In this document: positions 1 through 64,000 of the stretch, one piece after another
How positions within the stretch are numbered: position 1 is the first letter of the stretch
How the letters are laid out: each line of letters begins with the position of its first letter
Origin: Pseudomonadota bacterium
Lineage (GTDB): Bacteria > Pseudomonadota > Gammaproteobacteria > Burkholderiales > Rhodocyclaceae
NCBI GenBank assembly: GCA_018261895.1
Contig: JAGTRT010000008.1
Span: 22,598-86,597 of the forward strand
Length of the DNA: 64,000 nucleotides
Reading direction: 5' to 3'
Position numbers and translations under genes: made by a program
Notes under the pieces: model-generated
Databases searched by the model: none
The model's input: the letters and a program-made list of their open reading frames with translations, nothing else
Told to the model about the DNA's origin: nothing

Positions 1-72
1 ACCATCGACGTCGAACGACTCCATTTCCCCTTCCCAGAGATCGTCGCGCGTGCATACCTTTTTGAAACCCAT
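1..72 (-). CDS. tmoC: Toluene monooxygenase ferredoxin subunit (partial)
   Basis: Only the first 24 codons are inside the window; the gene runs off the left edge. The start MGFKKVCTRDDLWEGEME matches the N-terminus of TmoC-type Rieske ferredoxins, which pass electrons from the reductase to the diiron hydroxylase. The Rieske Cys/His ligands lie outside the window. An AGGAG ribosome site precedes the ATG. It is third in a minus-strand tmoA-tmoB-tmoC order identical to known toluene-4-monooxygenase operons, so D, E and F subunits are expected further left. The identity rests on the N-terminus plus the operon order. Confidence 0.85.
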   Translation of the reverse strand, partial: MGFKKVCTRDDLWEGEMESFDVDG

Positions 73-117
73 ACCTGACTCCTGTTAATTCCCGATTTGG
101 TCGGCTGGCCGAAACAC

Positions 118-384
118 TCAGTGCTTCGGTGCCTCCCAGATGATTTCGACGGTTTCGGTCGGCTTCAGGCCAGCTTCGCCCAGCTTCATGGTGCGCGGGA
201 AGAAGTCTTCTGCGCCCTGGCGACGGACCCGCAGGATCTGGCCCGGACGAGCCCGGACACGACGGCCGACGGAATGATGGGCGGCCGCGGCGGCCACTTC
301 ATCCATGGTGTTTTCGGTGTCGACGGCGACCAGTTGCAGCACGAAGTCGCCTTCAAAGTTGGAAGTAATTGGAAACAACGCCAT
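118..384 (-). CDS. tmoB: Toluene monooxygenase hydroxylase gamma subunit
   Basis: 88-residue protein close in length to TmoB (about 84 aa), the small gamma subunit of the (alpha-beta-gamma)2 diiron hydroxylase. Visible family features are the FEGDFVLQLVAVD strand near the start, a central HHSVGRRV segment and the C-terminal GLKPTETVEI. The ATG at 384 was chosen over an in-frame ATG at 438 because AGGAG sits at the correct distance and the protein then starts at the family position. It lies 63 nt downstream of tmoA and is certainly cotranscribed. The subunit has no catalytic residues of its own; it packs against TmoA. Confidence 0.92.
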   Translation of the reverse strand: MALFPITSNFEGDFVLQLVAVDTENTMDEVAAAAAHHSVGRRVRARPGQILRVRRQGAEDFFPRTMKLGEAGLKPTETVEIIWEAPKH

Positions 385-447
385 TTCTTGAATCTCCTGT
401 GTTCTTGGGAAGCGGCGCCCGCAGGCGCCGGCTTGCATGACCGTCGT

Positions 448-1953
448 TCAGACCGCCTTCTTGGTTGCCCGCAGGGCGCGGTAAACCTCGGCCCAGGCGT
501 AGTTGTGGGCGTCGTCGCCGCACTCGCCGGGAGCCAGGTTCATGTAGGCAAGCGCGCCGCCGAGGTCCATTGGCTGAATCATGCCGGCCAGGAAGCGGTC
601 GACGATGCTCAGGTGACCGGCGTAGCGCTCCGGCTCCTGCTCGAAGCACCAGCGGTCGACTTCGGAACCGAAGTGGTAGAGGCGGCCGTTGTATTCGAGC
701 GGGTAGTCCTTGACGTTCCACTTCTTGCCCGGCGTGCCGAGGATCGGCAGCTGGCACATGTTGCAGACGTAAGGCAGGGTTTCCGGGTAGGCCATGGCCA
801 TGTTGCCGTCGACCACGTTGTCGATGATGACGTCCCAGCATTGACCCCAGGTATCGTTCCAGCCGGGATACTTTTCTTCCAGCCAGGCCCGCTCGTCGGG
901 GCTGACGCCGGCCGCCGGGTTCCACCACACGGTCGGACGCCAGAAGTAGGAGCCCATGTGCATGCCGTGGTGGGTCTCGGCGATGTCCTTGAGGAAGATG
1001 TCCCAGTACCAGGGCAGGTCGAGGCCCATGTCGGTCAGGGCGCGCTCGAACTGGGCAACGATCCATTCCTCCATGAATTCCTTGAACGACTGTTTGCGAT
1101 GCTCAAGCGGCGTGTAATAGTCCATGATCGGACCGGTCAGCACCGAGAACAGCTTCCAGGCGCCCCAGACGGCAATGTCGACGCGCTTTTGCGCCTCGGC
1201 CTTCTGGCCGTTTTCGATCAGCACCTTGAGCGCCGGGCCGCCGATCTGGGCGTGACGCGACTCGTCGGTCTGGATGCTGGAGATCAGGTTGGCGAAGGTG
1301 TGGTCGCCCGCTTCGGCGGCGTCGGCGGCCAGGCCGAGGAACTGCATGTTGGTGAAGCCGGTTTCGAAGCTGAAGGTCAGCATGATCGAGACGCTGATGG
1401 CGTCGCGCGTCATCATGATGTCGTCGAAGAAGTGACGCGCCGCGATCATGCCCCACTCGTTGGTGTCGTAGGCCTTGAAGGCCCAGTCCATCTGGCGGTC
1501 CTTCGAAACGTGCTCATGCGGGAAGTACAGTTGCATCTGGCCGTGACGGATTTCGTCGAGGCAACCCAGCGTCGACATGTTCCGCATGCCCGGCGCCTTG
1601 GAGAAGCGCATCATGCGGGCCTCGGCGCTGGCGGCAGCGTATTCGCCACGGGCGATGGCGCCGTAGTGCGCCTTCATCACCGACTTCCAGCCCGGATCGG
1701 CGTTTTCAAAAATGCGACTGCGTTCCAGCGCGGCCTTCACCGAGTAGGCGCCGGCATCCTTGTCGCGCTGGACCTTCACGTATTCCGGATAGGTCTGCTT
1801 GTAAGGCTCGTCGTATTTTTCCCAGGCGTTTTGCGGCAGACCGAAATCACCCGACAACTTCGGCGGGAAGAGCTCGTCCTCCGTCACGTACTTGGGCGTC
1901 CAGTTCGTGGTCCTGGCCAGGTCATACCAGTCCATTCTGTTGAGTACAGCCAT
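448..1953 (-). CDS. tmoA: Toluene monooxygenase hydroxylase alpha subunit (diiron)
   Basis: 501 residues, the usual length for TmoA/TbuA1/TouA. It hydroxylates toluene and related aromatics (and often phenol or cresol) at a carboxylate-bridged diiron centre. The ligands are present in T4MO numbering: Glu104, Glu134 and His137 (LDEIRHGQ), Glu197 (SFETGFTN) and Glu231/His234 (TDESRHAQ). Thr201, linked to O2 activation, is kept. The N-terminus begins MDWYDLARTTNWTP as in the family. An AGGAG site precedes the ATG. It is the first gene of the minus-strand monooxygenase operon and is divergent from the catechol pathway genes, so its product leads directly to their substrate. Whether the enzyme is para-, ortho- or meta-directing cannot be read from these motifs. 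Confidence 0.96.
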   Translation of the reverse strand: MAVLNRMDWYDLARTTNWTPKYVTEDELFPPKLSGDFGLPQNAWEKYDEPYKQTYPEYVKVQRDKDAGAYSVKAALERSRIFENADPGWKSVMKAHYGAIARGEYAAASAEARMMRFSKAPGMRNMSTLGCLDEIRHGQMQLYFPHEHVSKDRQMDWAFKAYDTNEWGMIAARHFFDDIMMTRDAISVSIMLTFSFETGFTNMQFLGLAADAAEAGDHTFANLISSIQTDESRHAQIGGPALKVLIENGQKAEAQKRVDIAVWGAWKLFSVLTGPIMDYYTPLEHRKQSFKEFMEEWIVAQFERALTDMGLDLPWYWDIFLKDIAETHHGMHMGSYFWRPTVWWNPAAGVSPDERAWLEEKYPGWNDTWGQCWDVIIDNVVDGNMAMAYPETLPYVCNMCQLPILGTPGKKWNVKDYPLEYNGRLYHFGSEVDRWCFEQEPERYAGHLSIVDRFLAGMIQPMDLGGALAYMNLAPGECGDDAHNYAWAEVYRALRATKKAV

Positions 1954-2431
1954 TTATGTCTCCTCTTTGTAGCAGGCACGAAGTCCTGCAATGTCCGAAT
2001 CCGGGCGGTCTCTGCCGCCAGATCTCAGCGAAATCATTTTTCTCGAGATTTCGCGATGACTCAAAGTTATCCGGAAAGGAATAGAGCGCCAATTAGACTT
2101 TGGTTTAGATGGGCCTATCCGATCGCCCGAGGCCTGGATGCCCGATGCGCCACCCCGGCCAGGGAAGGATTCTGATTTTGGGCAAAATTTCCGGTTGACC
2201 GTCAAAGGCTGCCTGCAGCGTCTTAAACGAGCCTTTTTTGAAGGCACCCGATGCAAAACAGGCAGCCCGGAAGCCGGTGGCAGAACGACCGCCAAAGCCA
2301 TACCTTTGACGCATCGCCCACCAACCACAACGGTATTGGACGGTATGAAAGCCATCACGTTTAATTGATTCGAACATCCGTGGGCGGCGATTCGAACGCT
2401 TTCCCGAACGATCAATTTCAGGTGAATGGCA
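1954..2431. promoter_or_regulatory. Divergent intergenic region between monooxygenase and meta-cleavage operons
   Basis: About 480 bp without a convincing gene. It must contain the promoters of both divergent catabolic operons. I looked for a sigma-54 -24/-12 pair on both strands, as used by XylR/TbuT-type activators, and found no correctly spaced match. It contains one copy of the dispersed CCGGTTGACCGT repeat (2175-2210). The 4-5 kb antisense ORFs across this area are shadows. Confidence 0.5.
2175..2210 (+). repeat. Dispersed repeat copy 1 (CCGGTTGACCGT family)
   Basis: Reads ATTTTGGGCA, then AAATTTCCGGTTGACCGTCA. It is nearly identical to copies at 51724-51753, 57601-57636 and 61882-61911, and resembles a weaker one at 50291-50314. 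The core TTCCGGTTGACCGT is exact in the four strong copies. This copy is intergenic, upstream of the meta operon. Confidence 0.75.
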
Positions 2432-3232
2432 ATGGACATCCCCAACAATCAGTTCAAGAGCGCATTGCAGGCTGGCCGCGACCAGATCGGCTTGTGGCTC
2501 GGCCTCGGCGAGACCTTCAGCGCGGAGATTTGCGCCGGGGCCGGCTTCGACTGGTTGCTGATCGATGCCGAGCACGGCCCCAACGATCTGCGCAGCATCC
2601 TCTCGCAGTTGCAGGCCCTGGCCCCGTATCCGACCCAGGCGGTCGTCCGGCCGCCGCAGGGCGACCATGTTCTGATCAAACAATTGTTGGAAACCGGCGT
2701 GCAGACGCTGCTCATCCCGATGGTCGAGTCGGCGGCGCAGGCGCGCGGGCTGGTCGAGGCCATGCGCTACCCGCCGGCCGGCATACGTGGCGTCGGCAGC
2801 GCCCTGGCGCGCGCCTCGCGCTGGGGGCGCATCGACAATTACGCCGACCTGGCCAACGACCAGATGTGCCTGCTGGTGCAGGTCGAAACACGCGCCGGCT
2901 ACGAACAGCTGGATGCCATTCTGGCCGTCGACGGCGTCGATGGCGTGTTTTTCGGCTCGGCCGACCTGGCCGCGTCCTACGGCTATCTCGGCCAGTCAAC
3001 GCACCCGGAAATCGTCGCCGCCATCGAAAACGGCCTGCGGCGCACCCGGGCGGCCGGCAAGGCTGGCGGCGTGCTGTGCAGCGACCGCCAGCTCAATGAT
3101 CGCTACATGCAGGCTGGCGCCAACTTCGTGGCCGTCGGCATCGACGCCTTGCTGCTGACCGCCGCCACCACGGCACTGTGCCGGAGCTACAAGCCGGAAG
3201 CCATACCGGCCGGCATTCCGGGATCGTATTGA
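2432..3232 (+). CDS. HpcH/HpaI family class II aldolase
   Basis: 266 residues, similar to 4-hydroxy-2-oxoheptanedioate aldolase HpaI and related pyruvate aldolases, which cleave 4-hydroxy-2-oxo acids to pyruvate plus an aldehyde with a divalent metal. Visible features are the N-terminal IGLWLGLGE, the catalytic [11 protein letters not shown], the VVRPP arginine, the metal ligand Glu in [11 protein letters not shown] and the Asp in [12 protein letters not shown]. The ATG at 2432 is preferred over 2426 because AGGTGA is then correctly spaced and the start aligns with the family. It opens the meta-cleavage operon. A dmpG-type aldolase follows further down, so two unrelated pyruvate aldolases sit in one operon; the exact substrate of this one is unknown. 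Confidence 0.85.
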
Positions 3233-3299
3233 CCTGACAGACCCATAAACCTGAAGCCATCGACGAATGGCCAATTTGAAAAAACCAAAGGAGTAGACA

Positions 3300-4235
3300 A
3301 TGGCAATGACTGGTGTTTTGAGGCCCGGACACGGGGCCATCCGGGTACTGGACCTCGAAGAGGCTGTGCATCACTACCGCGACATCCTCGGCATGGTGGA
3401 AACCGGCCGCGACGTCCAGGGGCGCGTCTATCTGAAATGCTGGGACGAGCGTGACCACAACAGCGTCGTCCTGCGGCAGGCAGATCGAGCCGGGATTGAT
3501 TTCTTCGGTTTCAAGGTCCTCGACAAGGCCACGCTGGACAAGCTCGAGGCCGACCTGAAAGCCTATGGCCTGAAAACCGAACGCATCCCCGCCGGCGAAA
3601 TGCTGGCTACCGGCGAACGCGTCCGTTTCGAAATTCCCTCCGGCCACCTGATCGAGCTGTATGCCGAGAAGCAGGCCGTCGGCAACGGCCTGCAGGTCCA
3701 GAACCCGGCGCCGTGGACCAAGGCCTCGGAAAACGGCATCGCGCCGGTCCGCCTCGACCACTGCCTGCTCTACGGCCCGAACATTGCCGAAGTGCAAAAA
3801 ATCTTCACCGAAGTCCTTGGTTTCTATCTCGTCGAGCGCGTACTTGCGCCGGACAACCAGAACAACGCGGCCATCTGGCTCTCGTGCTCGCACAAGGTGC
3901 ACGACATCGCCTTCGTCGAGCACCCGGAACCGGGCAAGCTGCACCACCTCTCCTTCATGCTCGAAAGCTGGGAAGAAGTGCTGCGGGCCAGCGACATCCT
4001 GTCGATGAACAACGTGCCGCTCGACATCGGCCCGACCCGCCACGGCATCACCCGCGGCTGCACCATCTACGCCTGGGACCCGTCGGGCAACCGTTTCGAG
4101 ACCTTCATGGGCGGCTACCAGCCCTATCCGGATTACGAACCGACGACCTGGACCTTCGACGGCCTGGGCGCCGGCGGCGGGCTGGATTACCCGCAGCGCA
4201 AGCTGCACGAATCCTTCCTGAGCGTCGTGACCTGA
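3300..4235 (+). CDS. dmpB: Catechol 2,3-dioxygenase (extradiol)
   Basis: 311-residue type I extradiol dioxygenase that opens catechol or methylcatechol to 2-hydroxymuconic semialdehyde with Fe(II) and O2. It has the two-domain vicinal-oxygen-chelate layout and follows XylE/DmpB almost collinearly (MRPGH-like start, GRVYLK, LGFYLVE, DIGPTRHG, WDPSGNR). The Fe ligands are His154 (LDHCL), the His pair 215-216 (LHHLSF) and Glu267 (NRFETF). AAGGAG precedes the ATG. It is downstream of the aldolase and upstream of the semialdehyde dehydrogenase, as expected for a meta-cleavage pathway. Confidence 0.96.
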   Translation: MAMTGVLRPGHGAIRVLDLEEAVHHYRDILGMVETGRDVQGRVYLKCWDERDHNSVVLRQADRAGIDFFGFKVLDKATLDKLEADLKAYGLKTERIPAGEMLATGERVRFEIPSGHLIELYAEKQAVGNGLQVQNPAPWTKASENGIAPVRLDHCLLYGPNIAEVQKIFTEVLGFYLVERVLAPDNQNNAAIWLSCSHKVHDIAFVEHPEPGKLHHLSFMLESWEEVLRASDILSMNNVPLDIGPTRHGITRGCTIYAWDPSGNRFETFMGGYQPYPDYEPTTWTFDGLGAGGGLDYPQRKLHESFLSVVT

Positions 4236-4341
4236 TCGTTCCGGGCGGCCGGCCGTCCGCGGCCGCCTCTTTTTTATTCGCCGGGGCGTGCAGTGGCCGA
4301 CTGTCGCCGGCCCTGTTCGCGTTCTGACAAGCCACCCAGCC

Positions 4342-5811
4342 ATGAGCCAAATAAAACGTATCCAGCATTTCATCGGCGGCGAATTCGTCGCCGCACCCGA
4401 TGCCCGCTATTTCGACAAGCGTTCGCCCGTCGATGGCAGCGTAATTGCCCACATCGCCGAAGCCAGCGCGGCCGAGGTCAATGCCGCCGTGCAGGCGGCC
4501 CGTACCGCACTGAAAGGCGAATGGGGCAAGCTGAGCACCGACCAGCGCGTCGACCTGCTCTACGGCGTCGCCAACGAGATCACTCGCCGCTTCGATGATT
4601 TCGTGGCGGCCGAAATGGCTGACACCGGCCAGCCGTCGCATGTCCAGACGCATGTCTTCATCCCGCGCGGGGCGGCCAACTTCAAGGTGTTTGCCGACGT
4701 CATCAAGAACGTCGCGGCCGAATCCTTCCGCATGGCCACGCCGGACGGCAGAGGCGCGCTGAACTACGCGATCCGCAACCCCAAGGGCGTGATCGGTGTG
4801 GTCGCGCCGTGGAACGCGCCCTTCCTGCTCATGACCTGGAAAGTCGGGCCGGCGCTGGCCTGCGGCAATACCGTGGTGGTCAAGCCGTCCGAAGAAACGC
4901 CCCTCACCGCCACGCTGCTCGGCGAGGTAATGAATACGGTGGGCATGCCCAAGGGCGTCTATAACGTGGTCAATGGTTTCGGCCCCGACTCGGCCGGCGA
5001 ATTCCTGACCCGCCACCCCAAGGTCGATGCCATCACCTTCACCGGCGAAACGCGGACCGGCACGGCGATCATGAAAGCCGCCGCAGAAGGCATGCGCGAC
5101 ATCTCCTTCGAGCTGGGTGGCAAGAATGCCGGCATCGTCTTCGCCGACTGCAATTTCGAGGCAGCCATCGACGGCATCTTCCGTTCGGCTTTCCTCAATA
5201 CCGGGCAGGTCTGCCTCGGCACCGAACGCGTCTATGTCGAGCGCCCGATCTTCGAACGCTTCGTCACGGCCCTCAAAGCCAAGGTCGAAGGTGTGCGCTA
5301 CGGCCGGCCGGAAGACCACGCCAGCACCTATGGCCCGCTCATCAGCCAGGAGCACCGCGACAAGGTGCTGTCGTATTACCAGAAGGCGATGGATGAAGGT
5401 GCCACCCTGGTCACCGGCGGTGGCGTGCCCGACATGCCGGCCGATCTGGCCGGCGGCAGCTGGGTTCAGCCGACCATCTGGACAGGCCTGCCGGAAACCG
5501 CCGCTGTCGTGCGCGAGGAGATCTTCGGCCCGTGCTGCCATGTTCGCCCCTTCGACAGCGAAGACGAAGTCATCGAACTGGCCAACGACAACGAATACGG
5601 CCTGGCGACGACGATCTGGACCGAGAACCTGTCGCGTGCCCACCGCGTGGCGGAGCGCGTCGAGGTCGGCGTCACCTGGGTTAACAGCTGGTTCCTGCGC
5701 GACCTGCGCACCCCGTTCGGCGGCTCGAAGCAATCGGGCATCGGCCGCGAGGGCGGCGTGCATTCGCTCGAGTTCTACACCGAAACCCGCAACGTCTGCA
5801 TCAAGCTTTGA
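4342..5811 (+). CDS. dmpC: 2-hydroxymuconic semialdehyde dehydrogenase
   Basis: 489-residue NAD-dependent aldehyde dehydrogenase superfamily member, the normal size for DmpC/XylG. It oxidises the ring-cleavage product to 4-oxalocrotonate, the dehydrogenative branch of the pathway. Visible are the cofactor segment [13 protein letters not shown], the general base Glu in [12 protein letters not shown] and the nucleophile Cys in [12 protein letters not shown], plus the C-terminal [15 protein letters not shown]. The ATG at 4342 ([16 protein letters not shown]) is the family start; the upstream in-frame codons are not conserved. It lies between the catechol dioxygenase and the acetaldehyde dehydrogenase. 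Confidence 0.95.
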
Positions 5812-5827
5812 TCCCCAAGAGAGACCC

Positions 5828-6742
5828 ATGAAAAAAATACGATGTGCCCTGATCGGCTCCGGCAATATCGGCACCGATCTGATCTACAAGATCCAGCGCA
5901 GCCCGGTTCTTGAACCGGTATGGATGGTCGGTATCGATCTCGAGTCCGAAGGCCTGGCCCGTGCCCGCGAGATGGGGCTGAAAACCACGGCGGCTGGCGT
6001 CGATGGCCTGCTGCCGCACGTGCTGGACGACAACATCCAGATCGCCTTCGATGCGACCTCGGCCTACGTCCATGCCGAGAACTCGCGCAAGCTGAACGAA
6101 CTCGGCGTGATGATGATCGACCTGACGCCGGCGGCCATCGGCCCGCTCTGCGTGCCGCCGGTGAATCTGCGCGAGCATGCCGAAAAGGTCGAGATGAACG
6201 TCAACATGATCTCCTGCGCCGGGCAGGCGACGATTCCCATCGTTCATGCCGTGTCGCGCATCCAGCCGGTCGCCTACGGCGAAATCGTCGCCAGCCTGGC
6301 CTCGAAGTCGATTGGCCCGGGCACCCGCGCCAACCTCGACGAATTCACCTACACCACCTCGAACGCCATCGAGGTCGTCGGCGGCGCGCGCAAGGGCAAG
6401 GCGCTGGCCATCATCAACCCGGCCGAGCCGCCGATGATGATGCGCAACACCATCTCCTGCCTGACCGACGAGACGCCCGACGAGCCGCGCATCATCGAAT
6501 CGGTGCTGGCGATGATCAAGGAAGTGCAGAAATACGTGCCCGGCTATCGCCTGGTCAACGGCCCGCTGTTCGACGGCAAGCGCGTCACGGTCTTCATGGA
6601 AGTGGCCGGGCTGGGCGACTACCTGCCGAAATACGCCGGCAACCTGGACATCATGACGGCGGCCGCGACGCGGACCGCCGAGATGTTCGCCGAGGAAATC
6701 CTGGCTGGCAGCATCCAGCTCAAACCCGTGGAGTTCGCATGA
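5828..6742 (+). CDS. dmpF: Acetaldehyde dehydrogenase (acylating)
   Basis: 304 residues, DmpF/MhpF/BphJ type. It converts acetaldehyde, NAD+ and CoA to acetyl-CoA and channels acetaldehyde from its partner aldolase. The N-terminal GSGNIGTDL forms the Rossmann loop, and the catalytic Cys lies in [11 protein letters not shown] at about residue 130. The stop overlaps the ATG of the aldolase gene (ATGA, 6739-6742), as expected for subunits of one bifunctional complex. Confidence 0.96.
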
Positions 6743-7806
6743 TGTCCGACGTCAATCTCAAGGGCCGCAAGGTCATCGTCCACGACATGTGCCTGCGCGA
6801 CGGCATGCACGCCAAGCGCGAGCAAATGTCGGTCGAGCAGATGGTCAAGATCGCCACCGTACTGGACGACGCCGGCGTGCCGTATATCCAGGTCACACAT
6901 GGTGCCGGCCTGGGCGGCAATTCGCTGCAACACGGCTTTGCGCCGCACAGCAACGAGGAATACCTCACGGCCGTCTGCCGCGCGGTCAAGCGCACCAAGG
7001 TCTCGGTCCTGCTGCTGCCCGGCCTGGGCACCATGCGCGAACTGCAATCGGCCTACGACTGCGGCGCGCGCAGCGTGCACGTCGCCACCCACTGCACCGA
7101 GGCCGACACCTCGCCGCAGCACATCGCCTTCGCCCGCAAGCTAGGCATGGACAGCACCGGCTTCCTGATGATGGCCCACCTCAACACGCCAGAAGGCCTC
7201 GCCCAGCAGGGCAAGCTCATGGAATCCTACGGTGCGCAGACGGTGTACATCACCGATTCGGCGGGCTACATGCTGCCGGCCGACGTCAATGCACGGGTCG
7301 GGGCGCTACGCGACGTACTCAGACCGGAAACCGAGATCGGCTTCCACGGCCATCACAACATGGGCATGGGCATCGCCAACTCGATCGCCGCCATCGAGGC
7401 CGGGGCCAGCCGCATCGATGCGTCGGTCGGCGGGCTGGGCGCGGGAGCGGGCAATACGCCGCTCGAAGCCTTCGTCGCCGTGTGCGAACGCATGGGCATC
7501 GAGACAGGTTGCGACCTGTTCAAGCTCATGGACATGGCCGAGGAGATCATTTTCCCGATCATGGACCACATCGTCCGCGTCGACCGCTCGTCGCTGACGC
7601 TGGGCTTCGCCGGCGTCTACTCGACCTTCCTGCTGCACGCCAACCGGGCGGCCGAGCGTTTCGGCATTCCGGCCCGCGACATCCTCGTCGAGCTTGGCCG
7701 CAAGAAGATGATCGGCGGCCAGGAAGACATGATTACCGACACCGCCATGACCATGGCCAAGGAACGTGGTCTGCTCAAGGACGCTGCCGTGGGGGTCCCA
7801 TCATGA
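6739..7806 (+). CDS. dmpG: 4-hydroxy-2-oxovalerate aldolase
   Basis: 355 residues (two ATG codons in tandem at 6739 and 6742). DmpG/BphI-type class II aldolase of the DRE-TIM metallolyase fold: 4-hydroxy-2-oxovalerate to pyruvate and acetaldehyde. Visible are the N-terminal [11 protein letters not shown] metal/catalytic motif, [25 protein letters not shown] and the metal-binding [10 protein letters not shown]. The start overlaps the end of dmpF, and its own stop overlaps the start of the SDR gene by ATGA, so the genes are translationally coupled. Confidence 0.96.
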
Positions 7807-8567
7807 GGCCCTACGCCGAGCGCGAGGCTTGCGCCATCCTCGTCGGAGCGACCGGCGATTTCGGAACGGCGATCACCCGGCGGCTGCTCGACGCCGGCCT
7901 CGGGGTCATCGCTGTCGCCCGGTCGGCCGACAGCCTGCACGGCCTCGCTGCAGCCCAGCCCGGTGTCCGACCGTGTGCGGCGGACATCGCCAGCGACGAC
8001 GCCATCGCCGCCATTGCCGCGACCATCGACAAGCCGGTGCGCATGGTCGTGCACGGCCCGGGCGTCGCCGTTGCCGGCGGCATCCTGACGGCACCGACCG
8101 CCTCCATGGTCGATGCGGTGAATATCAAGGTCGGCGGTCTACTCCGCCTGGTGCGTGCGGCCGATGCCCACCTCGGGGCCGGTTCGCGCATCGTCGCCAT
8201 CGGCGGTCATTACGGTCTGGAACCAACCGCCTATGCGGCAGCCGCCGGCGTGGCCAACGCCGCCATACTCAACGTCGTCCGCCAGCTGAGCATGGCCTAC
8301 GGCCCGCGCGGCATTACCGCCCACACTATCGTGCCCGGCCCAGCCGATACCGACCGCCTGCGCCGGGTTGCCGCGACGCGGGCCGAGCAACGTCAGTGCA
8401 CTGTCGACGAGGTCCTCGACGAGATGCGCGCCGAGTCTTCGCTCGGCATCCTCAGTACCCCGGAACAGATTGCCTGGGCCGTGACCCTGTTGCTCGCCCC
8501 AGAGGCCGATGCGATGACCGGTTCCAGTCTGATGCTCGATGCCGGCCGCCGTCGCGGCCTGCCCTGA
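7803..8567 (+). CDS. SDR-family protein with a degenerate active site
   Basis: 254 residues. The N-terminal [17 protein letters not shown] is a Rossmann nucleotide-binding motif of short-chain dehydrogenase/reductases, and an Asn (VNIKVGG) and Tyr (TAYAAAAG) are in the expected places. The catalytic Ser region reads VAIGGHYG instead of an SS pair, and the YxxxK motif reads YAAAA, so both Ser and Lys of the tetrad are missing. The C-terminal [12 protein letters not shown] is typical of SDRs. It is coupled to dmpG by ATGA, so it belongs to the catechol operon, but classical reductase activity is doubtful. It may bind nucleotide without redox chemistry or use a different mechanism; the role is not known to me. 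Confidence 0.8.
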
Positions 8568-8587
8568 CACCACCAAGGAGAACCCCC

Positions 8588-9022
8588 ATGCCCGTTGCTA
8601 ATCTCCATGTCCTCGCAGGCCATCCGCGCGCAAACCTGAAGCAGTGGATACGCGAGACCTCAAACGCCCTCTCCGAAATTCTTGTCGCCCCAATGGATCG
8701 CCTCGAAGTCTGGGTCACCGAAATCGACCCCGATCTGTGGGGCATCAGCGGCCAGCCAGCCAGCGAGGTTCTGGCTCACACCCCGCGGCATGATGCGGAA
8801 ATGCCCTTCATCAAGATGATCCTGATGGAAGGCCGCAGCGTTGAGCAATTTCACCGCATCATCGTTGAACTCAATGCGATTACCGCGCGGCTGATGGAGG
8901 TCGACCCTGAGCGCATCCGCATCCATATCGAGCATGCCCACCCCGACCGCTGGGGCATTGGCGGCATACCGGCCAGAATCCGCCGGGCAGCCGAGCTTGC
9001 AGCGCCTTCCGCACAACCTTAA
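8588..9022 (+). CDS. Fused two-domain 4-oxalocrotonate tautomerase-like protein
   Basis: 144 residues made of two tandem tautomerase-like units. The first begins MPVANLHVLAGHP (Pro as the potential N-terminal catalytic base). The second begins inside the chain at MPFIKMILMEGRSVEQ near residue 74, a typical 4-OT start. Both units end in a related WGI-containing segment (DPDLWGISG and HPDRWGIGG). 4-OT converts 2-hydroxymuconate to 2-oxo-3-hexenedioate, which fits the dmpC product, so it probably stands in for dmpI here. AAGGAG precedes the ATG. It is last in the operon; in the fused form only the first proline can act as a free N-terminus. Confidence 0.8.
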   Translation: MPVANLHVLAGHPRANLKQWIRETSNALSEILVAPMDRLEVWVTEIDPDLWGISGQPASEVLAHTPRHDAEMPFIKMILMEGRSVEQFHRIIVELNAITARLMEVDPERIRIHIEHAHPDRWGIGGIPARIRRAAELAAPSAQP

Positions 9023-9105
9023 TCCGATAGCTACTGAAGCAGTCCTTCTCCTGTCCAAATTTTCTCCGCGGAACGGAAGAAACCCAAGGCAGGACACCAC
9101 AACAA

Positions 9106-9138
9106 AAAACCCGCCAAGCTTTGCGCTGAGCGGGTTTT
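9106..9138. terminator. Bidirectional intrinsic terminator
   Basis: AAAACCCGC (9106-9114) pairs with GCGGGTTTT (9130-9138). Read on the minus strand the hairpin ends in a T-rich run directly after the tRNA-Val 3' part; read on the plus strand it closes the meta-cleavage operon. Confidence 0.75.
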
Positions 9139-9152
9139 CAGTTTCTCTGATT

Positions 9153-9202
9153 TGGTGGGCGGTACTGGGATCGAACCAGTGACCCCTGCCGTGTGAAGGC
9201 AG
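9153..9202 (-). pseudogene. tRNA-Val(CAC), 3' fragment split off by prophage
   Basis: The minus strand reads an anticodon arm (CTGCC, TTCACAC, GGCAG), variable loop GGGTC, T arm ACTGG-TTCGATC-CCAGT, acceptor 3' strand ACCGCCC and ACCA. The acceptor and D-arm 5' half is missing; it is found at 45090-45131, where GGGCGGT pairs exactly with ACCGCCC. Joining the two gives a normal 75-nt tRNA-Val with anticodon CAC. The flanking phage DNA does not restore a 5' half here, so this piece cannot fold as a tRNA. Confidence 0.9.
9186..9202. repeat. Prophage attachment site attL (17-bp core)
   Basis: CTGCCGTGTGAAGGCAG is exactly repeated at 45090-45106. The core is the anticodon stem-loop of tRNA-Val and is itself an inverted repeat (CTGCC/GGCAG). 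It marks the left prophage border. Confidence 0.9.
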
Positions 9203-9281
9203 ATGACGGCCATTGGCAGCGCGGATAACCCGCATAAATACGTGGCCTGACGGTCAGCAATGGGCCGTGGCGTGGTGTAAT

Positions 9282-9428
9282 TTACACCAGAATTACACCG
9301 GCCATGATCTGGAAATTGCCAGACATACGCCACCACTCAGCGGCGGCCCTACTCTGCGCAAGCCACAGCCTGACGATGGGCGGGTGGGAGGCTTTCCATT
9401 CGGCGAGGACAATCACTTTGGCAGGCAT
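9282..9428 (-). CDS. Small phage protein of unknown function
   Basis: 48 residues starting MPAKVIVLAEWKASHP. I chose the ATG at 9428 because GGGAG precedes it; an upstream in-frame start at 9497 lacks a site. The C-terminal half is hydrophobic with several Trp. It overlaps the end of the preceding gene in another frame and is the last gene before attL. No family recognised. Confidence 0.45.
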   Translation of the reverse strand: MPAKVIVLAEWKASHPPIVRLWLAQSRAAAEWWRMSGNFQIMAGVILV

Positions 9429-9750
9429 ATCCACTCCCTGAATACAGATCGGCCAGGGCTTCGGCCTTGGTTTCAAAACGGCGCACGGCGACGACACGGA
9501 AGTGCCAGACGCGGTATTTTCCGTCGAATAGGATCAGCTTGTTTCGACGTGTCCAGAGTTCTCGTTTCGGCGGCACGAGCTCGATCGCGCGGGCGAATCG
9601 CCACGAAAGTGGCTGGCCAACGCCGAAATGCGGGATGACGCCACGGAACGAGTGGGAACGCGTCAGGCCTATCCAGATGCGGCCTCGGCTGGATATCCAT
9701 ATCCAGATCGCCGCGATGAGGCAGTTAGAGAGGCGATTCAGCTTTTTCAT
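9349..9750 (-). CDS. Phage protein of unknown function with N-terminal hydrophobic helix
   Basis: 133 residues. The N-terminus MKKLNRLSNCLIAAIWIWIS looks like a signal anchor, followed by a basic and aromatic stretch (LWTRRNKLILFDGKYRVWHFRVVAVRR would be a small beta-rich segment; only its start LWTRRNKLILF is stressed here). AGAAGG precedes the ATG, which lies within the end of the upstream gene. It sits at the end of the lysis cassette, so a membrane or superinfection role is possible but not shown. Confidence 0.55.
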   Translation of the reverse strand: MKKLNRLSNCLIAAIWIWISSRGRIWIGLTRSHSFRGVIPHFGVGQPLSWRFARAIELVPPKRELWTRRNKLILFDGKYRVWHFRVVAVRRFETKAEALADLYSGSGYACQSDCPRRMESLPPAHRQAVACAE

Positions 9751-9994
9751 TCAGGGCCTTCTCAAGGTCGGCGATTCGCTGTTTGAGCTCGAGCACGCGG
9801 CCTGGATGCGCGACGCCGAAATCTTCCATGTCGGCGATTACCCTTTCGCCTGCTCGTGCGCGGGTGCGCCAGTATTCGAACGACTCGCGGTAGATCAGGC
9901 GCCTATTGCTGCCCGCCAAAGATCGAGGCACGGCAACGGTAGTAAATACCCGATACGCTCGCCAGTTTTTCGACAGTGGCGCCAAAGCTGTCAT
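9725..9994 (-). CDS. Phage protein of unknown function, lysis cassette
   Basis: 89 residues with a C-terminal amphipathic helix (ELKQRIADLEKALNEKAE), likely coiled coil. The ATG at 9994 overlaps the stop of the Rz-like gene (ATGA at 9991-9994), which argues for a real, translationally coupled gene although no ribosome site is visible. It overlaps the o-spanin gene in another frame. No function recognised. Confidence 0.6.
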   Translation of the reverse strand: MTALAPLSKNWRAYRVFTTVAVPRSLAGSNRRLIYRESFEYWRTRARAGERVIADMEDFGVAHPGRVLELKQRIADLEKALNEKAESPL

Positions 9995-10160
9995 CGCGTA
10001 ACGGACCCAGTGTTTCCGGGCAGCTTGCCACCGTCAGGGGCGACGGCTCTGTTTTCGAGGGCGGCATTAAGCTGCTGCAGGCCGTCAGGAGAATGGCGGC
10101 AATCCCGATAGACAGGGACTTCGCGCGTTTCGCGCTCGATGCGCTGTTGCAGGGTGACAT
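9903..10160 (-). CDS. Rz1-like o-spanin lipoprotein
   Basis: 85 residues: basic start, hydrophobic stretch SIGIAAILLTA and lipobox LLTACSS at about residues 25-30, then a Pro-rich tail. This is the pattern of Rz1, the outer-membrane lipoprotein that with Rz bridges the envelope and disrupts the outer membrane in the last lysis step. It starts inside the Rz gene in another frame, as in lambda, but extends past it. GGAGA precedes the ATG. Confidence 0.85.
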   Translation of the reverse strand: MSPCNSASSAKRAKSLSIGIAAILLTACSSLMPPSKTEPSPLTVASCPETLGPLRDDSFGATVEKLASVSGIYYRCRASIFGGQQ

Positions 10161-10368
10161 GTTTTATCTCCAATTTGGCGATCTCCTTGGCCGCGCCTTC
10201 CTGAGCCGCGGCGATGGCCTTGTCGACCAGGGCGGCATCGCGCAGTTGCGAGGCCTCCTGCAGCGCGCGGCCGTCGTGCCGTCCCCAGGAATAACAGCCG
10301 ACCAGGGCGGCGACCAGGACAAGCCATTTGATTTCGGACCAGATCGTGGAGGGCTTCTGCAGCATCAT
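9991..10368 (-). CDS. Rz-like i-spanin
   Basis: 125 residues. One N-terminal transmembrane helix (IKWLVLVAALVGCYSWG) is followed by a long helical periplasmic part (coiled-coil-like LVDKAIAAAQEGAAKEIAKL), the i-spanin layout. The ATG at 10368 overlaps the endolysin stop (ATGA) and was chosen over a longer out-of-context extension. It embeds the start of the o-spanin gene. Confidence 0.85.
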   Translation of the reverse strand: MMLQKPSTIWSEIKWLVLVAALVGCYSWGRHDGRALQEASQLRDAALVDKAIAAAQEGAAKEIAKLEIKHVTLQQRIERETREVPVYRDCRHSPDGLQQLNAALENRAVAPDGGKLPGNTGSVTR

Positions 10369-10853
10369 GCCTCTCGTACCGAAAGCGGTGCGTTGGTTGA
10401 CATGACCAGCAGGCCCTGCGGTATGGGCAGAGACAGCCCGGGCGGCCAGTAATAGCCGACGACCCGCGACCGGTCGAATGGCGCGATGCTGACCTTGTTG
10501 CCCTGGTTTCCCCCGAGCACCATCAAATGACCGGCCGCCGTGCGACCGACGACGAAGCCGACATGGCCACCGCCCTGGCGTTCGAACACGACCACGCAGC
10601 CGGTCGCCGGGGAGTCGAGACGTGTGCCCCAGCCTGCCCAAGCCTTGGCGCGCATCCAGAATTTCGGGATGGGATGGCCAGTCTCGCTCAGGCAATGCGC
10701 GACAAATGCGCCACACCAGGGCGTTTCATCATCACGCCACCAGGCCGACAGCTTATCGAGCCAGCCGAGGATGATCGAGTTGTGGCTGGCGCCGGGAAAT
10801 TCGGTTAGGTCGATATAGCGGCGGGCTTCAGCGATCCAGGGGAGATCGGTCAC
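10365..10853 (-). CDS. Endolysin, NlpC/P60-CHAP-like peptidase (TIGR02594 type)
   Basis: 162 residues with a GTG start. The cysteine peptidase motif TPWCGAFVAHCL (Cys near residue 47) and the His in GGGHVGFVVG fit the TIGR02594 family of phage lysis enzymes that cut peptidoglycan peptide bonds. There is no signal peptide, so it needs the holin to reach the periplasm. GTGA overlap with the small membrane protein upstream and ATGA overlap with Rz downstream place it at the centre of the lysis cassette. Confidence 0.85.
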   Translation of the reverse strand: MTDLPWIAEARRYIDLTEFPGASHNSIILGWLDKLSAWWRDDETPWCGAFVAHCLSETGHPIPKFWMRAKAWAGWGTRLDSPATGCVVVFERQGGGHVGFVVGRTAAGHLMVLGGNQGNKVSIAPFDRSRVVGYYWPPGLSLPIPQGLLVMSTNAPLSVREA

Positions 10854-10960
10854 TGGATGTCCTCCGGCAGCTTTACGGTGCCATGCTTGTGCTTAGAAAC
10901 GCTCCATGACCCGACAAGCGCACACCCGACGCCAATAATGATCACGATGACCGTCTCCAT
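10850..10960 (-). CDS. 36-residue single-helix membrane protein in lysis cassette
   Basis: Too short for usual gene callers. METVIVIIIGVGCALVGSW is one transmembrane helix, followed by a short basic-polar tail. The ATG overlaps the holin stop (TGATG at 10958-10962) and its own stop overlaps the endolysin GTG (GTGA), so coupling on both sides supports reality. It could be an antiholin, second holin or regulator; this is inferred from position only. Confidence 0.65.
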   Translation of the reverse strand: METVIVIIIGVGCALVGSWSVSKHKHGTVKLPEDIQ

Positions 10961-11259
10961 CACGCCGATCTCCCCTGGATGATGCGCTGGAACATGCGCT
11001 CAAGACCCGACGTGCCAAGGCTGGCCAGCGCGGCGGCGACGCCGACCTGGCCGATGATCGGCAAGTCTGGAACCCAGACCAGCACCGCGCCGGCCGCCAT
11101 CGCTATGCCGCCCGTGCAGAGCGAGCGGCCGATGATGATGCGAGGCGTCATTGCTTCGCCACTGGCGAGCAACTGACCTATGCCGATGCTGATGCCGACG
11201 AACGCGAATAGCGCTGTCGTGGCGATCTGCTCCCACCAGTGAATCAGTTTTTCAGACAC
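10960..11259 (-). CDS. Phage holin
   Basis: 99 residues, with hydrophobic segments around residues 13-32 (IATTALFAFVGISIGIGQLL), 46-65 and 68-85 and a basic C-terminus, consistent with a class I holin of the Phage_holin_3 type. It makes the membrane lesion that releases the endolysin. First gene of the lysis block, directly before the 36-aa membrane gene. Confidence 0.8.
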   Translation of the reverse strand: MSEKLIHWWEQIATTALFAFVGISIGIGQLLASGEAMTPRIIIGRSLCTGGIAMAAGAVLVWVPDLPIIGQVGVAAALASLGTSGLERMFQRIIQGRSA

Positions 11260-11268
11260 GGACTCCCC

Positions 11269-11496
11269 CTAATCTCGCCAGGGCGGCGGAAAAATAACGT
11301 CGGGCACGGCGGTCGACACCTGGGTCGAGACGGCGCCGTCTTGGTAGATGTACCCGGAGAACCCGGGCGAATTGAGCAGGGTCGCCGCGTCGGCCGGGTA
11401 AATCGTCACGGCGCCGGGCGGCACCGCGGATTCGGCGTCGTCGTACAGCCCGGTGATGCTGTGGCCGTCGACGTTGATCGTGATGTGATAGGCCAT
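11269..11496 (-). CDS. Small phage protein of unknown function
   Basis: 75 residues, MAYHITINVDGHSITGLYDD and onward, beta-rich and acidic without membrane segments. The start codon abuts the end of the tail fibre gene (11496). Such small proteins after fibre genes are often fibre assembly or host-range accessories, but nothing in the sequence proves it. Confidence 0.6.
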   Translation of the reverse strand: MAYHITINVDGHSITGLYDDAESAVPPGAVTIYPADAATLLNSPGFSGYIYQDGAVSTQVSTAVPDVIFPPPWRD

Positions 11497-12710
11497 CAGC
11501 GGACGCCTTGCGCGAGCACGGAGTAGATCGGCAGCATCGGCAGCGCCGCGACGCCGACCTTTAGCGAATCGGCTGTGCTGGTTCCGGATGAGGCATAAGC
11601 GACAATCTGTACGGTATCACCCGCCGAAAACGAAACGTCGAATGTCCCTGATCCGGATGCAGACCCATTCCAGAATGATGGCGACGCCGCACCATTCACG
11701 TATCCATAAACGGTGACAGGGCCAGCCCCAACGGTCACTGAAAACGCGGCTCTGATTACACCACTGCAGTGCATTTTCATATTGACAAGCTCGACCGATG
11801 CAAGCGAGAACGCGACTGGAGCAGCGAGCATTTCCCGGGAGTATTTCGTGCCGGCTGTCACTGCCTGAGAGGCAACGACCGAGGCTAGAAGATGCGCGTT
11901 TGTTACATCACCGACCTGGCCGCCAACTGATTTAACCGGAGCCTCTACCGTGCAATTCAGGTTTCCGCCGGAAATTGCCAATCCGGTACCGAGACCAAGC
12001 TCCTCGACCGATCCGGCGCCGGACGATCCACGGCCTAGCAGGCGGCCGGTCGGGATGTTGACCATTTTTGCCCAGGTTATGATCGAGTTGGCGATTTTTG
12101 AAGCCGCGTTGATCGCGCCGTCCATGACCGACGTCGCCACGTTGGCCGAATCGGCGCTGCTGGCATGGGTGGCGTTGGCCACGTAGGTCGAGCCGATGGC
12201 GGCGACGAGCTGCGCAGCCGTGGCGGCGCTGATGTTTCCACCGCCGGCGCTCATCAGAATGCCGGTCAGCACGCCGATGGCCGGCTGGAAGTCGGCGGTG
12301 TTGGCATAGGCAGCCGAGCCCAGGCCGGAAGCGGGCGTGACGTTCTCCCATTTTGTCGATACGCCGGGCTGTTCGGTGGCGACGTTGGCGACTGATTCTG
12401 TAAGCATCCAGATCGAGCTTCCGTGCTTGACGCTGGCCGGGATGGACAACGACCCGGACAGCGACGACCACAGGCCCTTGTAATTGACCGCCGCCATGGC
12501 GATGTCGCGAGCGGCCGTGGCTTCGGCGGCCTGCGATGATGCCGTGCCGGCAGCGGAGACCGCTGAGGCTTCCCTAGCATTGACTTCCGCAGCCAGGTCA
12601 TTGGCTTGCTCAGTCCAGAGCACCAGGTCAGCCATCACCTTGTCTGACTTGGTAGAAAAATTCGGTTTGTCCTGCCGGCTCGGCGGGTCGAGAACAACGG
12701 TAATTGACAT
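11496..12710 (-). CDS. Tail fibre-like protein
   Basis: 404 residues. An N-terminal helical part rich in Ala (coiled-coil-like, residues 25-75) leads to a Gly/Ser/Ala-rich repetitive shaft (LGSAAYANTADFQPAIG style repeats) and a beta-rich C-terminal domain. This is typical of phage tail fibres or collar fibres that touch the host. The ATG at 12710 overlaps the stop of the preceding gene (ATGA) and is preferred to an upstream in-frame Met. Not a DGR target: it lacks the variable-repeat sequence. Confidence 0.7.
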   Translation of the reverse strand: MSITVVLDPPSRQDKPNFSTKSDKVMADLVLWTEQANDLAAEVNAREASAVSAAGTASSQAAEATAARDIAMAAVNYKGLWSSLSGSLSIPASVKHGSSIWMLTESVANVATEQPGVSTKWENVTPASGLGSAAYANTADFQPAIGVLTGILMSAGGGNISAATAAQLVAAIGSTYVANATHASSADSANVATSVMDGAINAASKIANSIITWAKMVNIPTGRLLGRGSSGAGSVEELGLGTGLAISGGNLNCTVEAPVKSVGGQVGDVTNAHLLASVVASQAVTAGTKYSREMLAAPVAFSLASVELVNMKMHCSGVIRAAFSVTVGAGPVTVYGYVNGAASPSFWNGSASGSGTFDVSFSAGDTVQIVAYASSGTSTADSLKVGVAALPMLPIYSVLAQGVR

Positions 12711-13594
12711 CAGATCATTCCTTCCACGTCGAGCGTGCAAAATGAGAAGTTGGTGTAGGCGAGGTCAATCGAGAAATCCTTCAGGAAGCCGTAGATGGCC
12801 AGCGCCGAGAAGCTGTCGGAGCCGATCCAGACGACCGGCGTCGCCCGCACGCTGGCGAGCAGCGCATGAACGCGGTCGACGTCGTCGTTGTCGATCTTGA
12901 CCTTGGTCGCCATGCGCTTGGAGAAGCCGCGCTGGACGAGGACGGCATTGCCGAAGTCGTCGGTCGATTTCTTCGAGTAGTCGGTGATGCTGGCCGTCGG
13001 CGACTTGATCGTCTTGCCGATGGCGGATTGAAGGCCGGTCGCGCACATGCCGATCGACACCGTTCCGGCCTGTTTCGTGGCCACGATTTCCAGCGTTGCT
13101 TCGCCGAAGACCGGGATGTCGGTCAGCAGCACGTAATCGAGGATTTTGATCGGCTCGAAAAAGTAGCTGTACCAGTCGATGACGGCGCTGTTGTCGATCA
13201 TGCTGACCGTTTTCTGGTAGGTTATTTCACTGCCGACGCGCTGTGTCACGACGACTTCGGCGGCGTCGACATTGAGCAGGGCGAGCGAGTCGATACGGCC
13301 TGGCGCCAGCACGACGGTCAGCGACAAATCAGCCGTCGAAACGGTACTGACCGATCCGTCGAACATGCCGAAGCGGTTGGTCGGGCCTTGATCGACCCAC
13401 CATGAGACGCCCGCCGTGAGCGGGTCTTTGCCGATGTTGGCGCCCTGCGATGCCAACCAGATGCGATGGCCGCGCACGACGTGCTGGCCGCCGGCGTAGG
13501 TGGCGACCACATCCCAGGCGCCGAAATCGGTTTCCGGGATCGAGCTGGACACCAGTTGGGCGTCGCCGATGGGAATGGGTTGAATCAGTTTCAT
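12710..13594 (-). CDS. Phage tail protein of unknown function
   Basis: 294 residues, beta-rich, no membrane segment. The segment YAGGQHVVRGHRIWLASQG and the following SWW motif resemble short carbohydrate-binding or adhesin modules of phage tail proteins. It lies between tape measure and tail fibre and overlaps both neighbours by ATGA-type junctions, so a tail tip or distal tail role is likely from position. Confidence 0.6.
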   Translation of the reverse strand: MKLIQPIPIGDAQLVSSSIPETDFGAWDVVATYAGGQHVVRGHRIWLASQGANIGKDPLTAGVSWWVDQGPTNRFGMFDGSVSTVSTADLSLTVVLAPGRIDSLALLNVDAAEVVVTQRVGSEITYQKTVSMIDNSAVIDWYSYFFEPIKILDYVLLTDIPVFGEATLEIVATKQAGTVSIGMCATGLQSAIGKTIKSPTASITDYSKKSTDDFGNAVLVQRGFSKRMATKVKIDNDDVDRVHALLASVRATPVVWIGSDSFSALAIYGFLKDFSIDLAYTNFSFCTLDVEGMI

Positions 13595-16500
13595 GCGACC
13601 CTCTGCTCTGGCATGCCGTCGGTGTCGAATTTGTCGAGAATGCGGGCGACCTTGCCGGTGTTTCCGGAGACGGCGGCGCCGACGGCCATTTCTTCCTGGC
13701 GCAGGCTGGCGACCTCGGCACGCAGGGCCTGCAGCTCAACGAGCATCGCTGACCAGTTGCTGACGATCGACATCGAGTCGGCGGCATTGAGGATGCGCGA
13801 CGGGCCGGTGATTTCCAGTTCGGGACCGCGCTCGCCGACCAGGCGCAGGCCGCCACCGTGCAATCCACCGCCGGCGAAGGCTGGCGGCTGCCAGGTGCCA
13901 TATTTCTGCTTCATGTAATCGGCGAAGTCCTGCGACATGCCGGCCAGCGCATACGGGCTGTCGCTCGAATTGAAGGTATAGCCGCGGCCGGATTGATCGA
14001 CGAAGAGGCCAATCGTGTCGGCGATGCGCTGCATGGTGCCGGCGGACGTCTGCACTGCCTGGCCGATGGTGGTCGAGGTGAAGAATGACTGCCAGTCGGT
14101 CAAAGCGGCGCCGTAGTTGGCCACCACGGTCGGCGTGCCGCCGGTCATGCGCTCAAGCATCTGCTCAAGGGTCGCCAGTTGATCCTGGGCGACCTGAAGC
14201 TGGCTTTGCGCGATGGGCACCTGGCGTTCGGCGACTCCGATCACGGTGTCGAGCGTACCGGCGACCATGCCGACGTCGCCGGCATAGCTGGATGCCGTGC
14301 CGATGGCAAGCGAGGCCCGCAGGAAGGATTCCGACACCGATTGCAGGCTGTTGGCGGCAACGATGTCGCCGAGGCGGGCACGGGCGGCCGTCTGGTCGAA
14401 CATCTGGCGCGACTGGGCATATTGTGCTGCCGGAGAAACCGAGGCGGCACCGGCGACCAGCGTGTCACGATAGCCGCCGAGGCTGGTGATGACCGAGCCC
14501 AGGGCCTCGATCATCGATTGCGCCGTGCTGATCGCGTCCTGCCTGGCGCTGATGTCGTTGCGCAGCGTGTTGGCCAGCGCCTGGCGCTGCGCGGTGTAAT
14601 AGGCGCCGATCTGCTTGGCCTGGTCTTCAAGCCCGACATTGGCCAGCGCCTTGGCCGCAGCGGCGGCTTCGTCGATAGTCGGCGTGAGCGAGGCGAAGGC
14701 GCCCTGCAGCGACATCAGCGACTTGAACGTCGAGCGGCCGCCTTCCGTGTTGAGGTCGAGCGAATCGACTAGCGCGCGGAACTGGGCACGGGTGGTCGGC
14801 ATGTTCGTGATGCCGATGTCGGTAAAGGCCGCCGCCATTTCCTTCCAGGCCTGATTAACCTGATCGAGTCCGGTGTAGAAATTGGCGTAGTAGGCCGAGA
14901 ACGATGAATTGAGTGCGTCGATGCTGCCGAACAACTGGACGAATGCATCGGATGCCTTCAGGACGTTATCGAGGTTGTTTCGCCCGAAAACGCTCGACAT
15001 CGTGTCGCCCATGAGGCCGACGATTCGATTTACGGCCTGGGCTTCAGAAAGAACGCGCTCAAACGTTGCGGTCCACAACTCTCCGCTTTTCTGCAGAGTA
15101 GAAATTGACGGAATAATGCGGTCTGCCATCGCCTTTGTAAGGTTCTGCGTTGCCGCGCTAACTACGGCCTCCATGTCGGTTGATCCAACATAGATCGAGT
15201 AGGCAAACCCCTGCATTTTCTGGGCAATCGTCGTGTCGTCGAAGGTTTCCCCCAGCATGACGAAGCCGTTGCGCACGGCCTTGTACATCGCGTCCATTAC
15301 CGCATCGACTTCAGACGGCAGCCCATACCAGTCGGTCCATTCCCGACCGCGCTTGAACAGGCCGCCGGTTTTCTTCATGTTGATGCCGTATTGACCCGTG
15401 AAGCCCTGCTCTGCCTCGCTGAATGTGCCGACGGTTTGCGATCCGGTCGAGTATTTGGCGCCGAACAGGGCTTTCTGGATGGCGTAGTGAATCTGGGCAG
15501 ACAGCGATCCGCCTCCGGCTATGGCGTAGAACTGCGAATTGACGAATCCGTCGCCAAAGATGGCTTTCATGGGCTCGTCTTTGGTTTTTCGGATGGCGAC
15601 CTCGGCATCCCACAACTCAACGTCCTTTTGCTTGGCGTAGTTTTCCCAGCGGATGCCAGCCTTCCAGGCCTCGCTCGACATCCACATGCCGGCGATGATG
15701 GCGGCGACCCAAGCGACGCTGGAAACGCCTGCGGCAGAACTGGCCGAACCGCCGGCAGCCGCGCCGCCGGCTTCTGCTCCTGCGGCTGCGGTGCCACCAC
15801 CAACCAGATTTCCGGCCTGAATTGATGCACCGGTACCGTAATAGCCGGCGCTGTAGTAGGCCTGCGCCGCTGCGGCGGCCTCTGACGATGTCATGGCATA
15901 ACCGGCGCCGGCGGCTTGCGCATAACCGAGATATGTTCCGGTCGCCAACCCGTACAGCGAACTAGCGTTGCTGGCCACATTGAAATAATTGACCCCGCCA
16001 CCGCCATTTGCCGAGCCGGTACCGAGCACTGAATTAATCAGGCTGTTTCCCGCCGCGCCGGCGATCTGGCCGCCGGCATTGATCGTGTATTGAACGGCCA
16101 TCCTGAGCAGCGTGGTCTTGAAGGTGTTCTTCAGGGCGTCGACGAAGGACTGGCCGAAGCTCTTGCCGGACTCGAATGACCGGTAGAGCGAATCGGTCAG
16201 ACTGCGCTCGATGTCGTCGGCGAACTTGTCCCAGGCGCGGGCGGATTCCTTGGCCTGGGAGACGGCGATTTCCTTGACCGAGGTTTCGCGCTTGATGGCG
16301 GCCAGTTCGTTCAGGGCAGCGGCCTGCTCGCGGACGGCTTCTGCCGCTTCCAGGTAGGCGTCCTTGAATTCGCCGGCATAGGCTGCGGCGTTTTCGAGAT
16401 TGGCTGCGTACTCTTCCTTGGCGGCGGCGGCCAGCTCGTATTTCCCAGCCGCCAGGCGCTCCTGCGCTTCCTTGGTGAGCCCGAGGTTGTAGAGGTATTC

Positions 16501-17985
16501 CTGCGCCTTGGTGACCTGATCGGCAATGCCGGCAGCCTCCTTTTCGCGCGACGCGGCCCAGTCGGACAGCCACTTGCTCTGTTCCTTGAGGGCTTCTGCA
16601 TGGGCCTTCGTTTCGGCGACGGCGCCGGGCTGCATGGCGACGTAGCGCGCGAAGACGTCGTTGAAATCGGACAGCGACAGCTTGCCACGGTCGTATGCCG
16701 AGAGCAGCGTCGTGACGTTTTTGACGTAGGCAGGATCGAACTGGCTCGACTTGCCATTGATGCTGTCGAGCAACTTGGCGAGATCCTCGTTTTGCGAGGC
16801 CAGCGCCTTGGTGGCCTTGGTGGCGTCTTCTGCTTCCTTTTTGGTCTGAACGTGGCCACTGGCCATTTTCGCCTGCGCTTCGCTGATGGCGCTGGCGGCG
16901 CCGGCGGCGTCACGTTCCGACTTGGAGAGTTCGGCCATTTGCGAGGCGAGATCGCGCGCCGACTGGTTGCCGCCGAGCAGTGTCGTGCCGAATCGGTTGA
17001 AGGCCAGCGTGACGTCTTCCGTGCCGGCCTTGATGCCGGATAGCATCGGCAGCAGTTCGCGGGCTGTATCGACGCCGATGCCAAGCTGCTTGGCCAGCTT
17101 GTCGGCGCCATTGCCAGCGTAGGCGCCGGCCAGCTTGTCCAGGCTGCCGTAGGCGCCGAGGCTGGAAATTGACTCGCCGAACTTCTGCCCGGCAGCGAGG
17201 CGCTGCGTCTCAATGAACGTGCGCTGGAAGTTCAGTTGCTCGACAATGGCCGCCCGGGTTGCGCCGTTTGCCTTGTTGAATTGCTCATAGAGGCCGTCAA
17301 GGTCGAATTTCTTGACGGCCTCTCCGACGCCGCCGACGGCCTTGTCGAGATCCGACATGGACGATGCCAGCGTTTTCGATCCGGCCGCGGTGTCGCTGAA
17401 GGCGCTGACGATCTGCGGCATGAGCGCGGCGACGACGCCGATGACGGCGCCAGCAGCACCGAAACCGCCGAGCAGCTGCGGCAACTGCATGGCGAGCGCC
17501 TTGGTGGAATCGACACCACCATTTACCTGGACGATGTAGTCCTGCAGCTGGAACGATGCGTTGCGGACGTTGTTGGTGAATTGCCCACCCATGGCCGAAG
17601 CGGCCGACTGGCCGCTGTTATTGAGTCGAACGTGCGCGGCTTCGAGTTCGCGCAACTTGGCCAGGTAGGGCTCGAACTTGGTTGTGTCGAGGCCCCTGTC
17701 GGCGATCTTGAGTTCGAGCTTTTCCGATGCCGTCTTGCCGAACTGTTCGAGCGAGGTGGTGGCCCGCTTGATCGAGTCGATGATGCGGCCTTCGGCGCGG
17801 GTGAATTGCTCGGCACTCTTGCCGGCGCCTTCGCCGATGTGGTCGACGGCTTCACCGGCCTTTTTGGATGACTCCTGCAGCCGGCTCGCCATCTTGTCGC
17901 CGACGTCGGCAACGCGATTGAGCGTGGCTTCGGCGCCTTCGGCGCTGAGTACGACTTCACCCTGGATTTTCAGTCCATCGGTCAT
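13591..17985 (-). CDS. Tail tape measure protein
   Basis: 1464 residues, the longest gene of the phage. Helical N-terminal two-thirds (GEAVDHIGEGAGKSAEQF, many Ala/Lys/Glu heptads) and a hydrophobic Gly/Ala-rich middle around residues 670-780, followed by a mixed C-terminal part. It lies right after the tail chaperones and before tail tip genes, the fixed siphovirus order. By the usual 0.15 nm per residue rule it predicts a tail near 0.2 micrometre. It sets tail length and is ejected with DNA. Confidence 0.92.
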   Translation of the reverse strand: MTDGLKIQGEVVLSAEGAEATLNRVADVGDKMASRLQESSKKAGEAVDHIGEGAGKSAEQFTRAEGRIIDSIKRATTSLEQFGKTASEKLELKIADRGLDTTKFEPYLAKLRELEAAHVRLNNSGQSAASAMGGQFTNNVRNASFQLQDYIVQVNGGVDSTKALAMQLPQLLGGFGAAGAVIGVVAALMPQIVSAFSDTAAGSKTLASSMSDLDKAVGGVGEAVKKFDLDGLYEQFNKANGATRAAIVEQLNFQRTFIETQRLAAGQKFGESISSLGAYGSLDKLAGAYAGNGADKLAKQLGIGVDTARELLPMLSGIKAGTEDVTLAFNRFGTTLLGGNQSARDLASQMAELSKSERDAAGAASAISEAQAKMASGHVQTKKEAEDATKATKALASQNEDLAKLLDSINGKSSQFDPAYVKNVTTLLSAYDRGKLSLSDFNDVFARYVAMQPGAVAETKAHAEALKEQSKWLSDWAASREKEAAGIADQVTKAQEYLYNLGLTKEAQERLAAGKYELAAAAKEEYAANLENAAAYAGEFKDAYLEAAEAVREQAAALNELAAIKRETSVKEIAVSQAKESARAWDKFADDIERSLTDSLYRSFESGKSFGQSFVDALKNTFKTTLLRMAVQYTINAGGQIAGAAGNSLINSVLGTGSANGGGGVNYFNVASNASSLYGLATGTYLGYAQAAGAGYAMTSSEAAAAAQAYYSAGYYGTGASIQAGNLVGGGTAAAGAEAGGAAAGGSASSAAGVSSVAWVAAIIAGMWMSSEAWKAGIRWENYAKQKDVELWDAEVAIRKTKDEPMKAIFGDGFVNSQFYAIAGGGSLSAQIHYAIQKALFGAKYSTGSQTVGTFSEAEQGFTGQYGINMKKTGGLFKRGREWTDWYGLPSEVDAVMDAMYKAVRNGFVMLGETFDDTTIAQKMQGFAYSIYVGSTDMEAVVSAATQNLTKAMADRIIPSISTLQKSGELWTATFERVLSEAQAVNRIVGLMGDTMSSVFGRNNLDNVLKASDAFVQLFGSIDALNSSFSAYYANFYTGLDQVNQAWKEMAAAFTDIGITNMPTTRAQFRALVDSLDLNTEGGRSTFKSLMSLQGAFASLTPTIDEAAAAAKALANVGLEDQAKQIGAYYTAQRQALANTLRNDISARQDAISTAQSMIEALGSVITSLGGYRDTLVAGAASVSPAAQYAQSRQMFDQTAARARLGDIVAANSLQSVSESFLRASLAIGTASSYAGDVGMVAGTLDTVIGVAERQVPIAQSQLQVAQDQLATLEQMLERMTGGTPTVVANYGAALTDWQSFFTSTTIGQAVQTSAGTMQRIADTIGLFVDQSGRGYTFNSSDSPYALAGMSQDFADYMKQKYGTWQPPAFAGGGLHGGGLRLVGERGPELEITGPSRILNAADSMSIVSNWSAMLVELQALRAEVASLRQEEMAVGAAVSGNTGKVARILDKFDTDGMPEQRVA

Positions 17986-18017
17986 CGGTTTCGCTTTCTT
18001 GAAGGATCGCCAGGCGA

Positions 18018-18326
18018 TCAGGATTTGCTGTGCATGGCCTCAAGGGCCGCGGACTCCATGGCCTGCAGGTCGCGGAAGGCCTGCCACCAGTCGTCACCGG
18101 TCAGTTCGTGGCGGTCGAGCAGGGAAAACAGCACGGTGTAGTCGAGGCCGGTTCGGCCGTTCATGCCGATTCGCCACTGGGTATCCATTTCCAGAAAAAT
18201 CCGGGATGTTTCCCAGTTTTCTGGCCAGACTTCAGCGGTTTCTTCGTAGTCTTCCGGCGTCAGGCCGAGATTGGTGAGCTCGGCTTCGGTGGGCAGCCGG
18301 GCGTAGTAACACCCGGCCGCCTCCAT
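18018..18326 (-). CDS. Tail assembly chaperone, downstream (T-like) ORF
   Basis: 102 residues from ATG 18326 (MEAAGCYYARLP). The same frame is open upstream through the slippery heptamer at 18329-18335, so it can be made as a C-terminal extension of the preceding chaperone by -1 frameshifting (KKLMEAAG junction), as with lambda G and GT. ATGA overlap also permits separate initiation. The fusion would couple the tail tube protein to the tape measure during assembly. Confidence 0.8.
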   Translation of the reverse strand: MEAAGCYYARLPTEAELTNLGLTPEDYEETAEVWPENWETSRIFLEMDTQWRIGMNGRTGLDYTVLFSLLDRHELTGDDWWQAFRDLQAMESAALEAMHSKS

Positions 18327-18712
18327 CAGTTTTTTACGCGGCCTTCCGTGATGGCGGTGTAATAGGCCTGCATGATGGCAGCAGCGGCGCCCGGCATTTC
18401 GTCGCAAAGCTGCTCAACGTTGGCGCGGTTGAATTCGATGTCGAGATTCCAGCCAGTGGCAACACCCATCAGGTAATCGACGTTTTTTTCGACGCCATTT
18501 TCCATCATCTTCGCCATGAAATCCGGATCGGTTGGATTGATCTTATCGTTTTCAGAACGCTCGAACATCGTGTCGAAAAACGGTCCGAATTCCTTTCTGG
18601 TGCGGTACACAAAGACCATTTCGATTTCGAGATCGTCACCGTAGAGCGTGGTAAATTGGGCGACTTTCTTGAATGTTTCCGGCCGCTGGCCGAGCTTGAT
18701 TTTGTTTGCCAT
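18326..18712 (-). CDS. Tail assembly chaperone, upstream (G-like) ORF
   Basis: 128 residues, MANKIKLGQRPETFKKVAQF start, of the phage tail assembly chaperone (pfam08748-like) type. It lies between the tail tube and the T-like ORF. The last codons read GTA AAA AAC TGA, a slippery site directly before the stop. A small fraction of ribosomes would make the extended GT product. Confidence 0.85.
   Translation of the reverse strand: MANKIKLGQRPETFKKVAQFTTLYGDDLEIEMVFVYRTRKEFGPFFDTMFERSENDKINPTDPDFMAKMMENGVEKNVDYLMGVATGWNLDIEFNRANVEQLCDEMPGAAAAIMQAYYTAITEGRVKN
18329..18335 (-). promoter_or_regulatory. Programmed -1 frameshift site AAAAAAC
   Basis: Minus strand A AAA AAC with zero frame gtA AAA AAC, immediately followed by the UGA stop of the G-like ORF. 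Slippage by -1 continues as AAA AAA CTG ATG into the T-like ORF. X XXY YYZ geometry is exact. No stop intervenes in the -1 frame. Confidence 0.8.
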
Positions 18713-18767
18713 GATCGTTTTCTTTCTGGGTAAAAAGGCCCGTTACTCCGGAGCGACCGGACGGGCG

Positions 18768-18792
18768 TAAAAAAAGCCCGCCGAAGCGGGCT
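18768..18792 (-). terminator. Intrinsic terminator after tail tube gene
   Basis: Minus strand AGCCCGC-TTCG-GCGGGCT followed by seven T. Perfect 7-bp stem with a stable tetraloop, in the gap between the tail tube gene and the chaperones, thus inside the late operon. Confidence 0.85.
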
Positions 18793-18807
18793 GTGGCAAA
18801 TTGCCGA

Positions 18808-19452
18808 TTAGTAGCGGGTGATACGGCCATTGCCGTTGACGGAAACACGGTTGACCATGATGGTTCCGCCAGACATCTGCGGGTTTTCGTTGAGGGCTAC
18901 CGTGCAAGGCGTGAAGACGAGCGAACCCGACTTCAGCGTCTTCTTGAGGATGGTGTCGGTTTGCTGGTCGGTCAGGGCCACCAGAGCAAGGTAGCTGGCC
19001 GTTCCGAACTGGTCGGCATCGATGTCGAAGGTTTCATTGACCGCCGAGAAGCCATTGTTCAACGTGGTCTCGACGTCTTCGTCCATGAATTCGACAGTGA
19101 CCGGCTTCGGCTCACCACCCGAGGAGGACGGGTTGAGGTATTTCGGGATCTGCGTCCAGGTGGAGACCTTGCGAACGGTGCCGATGCCGGAACCGGCCGG
19201 GAAGTACTCGACGTTGGTGGTGTCGATTTTTTCCGCGACGAAGGTATCGGCCGTCGGCGTCGACTTGACGCGAACTGCGCGACGGTTCAGGCGACCCCAG
19301 CCGGAGTAGACCTGCAGGATGTCGCCGACGGAGTAGCCGTGTGCCGTGCAGGTGAAGACGGCTTCGGATGCGTTGGAGACGGCGGAAACGGTTTTGGCAG
19401 CGGCGAACGCGGAAGCGACCGCCAGGATCGTGCCTTTGGGTAGTGTTGCCAT
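18808..19452 (-). CDS. Major tail (tube) protein
   Basis: 214 residues, MATLPKGTILAVASAF start, beta-rich with the PVTVEFMDEDVETTLN segment common in siphovirus tail tube proteins. Flanked by terminators on both sides, which fits a highly expressed structural gene, and directly upstream of the chaperone pair. It polymerises into the tail tube around the tape measure. Confidence 0.8.
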   Translation of the reverse strand: MATLPKGTILAVASAFAAAKTVSAVSNASEAVFTCTAHGYSVGDILQVYSGWGRLNRRAVRVKSTPTADTFVAEKIDTTNVEYFPAGSGIGTVRKVSTWTQIPKYLNPSSSGGEPKPVTVEFMDEDVETTLNNGFSAVNETFDIDADQFGTASYLALVALTDQQTDTILKKTLKSGSLVFTPCTVALNENPQMSGGTIMVNRVSVNGNGRITRY

Positions 19453-19471
19453 TTTTCGGGCCTTTCATAAC

Positions 19472-19493
19472 AAAAAACCCGCCAACGGCGGGT
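19472..19493 (-). terminator. Intrinsic terminator upstream of tail tube gene
   Basis: Minus strand ACCCGCC-GTT-GGCGGGT then TTTTTG. One of two consecutive terminators between the DUF3168 gene and the tail tube gene. Confidence 0.75.
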
Positions 19494-19515
19494 GTATGGA
19501 CGGGCTTTCGCCCAA

Positions 19516-19536
19516 TAAAAACCGCCTTTCGGCGGT
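19516..19536 (-). terminator. Intrinsic terminator after DUF3168 gene
   Basis: Minus strand ACCGCC-GAAA-GGCGGT then TTTTATT, GNRA-type loop. It follows the stop of the tail completion gene by a few bases. Confidence 0.8.
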
Positions 19537-19542
19537 GATCGT

Positions 19543-19896
19543 TTATCTGGCTGCCCAGATCAAAAATCGTTGAATCGACCCGTAACGCTGGGTGTCTGGT
19601 TCGTACATCGAGATCGGCTCGCCTTGCGGCTCGGCCGTGAAGGCACTGGATGCGGTCAGGGCGTCTTCGATCTGCCGGATGAGGTCAAGCGATGTCTGGC
19701 GGGCCTCCGACCACACGGCGACCTGGACGAGCGGGCGGCGGTGATCCATGGCGGTGTTGTCGGCATAGCGCATGGTTTCTCCACCGAGTTGCTGCCAGAC
19801 GACGTAGGGCATGGCCACGCCGAGCGGGGCCACGTCCGGGTAGGTTTCGCCACAGATTGGCGTGAGCAGCGCGACGAGATCGGATTCCATGCTCAT
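19543..19896 (-). CDS. DUF3168-type tail terminator/completion protein
   Basis: 117 residues; MSMESDLVALLTPICGETYPDVAP is the typical N-terminus of DUF3168 proteins of HK97-like phages, followed by MPYVVWQQLGG and VQVAVWSEARQTSLDLI. These cap the growing tail tube and join it to the head. ATGA overlap with the HK97 gp10-like gene upstream; a terminator follows. Confidence 0.82.
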   Translation of the reverse strand: MSMESDLVALLTPICGETYPDVAPLGVAMPYVVWQQLGGETMRYADNTAMDHRRPLVQVAVWSEARQTSLDLIRQIEDALTASSAFTAEPQGEPISMYEPDTQRYGSIQRFLIWAAR

Positions 19897-20327
19897 GCCT
19901 TGGCGACCTCCTGCAGGTAACGGGTTTTCATGGCGGAGCGGACGGCGCTGCGGGTTTCGGCGACCGCACGGCCGATGAACGATTCGGCCGGCGAATGGCT
20001 GGTGCCGAATTCGACCATGGCGCCGTAGGGAGCCTTGGCGGCGTTCCAGCTGACGTGATAGGTGGAGACGTCCCGGAAGCTGTTGTCTTTCGAGAACACC
20101 TGGTAGATCGCCTCACGCAGATTGCCGGGCTGGTAGGGGCCATAGACACCGTGGGTGCCGTGAAACATGTGCGCCTTTTCGCTGACCGGCGCCAGTTGGC
20201 GAGCCCGGTCATAGATGACCTGGGCGCCAGCTTGAGCGGCCGGGCGGGTCGCTGCGTTGAGCGTTTCGGCCGTGGCCCGCAGCTGCTCGCGAAATGCGCG
20301 GGTGTTCATGGTGATGCGGCCGCTCAT
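19893..20327 (-). CDS. HK97 gp10-like head-tail/tail component
   Basis: 144 residues with the family signature: AQVIYDRARQLAPVSEKAH near the N-terminus and the AAKAPYGAMVEFGTSHSPAESF segment followed by a C-terminal helix. It belongs to the neck region and sits between the head closure and tail terminator genes, coupled by overlapping start/stop codons on both sides. Confidence 0.85.
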   Translation of the reverse strand: MSGRITMNTRAFREQLRATAETLNAATRPAAQAGAQVIYDRARQLAPVSEKAHMFHGTHGVYGPYQPGNLREAIYQVFSKDNSFRDVSTYHVSWNAAKAPYGAMVEFGTSHSPAESFIGRAVAETRSAVRSAMKTRYLQEVAKA

Positions 20328-20641
20328 TTCACTTCCTTACACAGCAGGTCGACGTAGCCTTTGGCCTTGTTCGGCAGAACGGCCTGGACGTCGTACAGAT
20401 CGGCGCCATGGCGGATGCGATGGGCTTCGGTGATGTCGGTGCGGTAGCGCATGCGGATCGAGACCTTGATGTCGGCGATTTCGGCTCCGGCGCGGATGGT
20501 GCTGAGGCCACTGGGGTACAGCACATTGGCCCAGGCATAGCTGACGAGCGACCAGGTGAGCACGGGCTGGCCGATGCCGTCGCGGGCCTGCGTGCGCACT
20601 TCGATGGCGACGCGATCGTTGAGGGCGCCGGCTGAGATCAT
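20324..20641 (-). CDS. Head closure (head-tail joining) protein
   Basis: 105 residues from ATG 20641, which overlaps the stop of the connector gene (ATGA). MISAGALNDRVAIEVRTQARDGIGQ and ADIKVSIRMRYRTDITEAHRI match phage head-tail adaptors of the SPP1 gp16/HK97 type. An upstream in-frame extension of 55 codons is antisense-like low-quality sequence and is not used. Confidence 0.85.
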   Translation of the reverse strand: MISAGALNDRVAIEVRTQARDGIGQPVLTWSLVSYAWANVLYPSGLSTIRAGAEIADIKVSIRMRYRTDITEAHRIRHGADLYDVQAVLPNKAKGYVDLLCKEVK

Positions 20642-21204
20642 GCATACACCCGGTAATAATCGAGCAGGCCATCGACGAAGGTGCGCGGCAGCTCGCTCAG
20701 GGATTCTCCGGAGACGACTTCCGGATTCTTGATCCAGGTGGCGACGGCGAGGATGATCCATTGCTTGAGCTGGGCGAGTTCGGCATCCGCCGCCGCATGT
20801 CCACACTGGTATTCGATGCGGACGGCGCCCGGGCGATCATAGGTGCTTGGCCAGGACTTTCCCTTGGCCGGGACGATGACGGCCGGGATGGCCTCGGCGT
20901 CGACGGTGTATTCGGTGTTGGCCAGCTCCTGCTTGACGTTGGCGGTGTCGTAGTACTCGACCTTGGTGATGGACACCAGGGGCGGATTGGGCAGATAGAT
21001 CGCGGCCGGGAAGGCTTCCTTGCTCCACGCCCATGTCTGCTGGCCAAACGCCCTGCCCGTCTTCTGCTCGGCCAGCGCACGCGCGGCCGAGATCAGGATC
21101 GGCAGCAGCACGTCGAACTCGGTACCATCGATCCGACAGGCGACCTTGACCTCACCGGTGGTGACCGGCTCGGCAGTCGGCGCAGTGATTAGTTTTAAGG
21201 CCAT
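20638..21204 (-). CDS. Head-tail connector, gp6-like
   Basis: 188 residues; VTTGEVKVACRIDGTEFD then LPILISAARALAEQKTGRAF is the common N-terminus of HK97 gp6-like adaptor proteins, which bind the portal ring. Gene order (connector, closure, gp10, DUF3168) is the standard siphovirus neck module. Confidence 0.87.
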   Translation of the reverse strand: MALKLITAPTAEPVTTGEVKVACRIDGTEFDVLLPILISAARALAEQKTGRAFGQQTWAWSKEAFPAAIYLPNPPLVSITKVEYYDTANVKQELANTEYTVDAEAIPAVIVPAKGKSWPSTYDRPGAVRIEYQCGHAAADAELAQLKQWIILAVATWIKNPEVVSGESLSELPRTFVDGLLDYYRVYA

Positions 21205-21221
21205 GTGTCCTCGATGGATGT

Positions 21222-21245
21222 AAAAAAACCGCCCGGAGGCGGTTG
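21222..21245 (-). terminator. Intrinsic terminator after SGNH hydrolase gene
   Basis: Minus strand AACCGCC-TCCG-GGCGGTT then TTTTT. Perfect 7-bp stem between the SGNH gene and the connector gene. Confidence 0.85.
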
Positions 21246-21269
21246 GTTTGGATCGTTGTGAAGAGGGGA

Positions 21270-22889
21270 TTAGATATGCGCAGCTACAGCCGGGGCCACT
21301 GCCCCTTTTTGAATACGCTCATAACCTGCCCTTGCGTGGTGAGTTCCATCGGTCGTCACGAGGTCGATGTACGCCTGGGCGGCACTAACGGTTGTCCCTG
21401 CGCTGAGTGAAAGCGTTACGGTTGTTGGGTTCGTCACTGCCGAAATGACGGCCTTGAGCAACGCACCAGCTGCGCCAGCACCAACCACAACCACCTGCGC
21501 GTTTAGGTCGCGTGCTGTAAATGCGGCAGTGGCGCTAGTCAGCACAGCCGCGCCGGACGTGATAGCTGCATCGGATACAACGCGAGTTGGCGCAGCCCAC
21601 TTTCCAGAATCAGGAGACGACTCGACCAAATCGGCGAACTCAAGGAATCCGGCCAGCGGTGGCGCAACGGCACGGACTGTGTTGTTGTTGAACAGCAGGC
21701 GCTCGGCGTTTGACGAATGGACCGTCTGATTAGCGACTGTGCAGTACCAGTCGGTAGAGCTAGAAACCGGCTCAAGCGTTGTCCAGAAAAGCGGCTTGTC
21801 CGGAGCCATCAGGTCTTTGTAGTTCTGGACCCATGTTGCGAGATTGGCCGCTGTTGCACCATTGGTAAGGTCGTTGATTCCAGCCTCGCCAATGACTGCC
21901 GTGCAGTATTTTGCGATGAGCGCACGCTTTGCGGTGTATCCGCTAGTCGTGGCCAGATATTGCAGGCGCTCACCAGAAATACCTGCGACAACGTAACCTG
22001 CGCCCGTCTTTTGAATATTTCGTGCAACAGAACCCCATGCGCCATCGCCATCCGTCACGAAGTCATACGAACCGGCTGCGCGGGAGTCGCCGCTGATGAA
22101 AAAACTCGGGCTGGATGTTTTGGCGATGATGGCGCAAGGAACATATCCACCCGGCGTGGAGGCGTTGTTCGTGACTGTTCCGCCCATTGTCATGTCTGTG
22201 ACGGTGGCCGCGTACATGAAGCCATCGCCAGCCGCAGCGTTCTGAATTTGATGCAGGCCAGTCCACATGATTCCGGCAGAGCAGTTCCACCAAGTTCGGA
22301 CGCGGAAACGCGCTCCCTTCGGGATATATACCGACACAACATCCGAAGTCAGGAAGTCGCCGAATGGGACCGTTCCTGCTGCTACTCCAGAAAACTTGAC
22401 TTGAGTGAAAACGCCTTCAGGGTATTCGATTGACGCTGTAACCGTGGCGTCAACGCCTTGATTATTTTCGCCGGGTGCGGTGTTCTGGATGTAGAAGCCG
22501 GGATACACAAGCTGTAATGATGCAATTTCGTCGGTCGCGTTATGTGCCGATCTGGTCATTGTCTGCTTGTTTGCTGCCTCGCTGTGGTTCGTCGGGAATC
22601 CGCAGCGCGTGGCGACAATACCCATTTTTGCAGAGCGGCGAGCAAGGCCGTATGCGTCACCAGAAAAATTACTCCCCCCGGTGAGACGATTGGAAACACT
22701 ATTCACCGGCGCCGAGTTGACTGTCGTATCGTCATCAATCCAGGCCGTACCTCCCGTCAGGTTGGTGTCCGCCTGCTTGGCGGCGACCAACCCGGTCTCG
22801 GTGGCGGCGTCAGTGGTCAGCAGGTTGCCGACCTTGTAGCGTTTCCCGGTGTTCGGGTCGGTGAAGGCTGCGAGCAGGCGGACGGTCAT
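21270..22889 (-). CDS. SGNH/GDSL hydrolase-like virion-associated protein
   Basis: 539 residues. Residues 1-50 (MTVRLLAAFTDPNTGKRYKV) resemble small head proteins such as the neighbour at 22902. A beta-rich middle follows, then an SGNH hydrolase domain: block I FFISGDSRAAGSY near residue 270 (nucleophile Ser), block III IGEAGINDLTNG with Gly/Asn, and block V TTDGTHHARAGY near the C-terminus (Asp/His). Such domains deacetylate or de-esterify glycans. Its place among head genes, flanked by a terminator, and locally lower GC suggest a late insertion; it may decorate the capsid. Substrate unknown. Confidence 0.75.
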   Translation of the reverse strand: MTVRLLAAFTDPNTGKRYKVGNLLTTDAATETGLVAAKQADTNLTGGTAWIDDDTTVNSAPVNSVSNRLTGGSNFSGDAYGLARRSAKMGIVATRCGFPTNHSEAANKQTMTRSAHNATDEIASLQLVYPGFYIQNTAPGENNQGVDATVTASIEYPEGVFTQVKFSGVAAGTVPFGDFLTSDVVSVYIPKGARFRVRTWWNCSAGIMWTGLHQIQNAAAGDGFMYAATVTDMTMGGTVTNNASTPGGYVPCAIIAKTSSPSFFISGDSRAAGSYDFVTDGDGAWGSVARNIQKTGAGYVVAGISGERLQYLATTSGYTAKRALIAKYCTAVIGEAGINDLTNGATAANLATWVQNYKDLMAPDKPLFWTTLEPVSSSTDWYCTVANQTVHSSNAERLLFNNNTVRAVAPPLAGFLEFADLVESSPDSGKWAAPTRVVSDAAITSGAAVLTSATAAFTARDLNAQVVVVGAGAAGALLKAVISAVTNPTTVTLSLSAGTTVSAAQAYIDLVTTDGTHHARAGYERIQKGAVAPAVAAHI

Positions 22890-22901
22890 GATGTTTATTC
22901 C

Positions 22902-23138
22902 TTACTTGGCCGCGACTTCAGCAGCGGCTTGGTTTTCGGCGGTGGCCGCTTCGTGCGTGATCACCTTCTTGTCGAGCGACTTGCGGCAATAGTCGACGGC
23001 GGCTTTCGAGCTATCGACGACACCGGATTTTTCGAGCGTTTCGGCGGTGGCGTCTTCGAAGGAGACGACGTCGTTCGGCATGTAGTTAGCGCCGTCGATC
23101 GGCAGATCGACGAGGATGCGGACTGTTTTCTTTGGCAT
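22902..23138 (-). CDS. Small head-associated phage protein
   Basis: 78 residues, MPKKTVRILVDLPIDGANYM, acidic with an Ala/Glu-rich C-terminal helix. Located between capsid and SGNH genes; position and size fit a head completion or decoration protein, but no diagnostic motif is present. Its first 40 residues share a general pattern with the N-terminus of the SGNH protein (short strands, then a DATAET-like segment). Confidence 0.6.
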   Translation of the reverse strand: MPKKTVRILVDLPIDGANYMPNDVVSFEDATAETLEKSGVVDSSKAAVDYCRKSLDKKVITHEAATAENQAAAEVAAK

Positions 23139-23191
23139 GAGAATTCCTTTGGCGCCGGTCTGTACAACGACCGGCGCGGTTCGGTTGCTGG

Positions 23192-24406
23192 TTAGGTGGC
23201 GGAGTGCTGGTAGGTCTTCACGGCAGCGCTGTCGAGCAGGTTGCCGCCGGCACGCGCCCAGGCCAGGAAGCCGACTTGACCCTTGGAGGTATAGACGGAG
23301 TCTTCGAAGCGGAAGATGGTCACGTCCAGGGCGTCGCGGATCTTGTAGCTGTCCAGCTTGCCGTAGGCGACGGACTTGGCGTTCGCGGCCGGGGTCGGCA
23401 TGTGGTTGTTGATGGTAACGTTGGAACCGAGCAGCTGGTCGAGCTTTCCACCGGCGATGGAGGCGTCGTAGGACGGAATCCAGATCGGGCGACCGGAGGT
23501 GTCCTTGATCTTGCGGGCAACCTTACGGGCGGCCTGAGACATCATCCAGCCGAGACCGCCGGCATCCTCGTAGCCGTCGTCGATGGATTCCTGCAGATCG
23601 ACCAGGTCGTCGTAGATGAAGGTGACGGTCTGGCCGGTGGCACCCGTTTTGCCAACGGATGCGGCGACAGACAGGCCCCAGGGCTCACCGGTACCGGTGC
23701 CGATGGAGAATTTCTTGTTCTGGATGCGGCCGATGCGGTCGCGAACACGGCCATAGACGAGGGCGACGATATCGACGGAGCTGTCCTGGATCAGTTCGAA
23801 CGGCACAGCGATGATTTTCGAGCCGAATTTGAACGTGTTCAGCGGGACGGTGAACATGTTTGGATCCTGGCCGTTCGACTGGGTGTTTTCAGCGAGGATT
23901 TCGCCTTCTTCGGTCGAACCATCCGAACCCGGATAGGACAGCGGACCACCGGAGGCGGTCACGATGCGGCTGGCGGCGCGACGCATGCCGCCGTAGGAGG
24001 CGATGGTTTCAACCAGTTCGCTGGCGACTTCGGTGGCGACGCTGTAGCCGCCCTGCGAGCCGGTCGTGGTCGACATGGTGTTGCGGATCTGGCGTGCCTC
24101 GTCGGCGGACAGCGAGCTGATGCCGTTGCGAATCAGCTTGTCCATGATGGTTCGATGCCCTGCCTTGTTTTCAGCGCCGGCCGGGTTGCGGCGGGCGTCG
24201 TCGAATCGCTCTTCAGCAGCGACGTTGAGCAGGCGCTGGGTGCTTTCGATCTGGCTGTCGAGACGTTCGATCTCATCGGCCATGTTGTCGAATTTGGCTT
24301 TGTCTTCCGTGGTCCAGATGGTGTCGCCCTTGTCGGCGAGTTGGTTGTTGGCTTGACGGGCGAGTTCATTGCGGCGCTCGCGCAGGGCTTGGATCGTTTG
24401 AGACAT
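23192..24406 (-). CDS. HK97-type major capsid protein
   Basis: 404 residues. An N-terminal coiled-coil scaffold-like part (about residues 1-75, ALRERRNELARQANNQL) is followed by the HK97 fold (GGYSVATEVASELVETIASY, AVPFELIQDSSVDIV, GWMMSQAARKVARKIKD, AYGKLDSYKIRD). The helical delta domain is usually removed by the prohead protease, encoded next door. Capsid shells are built from hexamers and pentamers of the mature part. Confidence 0.95.
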   Translation of the reverse strand: MSQTIQALRERRNELARQANNQLADKGDTIWTTEDKAKFDNMADEIERLDSQIESTQRLLNVAAEERFDDARRNPAGAENKAGHRTIMDKLIRNGISSLSADEARQIRNTMSTTTGSQGGYSVATEVASELVETIASYGGMRRAASRIVTASGGPLSYPGSDGSTEEGEILAENTQSNGQDPNMFTVPLNTFKFGSKIIAVPFELIQDSSVDIVALVYGRVRDRIGRIQNKKFSIGTGTGEPWGLSVAASVGKTGATGQTVTFIYDDLVDLQESIDDGYEDAGGLGWMMSQAARKVARKIKDTSGRPIWIPSYDASIAGGKLDQLLGSNVTINNHMPTPAANAKSVAYGKLDSYKIRDALDVTIFRFEDSVYTSKGQVGFLAWARAGGNLLDSAAVKTYQHSAT

Positions 24407-24429
24407 GGTGTTTCCTTTCGAAACAGACG

Positions 24430-24452
24430 TAAAAAAACCCGCCGAAGCGGGC
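24430..24452 (-). terminator. Intrinsic terminator between protease and capsid genes
   Basis: Minus strand GCCCGC-TTCG-GCGGGT then seven T. It lies upstream of the capsid gene in the late transcript. Confidence 0.8.
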
Positions 24453-24474
24453 TGGATTCACTGCGCGGAGCGCG

Positions 24475-25194
24475 TCAGTAATTGGGGAGCAGCAGCCGGA
24501 GACGACGGGCGGCGTTTTCCTTGAGGATGCTTGGATCGGGCGCTGGCGGTTCTTCCGGCTCGATCTTCGGGGCGTTCTGGTAGGCGCTGAGGTTCCAGCG
24601 GGCGGCGTTGTTCTTGGTGCCGTCGGCGCCAAAGATGGCGTCGACAAAGCCCCAATCCTTGGCTTCTTGAGCGGTGAACCAGGTTTCGCTGTTCATCCAT
24701 TCGACGACCTGATCATTGCTCTGACCGGTCTTGTTGACGTAGTCGATGGCGATGGCCTGATCGATTTTGTCGAGCAGCGTGATGGTTTCGGCAAGGTCTT
24801 CCTTGTTGCCATACACCAGTGTCCAGGCGTTGTGGATCATGAACATGGCGCCGTTGGCGATGTTCACGGTCTTGGCGGCAATGGCGACGGTGGTGGCCGC
24901 ACTGGCGCAGAGGCCGTCGATCCAGACGGTGACGTTGCCATGTTGTTGGACAGCGGCAGCAATGGAGCGGCCATCGAATACGTCGCCGCCAGGGGAATTG
25001 ATGCGCAGGTTGATTTCCTGGCCGTTGAGCTGGGCAATCTGCTTGACGAGCTCAGCGGCATTGACGCCCCAGTAGGAGTCGATGATGTCGTAAAGGTAGA
25101 GCGTGGTTTGCCCAGCGCCGGTGCTCTCGGCACGGACGCCAGCGGGCTGGCGTTGCGCGTTGTCACGCAGTAGTTGGAGCAGTCGCTTGTGCAT
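24475..25194 (-). CDS. ClpP-like prohead protease
   Basis: 239 residues from ATG 25194 (AAAGG upstream); a GTG at 25233 is an alternative start. ClpP-type serine protease fold: LRINSPGGDVFDG (oxyanion glycines), DGLCASAATTVA with the nucleophile Ser, FMIHNAWT with the catalytic His, and the Asp in a following helix. It processes the capsid delta domain. It overlaps the portal gene end and precedes the capsid gene, the standard HK97 order portal-protease-capsid. Confidence 0.92.
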   Translation of the reverse strand: MHKRLLQLLRDNAQRQPAGVRAESTGAGQTTLYLYDIIDSYWGVNAAELVKQIAQLNGQEINLRINSPGGDVFDGRSIAAAVQQHGNVTVWIDGLCASAATTVAIAAKTVNIANGAMFMIHNAWTLVYGNKEDLAETITLLDKIDQAIAIDYVNKTGQSNDQVVEWMNSETWFTAQEAKDWGFVDAIFGADGTKNNAARWNLSAYQNAPKIEPEEPPAPDPSILKENAARRLRLLLPNY

Positions 25195-26476
25195 CTGGCT
25201 GGCCTTTCTTTGGGTCGAATAGGGTGTCTCCACCGGGCAAGGGCGGAAGGTTCTTTATTTTTCGGATTTCGTTTGGCGTCATCCAGCCGGGCCCCTGGCT
25301 TCCGCCGATGGATTGCCGGAATGCCTCGCCTTCTGACTTGGCGTCACCGCGCAGCAGCCCCTCAAGGGAGAATTCGGTGAAGTATTTCGCGGTCCGGAAA
25401 AACTTGCGGTTGAATTCCTGCTCGATCCGGTTTAGGTAGGGCTGGATGGTGAATTTGACGAAGCCAATGGTCAGTTGCTCGACGCCGGTACCCCAGCTGG
25501 TCGTTGTTTCATTGGCGCCGATCATGTGGGGCGGCACGCCGAATGCGCGGGCAATATCGATGACCTGGTACTTGCGCGAGTCGAGCAGCTCGGCATCGGC
25601 GGCCGTCATGCTGAGTTCACGCAGCTTGACCCCCTCTGTCAGCACCATGGGACGGCCGGCATTGTTTACGCCGGTGTAGCGTTCGGAATAGGTTCGACGT
25701 AGTTGCTCGATCTGATCATCCCTGAGCTTTCCTTCGGCCTCAAGCAGGTGCTTTGACATGGCGCCGTTGGCGTAGAACGCGCCGCTGAATTCGTCGGCAG
25801 CCAGCGCGATGCTGATGCCGTGCTGGGCGCCCAGGCGGATGGTGCTGGGGCTGCTTTCGCCATCGAACATCAAGTTTGGAACGTGAACGACGTCATCCTG
25901 ATGCAGGCCGTATGGGCGCGTTCCATCAGTCGGGTTGATGTAGTAGTGCAAATAGTCGCCGACACCTTCGATATCGACTGTGTCGCGATGGTGCGGCTTG
26001 AGGCCGGTGATGACGCCGCCGCGATTGCGCTGAATTTCGATGATGGCGTCACCGCGCAGGCCGTTGCAGGCAACAATGAACTCGTAGAGGCTGGCGGCTG
26101 TCCAGCGCGGGTGCGGCTGCTCGTTGAGCAGGTACCACAGATTTGAATCGGAGACGCGACGGCGGCCGCCATCTTCGGTGCGTTCGTAAATGTGGCAGGG
26201 AAGGCTGGCAATGGATCCGGCGATCCTGCTGATGCAGGCGTAGACGGCCGATGTCCGCATGGCGGTGCGATCATTGACGGTGTGGCCGGTGATGCCCTGC
26301 GATCCGCCAAGGAAGTCGAGGATTCTAGAATTGGAGAGTGCTATCGAATCGGTCTGGCCGTTGCTGGCGTTGACGATGCGTTCGGCTTTGCGCTTGGCCA
26401 TCCAGGCGTTGAGGATGACGCTGCCCGACTGGGAGACGCGCTCGGCGTTGTACCAGGTTGCATTTTGTTGGGTCAC
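25163..26476 (-). CDS. HK97-type portal protein
   Basis: 437 residues. TSAVYACISRIAGSIASLPCHIYER and DIARAFGVPPHMIGANETTTSWGTGVEQ are typical of HK97 gp3-like portals, and NRIEQEFNRKFF is the conserved C-terminal stretch. It forms the dodecameric ring through which DNA enters. The start overlaps the end of the large terminase gene. A shorter start at the MAKRKAE Met is possible. Confidence 0.95.
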   Translation of the reverse strand: MTQQNATWYNAERVSQSGSVILNAWMAKRKAERIVNASNGQTDSIALSNSRILDFLGGSQGITGHTVNDRTAMRTSAVYACISRIAGSIASLPCHIYERTEDGGRRRVSDSNLWYLLNEQPHPRWTAASLYEFIVACNGLRGDAIIEIQRNRGGVITGLKPHHRDTVDIEGVGDYLHYYINPTDGTRPYGLHQDDVVHVPNLMFDGESSPSTIRLGAQHGISIALAADEFSGAFYANGAMSKHLLEAEGKLRDDQIEQLRRTYSERYTGVNNAGRPMVLTEGVKLRELSMTAADAELLDSRKYQVIDIARAFGVPPHMIGANETTTSWGTGVEQLTIGFVKFTIQPYLNRIEQEFNRKFFRTAKYFTEFSLEGLLRGDAKSEGEAFRQSIGGSQGPGWMTPNEIRKIKNLPPLPGGDTLFDPKKGQPDAQATAPTTA

Positions 26477-28206
26477 AGCAGTACGTATCCTTGTTCGATG
26501 GTCTGCGATTCAGGGGCTACGGCGAGCGCGCGGTTCATGGCCACGATGGTGGCGACGGCGGCGTCGATCTTGTTGGAGGCGCGGGATTTGCGCGGGAAGA
26601 TGTTTTCGTTGCGATCCTCGATGCATTCGACGTTGGACATCATCCAGACGTAGGCGGGGTTGCCGTCGTGGTGGAAGCGGCCGGAATCGACCAGGGCGGC
26701 GATTTCTTTCATGGGGTCCGACAGGTAGCGGACTTGTTGCGGTATGTCGACGACTTCGAAGCCTTCGGCGGCGAGGTTGGCGCCGAGCTGGTGACCGCCC
26801 CATGGATCCTTGGCGTATTCGCGGATGGCGACTTTGTGGGCGGATTCGATGAGGTCTTCCTGGATGAGTTCGAGGTCGATCATGTTGCCCGGGGTGGCGA
26901 TGAGGTGTTGGCTGTTGACCCAGGCTTGGTAGTGGGCGTTTTCTGGCTTTTCGACGGCGGACTGGGGGACGTAGTTGCGGCTGATGGCGTAGTAGTGCCG
27001 GCCGTCGTCGAGGTCGCGCCAGCAGAGCCAGACGGTGCTGGCGATGTCTTGTTTGCTGGCGAGGTCGCCGCCGGCGACGCAGCCGTCCCAGGCGTGGGTT
27101 TCGAAGTCGAGGTTGGGGTCTCCGGCTTGCTGCAGGTTGTAGAGGTTGAGCCAGGGTGAGGCGGCGGCGACCCAGAGGTCGAGGTGCTTGGTCTTGAAGA
27201 CGTTTTGTTTGCGCGGGTCGGCGATGGCGTCGCGTTGCTGAAGGAGGAGATATTCGCCGTCGACGCTGATGCCGAAGTTTGGGTTGGCTTTGCGCAGGGC
27301 TTCTTCACTGGTCCAGTCGTCGTCGGCGTCGATGGTGAAGATGATGCCGAAGCGTTGGTCGTTGTCGATGGTGCCTTCGAGGATCTTCTGCAGCTCGACC
27401 TGGTGTAGGTAGCAGGGGCCGGATATGTCGGCACCGGCGGTGGTGATGACGAGGATGAGCGGCTGGCTGCGGGCGCCCATGCCAGTCTGCATGGTGTCGA
27501 AGAGCTCGGCGGTCTTGTGTTCGTGGTATTCATCGACGATGGCGCAGCTGGGGCTGGCGCCGTCGCCGGGTTTGCCGATGACGGGCTCAAACTTGGAGTT
27601 GTTTTCGGCGATGGAGAGGTTGGAGGCGTTGACGGTGAGGCCGTAGGCTTGGCAGAAGCGCGGTGTGGCGCGGGCCATGAGCAGGGCCGGGCGGAAGACT
27701 TCCATGGCCTGGTCTTGCGAGGTGGCGCCGGAATAGACTTCGGCGCCGAATTCGCCGTCGACGGCGAGCATGTAGTTGCCGATGACGGCGGCCAGGGTGG
27801 ATTTGGCGTTTTTGCGGGGGACGATGACGTCGGCGACACGGAAGCGGCGTTTTCCGGTGTCGCGATTGATCCAGCCGAAGATGCTGGCGAGGATGAATAT
27901 TTGCCAGCGTTCGAACTTGATGAGCTGGCCTTTGGCGGCCCAGTCGCCCTTGATGTGGGGCATGAGTTCGCCGAATTTGCAGATTCGTTCGGCGGGGCGG
28001 TAGGTCTTTCCCTTGGCGTCGGTGAGTTCAGGGTTGAAGACGTAGGGCATGAGGCCGGATTCGGCGCGCGACAGGTCGTTCAGGTGACGCTGGCAGGCAA
28101 GGCGGTGCCATTTGTTGGCGATGATCTTGCCGTCGACGACGTCGCGGGCATAGGCCGTGGCGATGTCGCCGAAATGGGTTTCCGACAGGGCTACAGACCG
28201 TTCCAT
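26473..28206 (-). CDS. Terminase large subunit
   Basis: 577 residues. ATPase motor with a deviant Walker A VPRKNAKSTLAA near residue 130 and Walker B SCAIVDEYHEH; the nuclease part follows with Asp residues in CVAGGDLASKQD (around 390) and NKIDAAVATIVAMNRAL at the C-terminus. HK97/phiC31-type TerL that packages DNA with TerS. Overlaps TerS and portal genes by a few bases, indicating tight coupling. Confidence 0.95.
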   Translation of the reverse strand: MERSVALSETHFGDIATAYARDVVDGKIIANKWHRLACQRHLNDLSRAESGLMPYVFNPELTDAKGKTYRPAERICKFGELMPHIKGDWAAKGQLIKFERWQIFILASIFGWINRDTGKRRFRVADVIVPRKNAKSTLAAVIGNYMLAVDGEFGAEVYSGATSQDQAMEVFRPALLMARATPRFCQAYGLTVNASNLSIAENNSKFEPVIGKPGDGASPSCAIVDEYHEHKTAELFDTMQTGMGARSQPLILVITTAGADISGPCYLHQVELQKILEGTIDNDQRFGIIFTIDADDDWTSEEALRKANPNFGISVDGEYLLLQQRDAIADPRKQNVFKTKHLDLWVAAASPWLNLYNLQQAGDPNLDFETHAWDGCVAGGDLASKQDIASTVWLCWRDLDDGRHYYAISRNYVPQSAVEKPENAHYQAWVNSQHLIATPGNMIDLELIQEDLIESAHKVAIREYAKDPWGGHQLGANLAAEGFEVVDIPQQVRYLSDPMKEIAALVDSGRFHHDGNPAYVWMMSNVECIEDRNENIFPRKSRASNKIDAAVATIVAMNRALAVAPESQTIEQGYVLL

Positions 28207-28739
28207 GCGTCTTGAGTCCCTTCTTCGAATAGTTGGCCCTGGCGGTTGTCGCTTTGGGTGACTTTGGTGCGGGCTGAGGGCGACAGGCCGAACAGGTCAA
28301 GGTAGGCTTTGACTTGTTGCGAGGCTTTGTTGCCGGCGACCCAGTAGTGGCTGTAGGTGAAGTTTCCGTTGGCGGTGCGGACCATGATGCCGTCGCCGCC
28401 TTCGTAGATTTCGCCCTTGGCTTCAGCCGCAGCGCGGGCTTCTTCGGCCTGTTTCATGGCGCGGGCGAGCTGACGCTCGGCCCAGACCATCTTGGCCCAG
28501 GCTTGGCAGTAGAGGACCAGGGCGGCTCGGTCGAGATTGGAGACGAGGCCATAGTGCTCGAGCTCGGCAGCGAGGCGCTTCCATTCCTTCTTGGCTTCGG
28601 GCCAGATCCATGTCGGGAAGTCGGGGATTTCGACTTCGGGCTGGAATTCGTCGAGCAGCTGGCCGAGCGGCTTCTTGCTGGCGTTGCCTCGCAATAGATG
28701 CACGTTCTTCGGGAGCGGCTTCGGTCCTCTCGATCCCAT
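28191..28739 (-). CDS. Terminase small subunit, P27 family
   Basis: 182 residues from ATG 28739 with GGAGG upstream. MGSRGPKPLPKNVHLLRGN is the signature start of P27-type small terminases; the central helical part (WPEAKKEWKRLAAELEHYGL) and C-terminal SPSARTKV motif also fit. It recognises the packaging site, which in such phages is often just upstream, near the HNH gene. Confidence 0.9.
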   Translation of the reverse strand: MGSRGPKPLPKNVHLLRGNASKKPLGQLLDEFQPEVEIPDFPTWIWPEAKKEWKRLAAELEHYGLVSNLDRAALVLYCQAWAKMVWAERQLARAMKQAEEARAAAEAKGEIYEGGDGIMVRTANGNFTYSHYWVAGNKASQQVKAYLDLFGLSPSARTKVTQSDNRQGQLFEEGTQDAWNGL

Positions 28740-28755
28740 GTGCACCTCCGTAAAC

Positions 28756-28780
28756 GAAAAAACCGCCCGAAGGCGGTTGG
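28756..28780 (-). terminator. Intrinsic terminator upstream of terminase genes
   Basis: Minus strand AACCGCC-TTCG-GGCGGTT then TTTT. It would stop transcription coming from the HNH side unless antiterminated. Confidence 0.85.
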
Positions 28781-29205
28781 CTGGTTTCCCCACCAGGGGG
28801 AGTTCCTATTTCATCAGGATCTCTCCGCTCGGCTCGATGACTCAGGATCACCGGCCGCCGAAGCGGCCGGATCACCATAATCACCCTTGCTCGAGCACAC
28901 TGGCTCAGGGTTTTATTCTTGCCGGCTACTTCCATTGGGCCCGGGCCGGCGCTCGGACTGACAGGGGCGGAAGCAACCCCATCCTGGGTGTAAGGCTGAC
29001 TGACCCGATTAAGCGATCGCCACTCGCACGCTACGCGCTGCCTGCTGACCCATACCGGCGTCGTCATCGGCCTCATCCGCGCTAAGCCCGGCTTTCGGAT
29101 GTTGGTGCACACGTATGCACCCTTGAAGAGGGGGGGGTACCCCCTCCCCTAATTACTCCCGCACGAAAAAATTTCACTAACCGTCCGGTCCCGGCGGGTA
29201 GGGGG
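28781..29205. other. Gene-free interval between HNH and terminase; candidate packaging region
   Basis: 425 bp without a convincing reading frame. It holds a perfect palindrome GGGGGTACCCCC (29133-29144) and the inverted repeat GTGCA/TGCAC at 29105-29120. In cos phages with HNH plus P27 terminase the cos site lies here, so this is the most likely packaging region; that is inference. Confidence 0.4.
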
Positions 29206-29610
29206 TCAGACTTTTGAGGCCCCCCTCCCCTTTGCTGCTTCGGCCGTCGTTTTCGTTTGGTGGCAGCAGTCGCAGATCGACTGCAGGTTTGTCTCGTCGT
29301 CACATCCGGCAAGACTGCCACGCAGATCTCGCCAGGATTCCTTATTGATGATGTGGTCAACCTGTGTTGCTGCTGTGAGGCGGCCTTCTTTCAGACAGGG
29401 TTGGCATAGACCATTGTCTCTTGCCAGGATTCGCTTTCGGCGCTTGTCCCAGTCTGAACCATATCCACGTTCGTGTCGGCTGCCTCGACGAACATCGCCG
29501 AATTTACCGATGCGCCGGTCGCCCTGGTGCGCGCTGCAGTATCCACTTCCGTCGCGTACCAAATCACCACATCCGTGGTGTTTGCATGGCTTGGCTGCAG
29601 TCGTGGCCAT
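29206..29610 (-). CDS. HNH endonuclease
   Basis: 134 residues. Core RILARDNGLCQPCLKEGRL (zinc Cys pair), QVDHIINKE (the catalytic His), and DETNLQSICDCCHQTKT (Asn/His and second Cys pair). Such HNH proteins cooperate with the large terminase in DNA packaging of HK97-like phages. Located upstream of TerS as usual. Confidence 0.9.
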   Translation of the reverse strand: MATTAAKPCKHHGCGDLVRDGSGYCSAHQGDRRIGKFGDVRRGSRHERGYGSDWDKRRKRILARDNGLCQPCLKEGRLTAATQVDHIINKESWRDLRGSLAGCDDETNLQSICDCCHQTKTTAEAAKGRGASKV

Positions 29611-29874
29611 CTATTTATTTACCTTACCACGGCTGTCAACCCCCACAAGGTCAACAAAGTCAACAACTTGCGAAACGCGCACGCCTAGACCTTCTTCACC
29701 AGCCAAAGCCAATACATCGCGCGCAACAAGTAGCATCGCCGCCCGAATTCCTTTAGGCATTCGTCCGCTCTCTCGATTCCGAGTCCAATGCTGTCCCAGC
29801 GCTGCCAAATCGTCCAGCGCGTCAGCAACAGGGTCATGCACGACAATCAACTTAGTATTTGCCATTTTCGCCAT
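29611..29874 (-). CDS. Phage protein of unknown function
   Basis: 87 residues, MAKMANTKLIVVHDPVADAL, mainly helical, no known motif. Adjacent to the HNH gene with no gap, so it is probably cotranscribed. A start at the second Met (MANTK) is equally possible. Confidence 0.55.
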   Translation of the reverse strand: MAKMANTKLIVVHDPVADALDDLAALGQHWTRNRESGRMPKGIRAAMLLVARDVLALAGEEGLGVRVSQVVDFVDLVGVDSRGKVNK

Positions 29875-29877
29875 TGA

Positions 29878-30351
29878 TCAACCCTTACTCAGCCGCGCCG
29901 TCAGCTGCCTTTCCATCCACACCTCAGCCTCAACCAGGCAGGCCACGCCTGTGCTGATGGCGACGTCGTGTTCGGGGATCTTGATCTTCCCGGTACCGCC
30001 ACAGGAGCCGCACATCTGCTGCTCGATATTCAGCACGCCACGGCCGTGGCAGGTCGGGCAGCGGTCATTGTTCCAGAGCTCCAGGGCGCGCAGGGCGTGC
30101 TCTTTGATGCCGTCTGCAGCCATGCCACGCCGCTGCATTTCCGTGGCCAGCACGAGCAGCACGTTCCATGTATTCATCGCTGATGGCGGATTCGTCAGGT
30201 AACGCACCACGGCGAAGCCCAGCGGGTTCTTCTGACCAGACAGCCCTAGTGCGATGATGGCCTCGAGGGGCCAGCGCTCCCAGCTCAGATCACCCGATGC
30301 CGTGGCAGTCACAGCGCTTTCCACACGGTTCAGCTCGTTGATCATCATCAC
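29878..30351 (-). CDS. Zinc-finger protein, likely late antiterminator (Q-like)
   Basis: 157 residues. A DnaJ-like zinc finger CPTCHGRGVLN...CGSCGGTGK sits at about residues 98-122 after a helical N-terminal part, the arrangement of phage Antiterm-type Q proteins (pfam03589). Position just before HNH, terminase and all late genes supports a late regulator, and the many terminators within the late operon require one. The assignment combines motif and context. Confidence 0.6.
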   Translation of the reverse strand: MMMINELNRVESAVTATASGDLSWERWPLEAIIALGLSGQKNPLGFAVVRYLTNPPSAMNTWNVLLVLATEMQRRGMAADGIKEHALRALELWNNDRCPTCHGRGVLNIEQQMCGSCGGTGKIKIPEHDVAISTGVACLVEAEVWMERQLTARLSKG

Positions 30352-30530
30352 CCTTTCAATTTACCGGCCTTGGCCAGCCTGGTCAGTTTGCGAATACGCC
30401 TCGCCTTGCGGCGGACATCCTGTTCCTTCAGTCGCTTCTCTTCCTTCGCCATGTCGGCGCGCAGAGTGCGGATCTGATCGATGGTCTCAGCCGGGTCTTT
30501 CCACATCCAGGAGAAAGGGACCGTCGCCAT
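30348..30530 (-). CDS. Small basic phage protein
   Basis: 60 residues with a very basic helical C-terminal half (KRLKEQDVRRKARRIRKL). ATGA overlap with the following zinc-finger gene and abutting the preceding gene support it as real. Nucleic acid binding is plausible from charge only. Confidence 0.65.
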   Translation of the reverse strand: MATVPFSWMWKDPAETIDQIRTLRADMAKEEKRLKEQDVRRKARRIRKLTRLAKAGKLKG

Positions 30531-30790
30531 CAGGCCTTGCCTCCCTTAGCTTCAGCAACCTTTGCCCGCATGGCCGACTCAGCCACACGAACGACCAGCG
30601 AGAAATAGACGACGCCCGTGGATAGGTCAGCCAGCCAGCGAGCCCACAGGGCGAGGCTGGTCATGTCGTTCGTCTGGATGCAGCGCTTGATGACGCCGTT
30701 GAACTCCTGAATATCGGCGTCGGTCCATTCGCCGGATTCCTTGCGGGCCTTGGCCACCATGTCGAAATCAGCGCGCAGTTTCTTCAGCAT
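30530..30790 (-). CDS. Phage protein of unknown function
   Basis: 86 residues from ATG 30790 (MLKKLRADFDMVAKARKESG). The frame stays open upstream across the iteron region, but that part translates into repeated PYL units and is not a credible protein. Helical; no motif. First gene after the candidate replication origin. Confidence 0.6.
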   Translation of the reverse strand: MLKKLRADFDMVAKARKESGEWTDADIQEFNGVIKRCIQTNDMTSLALWARWLADLSTGVVYFSLVVRVAESAMRAKVAEAKGGKA

Positions 30791-30816
30791 CAGTTCCACT
30801 GGTTTTCTCCTGTAGG

Positions 30817-31079
30817 TTCCATACCTTCCAGACGTATGGCAGAGGTATGGAACCCTAAAAGCCTTGCTGTGTGGCCTTCTTCCATACCTTCCATACCTTC
30901 CATACCTAAATTGATACCTGTACGGGGGTGCACGCGCACGTGTACGCGTGTGTGTGCGCGCCCGCCTACATGTGCGCAGGAGAAACAGGTATGGAAGGTA
31001 TGGAAGGTATGGAACACCATTGCAGCACAACGCTTTCCAGCTTCCATACCTTCGACATAGGTATGGAACAGGTATGGAA
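30817..31079. repeat. Iteron array with Z-DNA-type core, candidate phage replication origin
   Basis: Eleven exact copies of the 9-mer TTCCATACC or its complement GGTATGGAA in 263 bp: forward at 30817, 30880, 30889, 30898, 31042; inverse at 30844, 30988, 30997, 31006, 31060, 31071. Three tandem forward copies (30880-30906) and three tandem inverse copies (30988-31014) form a perfect 27-bp inverted repeat. Its centre contains a 34-bp strictly alternating purine-pyrimidine tract (30928-30961). It lies directly 3' of the primase-helicase gene. Initiator-binding iterons plus an easily distorted centre is how many replicons build an origin; a regulatory role is the alternative. Confidence 0.7.
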
Positions 31080-31087
31080 ACTGCGGT

Positions 31088-33613
31088 TTAGAAGCCGGCA
31101 TATTCCCCTCCTGTTTTGGGTGCGTTGGTCGGCTCGTTGGCTGGGCCGTCGTCAAGCATTGATGGCGGCCGATACCAGAACCGCGTCATGCCGTTGCGCT
31201 TCTCGATCTTCTTGCACCCGAGCTTGCGCAATGCCGTTCCTACGCGCGTTTGCAGGTCTCTCGTGAGCTTCGACGCATCCATGCTTCGACCATCGACGCT
31301 GAGACCTTCCATGACGGCTTGCGCGATCGAGAAATCAGCCACCTGGCTATAGACCCAATCGTGCAGCGCATCGATCAGACTGTCCTGCTGCTCCCGCTTC
31401 AGCTGCTCAGGATCGAAGTACTTCTTCTGCTCGTCCCAGATAGGCCAGTAGCGATGCCCGGCGTCGTAATACGCCATGGCCTCGGCGAACAGCTGCTCGC
31501 GTGCCTCAATCAATCCCTGCACGTCGAGAACGCCCACCGACACCGGCCAGAACCGCCGGCCGCCTGTGGGGTCTTTGTTCCACTCGTGCTCGTTGGTCGT
31601 GCCAGCAAAGACAAGACGCCGAGGAAGCTTGACGAACGATGTCGCGAACGGCACCCGGAACTCATCGAAACGTCGGGACAGAAAAGCCTTCTGCCGCTTT
31701 TCGTCCGAGCGCGCCATGGCGCCCATTTCGGCAATCTCAAGCAGCCACTTGCCCTGCAGCGCCATCATGGCGTCCTTGTTGCTCAGGTCGAGTTCGACGT
31801 CGCTGAACCAGGCATCACCCACCAGCGCGGCGAGGATCGTCGATTTGCTCTTGCCCTGCTCCCCTTCGAGAATCAGGCTGTAGTCGAACTTGCACCCCGG
31901 CTCCATGGCCCGGGCGATCATGCCCATCAGGAACCAGCCACCCGACAGGCGCAGGTATTCCTTCTGATCCGGCGACGATGGCGTCGCTCCCAGATACCGC
32001 TCAAGCCATCCGCCGATGCGCTTCTCGCCATCCCATGCAGGAAGGCCACGCAGCCACAGCACCAGCGGATTGAACGCGTGATTTCGCGCGACCAGATCGA
32101 CCGCCTGGGCAGTGATCTCTTTACCCGGCGCAAAACGGTACCGCCGCGTGATCCAGATCGACAAATGAACCGTGTCCTGATCCGTCCATTCACCCGCCTC
32201 GCCATTCACGAACGGCGGCGGCCGGCGCTTCACCACGCGCTGGGCGTGCTCGTCGAAGGCAATGATCCCCTCCCAGAGCGAATCATTCACCAGCACGTCA
32301 TACACATTCGCCACGCAGCGCTCGATATCGCCCTTCTGCGTCTTCAGCAACGAGTAGTACCAGCTTTGCCTATCTTCCCCCGCGGCAGCATCTTTAGCGG
32401 TAGAAATGGTTTCCGAAGGTGTTTCCGGCTGGTCTCTCTGCCACACCGCCGAATTGTCACGCAGCCATGAAAGGCTCGTCTCTTCGTCAATATGGCCAAT
32501 CTGGCCAGCCGCGCACATGTCGGCAACGTCCCAGCCATCCGGAAGAGTGCCCGGTTCCGGAAGATTGACCATCCAGACCTTGCACTTCTGCCCCTCAAGC
32601 CGCTCGGCAATCTTCAGCGCCGCCTTCAGTCCGGCCTGCTTATCCGCTGCCAGGTAAGGCTTCGACTCCGGATCGACGCCCTGCTCCTTCTCATCCTTGC
32701 TCAGGCGCTCGCGCTTCGAGTCGGCATCGGGCCAGATCATGACCTTGCGACCGATCAACGGTGACCAGTCTGCCTTGTGCTCGGCATTGGTGCCGCCGCA
32801 CCAGGTCAGCACGGCCAGCGACGGGAAGAGGCTCTGCGCCACATCCGCGCACTTCTCGCCCTCGACGATCAACACAGTCGCATCCGGCATCGCCGCCAAC
32901 CGGTCCAGACCATACAAAGGCCGCGGCTCGGCAAAGTGCATCCAGTGCCACTCGCTCTTGCCCGTCCGTGAATTCGTTGCCCAGCACACCGGAAGCACTT
33001 CCTTGCCGCCGTCGCTCGTCTTGAACCGGAACACGTACCCCAGCGTCTCCCCATCCGCGCCGCGGTAATGCCACAGCATTTCCGGCAGCCCGCGCTTGAT
33101 GTGCGCCTTGGGCGCTTCAGGCGCATCCGCCGGCGCCTGGCGCTGCGGAACCCACTCCGACACCGCCTTCTTCGGTGCCTCGTTCTCGGCTGCAGCCTTG
33201 GCCGATGGGGAGGACTTCTCTGCCGGGGGGGTTGCAGAGTCGGGTGGCATTGCGGCACGGCTGCCGCCACCCGTGCGGGGGGGTAACTGTATACTCAGAC
33301 GCGCGGCCACGTCATAGGCCGCCTCGATCTGATCGTTGTTGTGGAACAGGTAGGCACACAGCGAGACGAGATCCTTGCCGGCATCGCCCGCCGCGAAATC
33401 GCCCCACATGCCGTTCGTCATGTTGATCGAGAACGACCCCTCGCGATTGTCGCTTCGCGTCGGATTGACGGACTTGTACTCGTACCCGACCTTGTGCCCG
33501 TTCGGCAACCATTCGCCGAGCAGCTCGTCGACCGCATTCAGCGCCCGGGCCGCCAGCATGCCAAAATCGATTGGTTCTCGCCGGCCCCCGCCGGAATTCC
33601 CCCGCTTGGCCAT
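31088..33613 (-). CDS. Primase-helicase with TOPRIM and VapE/SF3-like domains
   Basis: 841 residues. The N-terminal 120 residues resemble a primase zinc-less fold; a TOPRIM domain follows (VLIVEGEKCADVA around residue 250 and MIWPDADSKRE around 300). The C-terminal VapE/virulence-associated E ATPase has Walker A LEGEQGKSKSTIL (near 580) and WLLEIAEMGAM as Walker B. Phage replication proteins of this type prime and unwind DNA at the phage origin, which probably lies immediately downstream (30817-31079). It starts next to the CII-like gene. Confidence 0.87.
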   Translation of the reverse strand: MAKRGNSGGGRREPIDFGMLAARALNAVDELLGEWLPNGHKVGYEYKSVNPTRSDNREGSFSINMTNGMWGDFAAGDAGKDLVSLCAYLFHNNDQIEAAYDVAARLSIQLPPRTGGGSRAAMPPDSATPPAEKSSPSAKAAAENEAPKKAVSEWVPQRQAPADAPEAPKAHIKRGLPEMLWHYRGADGETLGYVFRFKTSDGGKEVLPVCWATNSRTGKSEWHWMHFAEPRPLYGLDRLAAMPDATVLIVEGEKCADVAQSLFPSLAVLTWCGGTNAEHKADWSPLIGRKVMIWPDADSKRERLSKDEKEQGVDPESKPYLAADKQAGLKAALKIAERLEGQKCKVWMVNLPEPGTLPDGWDVADMCAAGQIGHIDEETSLSWLRDNSAVWQRDQPETPSETISTAKDAAAGEDRQSWYYSLLKTQKGDIERCVANVYDVLVNDSLWEGIIAFDEHAQRVVKRRPPPFVNGEAGEWTDQDTVHLSIWITRRYRFAPGKEITAQAVDLVARNHAFNPLVLWLRGLPAWDGEKRIGGWLERYLGATPSSPDQKEYLRLSGGWFLMGMIARAMEPGCKFDYSLILEGEQGKSKSTILAALVGDAWFSDVELDLSNKDAMMALQGKWLLEIAEMGAMARSDEKRQKAFLSRRFDEFRVPFATSFVKLPRRLVFAGTTNEHEWNKDPTGGRRFWPVSVGVLDVQGLIEAREQLFAEAMAYYDAGHRYWPIWDEQKKYFDPEQLKREQQDSLIDALHDWVYSQVADFSIAQAVMEGLSVDGRSMDASKLTRDLQTRVGTALRKLGCKKIEKRNGMTRFWYRPPSMLDDGPANEPTNAPKTGGEYAGF

Positions 33614-34092
33614 CAGCGAACCGCCTTCAGGCCTGCTGTCGGCACCTCACGCACCGTCGATTCGATCTCGGCCAGCATGCGCTGGATGGCGCCAACCGTC
33701 CGGTGCGCACGCAGCTTCAGCGCATCAAATTCAGAGGGTTCGATGATGCCGTCCGACCGTGCCTCAGTGAACTCACGGGACAGGTCACCCATCGACTGGA
33801 TGATCGACAAATAAGCCTGCAGGACATCATCGTCACCCGCCATCCCGGCCGGCAGCTCGACGAACACACCGCCGAAGTACTCGCAGATCGCCTCGGCATA
33901 AACCTTGGTTTTGGCGTACTCAGCCAGCGCGATCGCCTCACGGGCAGTCACCTCGTAATGCGGCATCGCATCGGAGAACTTGTTGTGCATGATGCCGGGC
34001 GATCGGCCGACACGCTTGGCAGCAGCGGCAATGCCACCATCCATCGACAACAAAACCGCATGCAGCGCGTCAATCGGATCACGATGAGACAT
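33613..34092 (-). CDS. CII-like phage regulator (YmfL/Phage_CII type)
   Basis: 159 residues: MSHRDPIDALHAVLLSMDGG then IAAAAKRVGRSPGIMHNKFSD is a helix-turn-helix of the CII/YmfL kind, where the protein senses phage choice and controls lysogeny or replication. The start lies 3' of the Cro-like gene on the same strand and its stop touches the primase start, so the order Cro-CII-replication copies the lambda pR operon. Confidence 0.75.
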   Translation of the reverse strand: MSHRDPIDALHAVLLSMDGGIAAAAKRVGRSPGIMHNKFSDAMPHYEVTAREAIALAEYAKTKVYAEAICEYFGGVFVELPAGMAGDDDVLQAYLSIIQSMGDLSREFTEARSDGIIEPSEFDALKLRAHRTVGAIQRMLAEIESTVREVPTAGLKAVR

Positions 34093-34282
34093 GGCGAACT
34101 CCCTCAGTAAACATTCCAGTGCACACCAGCCACACTGGAACCGTTGAAGAAAAAGACCGGCGAAGAAGCCAATCCAGGAGAAGTGAAAACATGATCAGCA
34201 CCAAAAAAATGGCCAGCCATCCCGCGAACGGAATGAGCCGGCCAAACGAGAGGTACTACAGGAGACAACCGGAGAGAGACCA

Positions 34283-34546
34283 TCACGCGGACTCTTCGAA
34301 ATTTGGCGGATTTTCCGCGTTGACAGGAGAAGTTCCGCGCAAATATGCCCAATCGACATCGGATCGAACCTCCTCGCAAGTGACTACAGAATTGGAGTGT
34401 TTTTCCATTTCGATGCACAGGGATTCGCCAAGCTTTTGGCCCCTGGATAAGGCCTTGCGCAAGTAGCCGATGGAGGTTTCGCATTTATTTGCGAACTCCT
34501 CCTGCTCCTTTGTCGAAAGTGAATTTAGAAAGTCGCGAAGGTTCAT
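34283..34546 (-). CDS. Cro-like repressor (YdaS-type HTH)
   Basis: 87 residues from ATG 34546: MNLRDFLNSLSTKEQEEFANKCETSIGYLRKAL carries a YdaS/Cro-type helix-turn-helix (written here in two parts: MNLRDFLNSLSTKEQ and CETSIGYLRKAL). The promoter TTGACA-17-TAATGA ends only 9 nt before this ATG, so the mRNA would be nearly leaderless; an ATG at 34558 lies inside the -10 and cannot be used from this promoter. First gene of the minus-strand lytic operon, opposite the CI-like gene. Confidence 0.75.
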   Translation of the reverse strand: MNLRDFLNSLSTKEQEEFANKCETSIGYLRKALSRGQKLGESLCIEMEKHSNSVVTCEEVRSDVDWAYLRGTSPVNAENPPNFEESA

Positions 34547-34554
34547 AACCGCAA

Positions 34555-34583
34555 TCATTACCCACGGGTAACGATCCTGTCAA
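34555..34583 (-). promoter_or_regulatory. PR-like lytic promoter
   Basis: Minus strand TTGACA (34583-34578), 17-bp spacer, TAATGA (34560-34555). Overlapped by operator O1. Drives the Cro-like gene and downstream replication genes. Confidence 0.75.
34558..34571. promoter_or_regulatory. Repressor operator O1
   Basis: TTACCCACGGGTAA, a 14-bp near-perfect palindrome lying across the spacer and -10 of the PR-like promoter. Same consensus (TTACC-N4-GGTAA) at three other places in the immunity region. Confidence 0.75.
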
Positions 34584-34597
34584 TACCTTCAGGATAT

Positions 34598-34611
34598 TTA
34601 CCGGCGGGTAA
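34598..34611. promoter_or_regulatory. Repressor operator O2
   Basis: TTACCGGCGGGTAA, centred exactly 40 bp from O1 (about four helical turns), between the divergent Cro-like and CI-like genes. Suits cooperative binding on one DNA face. Confidence 0.72.
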
Positions 34612-34631
34612 TCAACGAGAACAATCCTGTC

Positions 34632-35063
34632 ATGGAAAAGACATACGAAATGCGCCGCCAACACCTAAAAACCCTCGTTGACAAACTGGGGAGAGGAGGT
34701 ATTGCCGCCGTCGCCAAAAAGATCGATGTCAATGCGAGCTACCTGTCACGCTGCCTATATCCGCCAGAAAAAGCCGGACGGAAAAATATCGGCGACGAGA
34801 TCGCTACCAGGCTGGACGAGCATTTCCCGTCGTGGAAAGGCGCCTCAATAACCTCGTTGCATAGTCCAGCCGCCGCCTACTCCGTCGAACCCACACGGGA
34901 CAGCATTTCACCCGCCGCCGTAATGTTCGGCCATGTGTTCGACAAGCTGAGCCCTGCAGACCAGTTCGACCTTTGGGTTGATCTGAAAAAACGGGTAATG
35001 AACTACCCGGAGGTAGAGCGGGAATACTTAGCCGATATCGTGAAATATTTAACACTAATCTGA
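34632..35063 (+). CDS. CI-like phage repressor without peptidase domain
   Basis: 143 residues. An N-terminal helix-turn-helix (GIAAVAKKIDVNASYLSR) is followed by a C-terminal helical part, with no S24/LexA-type Ser-Lys protease motifs. Therefore RecA-stimulated self-cleavage is not expected; induction must use another route. Divergent from the Cro-like gene over operators O1/O2 and upstream of the second operator pair, this is the best candidate for the prophage repressor. Cro and CI roles could be swapped; layout favours this reading. Confidence 0.7.
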   Translation: MEKTYEMRRQHLKTLVDKLGRGGIAAVAKKIDVNASYLSRCLYPPEKAGRKNIGDEIATRLDEHFPSWKGASITSLHSPAAAYSVEPTRDSISPAAVMFGHVFDKLSPADQFDLWVDLKKRVMNYPEVEREYLADIVKYLTLI

Positions 35064-35142
35064 TCCAGCTTTACCTTGGTAATATTTATCCTGAATATGC
35101 CTCATGTCATAGTTTCAGGACAAAAACAAACCAGGGATAAAC

Positions 35143-35364
35143 ATGGGAACAGTAACCAGAATACGGCGTGAAGTACTGCCGAAAGAGCTCTACGACCTCA
35201 TTGAACGATTTATGATGGGCGAAATCGCATCGATGCAGATCACGACGCTATCGAATACATTCAAGATAGAACACTTCAGTTTTGGCGATACCCCAAAACC
35301 GCTGGCTGACATATCCAGCAATACTCCATGCCGGATATATGAGATCAAAGGCAAAAAAAATTGA
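35143..35364 (+). CDS. Small lysogeny-region protein
   Basis: 73 residues, MGTVTRIRREVLPKELYDLIERF, no known domain. AGGGA precedes the ATG. Its end overlaps a TTG that precedes the next ORF. Cotranscribed with the repressor, so it should be expressed in the lysogen; low GC compared with the flanks. Confidence 0.6.
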   Translation: MGTVTRIRREVLPKELYDLIERFMMGEIASMQITTLSNTFKIEHFSFGDTPKPLADISSNTPCRIYEIKGKKN

Positions 35365-35366
35365 AA

Positions 35367-36065
35367 ATGATCAGACCACCAATAACGCTACTGTCGGCGC
35401 TAATCGCCACCATCTCACTACCTATTTTCGCCGAAGAAAATGCAGATCTGGCGATCTTGATTGCCCCTGAGCCAATCGAGTATCGAATGGAGTACTCACT
35501 CCATACATTCGCATCAATCATTGGCGCTTGGGGACCGCTACTCGCAAACAAAGCGAGGAACAATTCTCTCTCGGGAGACTTGACAACCGCCATGATGAGG
35601 TCCGGCGTTAGACCCAACCAGGAACTTCGCGAGGCAACCGAAAAACACCTTGCGGCCGTAGGCATCAAGACCGAGCGGACAAACCTTCCAATCAACCCAA
35701 CCAACCAGGCGGCGACCAATTATCGTGAGGCGGCAAAAGATCGACCCGTCCTGCATGTCTATTTCGAACGAATCGGCATTCAATCCAGGCCATCGAGCAA
35801 AACATACACCCCTTTCGCCCACGTCTACTATTGCCTTGTCCAAAAGGGGAAATCCGCATGCGATGAAACTGCAGATCGTGGCTATTACGGAGAGGGATAC
35901 ACAGAACACGAGCGCCTGGTCGTTCCTGCCGAACCCGTATATCAATGGATCGACGCCGACGACGTAATGCGAAGACAAAGCGATGTCATTGCTTCCATAC
36001 ACGCCATGTCTGACGCCATGGGCAAAGAAATAGCCGAGGCCGTTTCAGAGCACATGAGGCAGTAA
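35367..36065 (+). CDS. Exported lysogenic-conversion candidate
   Basis: 232 residues from ATG 35367 (TTG at 35361 is an alternative start overlapping the previous stop). MIRPPITLLSALIATISLPIFAEE is a signal peptide (core TLLSALIATISLPIFA) with a likely cleavage after FA. The mature part is soluble with two Cys (YYCLVQKGKSACDE). It occupies the rex-like position behind the repressor, has lower GC than the phage average, and ends at a terminator. Likely a periplasmic moron expressed by the lysogen; function unknown. Confidence 0.65.
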   Translation: MIRPPITLLSALIATISLPIFAEENADLAILIAPEPIEYRMEYSLHTFASIIGAWGPLLANKARNNSLSGDLTTAMMRSGVRPNQELREATEKHLAAVGIKTERTNLPINPTNQAATNYREAAKDRPVLHVYFERIGIQSRPSSKTYTPFAHVYYCLVQKGKSACDETADRGYYGEGYTEHERLVVPAEPVYQWIDADDVMRRQSDVIASIHAMSDAMGKEIAEAVSEHMRQ

Positions 36066-36083
36066 CAACCCCCAGCCAATGAC

Positions 36084-36107
36084 AACCGCCTACGGGCGGT
36101 TTTTTTT
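36084..36107 (+). terminator. Terminator of repressor operon
   Basis: AACCGCC-TAC-GGGCGGTT then eight T on the plus strand, directly after the exported protein gene and before the second promoter-operator region. Confidence 0.85.
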
Positions 36108-36127
36108 CGCCCAGAAAATCGAAATCG

Positions 36128-36141
36128 TTACCCGTGGGTAT
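36128..36141. promoter_or_regulatory. Repressor operator O3
   Basis: TTACCCGTGGGTAT, one mismatch from the O1 palindrome, immediately upstream of and touching the -35 of the PL-like promoter. Confidence 0.68.
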
Positions 36142-36169
36142 TGCGCTTATGATTACCTAGGGGTAATAT
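36141..36169 (+). promoter_or_regulatory. PL-like early promoter
   Basis: TTGCGC (36141-36146), 17-bp spacer, TAATAT (36164-36169). Operators O3 and O4 cover the -35 edge and spacer/-10. It would drive the plus-strand early genes including the DGR and integrase. Confidence 0.68.
36153..36166. promoter_or_regulatory. Repressor operator O4
   Basis: TTACCTAGGGGTAA, palindromic half-sites as O1/O2, inside the spacer and -10 of the PL-like promoter. Centre-to-centre distance to O3 is 25 bp. Confidence 0.72.
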
Positions 36170-36195
36170 CTGCCAAACATTAAACGGAGGTCACC

Positions 36196-36264
36196 ATGAA
36201 CAAAGCACTCGGCATCGGCATCATCGCTTGCTGGATGGCGCTCGCAGCGATGGCGGTCATCTGA
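36196..36264 (+). CDS. 22-residue membrane peptide
   Basis: MNKALGIGIIACWMALAAM plus three residues: one short transmembrane helix. A very strong ribosome site (GGAGG) stands 7 nt before the ATG and the promoter lies just upstream, so translation is likely although the ORF is tiny. First gene of the early operon. Confidence 0.5.
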   Translation: MNKALGIGIIACWMALAAMAVI

Positions 36265-36265
36265 C

Positions 36266-36448
36266 ATGACCACCGCCGAAGCGCTCGACAAGGCCCGCGA
36301 CATTGCGCGCGGATCGACGTGTTTCCTGATGCCCGTCGGCGGTGTTTTCAAAATCTGCCGTCGCGTTGACCGCCGCGTCATCACCCTCGGCAAACGAACC
36401 GACGCCAGCCAGGCACTAAGCCTCCTGCGCCGGGTATGCAATCACTAG
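36266..36448 (+). CDS. Small phage early protein
   Basis: 60 residues, MTTAEALDKARDIARGSTCFL, basic, ends with a helix (ASQALSLLRRVC). No known domain. One base separates the preceding stop from its ATG region, so the two are coupled. Confidence 0.6.
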   Translation: MTTAEALDKARDIARGSTCFLMPVGGVFKICRRVDRRVITLGKRTDASQALSLLRRVCNH

Positions 36449-36457
36449 GAGGCGACC

Positions 36458-36694
36458 ATGGAACTCGACCCGAAATATCAATGCTGTGAATGCGGCGACA
36501 TTCACGACGACGAAGACGATGCGCGCGAATGCTGCGCACCGCGCATCAAGGAAGTTTTCGTGTGCCCTCAATGCAAAGAAGTTTTCGACGACGAAGACGA
36601 AGCCATCGAATGCTGCGATCTCCCCGAAGGGTTTGAGATCAGGCCAAGCCTGATTGAGCTTGAGGCTGCTGGACAAATGAGGCTGCTGCCATGA
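36458..36694 (+). CDS. Cysteine-rich zinc-ribbon-like early protein
   Basis: 78 residues with two similar units, each CxxC followed by acidic residues and ECC (YQCCECGDIHDDEDDARECC, then VCPQCKEVFDDEDEAIECC). This looks like an internally duplicated zinc-binding module. GGAGG precedes the ATG. Common as small early phage proteins; partner unknown. Confidence 0.7.
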   Translation: MELDPKYQCCECGDIHDDEDDARECCAPRIKEVFVCPQCKEVFDDEDEAIECCDLPEGFEIRPSLIELEAAGQMRLLP

Positions 36695-36891
36695 TCACCG
36701 CCCAAATCATCCACGACAGCGCCCTGCTCGAAGAAGTCGCCGTTGCCGCCGCCAAACGCGGATGGCACATCATCAGCAACGGCAAGCGCGCCGTTATCAG
36801 TCCCATCATCCCCGCCGGCTGGACGAAGATCGCCGTCAAGGTCAAGACCGCCCGCAGCGCCACCCTGGAGGCCCAGCCATGCGCCGCCTGA
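36691..36891 (+). CDS. Small phage early protein
   Basis: 66 residues, MITAQIIHDSALLEEVAVAA, overlapping the previous stop by ATGA and the next start. No motif. Retained because of the tight overlaps. Confidence 0.6.
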   Translation: MITAQIIHDSALLEEVAVAAAKRGWHIISNGKRAVISPIIPAGWTKIAVKVKTARSATLEAQPCAA

Positions 36892-37148
36892 TCGACTGGC
36901 TTTACCGGACCCTGTTCGGCATTCACGTCCGCACCCACGAGCAGCACATCGCCGACCTGCGCATTCTGCTCGACGACCTCTACCTGCAGGCGCAAACCAC
37001 GGACGCGGAAATCGAAATCGTCACCCGCAAGCTCCTCGACGCCAAGGAAAGGCGCGACGAAGCCGCCCGCAACGCCGGCAAATTCGTCGAGCGCCGCAAA
37101 TCGATGATCGACGACCGCTTCCCAGACCCAATTCCCCGCTCCTACTGA
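36879..37148 (+). CDS. Phage early protein, helical
   Basis: 89 residues from ATG 36879: MRRLIDWLYRTLFGIHVRTH, a membrane-peripheral amphipathic start, then long helices (ADLRILLDDLYLQAQTTD and a charged KLLDAKERRDEAARN). A coiled coil is likely. The longer in-frame extension is not used, since it runs over the previous gene. Confidence 0.6.
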   Translation: MRRLIDWLYRTLFGIHVRTHEQHIADLRILLDDLYLQAQTTDAEIEIVTRKLLDAKERRDEAARNAGKFVERRKSMIDDRFPDPIPRSY

Positions 37149-37155
37149 GGACATC

Positions 37156-37869
37156 ATGATCCTAGACATTCCCGTCCTGACCGCCATCAAAAAACTGGGC
37201 GTCGCAACCTATTCCCAGCTTGAGGCCGAAACAAAGGAAAAGCTCAATAAGCTGCGCTGGTGCTGCAACGACCTGAAGGCCCGTCAACTCGTCAAGCAGA
37301 CCGAAGACCCGACCGACAACGAAGTCGCGTGGAAGATCACAGCGAAGGGAGATCAGCACCTATTCGCCCAGCAACAATCCGACATTGAAGCGGCCGAACT
37401 CGAAAAACATAAAGCGAAGCACCTGAAAAAACCCGGCAAGGCCACCCCGGCCAAGGCGGCAAAAGGACACGTCGGAAGAGCGTGTGCAACCCCAGCGGCC
37501 GGAGGGGCATATATCAGCCGCAGCACGGAATCGGATCGCCTCGTTGAGGCAGATAGCACCTCCACCGAGGCCCGTGCCGTTGTCGAGACGCAGGCAGCCG
37601 GTTTGGCGGCTGAGGAAAGCGCTTTGGCGAGCGCCTACCGCCCTGCAGTCTCCGACGTGAAATCCGACATCGAGATCATCGCCGATCAACTGTTCCAGGT
37701 TTCCGAAGACGAGCCGCCGATTGAGTTCGCCGATCCGCAGCTGTTCGCCATGATCAGCATCGACGGCACGATGCACATCGCGTTCGCGTGGAAAGAAATC
37801 AACCTTCCCGCCTTCGCCGTCCGAGAACTAGCCGACTTTATCGGCGACACCGAAGCAGCGTGGGACTGA
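37156..37869 (+). CDS. Phage early protein with winged-helix-like N-terminus
   Basis: 237 residues. Residues 1-70 (AIKKLGVATYSQLEAETKEK then LNKLRWCCNDLKARQLV) look like a winged helix; a basic Ala/Pro-rich linker (KKPGKATPAKAAKG) and an acidic C-terminal domain follow. Probably DNA-binding; specific role unknown. Confidence 0.6.
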   Translation: MILDIPVLTAIKKLGVATYSQLEAETKEKLNKLRWCCNDLKARQLVKQTEDPTDNEVAWKITAKGDQHLFAQQQSDIEAAELEKHKAKHLKKPGKATPAKAAKGHVGRACATPAAGGAYISRSTESDRLVEADSTSTEARAVVETQAAGLAAEESALASAYRPAVSDVKSDIEIIADQLFQVSEDEPPIEFADPQLFAMISIDGTMHIAFAWKEINLPAFAVRELADFIGDTEAAWD

Positions 37870-37871
37870 TC

Positions 37872-38183
37872 ATGCCCACCCAACGCTTCCGACACCCTGC
37901 CGGCGCCTTCGAGATCACCAGCCTGCCCGGCCAGCCACAAGTCGCCATCTGTCACAGCTTCTTCGTCCGCGAAACCGATCGCGGCCGCGGCAAGTCCCAC
38001 GAGATCAAGGCCCAACAACGCCACACCCTGCAAAGCCTGCAGTACGACTACGCCGTCTGCACTGTATCCGGCAACAACCACGCCCAGAAAGCCGTGCTCA
38101 GCCAGGGCGGCTGGAAAAAGCTGACCGAGTTTTACAACCACCGCAACGCCGAATTCACCGAGACCTGGGGGACCACCCCGTGA
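37872..38183 (+). CDS. Small GNAT-like phage protein
   Basis: 103 residues from ATG 37872. FFVRETDRGRGKSHEIKAQQ resembles motif A of GNAT acetyltransferases (R-x-x-G-x-G/S), with NNHAQKAVLSQGGWKKL as a possible motif B. Shorter than normal GNATs (about 140 aa), so the assignment is weak. Confidence 0.5.
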   Translation: MPTQRFRHPAGAFEITSLPGQPQVAICHSFFVRETDRGRGKSHEIKAQQRHTLQSLQYDYAVCTVSGNNHAQKAVLSQGGWKKLTEFYNHRNAEFTETWGTTP

Positions 38184-38230
38184 CCGTCCTCGCTCTCATT
38201 GCCCTCATCAACCTTTTCATCAACCCATAG
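38180..38230 (+). CDS. 16-residue hydrophobic peptide (tentative)
   Basis: GTG start overlapping the previous stop (GTGA): MTVLALIALINLFINP. It fills the gap before the first DGR target gene exactly and is one hydrophobic helix. Too short to judge; listed because coupling is precise. Confidence 0.25.
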   Translation: MTVLALIALINLFINP

Positions 38231-38237
38231 GTGACCC

Positions 38238-38600
38238 ATGCAACAACTCACACTACCCCCGCTCGCCGAAGGCGAGACCTACATCGGCGCGATCGGTGAC
38301 GCATCAGGAAATCTGCATCACGTCATCCTGCTGCCCGGCGACAACGACGAAGCCACCCACGAAGCCGCACTCGAATGGGCCAAGAGCATCGGCGGCGACC
38401 TGCCCACCCGCATCGAGCAGGCCATGCTCTGGGCAAACCACCGCGACCTGTTCCAGAAGGACTGGTACTGGAGCAACGAAATCCACCACCGCGAGTCAGG
38501 CTGGGCCTGGTATCAGGACTTCGACATCGGCGGCCAGAACCACCACGGCTACCGCAGCTACGGGTTGCGCGCTCGTGCCGTCCGCAGATTGCCCATTTAA
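38238..38600 (+). CDS. DGR target protein 1 (DUF1566/C-type-lectin-like)
   Basis: 120 residues. GDLPTRIEQAMLWANHRDLF and the closing WAWYQDF...LRARAVRRL have the look of DUF1566/Lcl_C-type C-type lectin folds, the usual scaffold of DGR-diversified proteins. The last 33 codons are variable repeat VR1 (38492-38591), with hypervariable residues after WYQ. AGGTGA precedes the ATG. No signal peptide or membrane segment. Diversified residues form a ligand-binding face in known CLec targets; ligand unknown here. Confidence 0.88.
   Translation: MQQLTLPPLAEGETYIGAIGDASGNLHHVILLPGDNDEATHEAALEWAKSIGGDLPTRIEQAMLWANHRDLFQKDWYWSNEIHHRESGWAWYQDFDIGGQNHHGYRSYGLRARAVRRLPI
38492..38591 (+). repeat. DGR variable repeat VR1
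   Basis: 100 bp. Compared with the template (39635-39732), all 12 substitutions fall on template adenines within AAC codons, and there is one extra codon in the run of tandem AAC codons. Flanks CGAGTCAGGCTGGGCCTGG and GGGTTGCGCGCTCGTGCCGT are identical to the template; the latter end should act as the homing-initiation (IMH) side. Confidence 0.95.
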
Positions 38601-38624
38601 TCATTCATCCATTTCGAGACCGTC

Positions 38625-39098
38625 ATGACCACCATTACGCTTGATGAAATCAAGGCCCAGCATGCCAAAGTGGCCGAAATGATCACTGCCTTTGAGCTGC
38701 AGCAGGCACCATCTGCCATGTTCATCCCCGAGGCCACCATCAGCCTTTCCCCGGGCGAACACTACGCCGGCCTCGTTCTCGGCAAAGACGGAGAGCCGAG
38801 CTATCACCTGGTGCTGCTCCCCGGCCAGGCCGACGACATCACCTGGGAAAAGGCCGAAGAATGGGCCGCCAAACAGGGCGGAAAACACACATCCAGCCTG
38901 CCCACCCGCCGCGAGCAGTCGCTGCTCTTCGCCAACCTCAAGGAAGAATTCGAGGAGCGCGCCTACTGGTCATGCGAGGCTCACGAAAGCGAGTCAGGCT
39001 GGGCCTGGTATCAGGACTTCTGCTACGGCCTCCAGTACGGCATCAACCGCGACCACGGGTTGCGCGCTCGTGCCGTCCGCAGATTGGTCATTGAGTAA
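38625..39098 (+). CDS. DGR target protein 2 (DUF1566/C-type-lectin-like)
   Basis: 157 residues, a paralogue of target 1 with a longer helical N-terminus (ITLDEIKAQHAKVAEMITAF). The shared core is LPTRREQSLLFANLKEEFEE and the C-terminal SGWAWYQDF and LRARAVRRL; VR2 (38990-39087) encodes its C-terminus. 24 nt downstream of target 1. No export signal. Two adjacent targets sharing one template suggests duplication followed by independent diversification. Confidence 0.88.
   Translation: MTTITLDEIKAQHAKVAEMITAFELQQAPSAMFIPEATISLSPGEHYAGLVLGKDGEPSYHLVLLPGQADDITWEKAEEWAAKQGGKHTSSLPTRREQSLLFANLKEEFEERAYWSCEAHESESGWAWYQDFCYGLQYGINRDHGLRARAVRRLVIE
38990..39087 (+). repeat. DGR variable repeat VR2
   Basis: 98 bp, same length as the template. 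It shows 12 substitutions, all at template adenines, none at C, G or T. Nine of the ten AAC codons are changed. Ends are identical to the template including GCAGATTGG. Confidence 0.96.
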
Positions 39099-39116
39099 TT
39101 TATCAATTTAATCAGC

Positions 39117-39491
39117 ATGGCCACCCACACCCATCTTCCCATTTACAAGGTCGCCTACGACCTGCTCGATGTCGTCACGAATCTCGTCAAGAACATGCAA
39201 CGTGATTTCAAGCGTTCCATCGGGGATAAGATCAGCGCCGAGTGCATTGAGATCACGGTGCTGATCTTCCGGGCCAATGTCGCCCAGGACAAGGCACCGC
39301 ACCTGCTGGAACTGATCGAGCGCCTGCAAGTCGCCGAACTGATGCTTCGTTTGTCCATGGACAAACGCCTCATCTCCAAGGCGGCCTACGCTCAGGCAAT
39401 CGAACTCACCACCAGCATCGGGAAGCAGGCCAACGGGTGGCGCCGCGCCGCACATCGCCCGCTTCATGGAGGTCAAGGCCGCCATGACTGA
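39117..39491 (+). CDS. avd: DGR accessory variability determinant (Avd-like)
   Basis: 124 residues, four-helix-bundle pattern: IYKVAYDLLDVVTNLVKNM, ECIEITVLIFRANVAQD, LLELIERLQVAELMLRLSMD and LISKAAYAQAIELTTSIGKQ, then GW. This matches bAvd proteins (pentameric, basic, binds RT and template RNA). It lies between the targets and the template, the standard place. The ribosome site is weak. Confidence 0.85.
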   Translation: MATHTHLPIYKVAYDLLDVVTNLVKNMQRDFKRSIGDKISAECIEITVLIFRANVAQDKAPHLLELIERLQVAELMLRLSMDKRLISKAAYAQAIELTTSIGKQANGWRRAAHRPLHGGQGRHD

Positions 39492-39634
39492 GCGATCATT
39501 CAATCTGGTCGTGCCGCTGGCTCACAAGGCCACCGACATGCGCACCACGGACACCGCCGGCAGCATGCCGGGCCGGTCCGGCGCAGTTTCCAGGCTGAAC
39601 ACTCGGCCGGGCGACGTGGAAAGCACGATGGGTA

Positions 39635-39732
39635 CGAGTCAGGCTGGGCCTGGTATCAGAACTTCAACAACGGCAACCAGAACAACAACAACCGCAACAA
39701 CGGGTTGCGCGCTCGTGCCGTCCGCAGATTGG
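39635..39732 (+). repeat. DGR template repeat (TR)
   Basis: 98 bp containing ten AAC codons in the variable window (adenine-rich, NNC outcomes avoid stop codons). Identical to VR2 except at adenines. It lies between avd and the RT, and partly overlaps the probable RT start. Transcribed on the plus strand, it is the RNA that is reverse transcribed with errors at A. Confidence 0.96.
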
Positions 39733-40836
39733 AAAGCGCCCGCTGATTTCACCTTCGCAGAGCTTGCGCAAGCCTATTTCGATTGCCGCCGCACCAAGCG
39801 CAACAGCGCCAGCGCGCTGGCCTTCGAAGAGCGCCTTGAGCACAACCTGCGCACCCTCTACGACGAACTGCACGCAGGCACCTACACGCCCGGAAGCAGC
39901 ATCTGCTTCGCCATCACCCGCCCAAAGCCCCGCGAAGTGTGGGCAGCGACGTTCCGCGACCGCATCGTGCATCTCCTGCTGCACAACCGAATCGGCCCGC
40001 GCTTCTACGCCCGATTCATCGCCGACTCCTGCGCCTGCATCCCGGGCCGTGGAACCCTCTATGGCGCCGAACGACTCGAGGCCAAGGTACGCAGTATCAC
40101 CCAGAACTGGACGCGGCCAGCCTATTACCTGAAGCTCGATCTGGCCAACTTCTTCGTCAGCATCGACAAACGCATCCTGCACCGCCTGCTCGCCCGCCGC
40201 ATCAACGAGCCATGGTGGCTGACGCTGACCGAAACCATCCTTTTCCACGACCCGCGCCAGAACTACACCCTGCGTGGCAACCCGGCCGACCTCGAGCGCG
40301 TCCAGCCACACAAGCGCCTGACCAGCCAGCCCGCACACCTTGGCCTGCCAATAGGCAACCTCAGCAGCCAGTTTTTCGCCAACGTCTATTTGGACGTATT
40401 AGACCAATTTGCGAAGCACTATTTGCACGCCAAGCACTACATCCGCTACGTCGACGACTTCGTGCTCCTGCACGAATCCGCCCAATGGCTCAACGACGCC
40501 AAGGACCAGACCGAACACCTGCTCGCCACCCAACTGGCCGCCAGAATCAACCCGAGCAAGACCATCCTGCAACCCATCGACCGCGGCATCGACTTTGTCG
40601 GCCATGTCATCAAGCCACACCGCCGGACGCTGCGCCGCAGGACATTCAACGACGCCCTGCACCGCCTCAAAACCATTCCCGAAACCGACCTTTTCGAGAC
40701 CGGAAACAGCTACTTCGGCCTGCTACGACAAGCCACCCACAGCCACCACGACCGCGCCCAGATCGCCAACATCCTGCGCAGCCGTGGCCACAGCATCAAA
40801 TCAGACCTGACTAAAACATATAGGAAATCAGCATGA
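39715..40836 (+). CDS. DGR reverse transcriptase
   Basis: 373 residues if started at GTG 39715; ATG 39628 would put the whole template in the coding frame, so the start is unsure. RT motifs: YYLKLDLANFFVSID (motif with the first Asp), IGNLSSQ at 213-219, the DGR-typical (I/L)GxxxSQ signature, and RYVDDFVLL with YVDD at 245-248. Followed by GIDFVGHVIKPHRRTLRRR, a thumb-like basic region. It copies the TR RNA with adenine-specific errors to renew VR1 and VR2. ATGA overlap with the next gene. Confidence 0.93.
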   Translation: MPSADWKAPADFTFAELAQAYFDCRRTKRNSASALAFEERLEHNLRTLYDELHAGTYTPGSSICFAITRPKPREVWAATFRDRIVHLLLHNRIGPRFYARFIADSCACIPGRGTLYGAERLEAKVRSITQNWTRPAYYLKLDLANFFVSIDKRILHRLLARRINEPWWLTLTETILFHDPRQNYTLRGNPADLERVQPHKRLTSQPAHLGLPIGNLSSQFFANVYLDVLDQFAKHYLHAKHYIRYVDDFVLLHESAQWLNDAKDQTEHLLATQLAARINPSKTILQPIDRGIDFVGHVIKPHRRTLRRRTFNDALHRLKTIPETDLFETGNSYFGLLRQATHSHHDRAQIANILRSRGHSIKSDLTKTYRKSA

Positions 40837-41084
40837 ACTTCACCGGCCAACCCATCCCCCTACCGCTCGACCCGACCATAAACCGCTGCCTGGCGCACGG
40901 CGATCACGTCGGCGAATGGTGCGAGCGCAGCGAAACCTGCGCATGCCACCAAACCATCAAGCACGACCGCGGAATCTACCCGCCGGCCGCGTTCCGAAAG
41001 TGCACGACCGACCACTTTGCCGCCTATCTTCCGCTCGAAGGCTTCCCGATTGACGACAACGAGGATGAAGGGAGGCCAGCGTGA
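40833..41084 (+). CDS. Small Cys/His-rich phage protein
   Basis: 83 residues with CLAHGDHVGEWC and CACHQTIKHD, a possible zinc site. ATGA overlap with the RT stop, so it belongs to the same transcript. No known role in DGR function. Confidence 0.6.
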   Translation: MNFTGQPIPLPLDPTINRCLAHGDHVGEWCERSETCACHQTIKHDRGIYPPAAFRKCTTDHFAAYLPLEGFPIDDNEDEGRPA

Positions 41085-41611
41085 GCCATACGAAAGAGCC
41101 TTGGAGCTACGGCGAGGACAACGACGGATGGTATGTAGAAAAAGACGGTGTGCAGATTGCTCACGGACTTTCAGAACAGGACGCCCGCCGAATCGTCGCC
41201 TGCGTGAATGCTTGCGCTGGAATGGATGACCCTGAAGGAAAACTCAGTGAAATGCGCCACATGATAACTGACATGCATATTCGGGCCATTAACGCAGAGA
41301 AGAATCTCGACAGCTACAAAGACGCAGCAGAGTACAACAAGCGTAGGGCTGAGGATGCAGAGAAGAAGCGCGACGATCTGCTGGCGGCGCTTGTCAATTC
41401 TCGCAACTGCCTTGAGAGCGCAAACGAAATGGGCGACGGCCCGATAGTCGACACGATCTGGTACGGGCCAGCCGAAACGCTATTCGACTACATGGACTCG
41501 GTTATATTCGGATTCAACGGTCAACCGGAAAAAACGCTCGAAATCGAAACCACCATCCCGGCCATTGTCTTCTACCCGGCCGGCAGCCTTGGCGAAGAGG
41601 TGGCGCCGTGA
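41081..41611 (+). CDS. Phage early protein with coiled coil
   Basis: 176 residues, GTG start overlapping the previous stop (GTGA). The N-terminal KEPWSYGEDNDGWYVEKDG and QDARRIVACVNACAGM are widespread in small phage early genes (a DUF-type N-terminal unit); a coiled coil follows (about residues 55-105). Function unknown. Confidence 0.65.
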   Translation: MSHTKEPWSYGEDNDGWYVEKDGVQIAHGLSEQDARRIVACVNACAGMDDPEGKLSEMRHMITDMHIRAINAEKNLDSYKDAAEYNKRRAEDAEKKRDDLLAALVNSRNCLESANEMGDGPIVDTIWYGPAETLFDYMDSVIFGFNGQPEKTLEIETTIPAIVFYPAGSLGEEVAP

Positions 41612-41700
41612 GCGATACCGATATCGCGCTAGCGTTGGCCGGTCTGATAAACGCCATCGCGCTACCCCTCATCGCACATCTATTGACGAGGCCAAAATAA
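41608..41700 (+). CDS. 30-residue membrane peptide
   Basis: GTG start coupled to the previous stop (GTGA) and stop overlapping the next ATG (TAATG). MSDTDIALALAGLINAIALP plus ten residues: one transmembrane helix. Double coupling makes translation likely. Confidence 0.5.
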   Translation: MSDTDIALALAGLINAIALPLIAHLLTRPK

Positions 41701-42470
41701 TGAGCCGAATTGTCTGTCAATTCTCATGCGGCGCAGCATCGGCTGTAGCGACGAAGCTTGCGCTAGCCCAGTACGGCGAACGCGCCGTTGTGGTGAATGC
41801 CTTTATTGCTGAAGAGCACGAAGACAACCGCAGGTTCGCCGCTGACTGCGAGCGCTGGTTTGGACGCACTATCGATACCCTTCGCGACGTAAAGTATGAC
41901 GCGAGTGCTATCAAGGTTTTTGAGACGGTCGGATACATTAAGGGGCCGCGCGGCGCATCCTGCACTAGCCGAATTAAGCGCGGGCTTTTGCGCACATTTG
42001 AGCGGCCGGGCGATGTGCTTGTCCTTGGCTATACAGCAGAAGAGCAATGGCTCCTCGACGACTGGCTAGAAAACTGGCCGGACCGCCCTGCGATAACACC
42101 ATTAATTGACCGAGGGCTTACAAAGGAAGACTGCAAGGCGATGGTGATCCGCGCGGACATCGAGCTTCCGATGATGTACCGGCTTGGATACGACAACGCG
42201 AATTGCATCGGATGCGTGAAGGGTGGGCTCGGATATTGGCGCGCGATCCGCGAAGACTTCCCGGAGCGGTTCGAGCGCGTTGCCCAGGCCGAGGCCAAGG
42301 TGGCAGCGCTGCACGGAGAGAACGCCTACATTCTGCGCCACCGCTCAGGACCGCTCAAAGGAGAGCGTTTCCCACTGCGCCAACTTCCAGCCGGGAAGCC
42401 TGATCGTGGCGAGCAGCTACCGTCGTGTGGGCTGTTTTGTGAAACAGCGGAGCAGGAGTACGCAGCATGA
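41700..42470 (+). CDS. PP-loop (PAPS reductase-like) phage protein
   Basis: 256 residues from ATG 41700. The PP-loop pyrophosphatase motif FSCGAASAVATK stands at the N-terminus, as in phosphoadenosine phosphosulfate reductase-type enzymes and adenine nucleotide alpha hydrolases. Cys clusters (SCTSRIKR, NCIGCVKGG, PSCGLFC) suggest a metal or Fe-S site. Such proteins occur in phages near DNA modification functions, but no Dnd partners are seen. It activates a substrate with ATP; what it modifies is unknown. Confidence 0.7.
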   Translation: MSRIVCQFSCGAASAVATKLALAQYGERAVVVNAFIAEEHEDNRRFAADCERWFGRTIDTLRDVKYDASAIKVFETVGYIKGPRGASCTSRIKRGLLRTFERPGDVLVLGYTAEEQWLLDDWLENWPDRPAITPLIDRGLTKEDCKAMVIRADIELPMMYRLGYDNANCIGCVKGGLGYWRAIREDFPERFERVAQAEAKVAALHGENAYILRHRSGPLKGERFPLRQLPAGKPDRGEQLPSCGLFCETAEQEYAA

Positions 42471-42910
42471 GCCGCAAATCCTGCAAACGCACCCATCACC
42501 GCCTGGTCGCGCCGACCATCGTCGCCCTGCACCTTAACCCTGAAGTCAGCCTGCAGGAGCGCCAGGCCATCGCCGCGCTGCGTGGCGGGTGGGCGACGAC
42601 CGCACACTTCAACATCCTCGCCGACTGCCGCGACATGCTCATGCTGGCAGCCTCGGAGAAGGCTGACAAATCGACCGAGATCTGCTGCGACCTTGCCGGC
42701 ATTGCACTCATGAACCTGAAGGACCGCTACATCGCAAAAAAGCGCATGGGCGCCACCGGCGACGAGCTGCAGGCGCTCGACCTCCTGGTCGACACCTCCG
42801 AAGACTTCTGGAAGCGCCAGGGCGGCGGCCTGTTCATCGACGCCGAAGCCGCCCTGCAGCGCGCACGACTGATGCGGGCCGAAGAGGCTAGTTTGAGGGA
42901 TGCAGCATAA
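42467..42910 (+). CDS. Phage early protein of unknown function
   Basis: 147 residues, MSRKSCKRTHHRLVAPTIVA, helical; ATGA overlap with the PP-loop gene. SLQERQAIAALRGGWATTAHF is its most distinctive stretch. No function recognised. Confidence 0.65.
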   Translation: MSRKSCKRTHHRLVAPTIVALHLNPEVSLQERQAIAALRGGWATTAHFNILADCRDMLMLAASEKADKSTEICCDLAGIALMNLKDRYIAKKRMGATGDELQALDLLVDTSEDFWKRQGGGLFIDAEAALQRARLMRAEEASLRDAA

Positions 42911-42999
42911 CGCTTAGGTGATGGGCCGAGGCAACGCCAGTTGCCGAAGGTCCAGCGCGAAGCGCGACATTGACCGGAGTGTTATGTGTGGAGAACAAG

Positions 43000-43290
43000 A
43001 TGAGTGATGTTGAAATAGTGAAAGCAGCAAAGAAGCGGCACCGCTGTTCATGGTGCGCGGAAGGTATTGAGGCCGGAGAAACCTACAAGCGTTACCGCTG
43101 GTTTGGCGATGACGGACCAGCCACGGTGAAGATGCACCCTGAGTGCTACGACGCAATGATTGAACTGTCCCAAGAGTGGGGTGAAGACATTGAATGGCAC
43201 GAAGGCGACAACCCACGCGGCTGCAATTGTGGCCACAGCAAAGGCTGCGACCGTTGCGATACAAAGAAGGCGCAGACACATAACTTGTAG
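43000..43290 (+). CDS. Zinc-binding phage protein
   Basis: 96 residues from ATG 43000: RHRCSWCAEGIEAGETYKRY then HPECYDAM form a zinc knuckle like small HNH or PARP-type modules, and the C-terminus has CNCGHSKGCDRC. The longer ATG at 42970 has no ribosome site. Possibly nucleic acid-binding. Confidence 0.65.
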   Translation: MSDVEIVKAAKKRHRCSWCAEGIEAGETYKRYRWFGDDGPATVKMHPECYDAMIELSQEWGEDIEWHEGDNPRGCNCGHSKGCDRCDTKKAQTHNL

Positions 43291-43302
43291 TAGACGCCAA
43301 AA

Positions 43303-43419
43303 ATGTCCAATAACCCGGTGCTGTCGCGTATCACCATCAAACCGGACAGCGCCGACCATTGCGACACAGCGAACAACGATCATTGCTCAATATTTAAACA
43401 AAGGAAACCGGACACATGA
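43303..43419 (+). CDS. 38-residue ORF upstream of Xis-like gene (tentative)
   Basis: MSNNPVLSRITIKPDSADHC and so on. Its stop overlaps the ATG of the Xis-like gene (ATGA), the main argument for it. No ribosome site is visible upstream, so it could be chance. Confidence 0.3.
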   Translation: MSNNPVLSRITIKPDSADHCDTANNDHCSIFKQRKPDT

Positions 43420-43685
43420 GCGACATGACCAGACAACAGCTTTGTGCCGCTCTAGGCATATCCGAATCGACCGTGCGGCGTCTTGAACAATTCGGCATGC
43501 CGTTTACTCCGGTTGGCATTCGCTCAAAACGCTACAATCTCGACGAGTGTAAAAACTGGCTGAGAGAAAACCAATGTCAATTTGGACAGACGAACAAGGC
43601 CGCACCCACGTCGGCATCATGGTCAGCGGCAAACGCATTCACCGACGCTTGCCGGAAGGTACATCTAAGAGTGATGCCAAGCTGA
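43416..43685 (+). CDS. Excisionase-like small HTH protein
   Basis: 89 residues. MTRQQLCAALGISESTVRRL is a MerR/Xis-type winged helix, followed by GIRSKRYNLDECKNWL, as in HTH_17 excisionases. It overlaps the integrase start in another frame, the usual Xis-Int pairing. It would bend the att DNA and favour excision. Confidence 0.72.
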   Translation: MSDMTRQQLCAALGISESTVRRLEQFGMPFTPVGIRSKRYNLDECKNWLRENQCQFGQTNKAAPTSASWSAANAFTDACRKVHLRVMPS

Positions 43686-44524
43686 TCGAGGCCAATCTAA
43701 GAAAAGCTGCAGGACGAAAGCAGACACACATCCCGGGCGACCCATCGCTAACCGAAATAATGGGCCTGTACATCGCGCATGCCGACACGCTGCGCAGCCC
43801 AGAAACAGCAAAGCACCACGCCTTACGTGCCGGACCTTGGTGCGAGGGAAAAAAGGCCAGCGAAGCCGATCTCGTTGTCGCCAAAATGATCGACGACATG
43901 CGAGGACACTACGCGCCAGCGACCATAAATCGCAGCATCGGCGCCATCAAGGCAGCACTCAAAATCGCATTCCGGCAGCGGATTATCTCCGAAGACATCG
44001 CCGCCAGAATATCCAGGCTGCCAGAGAACAACCAGCGACATACCTACCTCAGCGTCGAGCAGGTTAAAAAGCTGTCAGATCACTGCAGCGAGCAGGTCAG
44101 AGCCGCGGTATGGATCGCCCTTTTAACCGGATGCCGGCGCGGCGAAATCCTCGGGCTAGAAAAAGAAGACATCAAAGGAAACTACCTTTGCATTCTTGCC
44201 GGGAACACAAAGACACTACGCCAGCGAAGCGTTCCAATTGTCCCGGCACTGCGGCCGTGGCTCGAATACATCCCGCTCAAAATCAACTTCGAGGGGCTGA
44301 AAACGGGATTTGGACGAGCACGGAAAAAAGCCGGAATCGAAGCCAACTTCCACGACCTGCGCCATAGCTGCGCCAGCCTGCTGATCAACATGGGGACACC
44401 ACTCGAAGTGGTCAGGGACATCCTAGGCCACACGACCGTCAAGACGACCGAGCGATATGCACACCTGCACGTCGATCGACAGGCCGAGGCGCTGGATAAA
44501 CTATCAATGGCCGTGCTTGGATGA
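43574..44524 (+). CDS. int: Prophage tyrosine integrase
   Basis: 316 residues with the tyrosine recombinase catalytic set: Arg in LLTGCRRGEILGL (near 190), HDLRHS (near 260), LGHTTVKTTERYAHL with His and the Tyr nucleophile. The N-terminal SAM-like domain spans about residues 60-150. It lies about 570 bp from attR and recombines the 17-bp core in the tRNA-Val anticodon arm. Confidence 0.95.
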   Translation: MSIWTDEQGRTHVGIMVSGKRIHRRLPEGTSKSDAKLIEANLRKAAGRKQTHIPGDPSLTEIMGLYIAHADTLRSPETAKHHALRAGPWCEGKKASEADLVVAKMIDDMRGHYAPATINRSIGAIKAALKIAFRQRIISEDIAARISRLPENNQRHTYLSVEQVKKLSDHCSEQVRAAVWIALLTGCRRGEILGLEKEDIKGNYLCILAGNTKTLRQRSVPIVPALRPWLEYIPLKINFEGLKTGFGRARKKAGIEANFHDLRHSCASLLINMGTPLEVVRDILGHTTVKTTERYAHLHVDRQAEALDKLSMAVLG

Positions 44525-44943
44525 AAACAACAACGATGACAGGCGACCTAGCAGAGATGATGGTTGCCACGGAGCTAATTCGCCGAGGGTACTTCGTATC
44601 CAAGCCGCTCACGAATGGAGCGCCATATGACCTACTGGTCGACAGTGGCAATGGCGTTAAAAAAATTCAAGTTAAGAGCGCAAATACAACGCTGACAGGA
44701 GCCATAAGAATCAGGCTTAGATCATCTAAATACCACAGGGGAAGGACTTCTGTTAGCTACGAAGGACTAGTCGACTTTGTCATCGGAGTTGACTGCACAA
44801 CAGGAGATATTTTCGTCGTTAGCAGCGATTACCTAAGCATGGCCGAAGTAAATATTAGAACCAAGCCATCAAAAAACGGGCAGGTCGCCAAGACAAGAAA
44901 CCACGAAGAGCATGCGCTCGATTCGTTTTTCCCAAGCAAGTGA
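44521..44943 (+). CDS. PD-(D/E)XK nuclease-like protein
   Basis: 140 residues, ATGA overlap with int. GDLAEMMVATELIRRGY, NGAPYDLLVDSG and KKIQVKSA give the restriction-endonuclease-like arrangement E...D...QxK, as in group I intron-type PD-(D/E)XK proteins. Lower GC than the neighbours. Last gene before the phage tRNA and attR, a typical cargo place; a DNA-targeting defence role is possible but unproven. Confidence 0.65.
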   Translation: MKTTTMTGDLAEMMVATELIRRGYFVSKPLTNGAPYDLLVDSGNGVKKIQVKSANTTLTGAIRIRLRSSKYHRGRTSVSYEGLVDFVIGVDCTTGDIFVVSSDYLSMAEVNIRTKPSKNGQVAKTRNHEEHALDSFFPSK

Positions 44944-44946
44944 AAA

Positions 44947-45021
44947 TGGTGCGAAGTGCTGGCTTCGAACCAGCGACCCCCTGCGTGTGAAGCAGGTGCT
45001 CTACCCCTGAGCTAACCTCGC
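44947..45021 (-). tRNA. Phage-borne tRNA-Val(CAC)
   Basis: Complete cloverleaf on the minus strand: acceptor GCGAGGT/ACTTCGC (one G-T pair), D arm GCTC-AGGGGTA-GAGC, anticodon arm CCTGC-TTCACAC-GCAGG, T arm GCTGG-TTCGAAG-CCAGC, encoded CCA. Anticodon CAC reads GUG (Val). It is inside the prophage, 68 bp from attR, and is different enough from the split host gene to be a separate lineage. It can replace the host tRNA that integration destroys. Confidence 0.9.
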
Positions 45022-45089
45022 AATTGCCGTTTTTTACACCGACTTTTACACCGGGCCTTTGAAAACCAGCATGGTTAAGCCAAAAAACG

Positions 45090-45106
45090 CTGCCGTGTGA
45101 AGGCAG
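45090..45106. repeat. Prophage attachment site attR (17-bp core)
   Basis: Exact copy of the attL core CTGCCGTGTGAAGGCAG. Confidence 0.9.
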
Positions 45107-45131
45107 TGCTCTACCGCTGAGCTAACCGCCC
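45090..45131 (-). pseudogene. tRNA-Val(CAC), 5' fragment split off by prophage
   Basis: Minus strand GGGCGGT-TA-GCTC-AGCGGTA-GAGC-A-CTGCC-TTCACAC-GGCAG, then phage sequence CGTTTTTTGG instead of a variable loop and T arm. Together with 9153-9202 it forms the intact host gene. As it stands it cannot make a tRNA. Confidence 0.9.
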
Positions 45132-45227
45132 AAAACAGAGGCGCGCATTTAACCATAAGTCGTCAAGCCGGTCAAACGCGGGTCGGCTAGAATAGCGGCT
45201 TTTCGCCCAGCCAAGTCCAAGCATCCC

Positions 45228-46622
45228 ATGAAGCCTGTCCGTACCCGTTTTGCTCCCAGCCCCACTGGTTTCCTTCATATCGGCGGCGCGCGCACCGCGC
45301 TGTTTTCCTGGGCTTTTGCCCGTCGGCATGGCGGCACTTTCGTCCTGCGCATTGAAGACACCGACGTGGCACGCTCCACACCCGAGGCCGTGCAAGCCAT
45401 TCTCGACGGCATGCAGTGGCTGGGTCTGGCGCATGACGAAGGCCCGTTCTACCAGATGCAGCGCATGGATCGCTACAAGGAAGTGATCCAGCAGATGCTG
45501 GCTGCAGGTACGGCTTATTACTGCTACACGACCCGCGAAGAACTCGATGCCCTGCGCGCCGAACAGGAAGCGAAGAAGGAAAAGCCGCGCTATGACGGGC
45601 GCTGGCGTCCGGAAGCCGGCAAGACCTTGCCGCCCCCGCCGGCTGATGTCCCGCCAGTCGTCCGCTTCAAGAACCCCAAGGATGGCGTCGTCGCGTGGGA
45701 AGATCAGGTCAAGGGACGCATCGAGTTCGCCAACGCCGAACTGGACGACCTGATCATTGCCCGCGCCGACGGTACGCCCACCTACAATTTCTGCGTCTGC
45801 GTCGACGACTGGGACATGGGCATCACCCACGTCATCCGCGGCGACGACCACGTCAACAACACCCCGCGCCAGATCAACATCCTGCAGGCGTTGGGCGCCG
45901 AAACGCCGACCTATGCGCACCTTTCGATGATTCTCGGTGACGACGGCGCCAAGCTCTCCAAGCGCCATGGTGCCGTGTCGGTCATGCAGTACGACGAGGA
46001 CGGCTTCCTGCCGGAAGCAGTCATCAATTACCTCGCCCGCCTCGGCTGGTCGCATGGCGACGACGAAGTATTCTCGCGCCAGCAATTCATCGAATGGTTC
46101 GATCTGGACCACATAACCGCCTCGGCAGCCCAGTTCAACACCGAGAAGTTGCTGTGGTTGAACCAGCACTACATGAAACAGTTGCCGCCGGCCGAGCTGG
46201 CAGCCCTGGTCCGCGCCCGCCTTGCCGCGCGCGGTGTCGATACCGGCAACGGCCCCAGCCTCGAAAAAGCCGTCACGCTCTACGCCGATCGCTGCAACAC
46301 GCTCAACGTTCTGGCCGATGCCGTCGAGGTCTTCTACAGCACGATCGAGGTCAATCCGGAACTGCTCGCCCAGCATCTGTCGCCCGAAGCTGCGCCGGCG
46401 CTGGCGGATTTTGTCGCCGGTCTGGCCACCGTTGCCTGGGAAACACCGGCTATCAGTGCGCTGATCAAGGAAAGCATCGCCAAGCACGGCCTGAAAATGC
46501 CCAAACTGGCGATGCCTCTGCGTGTCATCCTGACCGGCCAGGCCCAGGCGCCCTCCGTGGATGCGCTGGTCGAGATGATCGGCCGCGAGCATGTTGTCAT
46601 GGCTTTGTCGAAACATCTCTAA
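45228..46622 (+). CDS. gltX: Glutamyl-tRNA synthetase
   Basis: 464 residues, class I synthetase charging tRNA-Glu. [19 protein letters not shown] contains the HIGH-type motif (HIGG), and KLSKRHG is the KMSKS-type motif near residue 245. Its gene lies directly upstream of a tRNA cluster that includes tRNA-Glu. ATG 45228 is the family start ([14 protein letters not shown]). Confidence 0.97.
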
Positions 46623-46638
46623 AAATCGTGAAAGGCCC

Positions 46639-46667
46639 TTTACAAGGACCAGGTCGGTCCCTATAAT
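46639..46667 (+). promoter_or_regulatory. Sigma-70 promoter of tRNA cluster
   Basis: TTTACA (46639-46644), 17-bp spacer, TATAAT (46662-46667), then a GC-rich discriminator, 19 nt before tRNA-Ala. Matches a stringent stable-RNA promoter. Confidence 0.85.
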
Positions 46668-46685
46668 GCGGCCTTCTTTCGCGGC

Positions 46686-46758
<73 letters not shown>

Positions 46759-46760
46759 CC

Positions 46761-46817
46761 CTAGGACACCGCCCTTTCACGGCGGTAACCGGGGTTCGAA
46801 TCCCCGTGGGGACGCCA
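46761..46817 (+). pseudogene. tRNA-Glu, 5'-truncated copy
   Basis: Reads from CTAGGACACCGCCC to the encoded CCA, identical to the intact copy at 47107-47182, but the acceptor 5' strand and first half of the D arm are missing. The 52-bp deletion has CC at both breakpoints (tRNA-Ala CC end and tRNA-Glu GGCC). It cannot fold. Confidence 0.88.
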
Positions 46818-46833
46818 AGGTTTTAGCAGTATT

Positions 46834-46910
46834 GGAGTGGTAGTTCAGTTGGTTAGAATACCGGCCTGTCACGCCGGGGGTCGCGGGTTCGAGTCCCGTC
46901 CACTCCGCCA
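46834..46910 (+). tRNA. tRNA-Asp(GTC), copy 1
   Basis: GGAGTGG/CCACTCC acceptor, anticodon arm CCGGC-CTGTCAC-GCCGG, T arm GCGGG-TTCGAGT-CCCGT, CCA encoded. Identical to copy 2. Confidence 0.96.
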
Positions 46911-46920
46911 ACATTCAAGA

Positions 46921-46945
46921 AAACCGGACCCGTCCGGTTTTTTTT
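46921..46945 (+). terminator. Terminator of first tRNA unit
   Basis: AACCGGAC-CC-GTCCGGTT followed by a T run on the plus strand. Confidence 0.85.
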
Positions 46946-46999
46946 CGGGTAAGAGGCAATAGCCTCGAATCCAACAAGTTCGGCTTGTCTCTCGACTGT

Positions 47000-47075
<76 letters not shown>

Positions 47076-47106
47076 AGCGCCGAACGAGGTAGTCAGTTTT
47101 GTCCGG

Positions 47107-47182
47107 GTCCCCATCGTCTAGAGGCCTAGGACACCGCCCTTTCACGGCGGTAACCGGGGTTCGAATCCCCGTGGGGACGCCA
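47107..47182 (+). tRNA. tRNA-Glu(TTC)
   Basis: Complete: acceptor GTCCCCA/GGGGACG (allowing a terminal mismatch), anticodon arm CCGCC-CTTTCAC-GGCGG, T arm GGGGT-TCGAATC-CCCGT, encoded CCA. The only intact tRNA-Glu in the window. Confidence 0.95.
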
Positions 47183-47194
47183 AGCTTTAAGCGC

Positions 47195-47271
47195 GGAGTG
47201 GTAGTTCAGTTGGTTAGAATACCGGCCTGTCACGCCGGGGGTCGCGGGTTCGAGTCCCGTCCACTCCGCCA
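47195..47271 (+). tRNA. tRNA-Asp(GTC), copy 2
   Basis: Same sequence as copy 1 including the following AACATTCAA, showing that the unit was duplicated. Confidence 0.96.
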
Positions 47272-47280
47272 ACATTCAAA

Positions 47281-47304
47281 AGACCAGCCCAGGCTGGTCT
47301 TTTT
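47281..47304 (+). terminator. Terminator of second tRNA unit
   Basis: AGACCAGCC-CA-GGCTGGTCT and TTTT on the plus strand. Confidence 0.85.
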
Positions 47305-47386
47305 AGTTTCTCGGGGAAAAGTCTGCTTTCCCCTGCGGGTTATAATCGGGCGCTTAGTCGACTCGGCAGCGCCAGGAGCACAATTC

Positions 47387-48853
47387 ATGCAGCAAGGTAG
47401 CGTCCTGTCGCCATACCGCCAACTATTTGCCTTCCTGCTTGGCGCAGCGCTGTCGACGCTTTCGGGGACGCTTTACGCCAACCCTGAGGACGGGACCAGC
47501 TTCCCCTCGCTCAGTCTTTCATCGATGGCGGAACCCGGGCTGAATGCCGACGAGGCACTGACCGTCCACGAAATTCGCCAGGTGCCGCAACTGCCGGCGA
47601 CGATCGACCTGACCCTACATTCAACGAATCTTTGGGAACGCATCCGCAACGGATTTGCGATGACCGACCTCAACGACGACCTGGTGCTCTACTACCAGCA
47701 GTGGTACCAGAATCGTCCCGATGCCTTGCGCCGCATGGTGACGCGCAGCCGGCCCTACCTCTTCCACATCGTCGAGGAACTTGAGGCACGCGGCATGCCG
47801 ACGGAACTGGCCCTGCTCCCCATGGTGGAGAGTTCGTTCAATCCGAACGCTTACTCACCGGCACACGCGGCCGGCCTGTGGCAGTTCATCCCGTCAACCG
47901 GCAAGCGCTTCAATCTCGAGCAGAACTGGTGGCGCGACGAGCGGCGCGACGTCGTGTCATCGACTACAGCGGCATTGGACTATTTGCAGGCCATCTATGA
48001 AATGCACGGCGACTGGCACCTGGCACTGGCGTCGTACAACTGGGGTGAAGGGGCCGTCAAGCGGGCCATCGGCAAGAACGAGGCGCGCGGGCTGCCGACA
48101 AACTACCCGAACCTGACCATGCCCAACGAAACCCGGCATTACGTGCCGAAGCTCCAGGCATTGAAGAACATTCTGGGCAATCCGGCGCTGATCGCGCGGT
48201 TCGACTTGCCGATGATTCCCAACGAACCCTATTTTGCGACGCTGGAAACGCGCCGGCCGATGGACGTCAAGACTGCAGCCCGCCTGGCCAACATGTCGAT
48301 CGAGGAATTCCAGCGCCTCAACCCCTCGCACAACCGCCCGATCATCAATCCTTCGTCGGCAATCGTCATCCCGACCGACAAGCTCGATGCCTTCCGCGAC
48401 AACCTGAACAATACCCAGGCACCGCTGACGCAGTGGCAAGCCTATACGCTGACGGCGCCGGAAAGGCTGGACCGCATTGCCGCCAATTTCGACACCACGG
48501 CCAGCGAGCTCGCCCGCGCCAACGGCCTGTCGGAACGGGTTCGCCTTGGCGCCGGCTCGACCCTGCTCGTTCCGGGAATCGGCAACAGCGCCAGCCTGAA
48601 CAATCTTCTCAATGCACAAGGCCCGCAACACATTATCGAAGCGGAGTCGAAGGCGCGCTGCGCCAAGGTCGGCAAAGGCAAGCACGCCGTGGTGAAGTGC
48701 AGCAAAGGCGAATCGCGCGCTACTGAAAAGGGCGGCAAGTCGTCGGGCGCGAAAGCCCAGGGCAAGACAGGCAAGTCATCCGCTACGACCGCGCGTCACG
48801 CACCCGCCAAAGCCAGCAGCGCCAAATCGCCGGCCAAGGGAAAGCGGCGCTAA
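47387..48853 (+). CDS. mltD: Membrane-bound lytic murein transglycosylase D
   Basis: 488 residues from ATG 47387 with AGGAG upstream (a longer open frame through the tRNA genes is not coding). N-terminal signal sequence (LFAFLLGAALSTLSGTLYA), then an SLT domain with the catalytic Glu in LPMVESSFNPNAYS and AAGLWQFIPSTGKRF, and a LysM-like domain (LTAPERLDRIAANFDTTASE) that binds peptidoglycan. The C-terminus is a basic Lys/Ser/Ala tail. It cuts glycan strands to 1,6-anhydro ends. A TATAAT box lies at 47341. Confidence 0.93.
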   Translation: MQQGSVLSPYRQLFAFLLGAALSTLSGTLYANPEDGTSFPSLSLSSMAEPGLNADEALTVHEIRQVPQLPATIDLTLHSTNLWERIRNGFAMTDLNDDLVLYYQQWYQNRPDALRRMVTRSRPYLFHIVEELEARGMPTELALLPMVESSFNPNAYSPAHAAGLWQFIPSTGKRFNLEQNWWRDERRDVVSSTTAALDYLQAIYEMHGDWHLALASYNWGEGAVKRAIGKNEARGLPTNYPNLTMPNETRHYVPKLQALKNILGNPALIARFDLPMIPNEPYFATLETRRPMDVKTAARLANMSIEEFQRLNPSHNRPIINPSSAIVIPTDKLDAFRDNLNNTQAPLTQWQAYTLTAPERLDRIAANFDTTASELARANGLSERVRLGAGSTLLVPGIGNSASLNNLLNAQGPQHIIEAESKARCAKVGKGKHAVVKCSKGESRATEKGGKSSGAKAQGKTGKSSATTARHAPAKASSAKSPAKGKRR

Positions 48854-48916
48854 GTCAGCTTCCTGTAACGCCGCCACGGCGGCCGGGGCATTGCCCCACG
48901 CGCTGAGCGTGCCATG

Positions 48917-50893
<1,977 letters not shown>

Positions 50894-52273
50894 TTACGCA
50901 GCCCTCGGGTCGAATGCGTCGCGCACGGCGTCGGCGAACAGGTTGGCGGCGAGGACGAGGATGAACATGGCGCTAAACGCCGCGGCCAGCGACCACCAGA
51001 CGACCGGCTCGCGGCCGAGTTCCATGCGGGCGTTGTTGATCATGGTGCCGAAGCTGGTCATCGTCGGATCGACGCCGATGCCGACGTAGGACAGCACGGC
51101 CTCGGCCAGCACGAGACCGGAGAAGTCCATGACCAGCGCGATGATGACGATGTGCATGAGGTTGGGCAGGATGTGGCGGACGATGATGCGCCAGCTCGAC
51201 ACGCCGAAGGCCTGCGCCGCCTGGATGTATTCGAGTTCGCGCAGTTTGAGCGTTTCGCCGCGCAGCAGCCGGCACAGCCCCGTCCAGCTCGTGATGCCGA
51301 GGATAAAACAAAGGGCCAGCAGGCGCAGGTCGGCGCGCTCGGCGGCGGTCGAGAACCATTGCGGATGGGTGTCGATAACGACCTGCATCATGAGCACGGC
51401 AGCGGCGATGAGCAGCACGCCGGGGATCGAGTTGAGCACGGTGTAGATGTACTGGATCACGTCATCGACCCAGCCGCGGAAATAGCCGGCGACGATGCCG
51501 AGCAATACCGCCATGGGCAGCATGACCAGCGTCGTAACGAGGCCGATGATGAGCCCGGTGCGCACGCTTTTGAGGATCTGGTAGAGCACGTCCTGGCCGA
51601 CCTTATCGGTGCCGAAGACGTGGTAGTAGCCGGACAGCCAGAACAGCGGGACGGCAATAACCAGAATGAGCAGCAGCGTGAGCAGCACGGCATCCCAGGC
51701 GAAAGTGGCTTCGCGTAATTTCAATTTTGGGCATTTTTTCCGGTTGACCGTCACAACCGCGCCAAACACGCCCAACCAGCCGATAAAGGCGAGTACGCCA
51801 GCCTTGAAGGCCGTAAAAGCCGCATCCTCCGCCACTTCGTCCTCGCGCTCGCCGAGATGCTTGCCGCCGTGCTTGAGGCGCGGGTAGTCGCGCACCGTGC
51901 CCTGCCCCGGCACGTCGATGGTTTCCTTGGCGTAGAGTCGGGTGGCGAACGGCGCCGAGTAGGTCTTCTCGTTGCGCGAACGCAGTGGCGCGGCGAGCGC
52001 ATCGAGCACGGAAAGGACTTCGACGGCATAAACCGCCTTCTGCCCCGGCTTGCTTTCCAGCTGCGCCCGGTAATGCAGCGAATCGAGCAGGCCGATCAGG
52101 ATGAAGGCCAGCAGCACCGTCGCCGAGGCCATCGCGATGCGATTTTCTCCAAGTCGTCGCCAGGACACCAACAAACGTTCATCTCGAGAGGCAAGAAAGC
52201 CAAAAAATAGGCCAAAGGCTACCAGCAACCAAATAAAGATATCTGACCAGAGAACGACAATCTGAAATTGCAT
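50894..52273 (-). CDS. ABC transporter permease (DppC/YejE-like) with large insert
   Basis: 459 residues, longer than typical DppC (about 300). N-terminal membrane helix (IFIWLLVAFGLFFGFLAS), a second helix, an external domain of about 110 residues, further helices, and the EAA-type loop ELEYIQAAQAFGVSSWRII. C-terminal DFSGLVLAEAVLSYVGIG is conserved in the family. Copy 2 of the dispersed repeat encodes VTVNRKKCPKLKL in the segment before helix 4. Forms the channel together with the next permease. Confidence 0.88.
   Translation of the reverse strand: MQFQIVVLWSDIFIWLLVAFGLFFGFLASRDERLLVSWRRLGENRIAMASATVLLAFILIGLLDSLHYRAQLESKPGQKAVYAVEVLSVLDALAAPLRSRNEKTYSAPFATRLYAKETIDVPGQGTVRDYPRLKHGGKHLGEREDEVAEDAAFTAFKAGVLAFIGWLGVFGAVVTVNRKKCPKLKLREATFAWDAVLLTLLLILVIAVPLFWLSGYYHVFGTDKVGQDVLYQILKSVRTGLIIGLVTTLVMLPMAVLLGIVAGYFRGWVDDVIQYIYTVLNSIPGVLLIAAAVLMMQVVIDTHPQWFSTAAERADLRLLALCFILGITSWTGLCRLLRGETLKLRELEYIQAAQAFGVSSWRIIVRHILPNLMHIVIIALVMDFSGLVLAEAVLSYVGIGVDPTMTSFGTMINNARMELGREPVVWWSLAAAFSAMFILVLAANLFADAVRDAFDPRAA
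51724..51753 (+). repeat. Dispersed repeat copy 2, inside permease gene
   Basis: ATTTTGGGCATTTTTTCCGG followed by TTGACCGTCA. On the coding (minus) strand it adds a basic stretch to the permease. Differs from copy 1 in three bases. Confidence 0.75.
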
Positions 52274-53250
52274 TACTGCAGCCTTATCCGGGGGTCAGCC
52301 ACGGTATAGGAAATGTCTGTCAGTAGCAGGGCGACGATATAAAGCACCGCTCCGATAAAGACCATTGAGCGCACCACAGCAAAATCCTGCGCATTGATCG
52401 CATCGATGGTGTAGCTACCCAAACCAGGAATACCAAAAAACGATTCCATGACGAGAGCCCCCATAAATAGCGTTGGTATCGCCACAATCGACTGCGTCAA
52501 TATCGGCGTCATGCCATTTCTTAGGACGTGTCTAAACAGAATGAGCGCCTCGGGAAGCCCCTTTGCTCTAGCCGTACGAACGTAGTCTTTGGTAATTTCA
52601 TCAAGAAAAATGGTGCGGTACCAGCGCGTACCTGAGCCAATCCCCGACACCACGCCGATCAGCACCGGCAAAATCAGAAACCGCCACGCCTCCAGACCGG
52701 CACCAAAGCCCGAAATCGGCACCAGCCGCCAGACCTTGCTGATCAGATACTGCCCGCCGATGATGTAGAACAGTCCGGAAATCGACATCATCGCCACACA
52801 CAGCACGACGCCCCAGAAATCGAAAGCCGTGGCGCGGAAAAAGGCCAGCGTCAGCGCGAAGGTGATGGTCACGAACAGGCCAAGAATGAAGGTCGGCAGC
52901 GCGATGGCCAGCGACGGCAGCATCCGGTTGCCAATTTCGCGGGCGATGTCGCGGCCATCCTCGGCCCGCCCGAAATCGCCAACGAACATGCGGGCCGATT
53001 TCTCGAAAAAGATGGTGTTGGTCACGCTCGCCAACCCGCCAGCCTCGGCATTGATCAGCAACGGCTTGTCGTAACCGCGCTCGACCTTCCATTTCTCGAT
53101 CGCCTCCGGCGTCACGCGTTTGACGCCAAGCTGCATGCGCGCCATGTCGTCCGGCGTGTTGACGACGAAGAACAGCGCGAACGTGACGAGGTTCACCCCG
53201 ATCAGGATGGGCAGCGCGTAGAGCAGGCGGCGGGCGATGTAGGCGAGCAT
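52273..53250 (-). CDS. ABC transporter permease (DppB/YejB-like)
   Basis: 325 residues from ATG 53250 (MLAYIARRLLYALPILIGVN, the standard DppB start); an upstream in-frame Met at 53337 is not used. Six membrane helices, periplasmic loop rich in charged residues, EAA loop DYVRTARAKGLPEALILFRH, and C-terminal ESFFGIPGLGSYTIDAI, all family features. First gene of the importer operon; its stop overlaps the next start. Confidence 0.9.
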   Translation of the reverse strand: MLAYIARRLLYALPILIGVNLVTFALFFVVNTPDDMARMQLGVKRVTPEAIEKWKVERGYDKPLLINAEAGGLASVTNTIFFEKSARMFVGDFGRAEDGRDIAREIGNRMLPSLAIALPTFILGLFVTITFALTLAFFRATAFDFWGVVLCVAMMSISGLFYIIGGQYLISKVWRLVPISGFGAGLEAWRFLILPVLIGVVSGIGSGTRWYRTIFLDEITKDYVRTARAKGLPEALILFRHVLRNGMTPILTQSIVAIPTLFMGALVMESFFGIPGLGSYTIDAINAQDFAVVRSMVFIGAVLYIVALLLTDISYTVADPRIRLQ

Positions 53251-53431
53251 TGGCCCGATTATGCCAAGAGCTGGCCGCGAAGGGAAAAGGCAAAACGGGA
53301 GAAGGCGAACGCCAGCCAAGAACCCGGCGAAAATCAACAGCGCTCAGGCCGCGACGAACTCTTTCAGAACCGTTCTGAAACAACGCGTGGGACGAGCAAT
53401 CATCCTGCGCCCATCACGCTCAAGAGGCTGG

Positions 53432-53533
53432 CTAGTCAAGCCAGAACGAATTGCTGCGATGCCCGAGCAGATAGATCAGGCCGGCCACGAACAGCAACAA
53501 TGGGGATGCAATCTCGATGATGATCTCAAGCAT
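53432..53533 (-). CDS. 33-residue membrane peptide (tentative)
   Basis: ATG 53533 with GAGGTG nine bases before: MLEIIIEIASPLLLFVAGLI plus 13 residues, one hydrophobic helix. A longer frame with TTG at 53629 has no usable site. No homologue recognised. Confidence 0.3.
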   Translation of the reverse strand: MLEIIIEIASPLLLFVAGLIYLLGHRSNSFWLD

Positions 53534-53762
53534 CGCTTCAGTCACCTCACATAATTCTGATGCGAGGAGTATGGCCCAGCCAACGCCACCTTGAAATACA
53601 ACAAAAGTAATAACAAACAACAAATACAAACCTGAAAAATCACTCTATAGAGCCAATAAATATATTTTTATATTTACTTTCAACATATTGCAAAAACACA
53701 CCGCCCAAAACAACCCACCCAAAAACACCAATGAAATGAAATTTTTTACAAAAAAATAAATT

Positions 53763-53792
53763 TTGCTGTTAAAGACATTTATTTTGTACTAT
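53763..53792 (+). promoter_or_regulatory. Promoter of candidate small RNA
   Basis: TTGCTG (53763-53768), 18-bp spacer, TACTAT (53787-53792); expected start near 53799. Confidence 0.55.
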
Positions 53793-53796
53793 GATG

Positions 53797-53868
53797 AATC
53801 CGTATCCAGACAGGATTACTCCCCGGTAGCAACTTCAATCCCTGCCACAACCCGGCGGGGATTTTTTT
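53797..53868 (+). ncRNA. Candidate small RNA with intrinsic terminator
   Basis: About 70 nt between promoter and terminator: hairpin AATCC/GGATT (53797-53817), single-stranded C-rich ACTCCCCGG, then terminator stem AATCCCTGCC (53837-53846) with GGCGGGGATT (53854-53863) and seven T. No ORF with a ribosome site fits. The free C-rich stretch could pair with ribosome sites. Family not recognised; predicted from structure only. Confidence 0.5.
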
Positions 53869-53947
53869 CGCCATGTGTTTTGGAAAGGCTGCAGCCAGGC
53901 GCCTGGCGCCGGCGAACCGAAACGGGTGCATGGAAGGTTCCGGCCAC

Positions 53948-53984
53948 AAAAAAGCCCTCCACACCATTTTCAGAACCGGAGGGC
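53948..53984 (-). terminator. Terminator of riboswitch transcript
   Basis: Minus strand GCCCTCC (53984-53978), 17-nt loop, GGAGGGC (53960-53954), then six T. Confidence 0.75.
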
Positions 53985-54072
53985 CATGCCAAACCATCAG
54001 AAGGGTGCAGAAAACGCGCCCGTTTATTTCCCGACTGTCAAAATTGCCGGGGGTACTGCGTATATCGGACGT

Positions 54073-54153
54073 TCAGCCCGTACCACCCACGCCACAAGAT
54101 GAAACTTCGCAACGCGCTCGGGACAAGTTGCAACTGGCTTCATGGTGATTCAT
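54073..54153 (-). CDS. 26-codon ORF under the c-di-GMP riboswitch
   Basis: MNHHEASCNLSRARCEVSSC plus six residues. AGGATAGGA precedes the ATG, and it is the first start downstream of the riboswitch on the same strand. Three Cys, no known family. It may be a real small protein, a leader peptide, or the decayed rest of a larger target gene; the transcript ends at 53948. Confidence 0.45.
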   Translation of the reverse strand: MNHHEASCNLSRARCEVSSCGVGGTG

Positions 54154-54207
54154 GTTCCTATCCTTCACAGTGATTGCTGTAAAGGAGGACGCCGTCAGCG
54201 TTTCGCT

Positions 54208-54278
54208 GGCAACCCCGCTACCGTAGCTTTCGTCTGTAGGCCGGAGGCTTTGCGTCCCCACTTTTCAATGGGTTTGCC
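54208..54278 (-). ncRNA. Cyclic-di-GMP-I (GEMM-I) riboswitch
   Basis: On the minus strand: P1 GGCAA/TTGCC closes the aptamer; then ACCCATTGAAAAGTGGGG (GAAA tetraloop arm), the invariant GACGCAAAGCCTCCGGCCTA, and the second arm ending GGTAGCGGGG. All conserved GEMM-I blocks known from Vc2 are present in order. It senses the second messenger c-di-GMP and controls the transcript toward 53948. Expression platform not obvious; a short hairpin AGCGAAACGCT follows P1. Confidence 0.93.
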
Positions 54279-54288
54279 AATAATTAAT

Positions 54289-54566
54289 GAATTACTGATT
54301 GATGCATCACGAAGAATAGACGAACGACCACGCATGTCAATGCCCATGATCTGATCAAGGTTTTAGCGGCAGGAAAATTCCTGAATGCATCCCGTCGGGC
54401 TGCGCGCTTGTCAGGTTATTGTTCAGTTCGCCGAGGGAGTTGGCAGACGCAGCGCCGCCTGCCTTGCTCACGATACACTCCTGGCGCTTTACCAATCGTC
54501 ACAAAAGGCCGGGGGAAATTTACGCCAAAGGCATTAAAATACGCCCCGCCGCACAACGGGAAGGCC
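54289..54566. other. Interval without recognised feature
   Basis: About 280 bp upstream of the riboswitch. It should contain the riboswitch promoter (AT-rich TAATTAATGAATTACTG at 54281-54297). I see no gene or repeat. Confidence 0.4.
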
Positions 54567-54621
54567 GAAAAAACAAAACCCCGTCATTCTCAACTTATTG
54601 AATAAGAAGGAAAAACGGGGT
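54567..54621 (-). terminator. Terminator of tRNA-Ser
   Basis: Minus strand AACCCCGT ... ACGGGGTT closing a long hairpin with an inner CTTATT/AATAAG stem, then TTTGTTTT. Confidence 0.7.
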
Positions 54622-54632
54622 TAATGGTCGCT

Positions 54633-54720
<88 letters not shown>

Positions 54721-54735
54721 GCAGCGGCCGGCGCT

Positions 54736-56226
54736 TTGATTTTTTTTGTCGTCGGCTGCGGCGATGGCGGTTCGCGCCTGCCATTGCCGACGCCGGCGCA
54801 GCATGACCTCGTCGTCCTCATCCAGCCCGGCCTGCTGAGTTATTCGACCGACGACAACGGCAATCCGATCGGCCTGGAATATGATCTGGCGCAGGCCTTC
54901 GCCCAGGAACTGGGGGTCGGCGTCAAATTCGACATCGCCGAGCCGGCGCAACTCGACGAGAAACTCGCCGACGAAAAATACCATCTCGCCGCCGCCTGGC
55001 TTTCACCTGGGAAGGATCCGCAGATCCAGGCGACACCCCCGATTTTCCTGACGCATGACGCGCTCGTTCAGCACGAAGCCTCCCTGCCGCTCACCGACAA
55101 GAAGCAACTGGCGGACAAGACCATCCACGTCATGGCCGGTTCGCGCCAGGCGGCTTCCCTGGTAAAACTCGCGAAAGAAATCGCCGGACTGAAGGTGGTC
55201 GAAGTCAGCGACGGCGACCTGCTCGAACTGCTGGAAAAACTGGGCAACCGGCGTATCGAGTACGTCGCCATCGACGAAAGCTTCGAGGATATCGCCATCC
55301 AGTTCGTGCCCAACCTGCGTGTGACGCTGCCCTTGAGCGAAACGCAGCCGGTGGTCTGGCAACTCGGCCGGCATCCGAATCCGGAACTGCGCGACAAGTT
55401 GAACGCCTTCATCGAGCGGGTTCAACACGACGGTACGCTGGCCCGGTTGGAAGACCGCTATCTCGGCCACGTCCGGCGCCTCACGCAAACGGACATCGTG
55501 AAATTCCTCGGGGAAGTCGAGACCACGCTGCCCAAGTTCCGCAAATCCTTCCAGGCCGCGCAGGCGCTGACCGGCATCGACTGGCGTCTGCTTGCGGCGG
55601 TGGCTTACCACGAGTCGAATTGGGACCCGAACGCCACGAGTTACACCAATGTGCGCGGCATCATGATGCTGACGGAGGACACGGCCGACCGCCTGCAGGT
55701 CAACAATCGCCTCGATCCGAACGAGAGCATCCTGGCCGGGGCGCGCTACATCAACATGCTGAAGGAGCAGTTGCCCGAAGAGGTCAGCGAGCCGGACCGG
55801 ACCTGGCTGGCCCTGGCCGCCTACAACATCGGTCCCGGCCATTTCAGTTCGGCGCGCACCCTCGCCCGGCAACTGAAGGCTGACCCCGATTCCTGGTACG
55901 ACATGAAGCGCGTGCTGCCCAAACTCGCCCAGCCGAAGTATTTCAGCCAGTTGAAGACGGGCCGCGCCCGGGGTGGCGAGGCCGTGATCCTCGTCGAAAA
56001 CATCCGCAGCTATTACGACATCCTGCTGCGCAACGCCCCGCCGTTCGCGCCCACGCCATCGGCAGCCGAAGGCCTCAAGCGGCTGGTGCTGGAAATCGAG
56101 GAGCGGCGCAAGGCCTATGTGAAGCGGATCAACGCCGCGAAGACCATTTCCGCGACTGAAAAGGAACCGATGGCCGAAGCGCCGCTGCGCCTGCCGACCA
56201 TCGAGCACGGCGCAAGCGGGGAATAA
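54736..56226 (+). CDS. mltF: Membrane-bound lytic murein transglycosylase F
   Basis: About 496 residues. A solute-binding-type domain ([20 protein letters not shown] to about residue 245) is followed by an SLT domain with catalytic Glu in [14 protein letters not shown], the two-domain MltF layout. The N-terminus [11 protein letters not shown] looks like a short lipoprotein signal. No ATG is present; TTG 54736 is the most likely start, but the frame remains open back into the tRNA, so the true start is unsure. It trims peptidoglycan from the outer membrane. Confidence 0.88.
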
Positions 56227-56244
56227 GGCCTGGCGCCCCGCCAA

Positions 56245-56268
56245 ATAAAAAGGGGGCCGCAGCCCCCT
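56245..56268 (-). terminator. Terminator of serS
   Basis: Minus strand AGGGGGC-TGCG-GCCCCCT then TTTT; also sits after mltF on the plus side. Confidence 0.85.
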
Positions 56269-56290
56269 CGATGCCGTTTGGCCAGCCGTA

Positions 56291-57640
<1,350 letters not shown>

Positions 57641-57695
57641 TTATACGCGAGGGATAGGGCAAGCCGCGCCGGGTCGGCCTGCGCATTTGACTCCT

Positions 57696-57707
57696 TGGCC
57701 GGCCAAA
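57696..57707. promoter_or_regulatory. Perfect 12-bp palindrome upstream of nosR-like gene
   Basis: TTGGCCGGCCAA, 65 bp before the ATG; a TTGACT -35-like hexamer lies just before it. It is a plausible regulator site but matches no operator I can name (not an FNR/Dnr TTGAT-N4-ATCAA box). Confidence 0.35.
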
Positions 57708-57771
57708 ATTAGGTACCATCGAAGCCATAAAAAACCCATCCGACCTTGCCCGCGCATTTTCGGAGACCGCA

Positions 57772-59934
57772 ATGGAAAACCCCGTTGCACGGCATTTGCC
57801 CAGCAGAGCCGTTTCGTTCTTTTGCCGCATGGCCGCCGCCAGCCTGATTGCCGGTGCCGCCATCTTCCCGGCTGCCCACGCCGGCGACCTGAGCAAGGCC
57901 GACATCGAACGTCGTTTCGAGCCGCCGCTGCACGTTCAGGACAAACTCACGCAGATTCCCGCCTGGCCATTGACCAGCGAACTGGAGCCGGAAGCCGGCC
58001 CGGTCGGCTACGTCTTCGAATCCATCGATCTGGCGCCTGTCCCCGGCTTCGAAGGCACACCGATGAATTTCCTGGTCTCCATCGACCGCAAGGGCAACTT
58101 CATAAACGTCGAACTGCTGCGCCAGCATGAGCCGGTCTTTCTCGGCGGCCTCGGTGAGGCGCCGCTGCGCGAATTCATCACGCAATACGCCGGCCGCAAT
58201 ATCAAGCAGCAGTTCCTCATCGCGCTGAACGCCGCCCGCAACCGCACCGGCCCGGCCGACACGCGCAGCGGCCAGACGACGCTGGACGGCGTGTCGAAAG
58301 CCACCGCCTCGGTGCGCATCGTCAACCAGACCGTGCTCGGCGCCGCCCTCGAAGTCGCCCGCGCCAAACTGGGTTTTGCCGACCGCAGCAAACGCGGCCC
58401 GGCGGCGCAGGTGCGGACCGATGTCGACGACCCGGTGGCCTTCGCAGAAATGCTCCAGAACGGCATGGTCGGCCGTCTGCGGCTGACCAATGCCGAAGTC
58501 GAAAAGCTGTTCGTCGGCACCGACGGTGCCGAGGTCGACGAAGAAGGCCTCGCCGAGCCGAATGCCGTGTTCACCGACATCTACATCGCCTACCTCAACG
58601 CGCCGAGCGTCGGCCGCGCCATACTCGGCGAGCCTCAATACAAGGCTGCGATGGAGCGCAATTTCGAGAACCGCCACCTGTGGTGGATCGCCTCGGCCGG
58701 GCGCTACCCCATCGTCGATGACAACTTCGTGCCCGGTGGCCAATCCTCGCGCCTGAGCATGGCGCAGGACGGCCTTTTCCTCGAACTGCGCGACCAGGGC
58801 TTCGAGCCGAAGGACATCGCCGGCCCGCCCGAACTCAACACCTCGCGCCTCTTCGGTGTCTATGCCGAAGCCGGCCTCGACCCCGGCCGGCCGCTCGACC
58901 TGACGCTGACCATCACGCGCGCCAAGGGAATGATCCTGCCCACCCTCACGCACAAGACGGTCACCCTCAAATACGCCCCGCCCAGCAGCTTGTTCAGCTA
59001 CCCGCCCGAGCCGCTGCCGGAATGGGTGCTGGCCTGGCAACAACGCTGGCTCGACCTCAGCATCCTCGGTGCCGCGCTGATCCTGCTCAGCATCGCTCTC
59101 GCCCGACCGCGCTGGATTTCCGTCGACGCCCGCCGCCTTAAAATATTCCGCCTCGGCTTTCTCGCCTTTACGCTGCTTTACGTCGGCTGGTACGTACAGG
59201 GCCAGCTTTCCATCGTCCAGGTCACCGGCGCGATCAAATCGCTCAAATCCGGCCAGGGCCTGTCGAGTTTCCTCTACGACCCGATTTCGCTGCTGCTCAT
59301 CGCCTTCACGCTAGTCAGCTTCGTGATCTGGGGCCGCGGAACTTTCTGCGGCTGGCTTTGCCCATTCGGCGCGCTGCAGGAATTTGTCGGCCAGCTTGCC
59401 CGCAAGCTGCATCTGCCACGCCTGCACATTCCGCTGGCCGTCGCCAAGCGCCTCGAATGGGGCCGCTACATCGCCCTCGCCGTGCTGGTCGGCGCCGCCC
59501 TGTTCCTGCCGCGTCAGGGCGAAAGCCTCAACGAGCTGGAACCCTTCAAGACGGCGATCACCGTCGGCTTCGACCGCAGCTGGCCGTTCGTCGCCTACGC
59601 CGTCGCGCTGCTCGTCGCCGGCGCCTTCTATTACAAATTTTTCTGCCGCTTCATCTGCCCGCTCGGCGCAGTCATGTCGCTCGGCGGGCGGCTGCGCCGT
59701 TTCGACTGGCTGCCCCGCCGCGTCGAGTGCGGCAAGCCCTGCCAGAGCTGCAAGGCCAAATGTGCCTACGACGCCATCGAACCGACCGGCGAAATCCGCT
59801 ACGACGCCTGCTTCCAGTGCCTCGACTGCGTCGGCATCTACCATGACGCCAAGCGCTGTCCGGTGCTGCTCTATGAAAAGAAGGGGCTGGTTCTCACGCC
59901 GAAGGGCGTGATGGTCGCCGGATCAGGCGACTGA
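57772..59934 (+). CDS. nosR: NosR/NirI-family membrane flavo-iron-sulfur protein
   Basis: 720 residues. Signal-like N-terminus (AAASLIAGAAIFPAAHAGDL), periplasmic FMN-binding domain (about 40-420; SKATASVRIV is the likely flavin Thr), helices around 425-445, 460-480 and 500-520, two CxxxCP motifs (CGWLCPFGA and CRFICPLGA), and two ferredoxin-like clusters (CGKPCQSCKAKC and CFQCLDC). NosR supplies electrons or maturation for nitrous oxide reductase NosZ. No nosZDFYL is next to it here, so it is orphaned or serves a related process. It overlaps the 3' end of the convergent DUF4126 gene by 41 bp. Confidence 0.85.
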   Translation: MENPVARHLPSRAVSFFCRMAAASLIAGAAIFPAAHAGDLSKADIERRFEPPLHVQDKLTQIPAWPLTSELEPEAGPVGYVFESIDLAPVPGFEGTPMNFLVSIDRKGNFINVELLRQHEPVFLGGLGEAPLREFITQYAGRNIKQQFLIALNAARNRTGPADTRSGQTTLDGVSKATASVRIVNQTVLGAALEVARAKLGFADRSKRGPAAQVRTDVDDPVAFAEMLQNGMVGRLRLTNAEVEKLFVGTDGAEVDEEGLAEPNAVFTDIYIAYLNAPSVGRAILGEPQYKAAMERNFENRHLWWIASAGRYPIVDDNFVPGGQSSRLSMAQDGLFLELRDQGFEPKDIAGPPELNTSRLFGVYAEAGLDPGRPLDLTLTITRAKGMILPTLTHKTVTLKYAPPSSLFSYPPEPLPEWVLAWQQRWLDLSILGAALILLSIALARPRWISVDARRLKIFRLGFLAFTLLYVGWYVQGQLSIVQVTGAIKSLKSGQGLSSFLYDPISLLLIAFTLVSFVIWGRGTFCGWLCPFGALQEFVGQLARKLHLPRLHIPLAVAKRLEWGRYIALAVLVGAALFLPRQGESLNELEPFKTAITVGFDRSWPFVAYAVALLVAGAFYYKFFCRFICPLGAVMSLGGRLRRFDWLPRRVECGKPCQSCKAKCAYDAIEPTGEIRYDACFQCLDCVGIYHDAKRCPVLLYEKKGLVLTPKGVMVAGSGD

Positions 59935-60484
59935 GCAGCGACCAGAAGCGCGTCAGCAGCCACCCTGCGAGCAGCAAGAAAACGACGAGCAGGCCCAGGA
60001 AAACCAGCGGTGAGGCGAGCATGGCCCACAGTCCACCAAGCACCATGCCCTCCTCGCCGAACGAGGCAATCCAGTTCGAGAACGGTTCCGGCGAGGTGTT
60101 GATCGCCAGCCGGCTGCCGGCCTTGGCGAAATGCGTGCCGGCCGTGATCGTGCCGCCGATCAGCCCGGCCGCTACAGTCCACGCCGGATCGACTTCACCC
60201 ATCGCAAACGCGGCAAGCAAGGCACCGGCCGGAATGCGGATGAAGGTCTGGAAACTGTCCCACAGCGAATCGAAGGCGGGAATCTTGTCGGCGATCAGTT
60301 CGGCGAAAGCCATGATGCCGGCGACACCGATGACCAGCGGGGTCTTCAGAACCGCCAGCGTTTCCGGCAGTTGCAGATAACCGAAGGTGCTCAACAGCCC
60401 GGCCAGAAAAACGACCAGATACAGCCGCAAGCCACTCGCCCAGGCCAGGCCGGCGGACAGGGCGATGGTCTGGAGCATATCCAT
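59894..60484 (-). CDS. DUF4126 membrane protein
   Basis: 196 residues with five to six hydrophobic segments (LSAGLAWASGLRLYLVVFLAG, and ADKIPAFDSLWDSFQTFIR between helices, the DUF4126 hallmark). The C-terminal half ends in a basic tail. Function unknown in the family. Convergent with nosR. Confidence 0.82.
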   Translation of the reverse strand: MDMLQTIALSAGLAWASGLRLYLVVFLAGLLSTFGYLQLPETLAVLKTPLVIGVAGIMAFAELIADKIPAFDSLWDSFQTFIRIPAGALLAAFAMGEVDPAWTVAAGLIGGTITAGTHFAKAGSRLAINTSPEPFSNWIASFGEEGMVLGGLWAMLASPLVFLGLLVVFLLLAGWLLTRFWSLLSRLIRRPSRPSA

Positions 60485-60506
60485 TAAGCTTGGGCGCCTT
60501 TATGCC

Positions 60507-60579
60507 GTCATTCCCGCGACAGCGGGAATCCAGTCTTTATTGCAGACAAATCGTGGATTCCCGCTGTCGCGGGAATGAC
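60507..60579. repeat. 26-bp perfect inverted repeat (REP-like)
   Basis: Arms 60507-60532 and 60554-60579 (GTCATTCCCGCGACAGCGGG and so on) are exact complements, with a 21-bp loop. Each arm is itself nearly palindromic (TTCCCGC/GCGGGAA). Sits in the gap between two genes; may terminate or stabilise mRNA, or be a mobile palindromic unit. Confidence 0.8.
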
Positions 60580-60591
60580 AAGAACGGGTCA

Positions 60592-61962
60592 TCACTTCTT
60601 TCCCGCCTTCCGATCCAGTTCCCGCAAGTGCGCCAACTTTTCCCCGATCTTGCCTTCCAGCCCGCGCGGGGTCGGCTCGTACCAGCCCGGTTCGGTCATC
60701 CCTTCGGGCAGGTAGGTTTCGCCGGCGGCGTAGGCTCCCGGTTCGTCGTGCGCGTAGCGGTAGGCGTGGCCGTGGCCGAGTTCCTTCATGAGTTTGGTCG
60801 GCGCGTTGCGCAGGTGGATCGGCACCGGGCGCGAGGCGTCCTGCTTCACGAAGGCGCGGGCGGCGTTGTACGCGTTGTAGCCGGCGTTCGACTTGGCGGC
60901 GACGGCGAGGTAGATGACGGCCTGGGCCAGCGCCAGTTCGCCCTCGGGCGAGCCGAGGCGCTCGTAGGTTTCGGCCGCGTCGTTGGCCAGTTGCATGGCG
61001 CGCGGGTCGGCCAGGCCGATGTCTTCCCAGGCCATGCGGATGATGCGCCGGGCCAGGTAGCGGGCGTCGGCGCCGCCATCGAGCATGCGCGTCAGCCAGT
61101 AGAGCGCCGCATCCGGGTTCGACCCGCGCACCGATTTGTGCAGCGCCGAGATCTGGTCGTAGAAGGCGTCGCCGCCCTTGTCGAAACGGCGCAGGCTCTG
61201 CGCCATCGCTTTTTCGATGAATTCGCCATTGACCGCAACAATGCCGGCCGTGCGCGCCGCCGTGCGTACCTGTTCAAGCAGGTTGAGCAGTCGCCGCGCG
61301 TCGCCGTCGGCCAAACCGACCATTCGCTCCCGCGCCGAGGCGTCGAAACTCAGGCCGGCCAGCGCCTCGGCACAGGCCCGGTCGAACAGCTGCCCCATCT
61401 CGGCTTCGTCGAGCGACTTGAGCACATAGACCGAGGCCCGCGACAGCAAAGCGGAATTGAGTTCGAACGAGGGGTTTTCGGTCGTCGCGCCGATGAAGGT
61501 CAGCAGCCCGGACTCGACGAAGGGCAAAAAGCCGTCCTGTTGCGCCTTGTTGAAACGGTGGATTTCATCGACGAACAGGATGGTGCGCTTGCCCTGCGTG
61601 CGCCACATCTCGGCCTGCGCCACGGCCTCGCGCACTTCCTTGATGCCGGAAAACACGGCCGACAGCGCGATGAACTCGCACTGGAACTGCGTCGCCATCA
61701 TGCGAGCCAGCGTCGTCTTGCCGACGCCCGGCGGCCCCCAGAGGATCATCGAATGCGGCTGGCCGGACGCGAACGCCAGGCGCAACGGCATGCCCGGCCC
61801 GAGCAGGTGTTGCTGGCCGATCACGTCGTCCGGCGTTTGCGGGCGCAGTTGCTCGGCGAGCGGGGCGTGATCCGGCACTCCACGGTCAACCGGAAAATCC
61901 GGCGAATTTTGAGAAAACAGATCGTTCAATTCAACCCCGCTGTCAGCAGCCACGCTATCCAA
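60592..61962 (-). CDS. rarA: Replication-associated recombination protein A (AAA+ ATPase)
   Basis: 456 residues, MgsA/RarA family. Walker A WGPPGVGKTTLAR near residue 80, Walker B ILFVDEIHRFNKAQQ, sensor 1 FIGATTENPSFE, and the C-terminal tetramerisation part (LGHGHAYRYAHDEPGAY). Acts at stalled forks with SSB. The first 30 residues are not conserved and contain SPDFPVDRG, encoded by dispersed repeat copy 4; the true start could be later. Confidence 0.93.
   Translation of the reverse strand: MDSVAADSGVELNDLFSQNSPDFPVDRGVPDHAPLAEQLRPQTPDDVIGQQHLLGPGMPLRLAFASGQPHSMILWGPPGVGKTTLARMMATQFQCEFIALSAVFSGIKEVREAVAQAEMWRTQGKRTILFVDEIHRFNKAQQDGFLPFVESGLLTFIGATTENPSFELNSALLSRASVYVLKSLDEAEMGQLFDRACAEALAGLSFDASARERMVGLADGDARRLLNLLEQVRTAARTAGIVAVNGEFIEKAMAQSLRRFDKGGDAFYDQISALHKSVRGSNPDAALYWLTRMLDGGADARYLARRIIRMAWEDIGLADPRAMQLANDAAETYERLGSPEGELALAQAVIYLAVAAKSNAGYNAYNAARAFVKQDASRPVPIHLRNAPTKLMKELGHGHAYRYAHDEPGAYAAGETYLPEGMTEPGWYEPTPRGLEGKIGEKLAHLRELDRKAGKK
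61882..61911 (-). repeat. Dispersed repeat copy 4, inside rarA start region
   Basis: ACGGTCAACCGGAAAATCCG then GCGAATTTTG on the plus strand; core identical to copies 1-3. It encodes part of the non-conserved N-terminus of RarA. Confidence 0.7.
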
Positions 61963-61998
61963 ACCGGCAGTGTACCGCCCCCTGCCGGTGAGCCCAAA

Positions 61999-62505
61999 TC
62001 ACATGCGATCCAATGGCGACACCACGCCCCGTCCACCTCGGTTGAGCACATGGGTATAAATCATGGTTGTCGACACATCGGCATGGCCCAGCAATTCCTG
62101 CACCGTACGAATGTCGTAGCCCGCATCCAGCAAACGAAGCACCTCATCCTCGTTCAGCACCGTCGGCAAGCGGGCTGGCTTTTTGGGCCGAACCAGATCG
62201 TCAAGCCAAGGCAGATCGACACCCAGAACCTGCTTATACAAAAACAACAATGCCGATAGCGCCTGACGTTGCGTTGACGCCGCCACATCGCGTTCACTGG
62301 CCAGATACGACAAATAGGCCGTAACCTCCCGCCCCCCAAGCTCTTGCGGATGGCGCATGCCGCAGTAACGGATGAACGACGCTATCCAATGGACATACGC
62401 CTGCTCCGTGCGTATGCTGTAATGCCGAATGCGTATCGCCGCACGCACCTGATCCATCATCCGCGGCGACCCCGCAATTTTTCTGTCAGAAATGTCCGGT
62501 TTCAT
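61999..62505 (-). pseudogene. intI: Integron integrase with internal deletion
   Basis: 168 residues from ATG 62505 instead of about 320. The N-terminal half ([59 protein letters not shown]) and the C-terminus ([29 protein letters not shown]) are good IntI. Between LRLLD and AGYDI roughly 150 residues are missing, including the first catalytic Arg, the HxLR box and the IntI-specific patch. The frame is kept. His and the Tyr nucleophile remain, but recombination is not possible. Divergent from the cassettes, as in intact integrons. Confidence 0.9.
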
Positions 62506-62518
62506 AGAACAATTAATA

Positions 62519-62534
62519 CTGTATGGATAAACAG
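62519..62534. promoter_or_regulatory. LexA box upstream of intI
   Basis: CTGTATGGATAAACAG, CTG-N10-CAG as the LexA operator. SOS control of integron integrases is established for other integrons. Kept although the integrase is broken. Confidence 0.7.
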
Positions 62535-62637
62535 TTATACAATCAAAACTCCTGCTCGGCAAGGAATTTCCCTGTCCTGCGCCCCGGGTTATTGGACAAC
62601 CGCTCCGTTTATTGGACGTTTTTGACGTCTACTACTA

Positions 62638-62644
62638 GTTAGAG
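62638..62644 (+). other. attI core site (recombination point)
   Basis: GTTAGAG; the first cassette begins at the TTAGAG part. Located 130 bp from intI on the cassette side. Confidence 0.65.
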
Positions 62645-62650
62645 CTCTCT

Positions 62651-63085
62651 ATGTTTTCGCCCACTTACGCTCAATTCTTGATCGGCTCTGTTGCTGGGGC
62701 ATGCTGTGGCGCTTGGGTGCGAGCACTTGGCGGTCTTACCCTAAACGGGTTTGTTGACTGGGCTCACCTAAAGCATTTTCTGCTTGGCTCACTTGTTATC
62801 CCCGAGTTGTCCTTGTACGCCCTCGGCACCTTCATCGTTATAGGTTCCCCCGTATTTTTCTGGGCTCGCCAGCGCAACCGTCTTTCCCTGTGGCTGTTTG
62901 CTGGCTTATCTGCTGTTGTCGGTTTCTTGGCTTCTTACCCCGTTAGTCTTGTTCCATCATGGGCGTTTGTTTATGCCTTCTCCGGGTTCATCGGTGGCTC
63001 AATCTGTTTTGCCACAACACGAGCTCTAACATCCCGCTCCAGCGGACCGTCGGCCAGCTTCGCTGCCCGCCGTCCGCTGAGCTAG
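62651..63085 (+). CDS. Integron cassette 1 protein, membrane
   Basis: 144 residues. Four hydrophobic segments (FLIGSVAGACCGAWVRALGG, LSLYALGTFIVIGSPVFFW, LSLWLFAGLSAVVGFLAS, WAFVYAFSGFIGGSICFA) separated by short loops; the last 20 residues lie in the attC site. It starts 12 bp after the cassette border without a clear ribosome site, so expression depends on an upstream promoter. No family recognised. Confidence 0.7.
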   Translation: MFSPTYAQFLIGSVAGACCGAWVRALGGLTLNGFVDWAHLKHFLLGSLVIPELSLYALGTFIVIGSPVFFWARQRNRLSLWLFAGLSAVVGFLASYPVSLVPSWAFVYAFSGFIGGSICFATTRALTSRSSGPSASFAARRPLS

Positions 63086-63095
63086 CACGTTAGAG
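63024..63095 (+). repeat. attC site of cassette 1
   Basis: CTCTAAC (63024-63030) and GTTAGAG (63089-63095) are complementary outer sites; inner arms AGCGGAC and GTCCGCT pair as well, 72 bp in total. The single-stranded hairpin form is the IntI substrate. Confidence 0.85.
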
Positions 63096-63102
63096 GTCTC
63101 GC

Positions 63103-63414
63103 TTGAGCACAATCGCAGGTGGTCAAACACTCGCCCGAATACTAGGGGCAATCGAAGGTTTCTACGTTACCTTTGGCGAGTGGCCGTCCGCTATTCGCCT
63201 CACTCCCGGCTACATCAGACATTTGCAAAATGAAGTCTTGCCGCCGGAGGCATTCTCAAAATTCATCGGAAAAGTTGCGCTCGTCCCTGACGAATCTGCA
63301 ACCGTTGTAGCTGAAAACTCAAGTGGTCATCGCTACAACTATGGCTCGTCTGGCTTTTCCAAGATCAAGCCGCCTATTCGTGCAAGGGAGTGGCTCGGCC
63401 TTGGCAACCTCTAA
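63103..63414 (+). CDS. Integron cassette 2 protein, unknown
   Basis: 103 residues from a TTG (63103), soluble. MSTIAGGQTLARILGAIEGF then FYVTFGEWPSAIRLTPGYI; no domain recognised. The stop lies within the attC site, typical for cassettes. Weak ribosome site. Confidence 0.65.
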   Translation: MSTIAGGQTLARILGAIEGFYVTFGEWPSAIRLTPGYIRHLQNEVLPPEAFSKFIGKVALVPDESATVVAENSSGHRYNYGSSGFSKIKPPIRAREWLGLGNL

Positions 63415-63498
63415 CACTGCGGTCAAGGCCGCTCCCTCCGGTCGCTGGACGCTGCGCGATAAAGCTCCGCGCAGCGCCCCTTACCTACAACGTTAAAA
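63409..63498 (+). repeat. attC site of cassette 2
   Basis: CTCTAAC at 63409 and GTTAAAA at 63492-63498 frame a 90-bp imperfect hairpin (TGCGCG with CGCGCA near the centre). Confidence 0.75.
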
Positions 63499-63501
63499 GT
63501 C

Positions 63502-63822
63502 ATGAGCGATCTAGCGTTCTTTGCCCTTATCGCGACAACTGTTCTCTTCCTCGGACTGTGCGTGCCATTTCTGCGTGCGCTCGAGGATGAGGCCCCGGAC
63601 GTCTATCTGTCGCTCGGATCGCCTTCAGTCGCGACGTACATCTGGAAAAAGAAACTCCTGATGCCTTTTTCCCGAATGGTCCTCTTGCGGGAATACAGGC
63701 TGCAACTCGCGTCTTTTCCGCGCTCAAAGGCGTGGGCCAGTTGGCTGTTTGTAGCTCATTGGCTTCAACTTGTGGCGCTAGCGTGGTTCCTGGCCACTCT
63801 GTTCCTCCCGGTAAGAACATGA
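63502..63822 (+). CDS. Integron cassette 3 protein, membrane
   Basis: 106 residues with two hydrophobic helices, DLAFFALIATTVLFLGLCVPF near the N-terminus (20-residue core LAFFALIATTVLFLGLCVPF) and WLFVAHWLQLVALAWFLATL at the C-terminus, and a basic middle. No family recognised. Ends two bases before its attC. Confidence 0.7.
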   Translation: MSDLAFFALIATTVLFLGLCVPFLRALEDEAPDVYLSLGSPSVATYIWKKKLLMPFSRMVLLREYRLQLASFPRSKAWASWLFVAHWLQLVALAWFLATLFLPVRT

Positions 63823-63823
63823 C

Positions 63824-63910
63824 TTTTAACACTACGGTCGAGGTGCGGCTTCGCCGCTGGGACGCCGTGCCGGCGGAGCCGGCCCGCCGCCCCTCACCTT
63901 CACGTTGGGC
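63824..63910 (+). repeat. attC site of cassette 3
   Basis: TTTTAAC (63824-63830) to GTTGGGC (63904-63910), 87 bp, GC-rich inner hairpin (GTGCCGGCGGAGCCGGCCCG). Confidence 0.75.
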
Positions 63911-63913
63911 ATC

Positions 63914-64000
63914 ATGAACATCTCATCTTGGCTTCGTCGCGAATACTCCTTTCCGCAATGGATGAGTCCGCTGCAGTGGATGCGGAAAGCGGCGAGATTT
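63914..64000 (+). CDS. Integron cassette 4 protein (partial)
   Basis: ATG 63914, 29 codons to the window edge: MNISSWLRREYSFPQWMSPL and onward. It begins 10 bp after the cassette border. Too short to classify. Confidence 0.6.
   Translation, partial: MNISSWLRREYSFPQWMSPLQWMRKAARF

Follow-up and report, generated by a model that had tools for sequence, protein, structure and literature searches.

In the diversity-generating retroelement (DGR) of BPP-1 the spacer located 3' of the template is stated to adopt a fold, to recruit bRT-Avd and to prime the synthesis of cDNA (PMC12875486). Isolated relatives of the locus described here are found in Burkholderia phage Magia (L072) and in phages QDWS, Cruim01, Haboob, LPPA56 and phPA-G, which, like our locus, carry two short targets, avd, an RT-15 RNA, a template (TR) and a gene encoding a reverse transcriptase (RT) that is about 63-69% identical to ours. 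A potential DGR whose target genes are short has already been noted in the Magia paper, in the accessible passages of which RT-15 is not linked to the DGR template. The Rfam line for RT-15 (RF03018) likewise contains no tie to DGRs. An RT-15 annotation is present in the Cruim01 record. Searches of the accessible literature revealed neither a link between RT-15 and a DGR template nor the inverted layout or the octamer array described below; prior notice is possible in subscription papers or in the 2017 paper that is said to be the source of the RT-n RNAs.

Here we analyse a window of 64,000 nucleotides (the whole stretch of DNA under study) that contains a DGR within a prophage early region. 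Two small genes encoding predicted C-type lectins differ from a single TR at A residues only, the sole exception being one added codon. The template RNA is likely to be inverted, with RT-15 as a predicted docking domain located 5' rather than 3' of the TR. We place the probability of this combined reading at roughly three in four.

Identification of the DGR

On sequence criteria the locus is a DGR: it encodes Avd, a DGR-type RT and two predicted C-type-lectin-like targets, its TR and VRs differ at A, and a VR is located at the C-terminal end of the predicted C-type-lectin-like target 2. Every defining feature of a DGR that was testable is present, and two features of the BPP-1 layout are lacking. 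The original prediction had already recognised a DGR that diversifies two targets and belongs to a prophage early region, and this stands, although it had missed RT-15, the absence of a 3' spacer, the location of the TR within the RT frame and the octamer arrays.

The TR, 98 nt in length, is located at 39635-39732 (+) inside the RT open frame and serves both VRs. Comparison of the repeats confirmed the coordinates predicted for the TR, VR2 (38990..39087, +) and VR1 (38492..38591, +). All 12 substitutions in VR2 fall at template A residues, as had been proposed, which, given 27 A among the 98 nt of the TR, has a chance probability of 2e-8. VR1 had also been credited with 12 such substitutions; the restriction to A holds but the number is ten (10/10 at template A), as changes within an added codon had been counted, this codon accounting for 3 extra nt in the AAC run. 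Template C, G and T residues are unchanged within both repeats, again as predicted. A single G>C change beside VR1 is the base immediately past VR1 and lies outside the repeat. Within the genome bin (3.3 Mb, 85% complete, 93 contigs) the TR has three matches, namely itself, VR2 and VR1, with no further copies, and the existence of an additional VR elsewhere in the bin was rejected.

The avd gene (39117..39491, +; 124 aa) matches Pfam bAvd with 43.7 bits (cut-off 40) and PHROG 3206, “Avd protein of DGR”; among solved structures no convincing relative was detected by sequence, the best E value being 0.61. It is followed by the RT open frame (39466..40836, +), which matches RVT_1 and PHROG 1423, contains both of the predicted motifs IGNLSSQ and YVDD, and has its RT domain from approximately 39751. 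The best chain by sequence is 8ub7, annotated “Reverse transcriptase” (E 5e-32), the alignment beginning at residue 14 of the chain and residue 96 of the open frame. Translation of the RT is likely to start at the GTG at 39715, within the TR itself, a position that fits the onset of the 8ub7 alignment; in the window there is no in-frame ATG, GTG or TTG within the 120 nt after the TR. Some relatives, for example L034, have no usual start codon near or after the TR.

A family search with the RT recovered 25 viral loci and four genome loci, each with an RT 65-81% identical to that of the window. RT matches were obtained in 32 of 149 genomes, five of which (including that of the window) have an identity of at least 65%, and in 110 phage records, of which nine have an identity of 60-80%. 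Once duplicates had been discarded, the repeats and octamers were analysed in 37 loci and RT-15 in 35. Across the 35 loci, the 76 TR-VR pairs, which were retained only if at least 50 nt in length and if A accounted for 60% or more of the changes, differ at 961 of 2221 A sites compared with 39 of 5253 other sites.

RT-15 as the predicted 5' domain of the template RNA

The RT-15 RNA (39453..39635, +) overlaps the end of avd and finishes at the start of the TR. The full model (1-192) is matched with a score of 178.5 bits, above the gathering cut-off of 82. TR/VR homology begins 1-14 nt before the end of RT-15 in all 35 loci. When 43 related loci were submitted to Rfam, RT-15 was present in 38/38 with a close RT and in 0/5 with a distant RT; among the 149 relatives, the five genomes that score above the RT-15 cut-off are the five that have close RTs. 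RT-15 was not found, at E values up to 1, in L043, the RT of which is 49% identical to that of the window, and this locus still shows a short gap between TR and RT and octamer-like repeats.

The consensus fold of RT-15 contains 48 pairs, which are retained over the 35 loci with 96.7% of cells paired. Two-sided changes are seen in 27 of the 48 pairs, compared with 10.2 in shuffles, and pairing drops to 25-43% when the structure is slid as a control. For the RT-15 plus TR sequence of the window, folding gives no gain in stability over shuffles (z -0.33), and hence the case for structure rests on covariation. The possibility that the RT-15 stretch simply encodes part of the RT is not supported, since length differences between loci are not multiples of 3 and the RT frame is interrupted by stops in 10/35 loci. 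Over this stretch the RT frame is open in 25/35 loci and the other frames in 0/35.

A search that started from the RNA, carried out on 399 genomes of the order, gave nine matches above the cut-off, three of them known before and six new. All six new loci are complete DGRs with an RT (61-72% identical), avd and a TR at the 3' end of the RNA, the TR beginning 0-4 nt before the RNA end; their 13 VRs contain 175 changes, 172 of which are at A. There were also seven sub-threshold matches and, of the three inspected, two are devoid of RT and avd and one (G043) is a decayed DGR. We predict that RT-15 is the 5' domain of the template RNA and likely the docking site of the RT, in which case an Rfam RNA that has no assigned role would gain a likely function.

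Comparison with the layout of other DGRs

Across the 35 loci the avd stop codon is separated from the TR by 130-174 nt, and the distance from the TR to the RT domain is -6 to +15 nt. A structured spacer between TR and RT is absent (0 nt in the window), in contrast to BPP-1, in which the 3' spacer follows the TR. In six of seven contrast DGRs a small upstream gene ends 0-34 nt before the TR, which in turn ends 120-182 nt before the RT domain; in three of the seven this gene carries the name Avd, accessory variability determinant or four-helix bundle. The seventh, from Bacteroides phage F4, has 128 nt between the small gene and the TR and 21 nt between TR and RT, and may also have the inverted layout. 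An Rfam RNA is located 3' of the TR in the BPP-1 relative described below and in BalMu-1, whereas Rfam gave no match in the remaining five contrast phages.

The BPP-1-type DGR of Bordetella phage vB_BbrP_003 (L095) resembles that of the window in having an RT, a small gene (avd) upstream of the TR, and TR/VR changes that are mostly at A (18/22). However, the Rfam Phage_DGR RNA lies 3' of its TR (the TR ends at 4817 and the RNA extends over 4822-4954), whereas RT-15 is 5' of the TR in the window, and its VR is followed by a stem-loop, whereas the window has octamers after the VRs and no spacer after the TR.

Octamer arrays downstream of the VRs

Both VRs in the window are followed by an AT-rich array of period 8 (approximately ATTYARYM, repeated 2.5 times) that lies in and beyond the stop codon. 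These arrays are located at 38595..38614 (+) after VR1 and 39090..39109 (+) after VR2, each overlapping the stop codon of its target. A strict form of the pattern is present at 46/79 VRs, at 0/37 TRs and nowhere else in 775,788 strand-bases. As the pattern was derived from inspection of these same loci, fairer figures are provided by a leave-one-locus-out matrix, with which 75/79 VRs outscore every other site in their own locus and 37/79 outscore every other site in any locus, and by the six new loci, in which a loose form of the pattern is found at 10 of 13 VRs. The loose pattern matches the two VR ends and no other site in the window, and gives seven matches in the 3.3-Mb bin, the two VR ends included. 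A stricter version found nothing in five records, for which it is too strict.

At period 8 the sequence after VRs has a mean self-match of 0.54, compared with 0.22 after TRs. The contrast phages have a weak signal after the VR (0.38 at period 7 and 0.34 at period 8), and therefore the array may represent a pronounced version of a general feature. A stem-loop located no more than 80 nt after the VR is present at 9/79 family VRs (1.0 expected) and at 5/7 contrast VRs. The BPP-1-type stem-loop just after the VR is lacking at both VRs of the window, neither of which has a perfect stem of at least 7 within 80 nt. In the accessible literature a passage on tandem repeats in DGRs concerns the AAC run in the TR.

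Target proteins and prophage context

Target 1 (38238..38600, +; 120 aa) is Lcl_C-like with VR1 at its C-terminal end, and target 2 (38625..39098, +; 157 aa) has an N-terminal helix followed by a predicted C-type-lectin-like domain in which VR2 is C-terminal. Both had been described as DUF1566 proteins in the original prediction; although the profile searches matched RT and Avd, the targets remain below the Pfam cut-off for Lcl_C, at 17.5 bits for target 1 and 22.1 bits for target 2 compared with 34.9. DUF1566 is an earlier name of Lcl_C. The predicted fold of target 2 (pLDDT 91.7) is C-type-lectin-like according to the nearest solved folds, which are the C-terminal domains of Legionella Lcl (8q4e, 23% identity) and Bdellovibrio Bd2740 (8oks, 6% identity). 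Judging from their residue numbers these domains are parts of larger bacterial proteins, whereas target 2 is a phage protein of 157 aa.

Target 2 relatives were drawn from the best 120 of 1076 homologues, 117 of which (150-166 aa, that of the window included) were aligned. Among these listed matches, the ten residues templated by AAC are the ten most variable of the 157. Mean entropy is 3.20 bits at these ten positions, compared with 0.44 for the 22 remaining residues of the VR and 0.63 for the 125 residues outside it, and 99.7% of residues at the AAC-templated sites can be reached from AAC by changes at A alone, compared with 73% elsewhere.

The DGR lies within a rightward region that extends from a repressor-like transcriptional regulator (34632..35063, +; PHROG 5736, 41.2 bits) on the left to a tyrosine integrase (43574..44524, +; Phage_integrase, PHROG 1) on the right. 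It is on the opposite strand to the head and tail genes, the minus strand encoding phage head, packaging and tail functions and a primase/helicase, with a CII-like regulator at 33.6-34.1 kb. A search for an attachment repeat shared by the 43.5-48 kb segment and the leftmost 30 kb gave matches of 16-17 nt only, and the candidate was rejected. Promoter and terminator scans showed no excess over shuffles. The DGR is in the early region in all six annotated isolated relatives (Magia, QDWS, Cruim01, Haboob, LPPA56 and phPA-G), with repressor, recombination, methylase or integrase genes as neighbours. In a seventh isolated-phage record there are no annotated features around the DGR. We found no report in the searchable literature that combines DGRs with the term “early region”.

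Activity of the DGR family

We consider that the DGR family is active or was so recently, as judged from A-restricted differences between L036 and L037 and from the variation in target 2, which is chiefly at AAC-templated residues. L036 and L037 are viral records that share one IMG genome number. Their VRs differ at 32/66 A-templated sites and 0/143 other sites, and their TRs at 0/108; elsewhere there are 8 differences in 2775 sites, all 8 within 93 nt of the RT gene. Haboob and phPA-G differ at 25/67 A-templated VR sites compared with 0/142 others, at 0/106 in the TR and at 66/2761 elsewhere, and Magia and QDWS at 23/54 compared with 0/127, at 1/91 in the TR and at 406/2688 elsewhere. Less clean are two more loosely related pairs, L036/L074 (32/66 A-templated VR sites compared with 1/143) and L024/L029 (32/64 compared with 11/153, and 8/111 in the TR). 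In L071, VR1 equals that of L036 and VR2 that of L037; this record was left out as independent evidence because the L036 and L037 prophages may have been mixed in its assembly.

Model and alternative explanations

In the model that we favour, the transcript carrying RT-15, TR and RT would bind Avd and RT via RT-15. The RT would then copy the TR with errors at A and would halt at the stem that closes RT-15, and this would set the 5' edge of the TR. The resulting cDNA would replace the VR, with the octamer array marking the VR as recipient while the TR is spared.

The RNA could instead be a cis-regulatory leader for translation of the RT, the DGR being BPP-1-like with a 3' docking element hidden in the RT coding sequence. 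The position of RT-15, which immediately precedes the RT domain and overlaps the end of avd, is in keeping with this, as is an RT frame free of stops from the TR start to the RT domain in 33/35 loci, although openness over the TR alone proves little, since all three frames are open there in 25/35 loci. We nevertheless regard a leader as distinctly unlikely. The 3' end of RT-15 follows the start of the TR in 35/35 loci, for which a translation switch has no need, and no reduction in synonymous variation was seen at the 5' end of the RT: synonymous entropy is 0.78 for codons 1-20 and 0.64 for codons 21-40, values no different from those of the remaining blocks (0.56-0.80), so that no hidden 3' element is visible and such an element was rejected.

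An explanation that we find unlikely, though somewhat less so, is that the targets are virion adhesins whose genes are located among the early genes by chance, by analogy with tail-fibre DGRs. Tail proteins are given as the targets of many viral DGRs (PMC8144416), and the C-type-lectin-like fold predicted for target 2 would be suitable; set against this, both targets belong to the repressor-to-integrase region that opposes the head and tail genes, and the 6/6 relatives with the DGR among early genes contrast with those contrast DGRs that have annotated neighbours, which are near tail or lysis genes. That the copy in the window is a dead remnant seems highly improbable. No near-identical copy of it was found that could reveal recent change, and decay does occur in the genus, as in G043, where an avd-like ORF is accompanied by three target matches and by a shortened RT-15, with no TR copy found and no RT match among those listed. 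However, both targets, avd and RT are all open in the window, as originally predicted, and neither VR1 nor VR2 has accumulated a change at a residue other than A.

Significance

The recurrence of this cassette in phages and prophages of Burkholderia, Paraburkholderia, Herbaspirillum, Dechloromonas, Pseudomonas and Shewanella places DGR targets outside the tail genes. The targets are likely to be soluble early phage proteins, whose variable face would bind a changing partner from the host or a rival phage. More tentatively, and with somewhat less than even confidence, we propose a class of DGRs with an inverted template RNA, in which RT-15 would act as a 5' docking and stop domain, the RT would be translated from within its own TR, and recipients would be tagged by tandem octamers rather than a stem-loop; through it temperate phages would evolve recognition proteins that are soluble and early, serving as a mutable weapon or shield in conflict between host and phage or among phages rather than as a tail adhesin. 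The comparison suggests that the parts of DGRs are modular, with a folded RNA on either side of the TR and a recipient mark that is either a tandem repeat or a stem-loop, and it makes testable how a DGR separates template from targets and where its cDNA begins and ends.

Variation in template and variable repeats

Several relatives of the window DGR pair a single template repeat (TR) with three to five variable repeats (VRs), as observed in L033 (1-3046), L019 (511-5326), L032 (2057-5319) and L014 (2907-5354), some of the VRs being located several kb away. Differences in VR content are also seen between L036 and L037, two viral records that share one IMG genome number and encode near-identical DGRs with different VRs. 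A third locus of this kind, on a 3328-base contig assigned to Pseudomonas proteolytica (L071), looks from its sequence like a mix of the two.

Indels in or near the run of AAC codons were encountered in 4 of 76 TR-VR pairs, the VRs concerned being those at 4745-4844 of L016, 5251-5350 of L034, 2628-2727 of L018 and 38492-38591 (VR1) of the window. The frame of the target end is shifted by the indels of L016 (2 nt) and L034 (1 nt), as if copying slipped and now and then broke a target.

Similar layout in a distant phage system

The TR region of the Bacteroides phage F4 DGR (L096 4713-4971), one of seven contrast systems, has a long gap before the TR (128 nt) and a short gap after it (21 nt), as in the DGR family described here, despite an RT identity of only about 34%; no Rfam match was found in this locus. 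The record of Shewanella phage QDWS (OK094664.1) equals that of 'Hujiaoplasma phage zrk29-1' (OP650936.1) in length (47,902) and in match scores, and one of the two may carry the wrong host label.

Genomic neighbourhood and a decayed relative

Just beyond the prophage integrase, a tRNA gene on the minus strand (44950-45021) is a possible integration site; a search for an attachment repeat, comparing 43.5-48 kb with the left 30 kb of the window, found none. Further to the right of the prophage are a cluster of five tRNA genes (46686-47268) and a c-di-GMP-I riboswitch (54205-54288, minus strand; 72.5 bits, Rfam).

In the same-genus genome G043, a locus on the minus strand (L089, about 6123-11492) is a decayed DGR relative. 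It retains an avd-like ORF and three target matches, while its RT-15 RNA is shortened and scores 69.9 bits, below the cut-off. The third of these targets is extended at the N-terminus by a segment that appears P-loop-like by eye. The TR end motif is present only at the three VRs, no separate TR was found, and no RT occurs among the matches listed.
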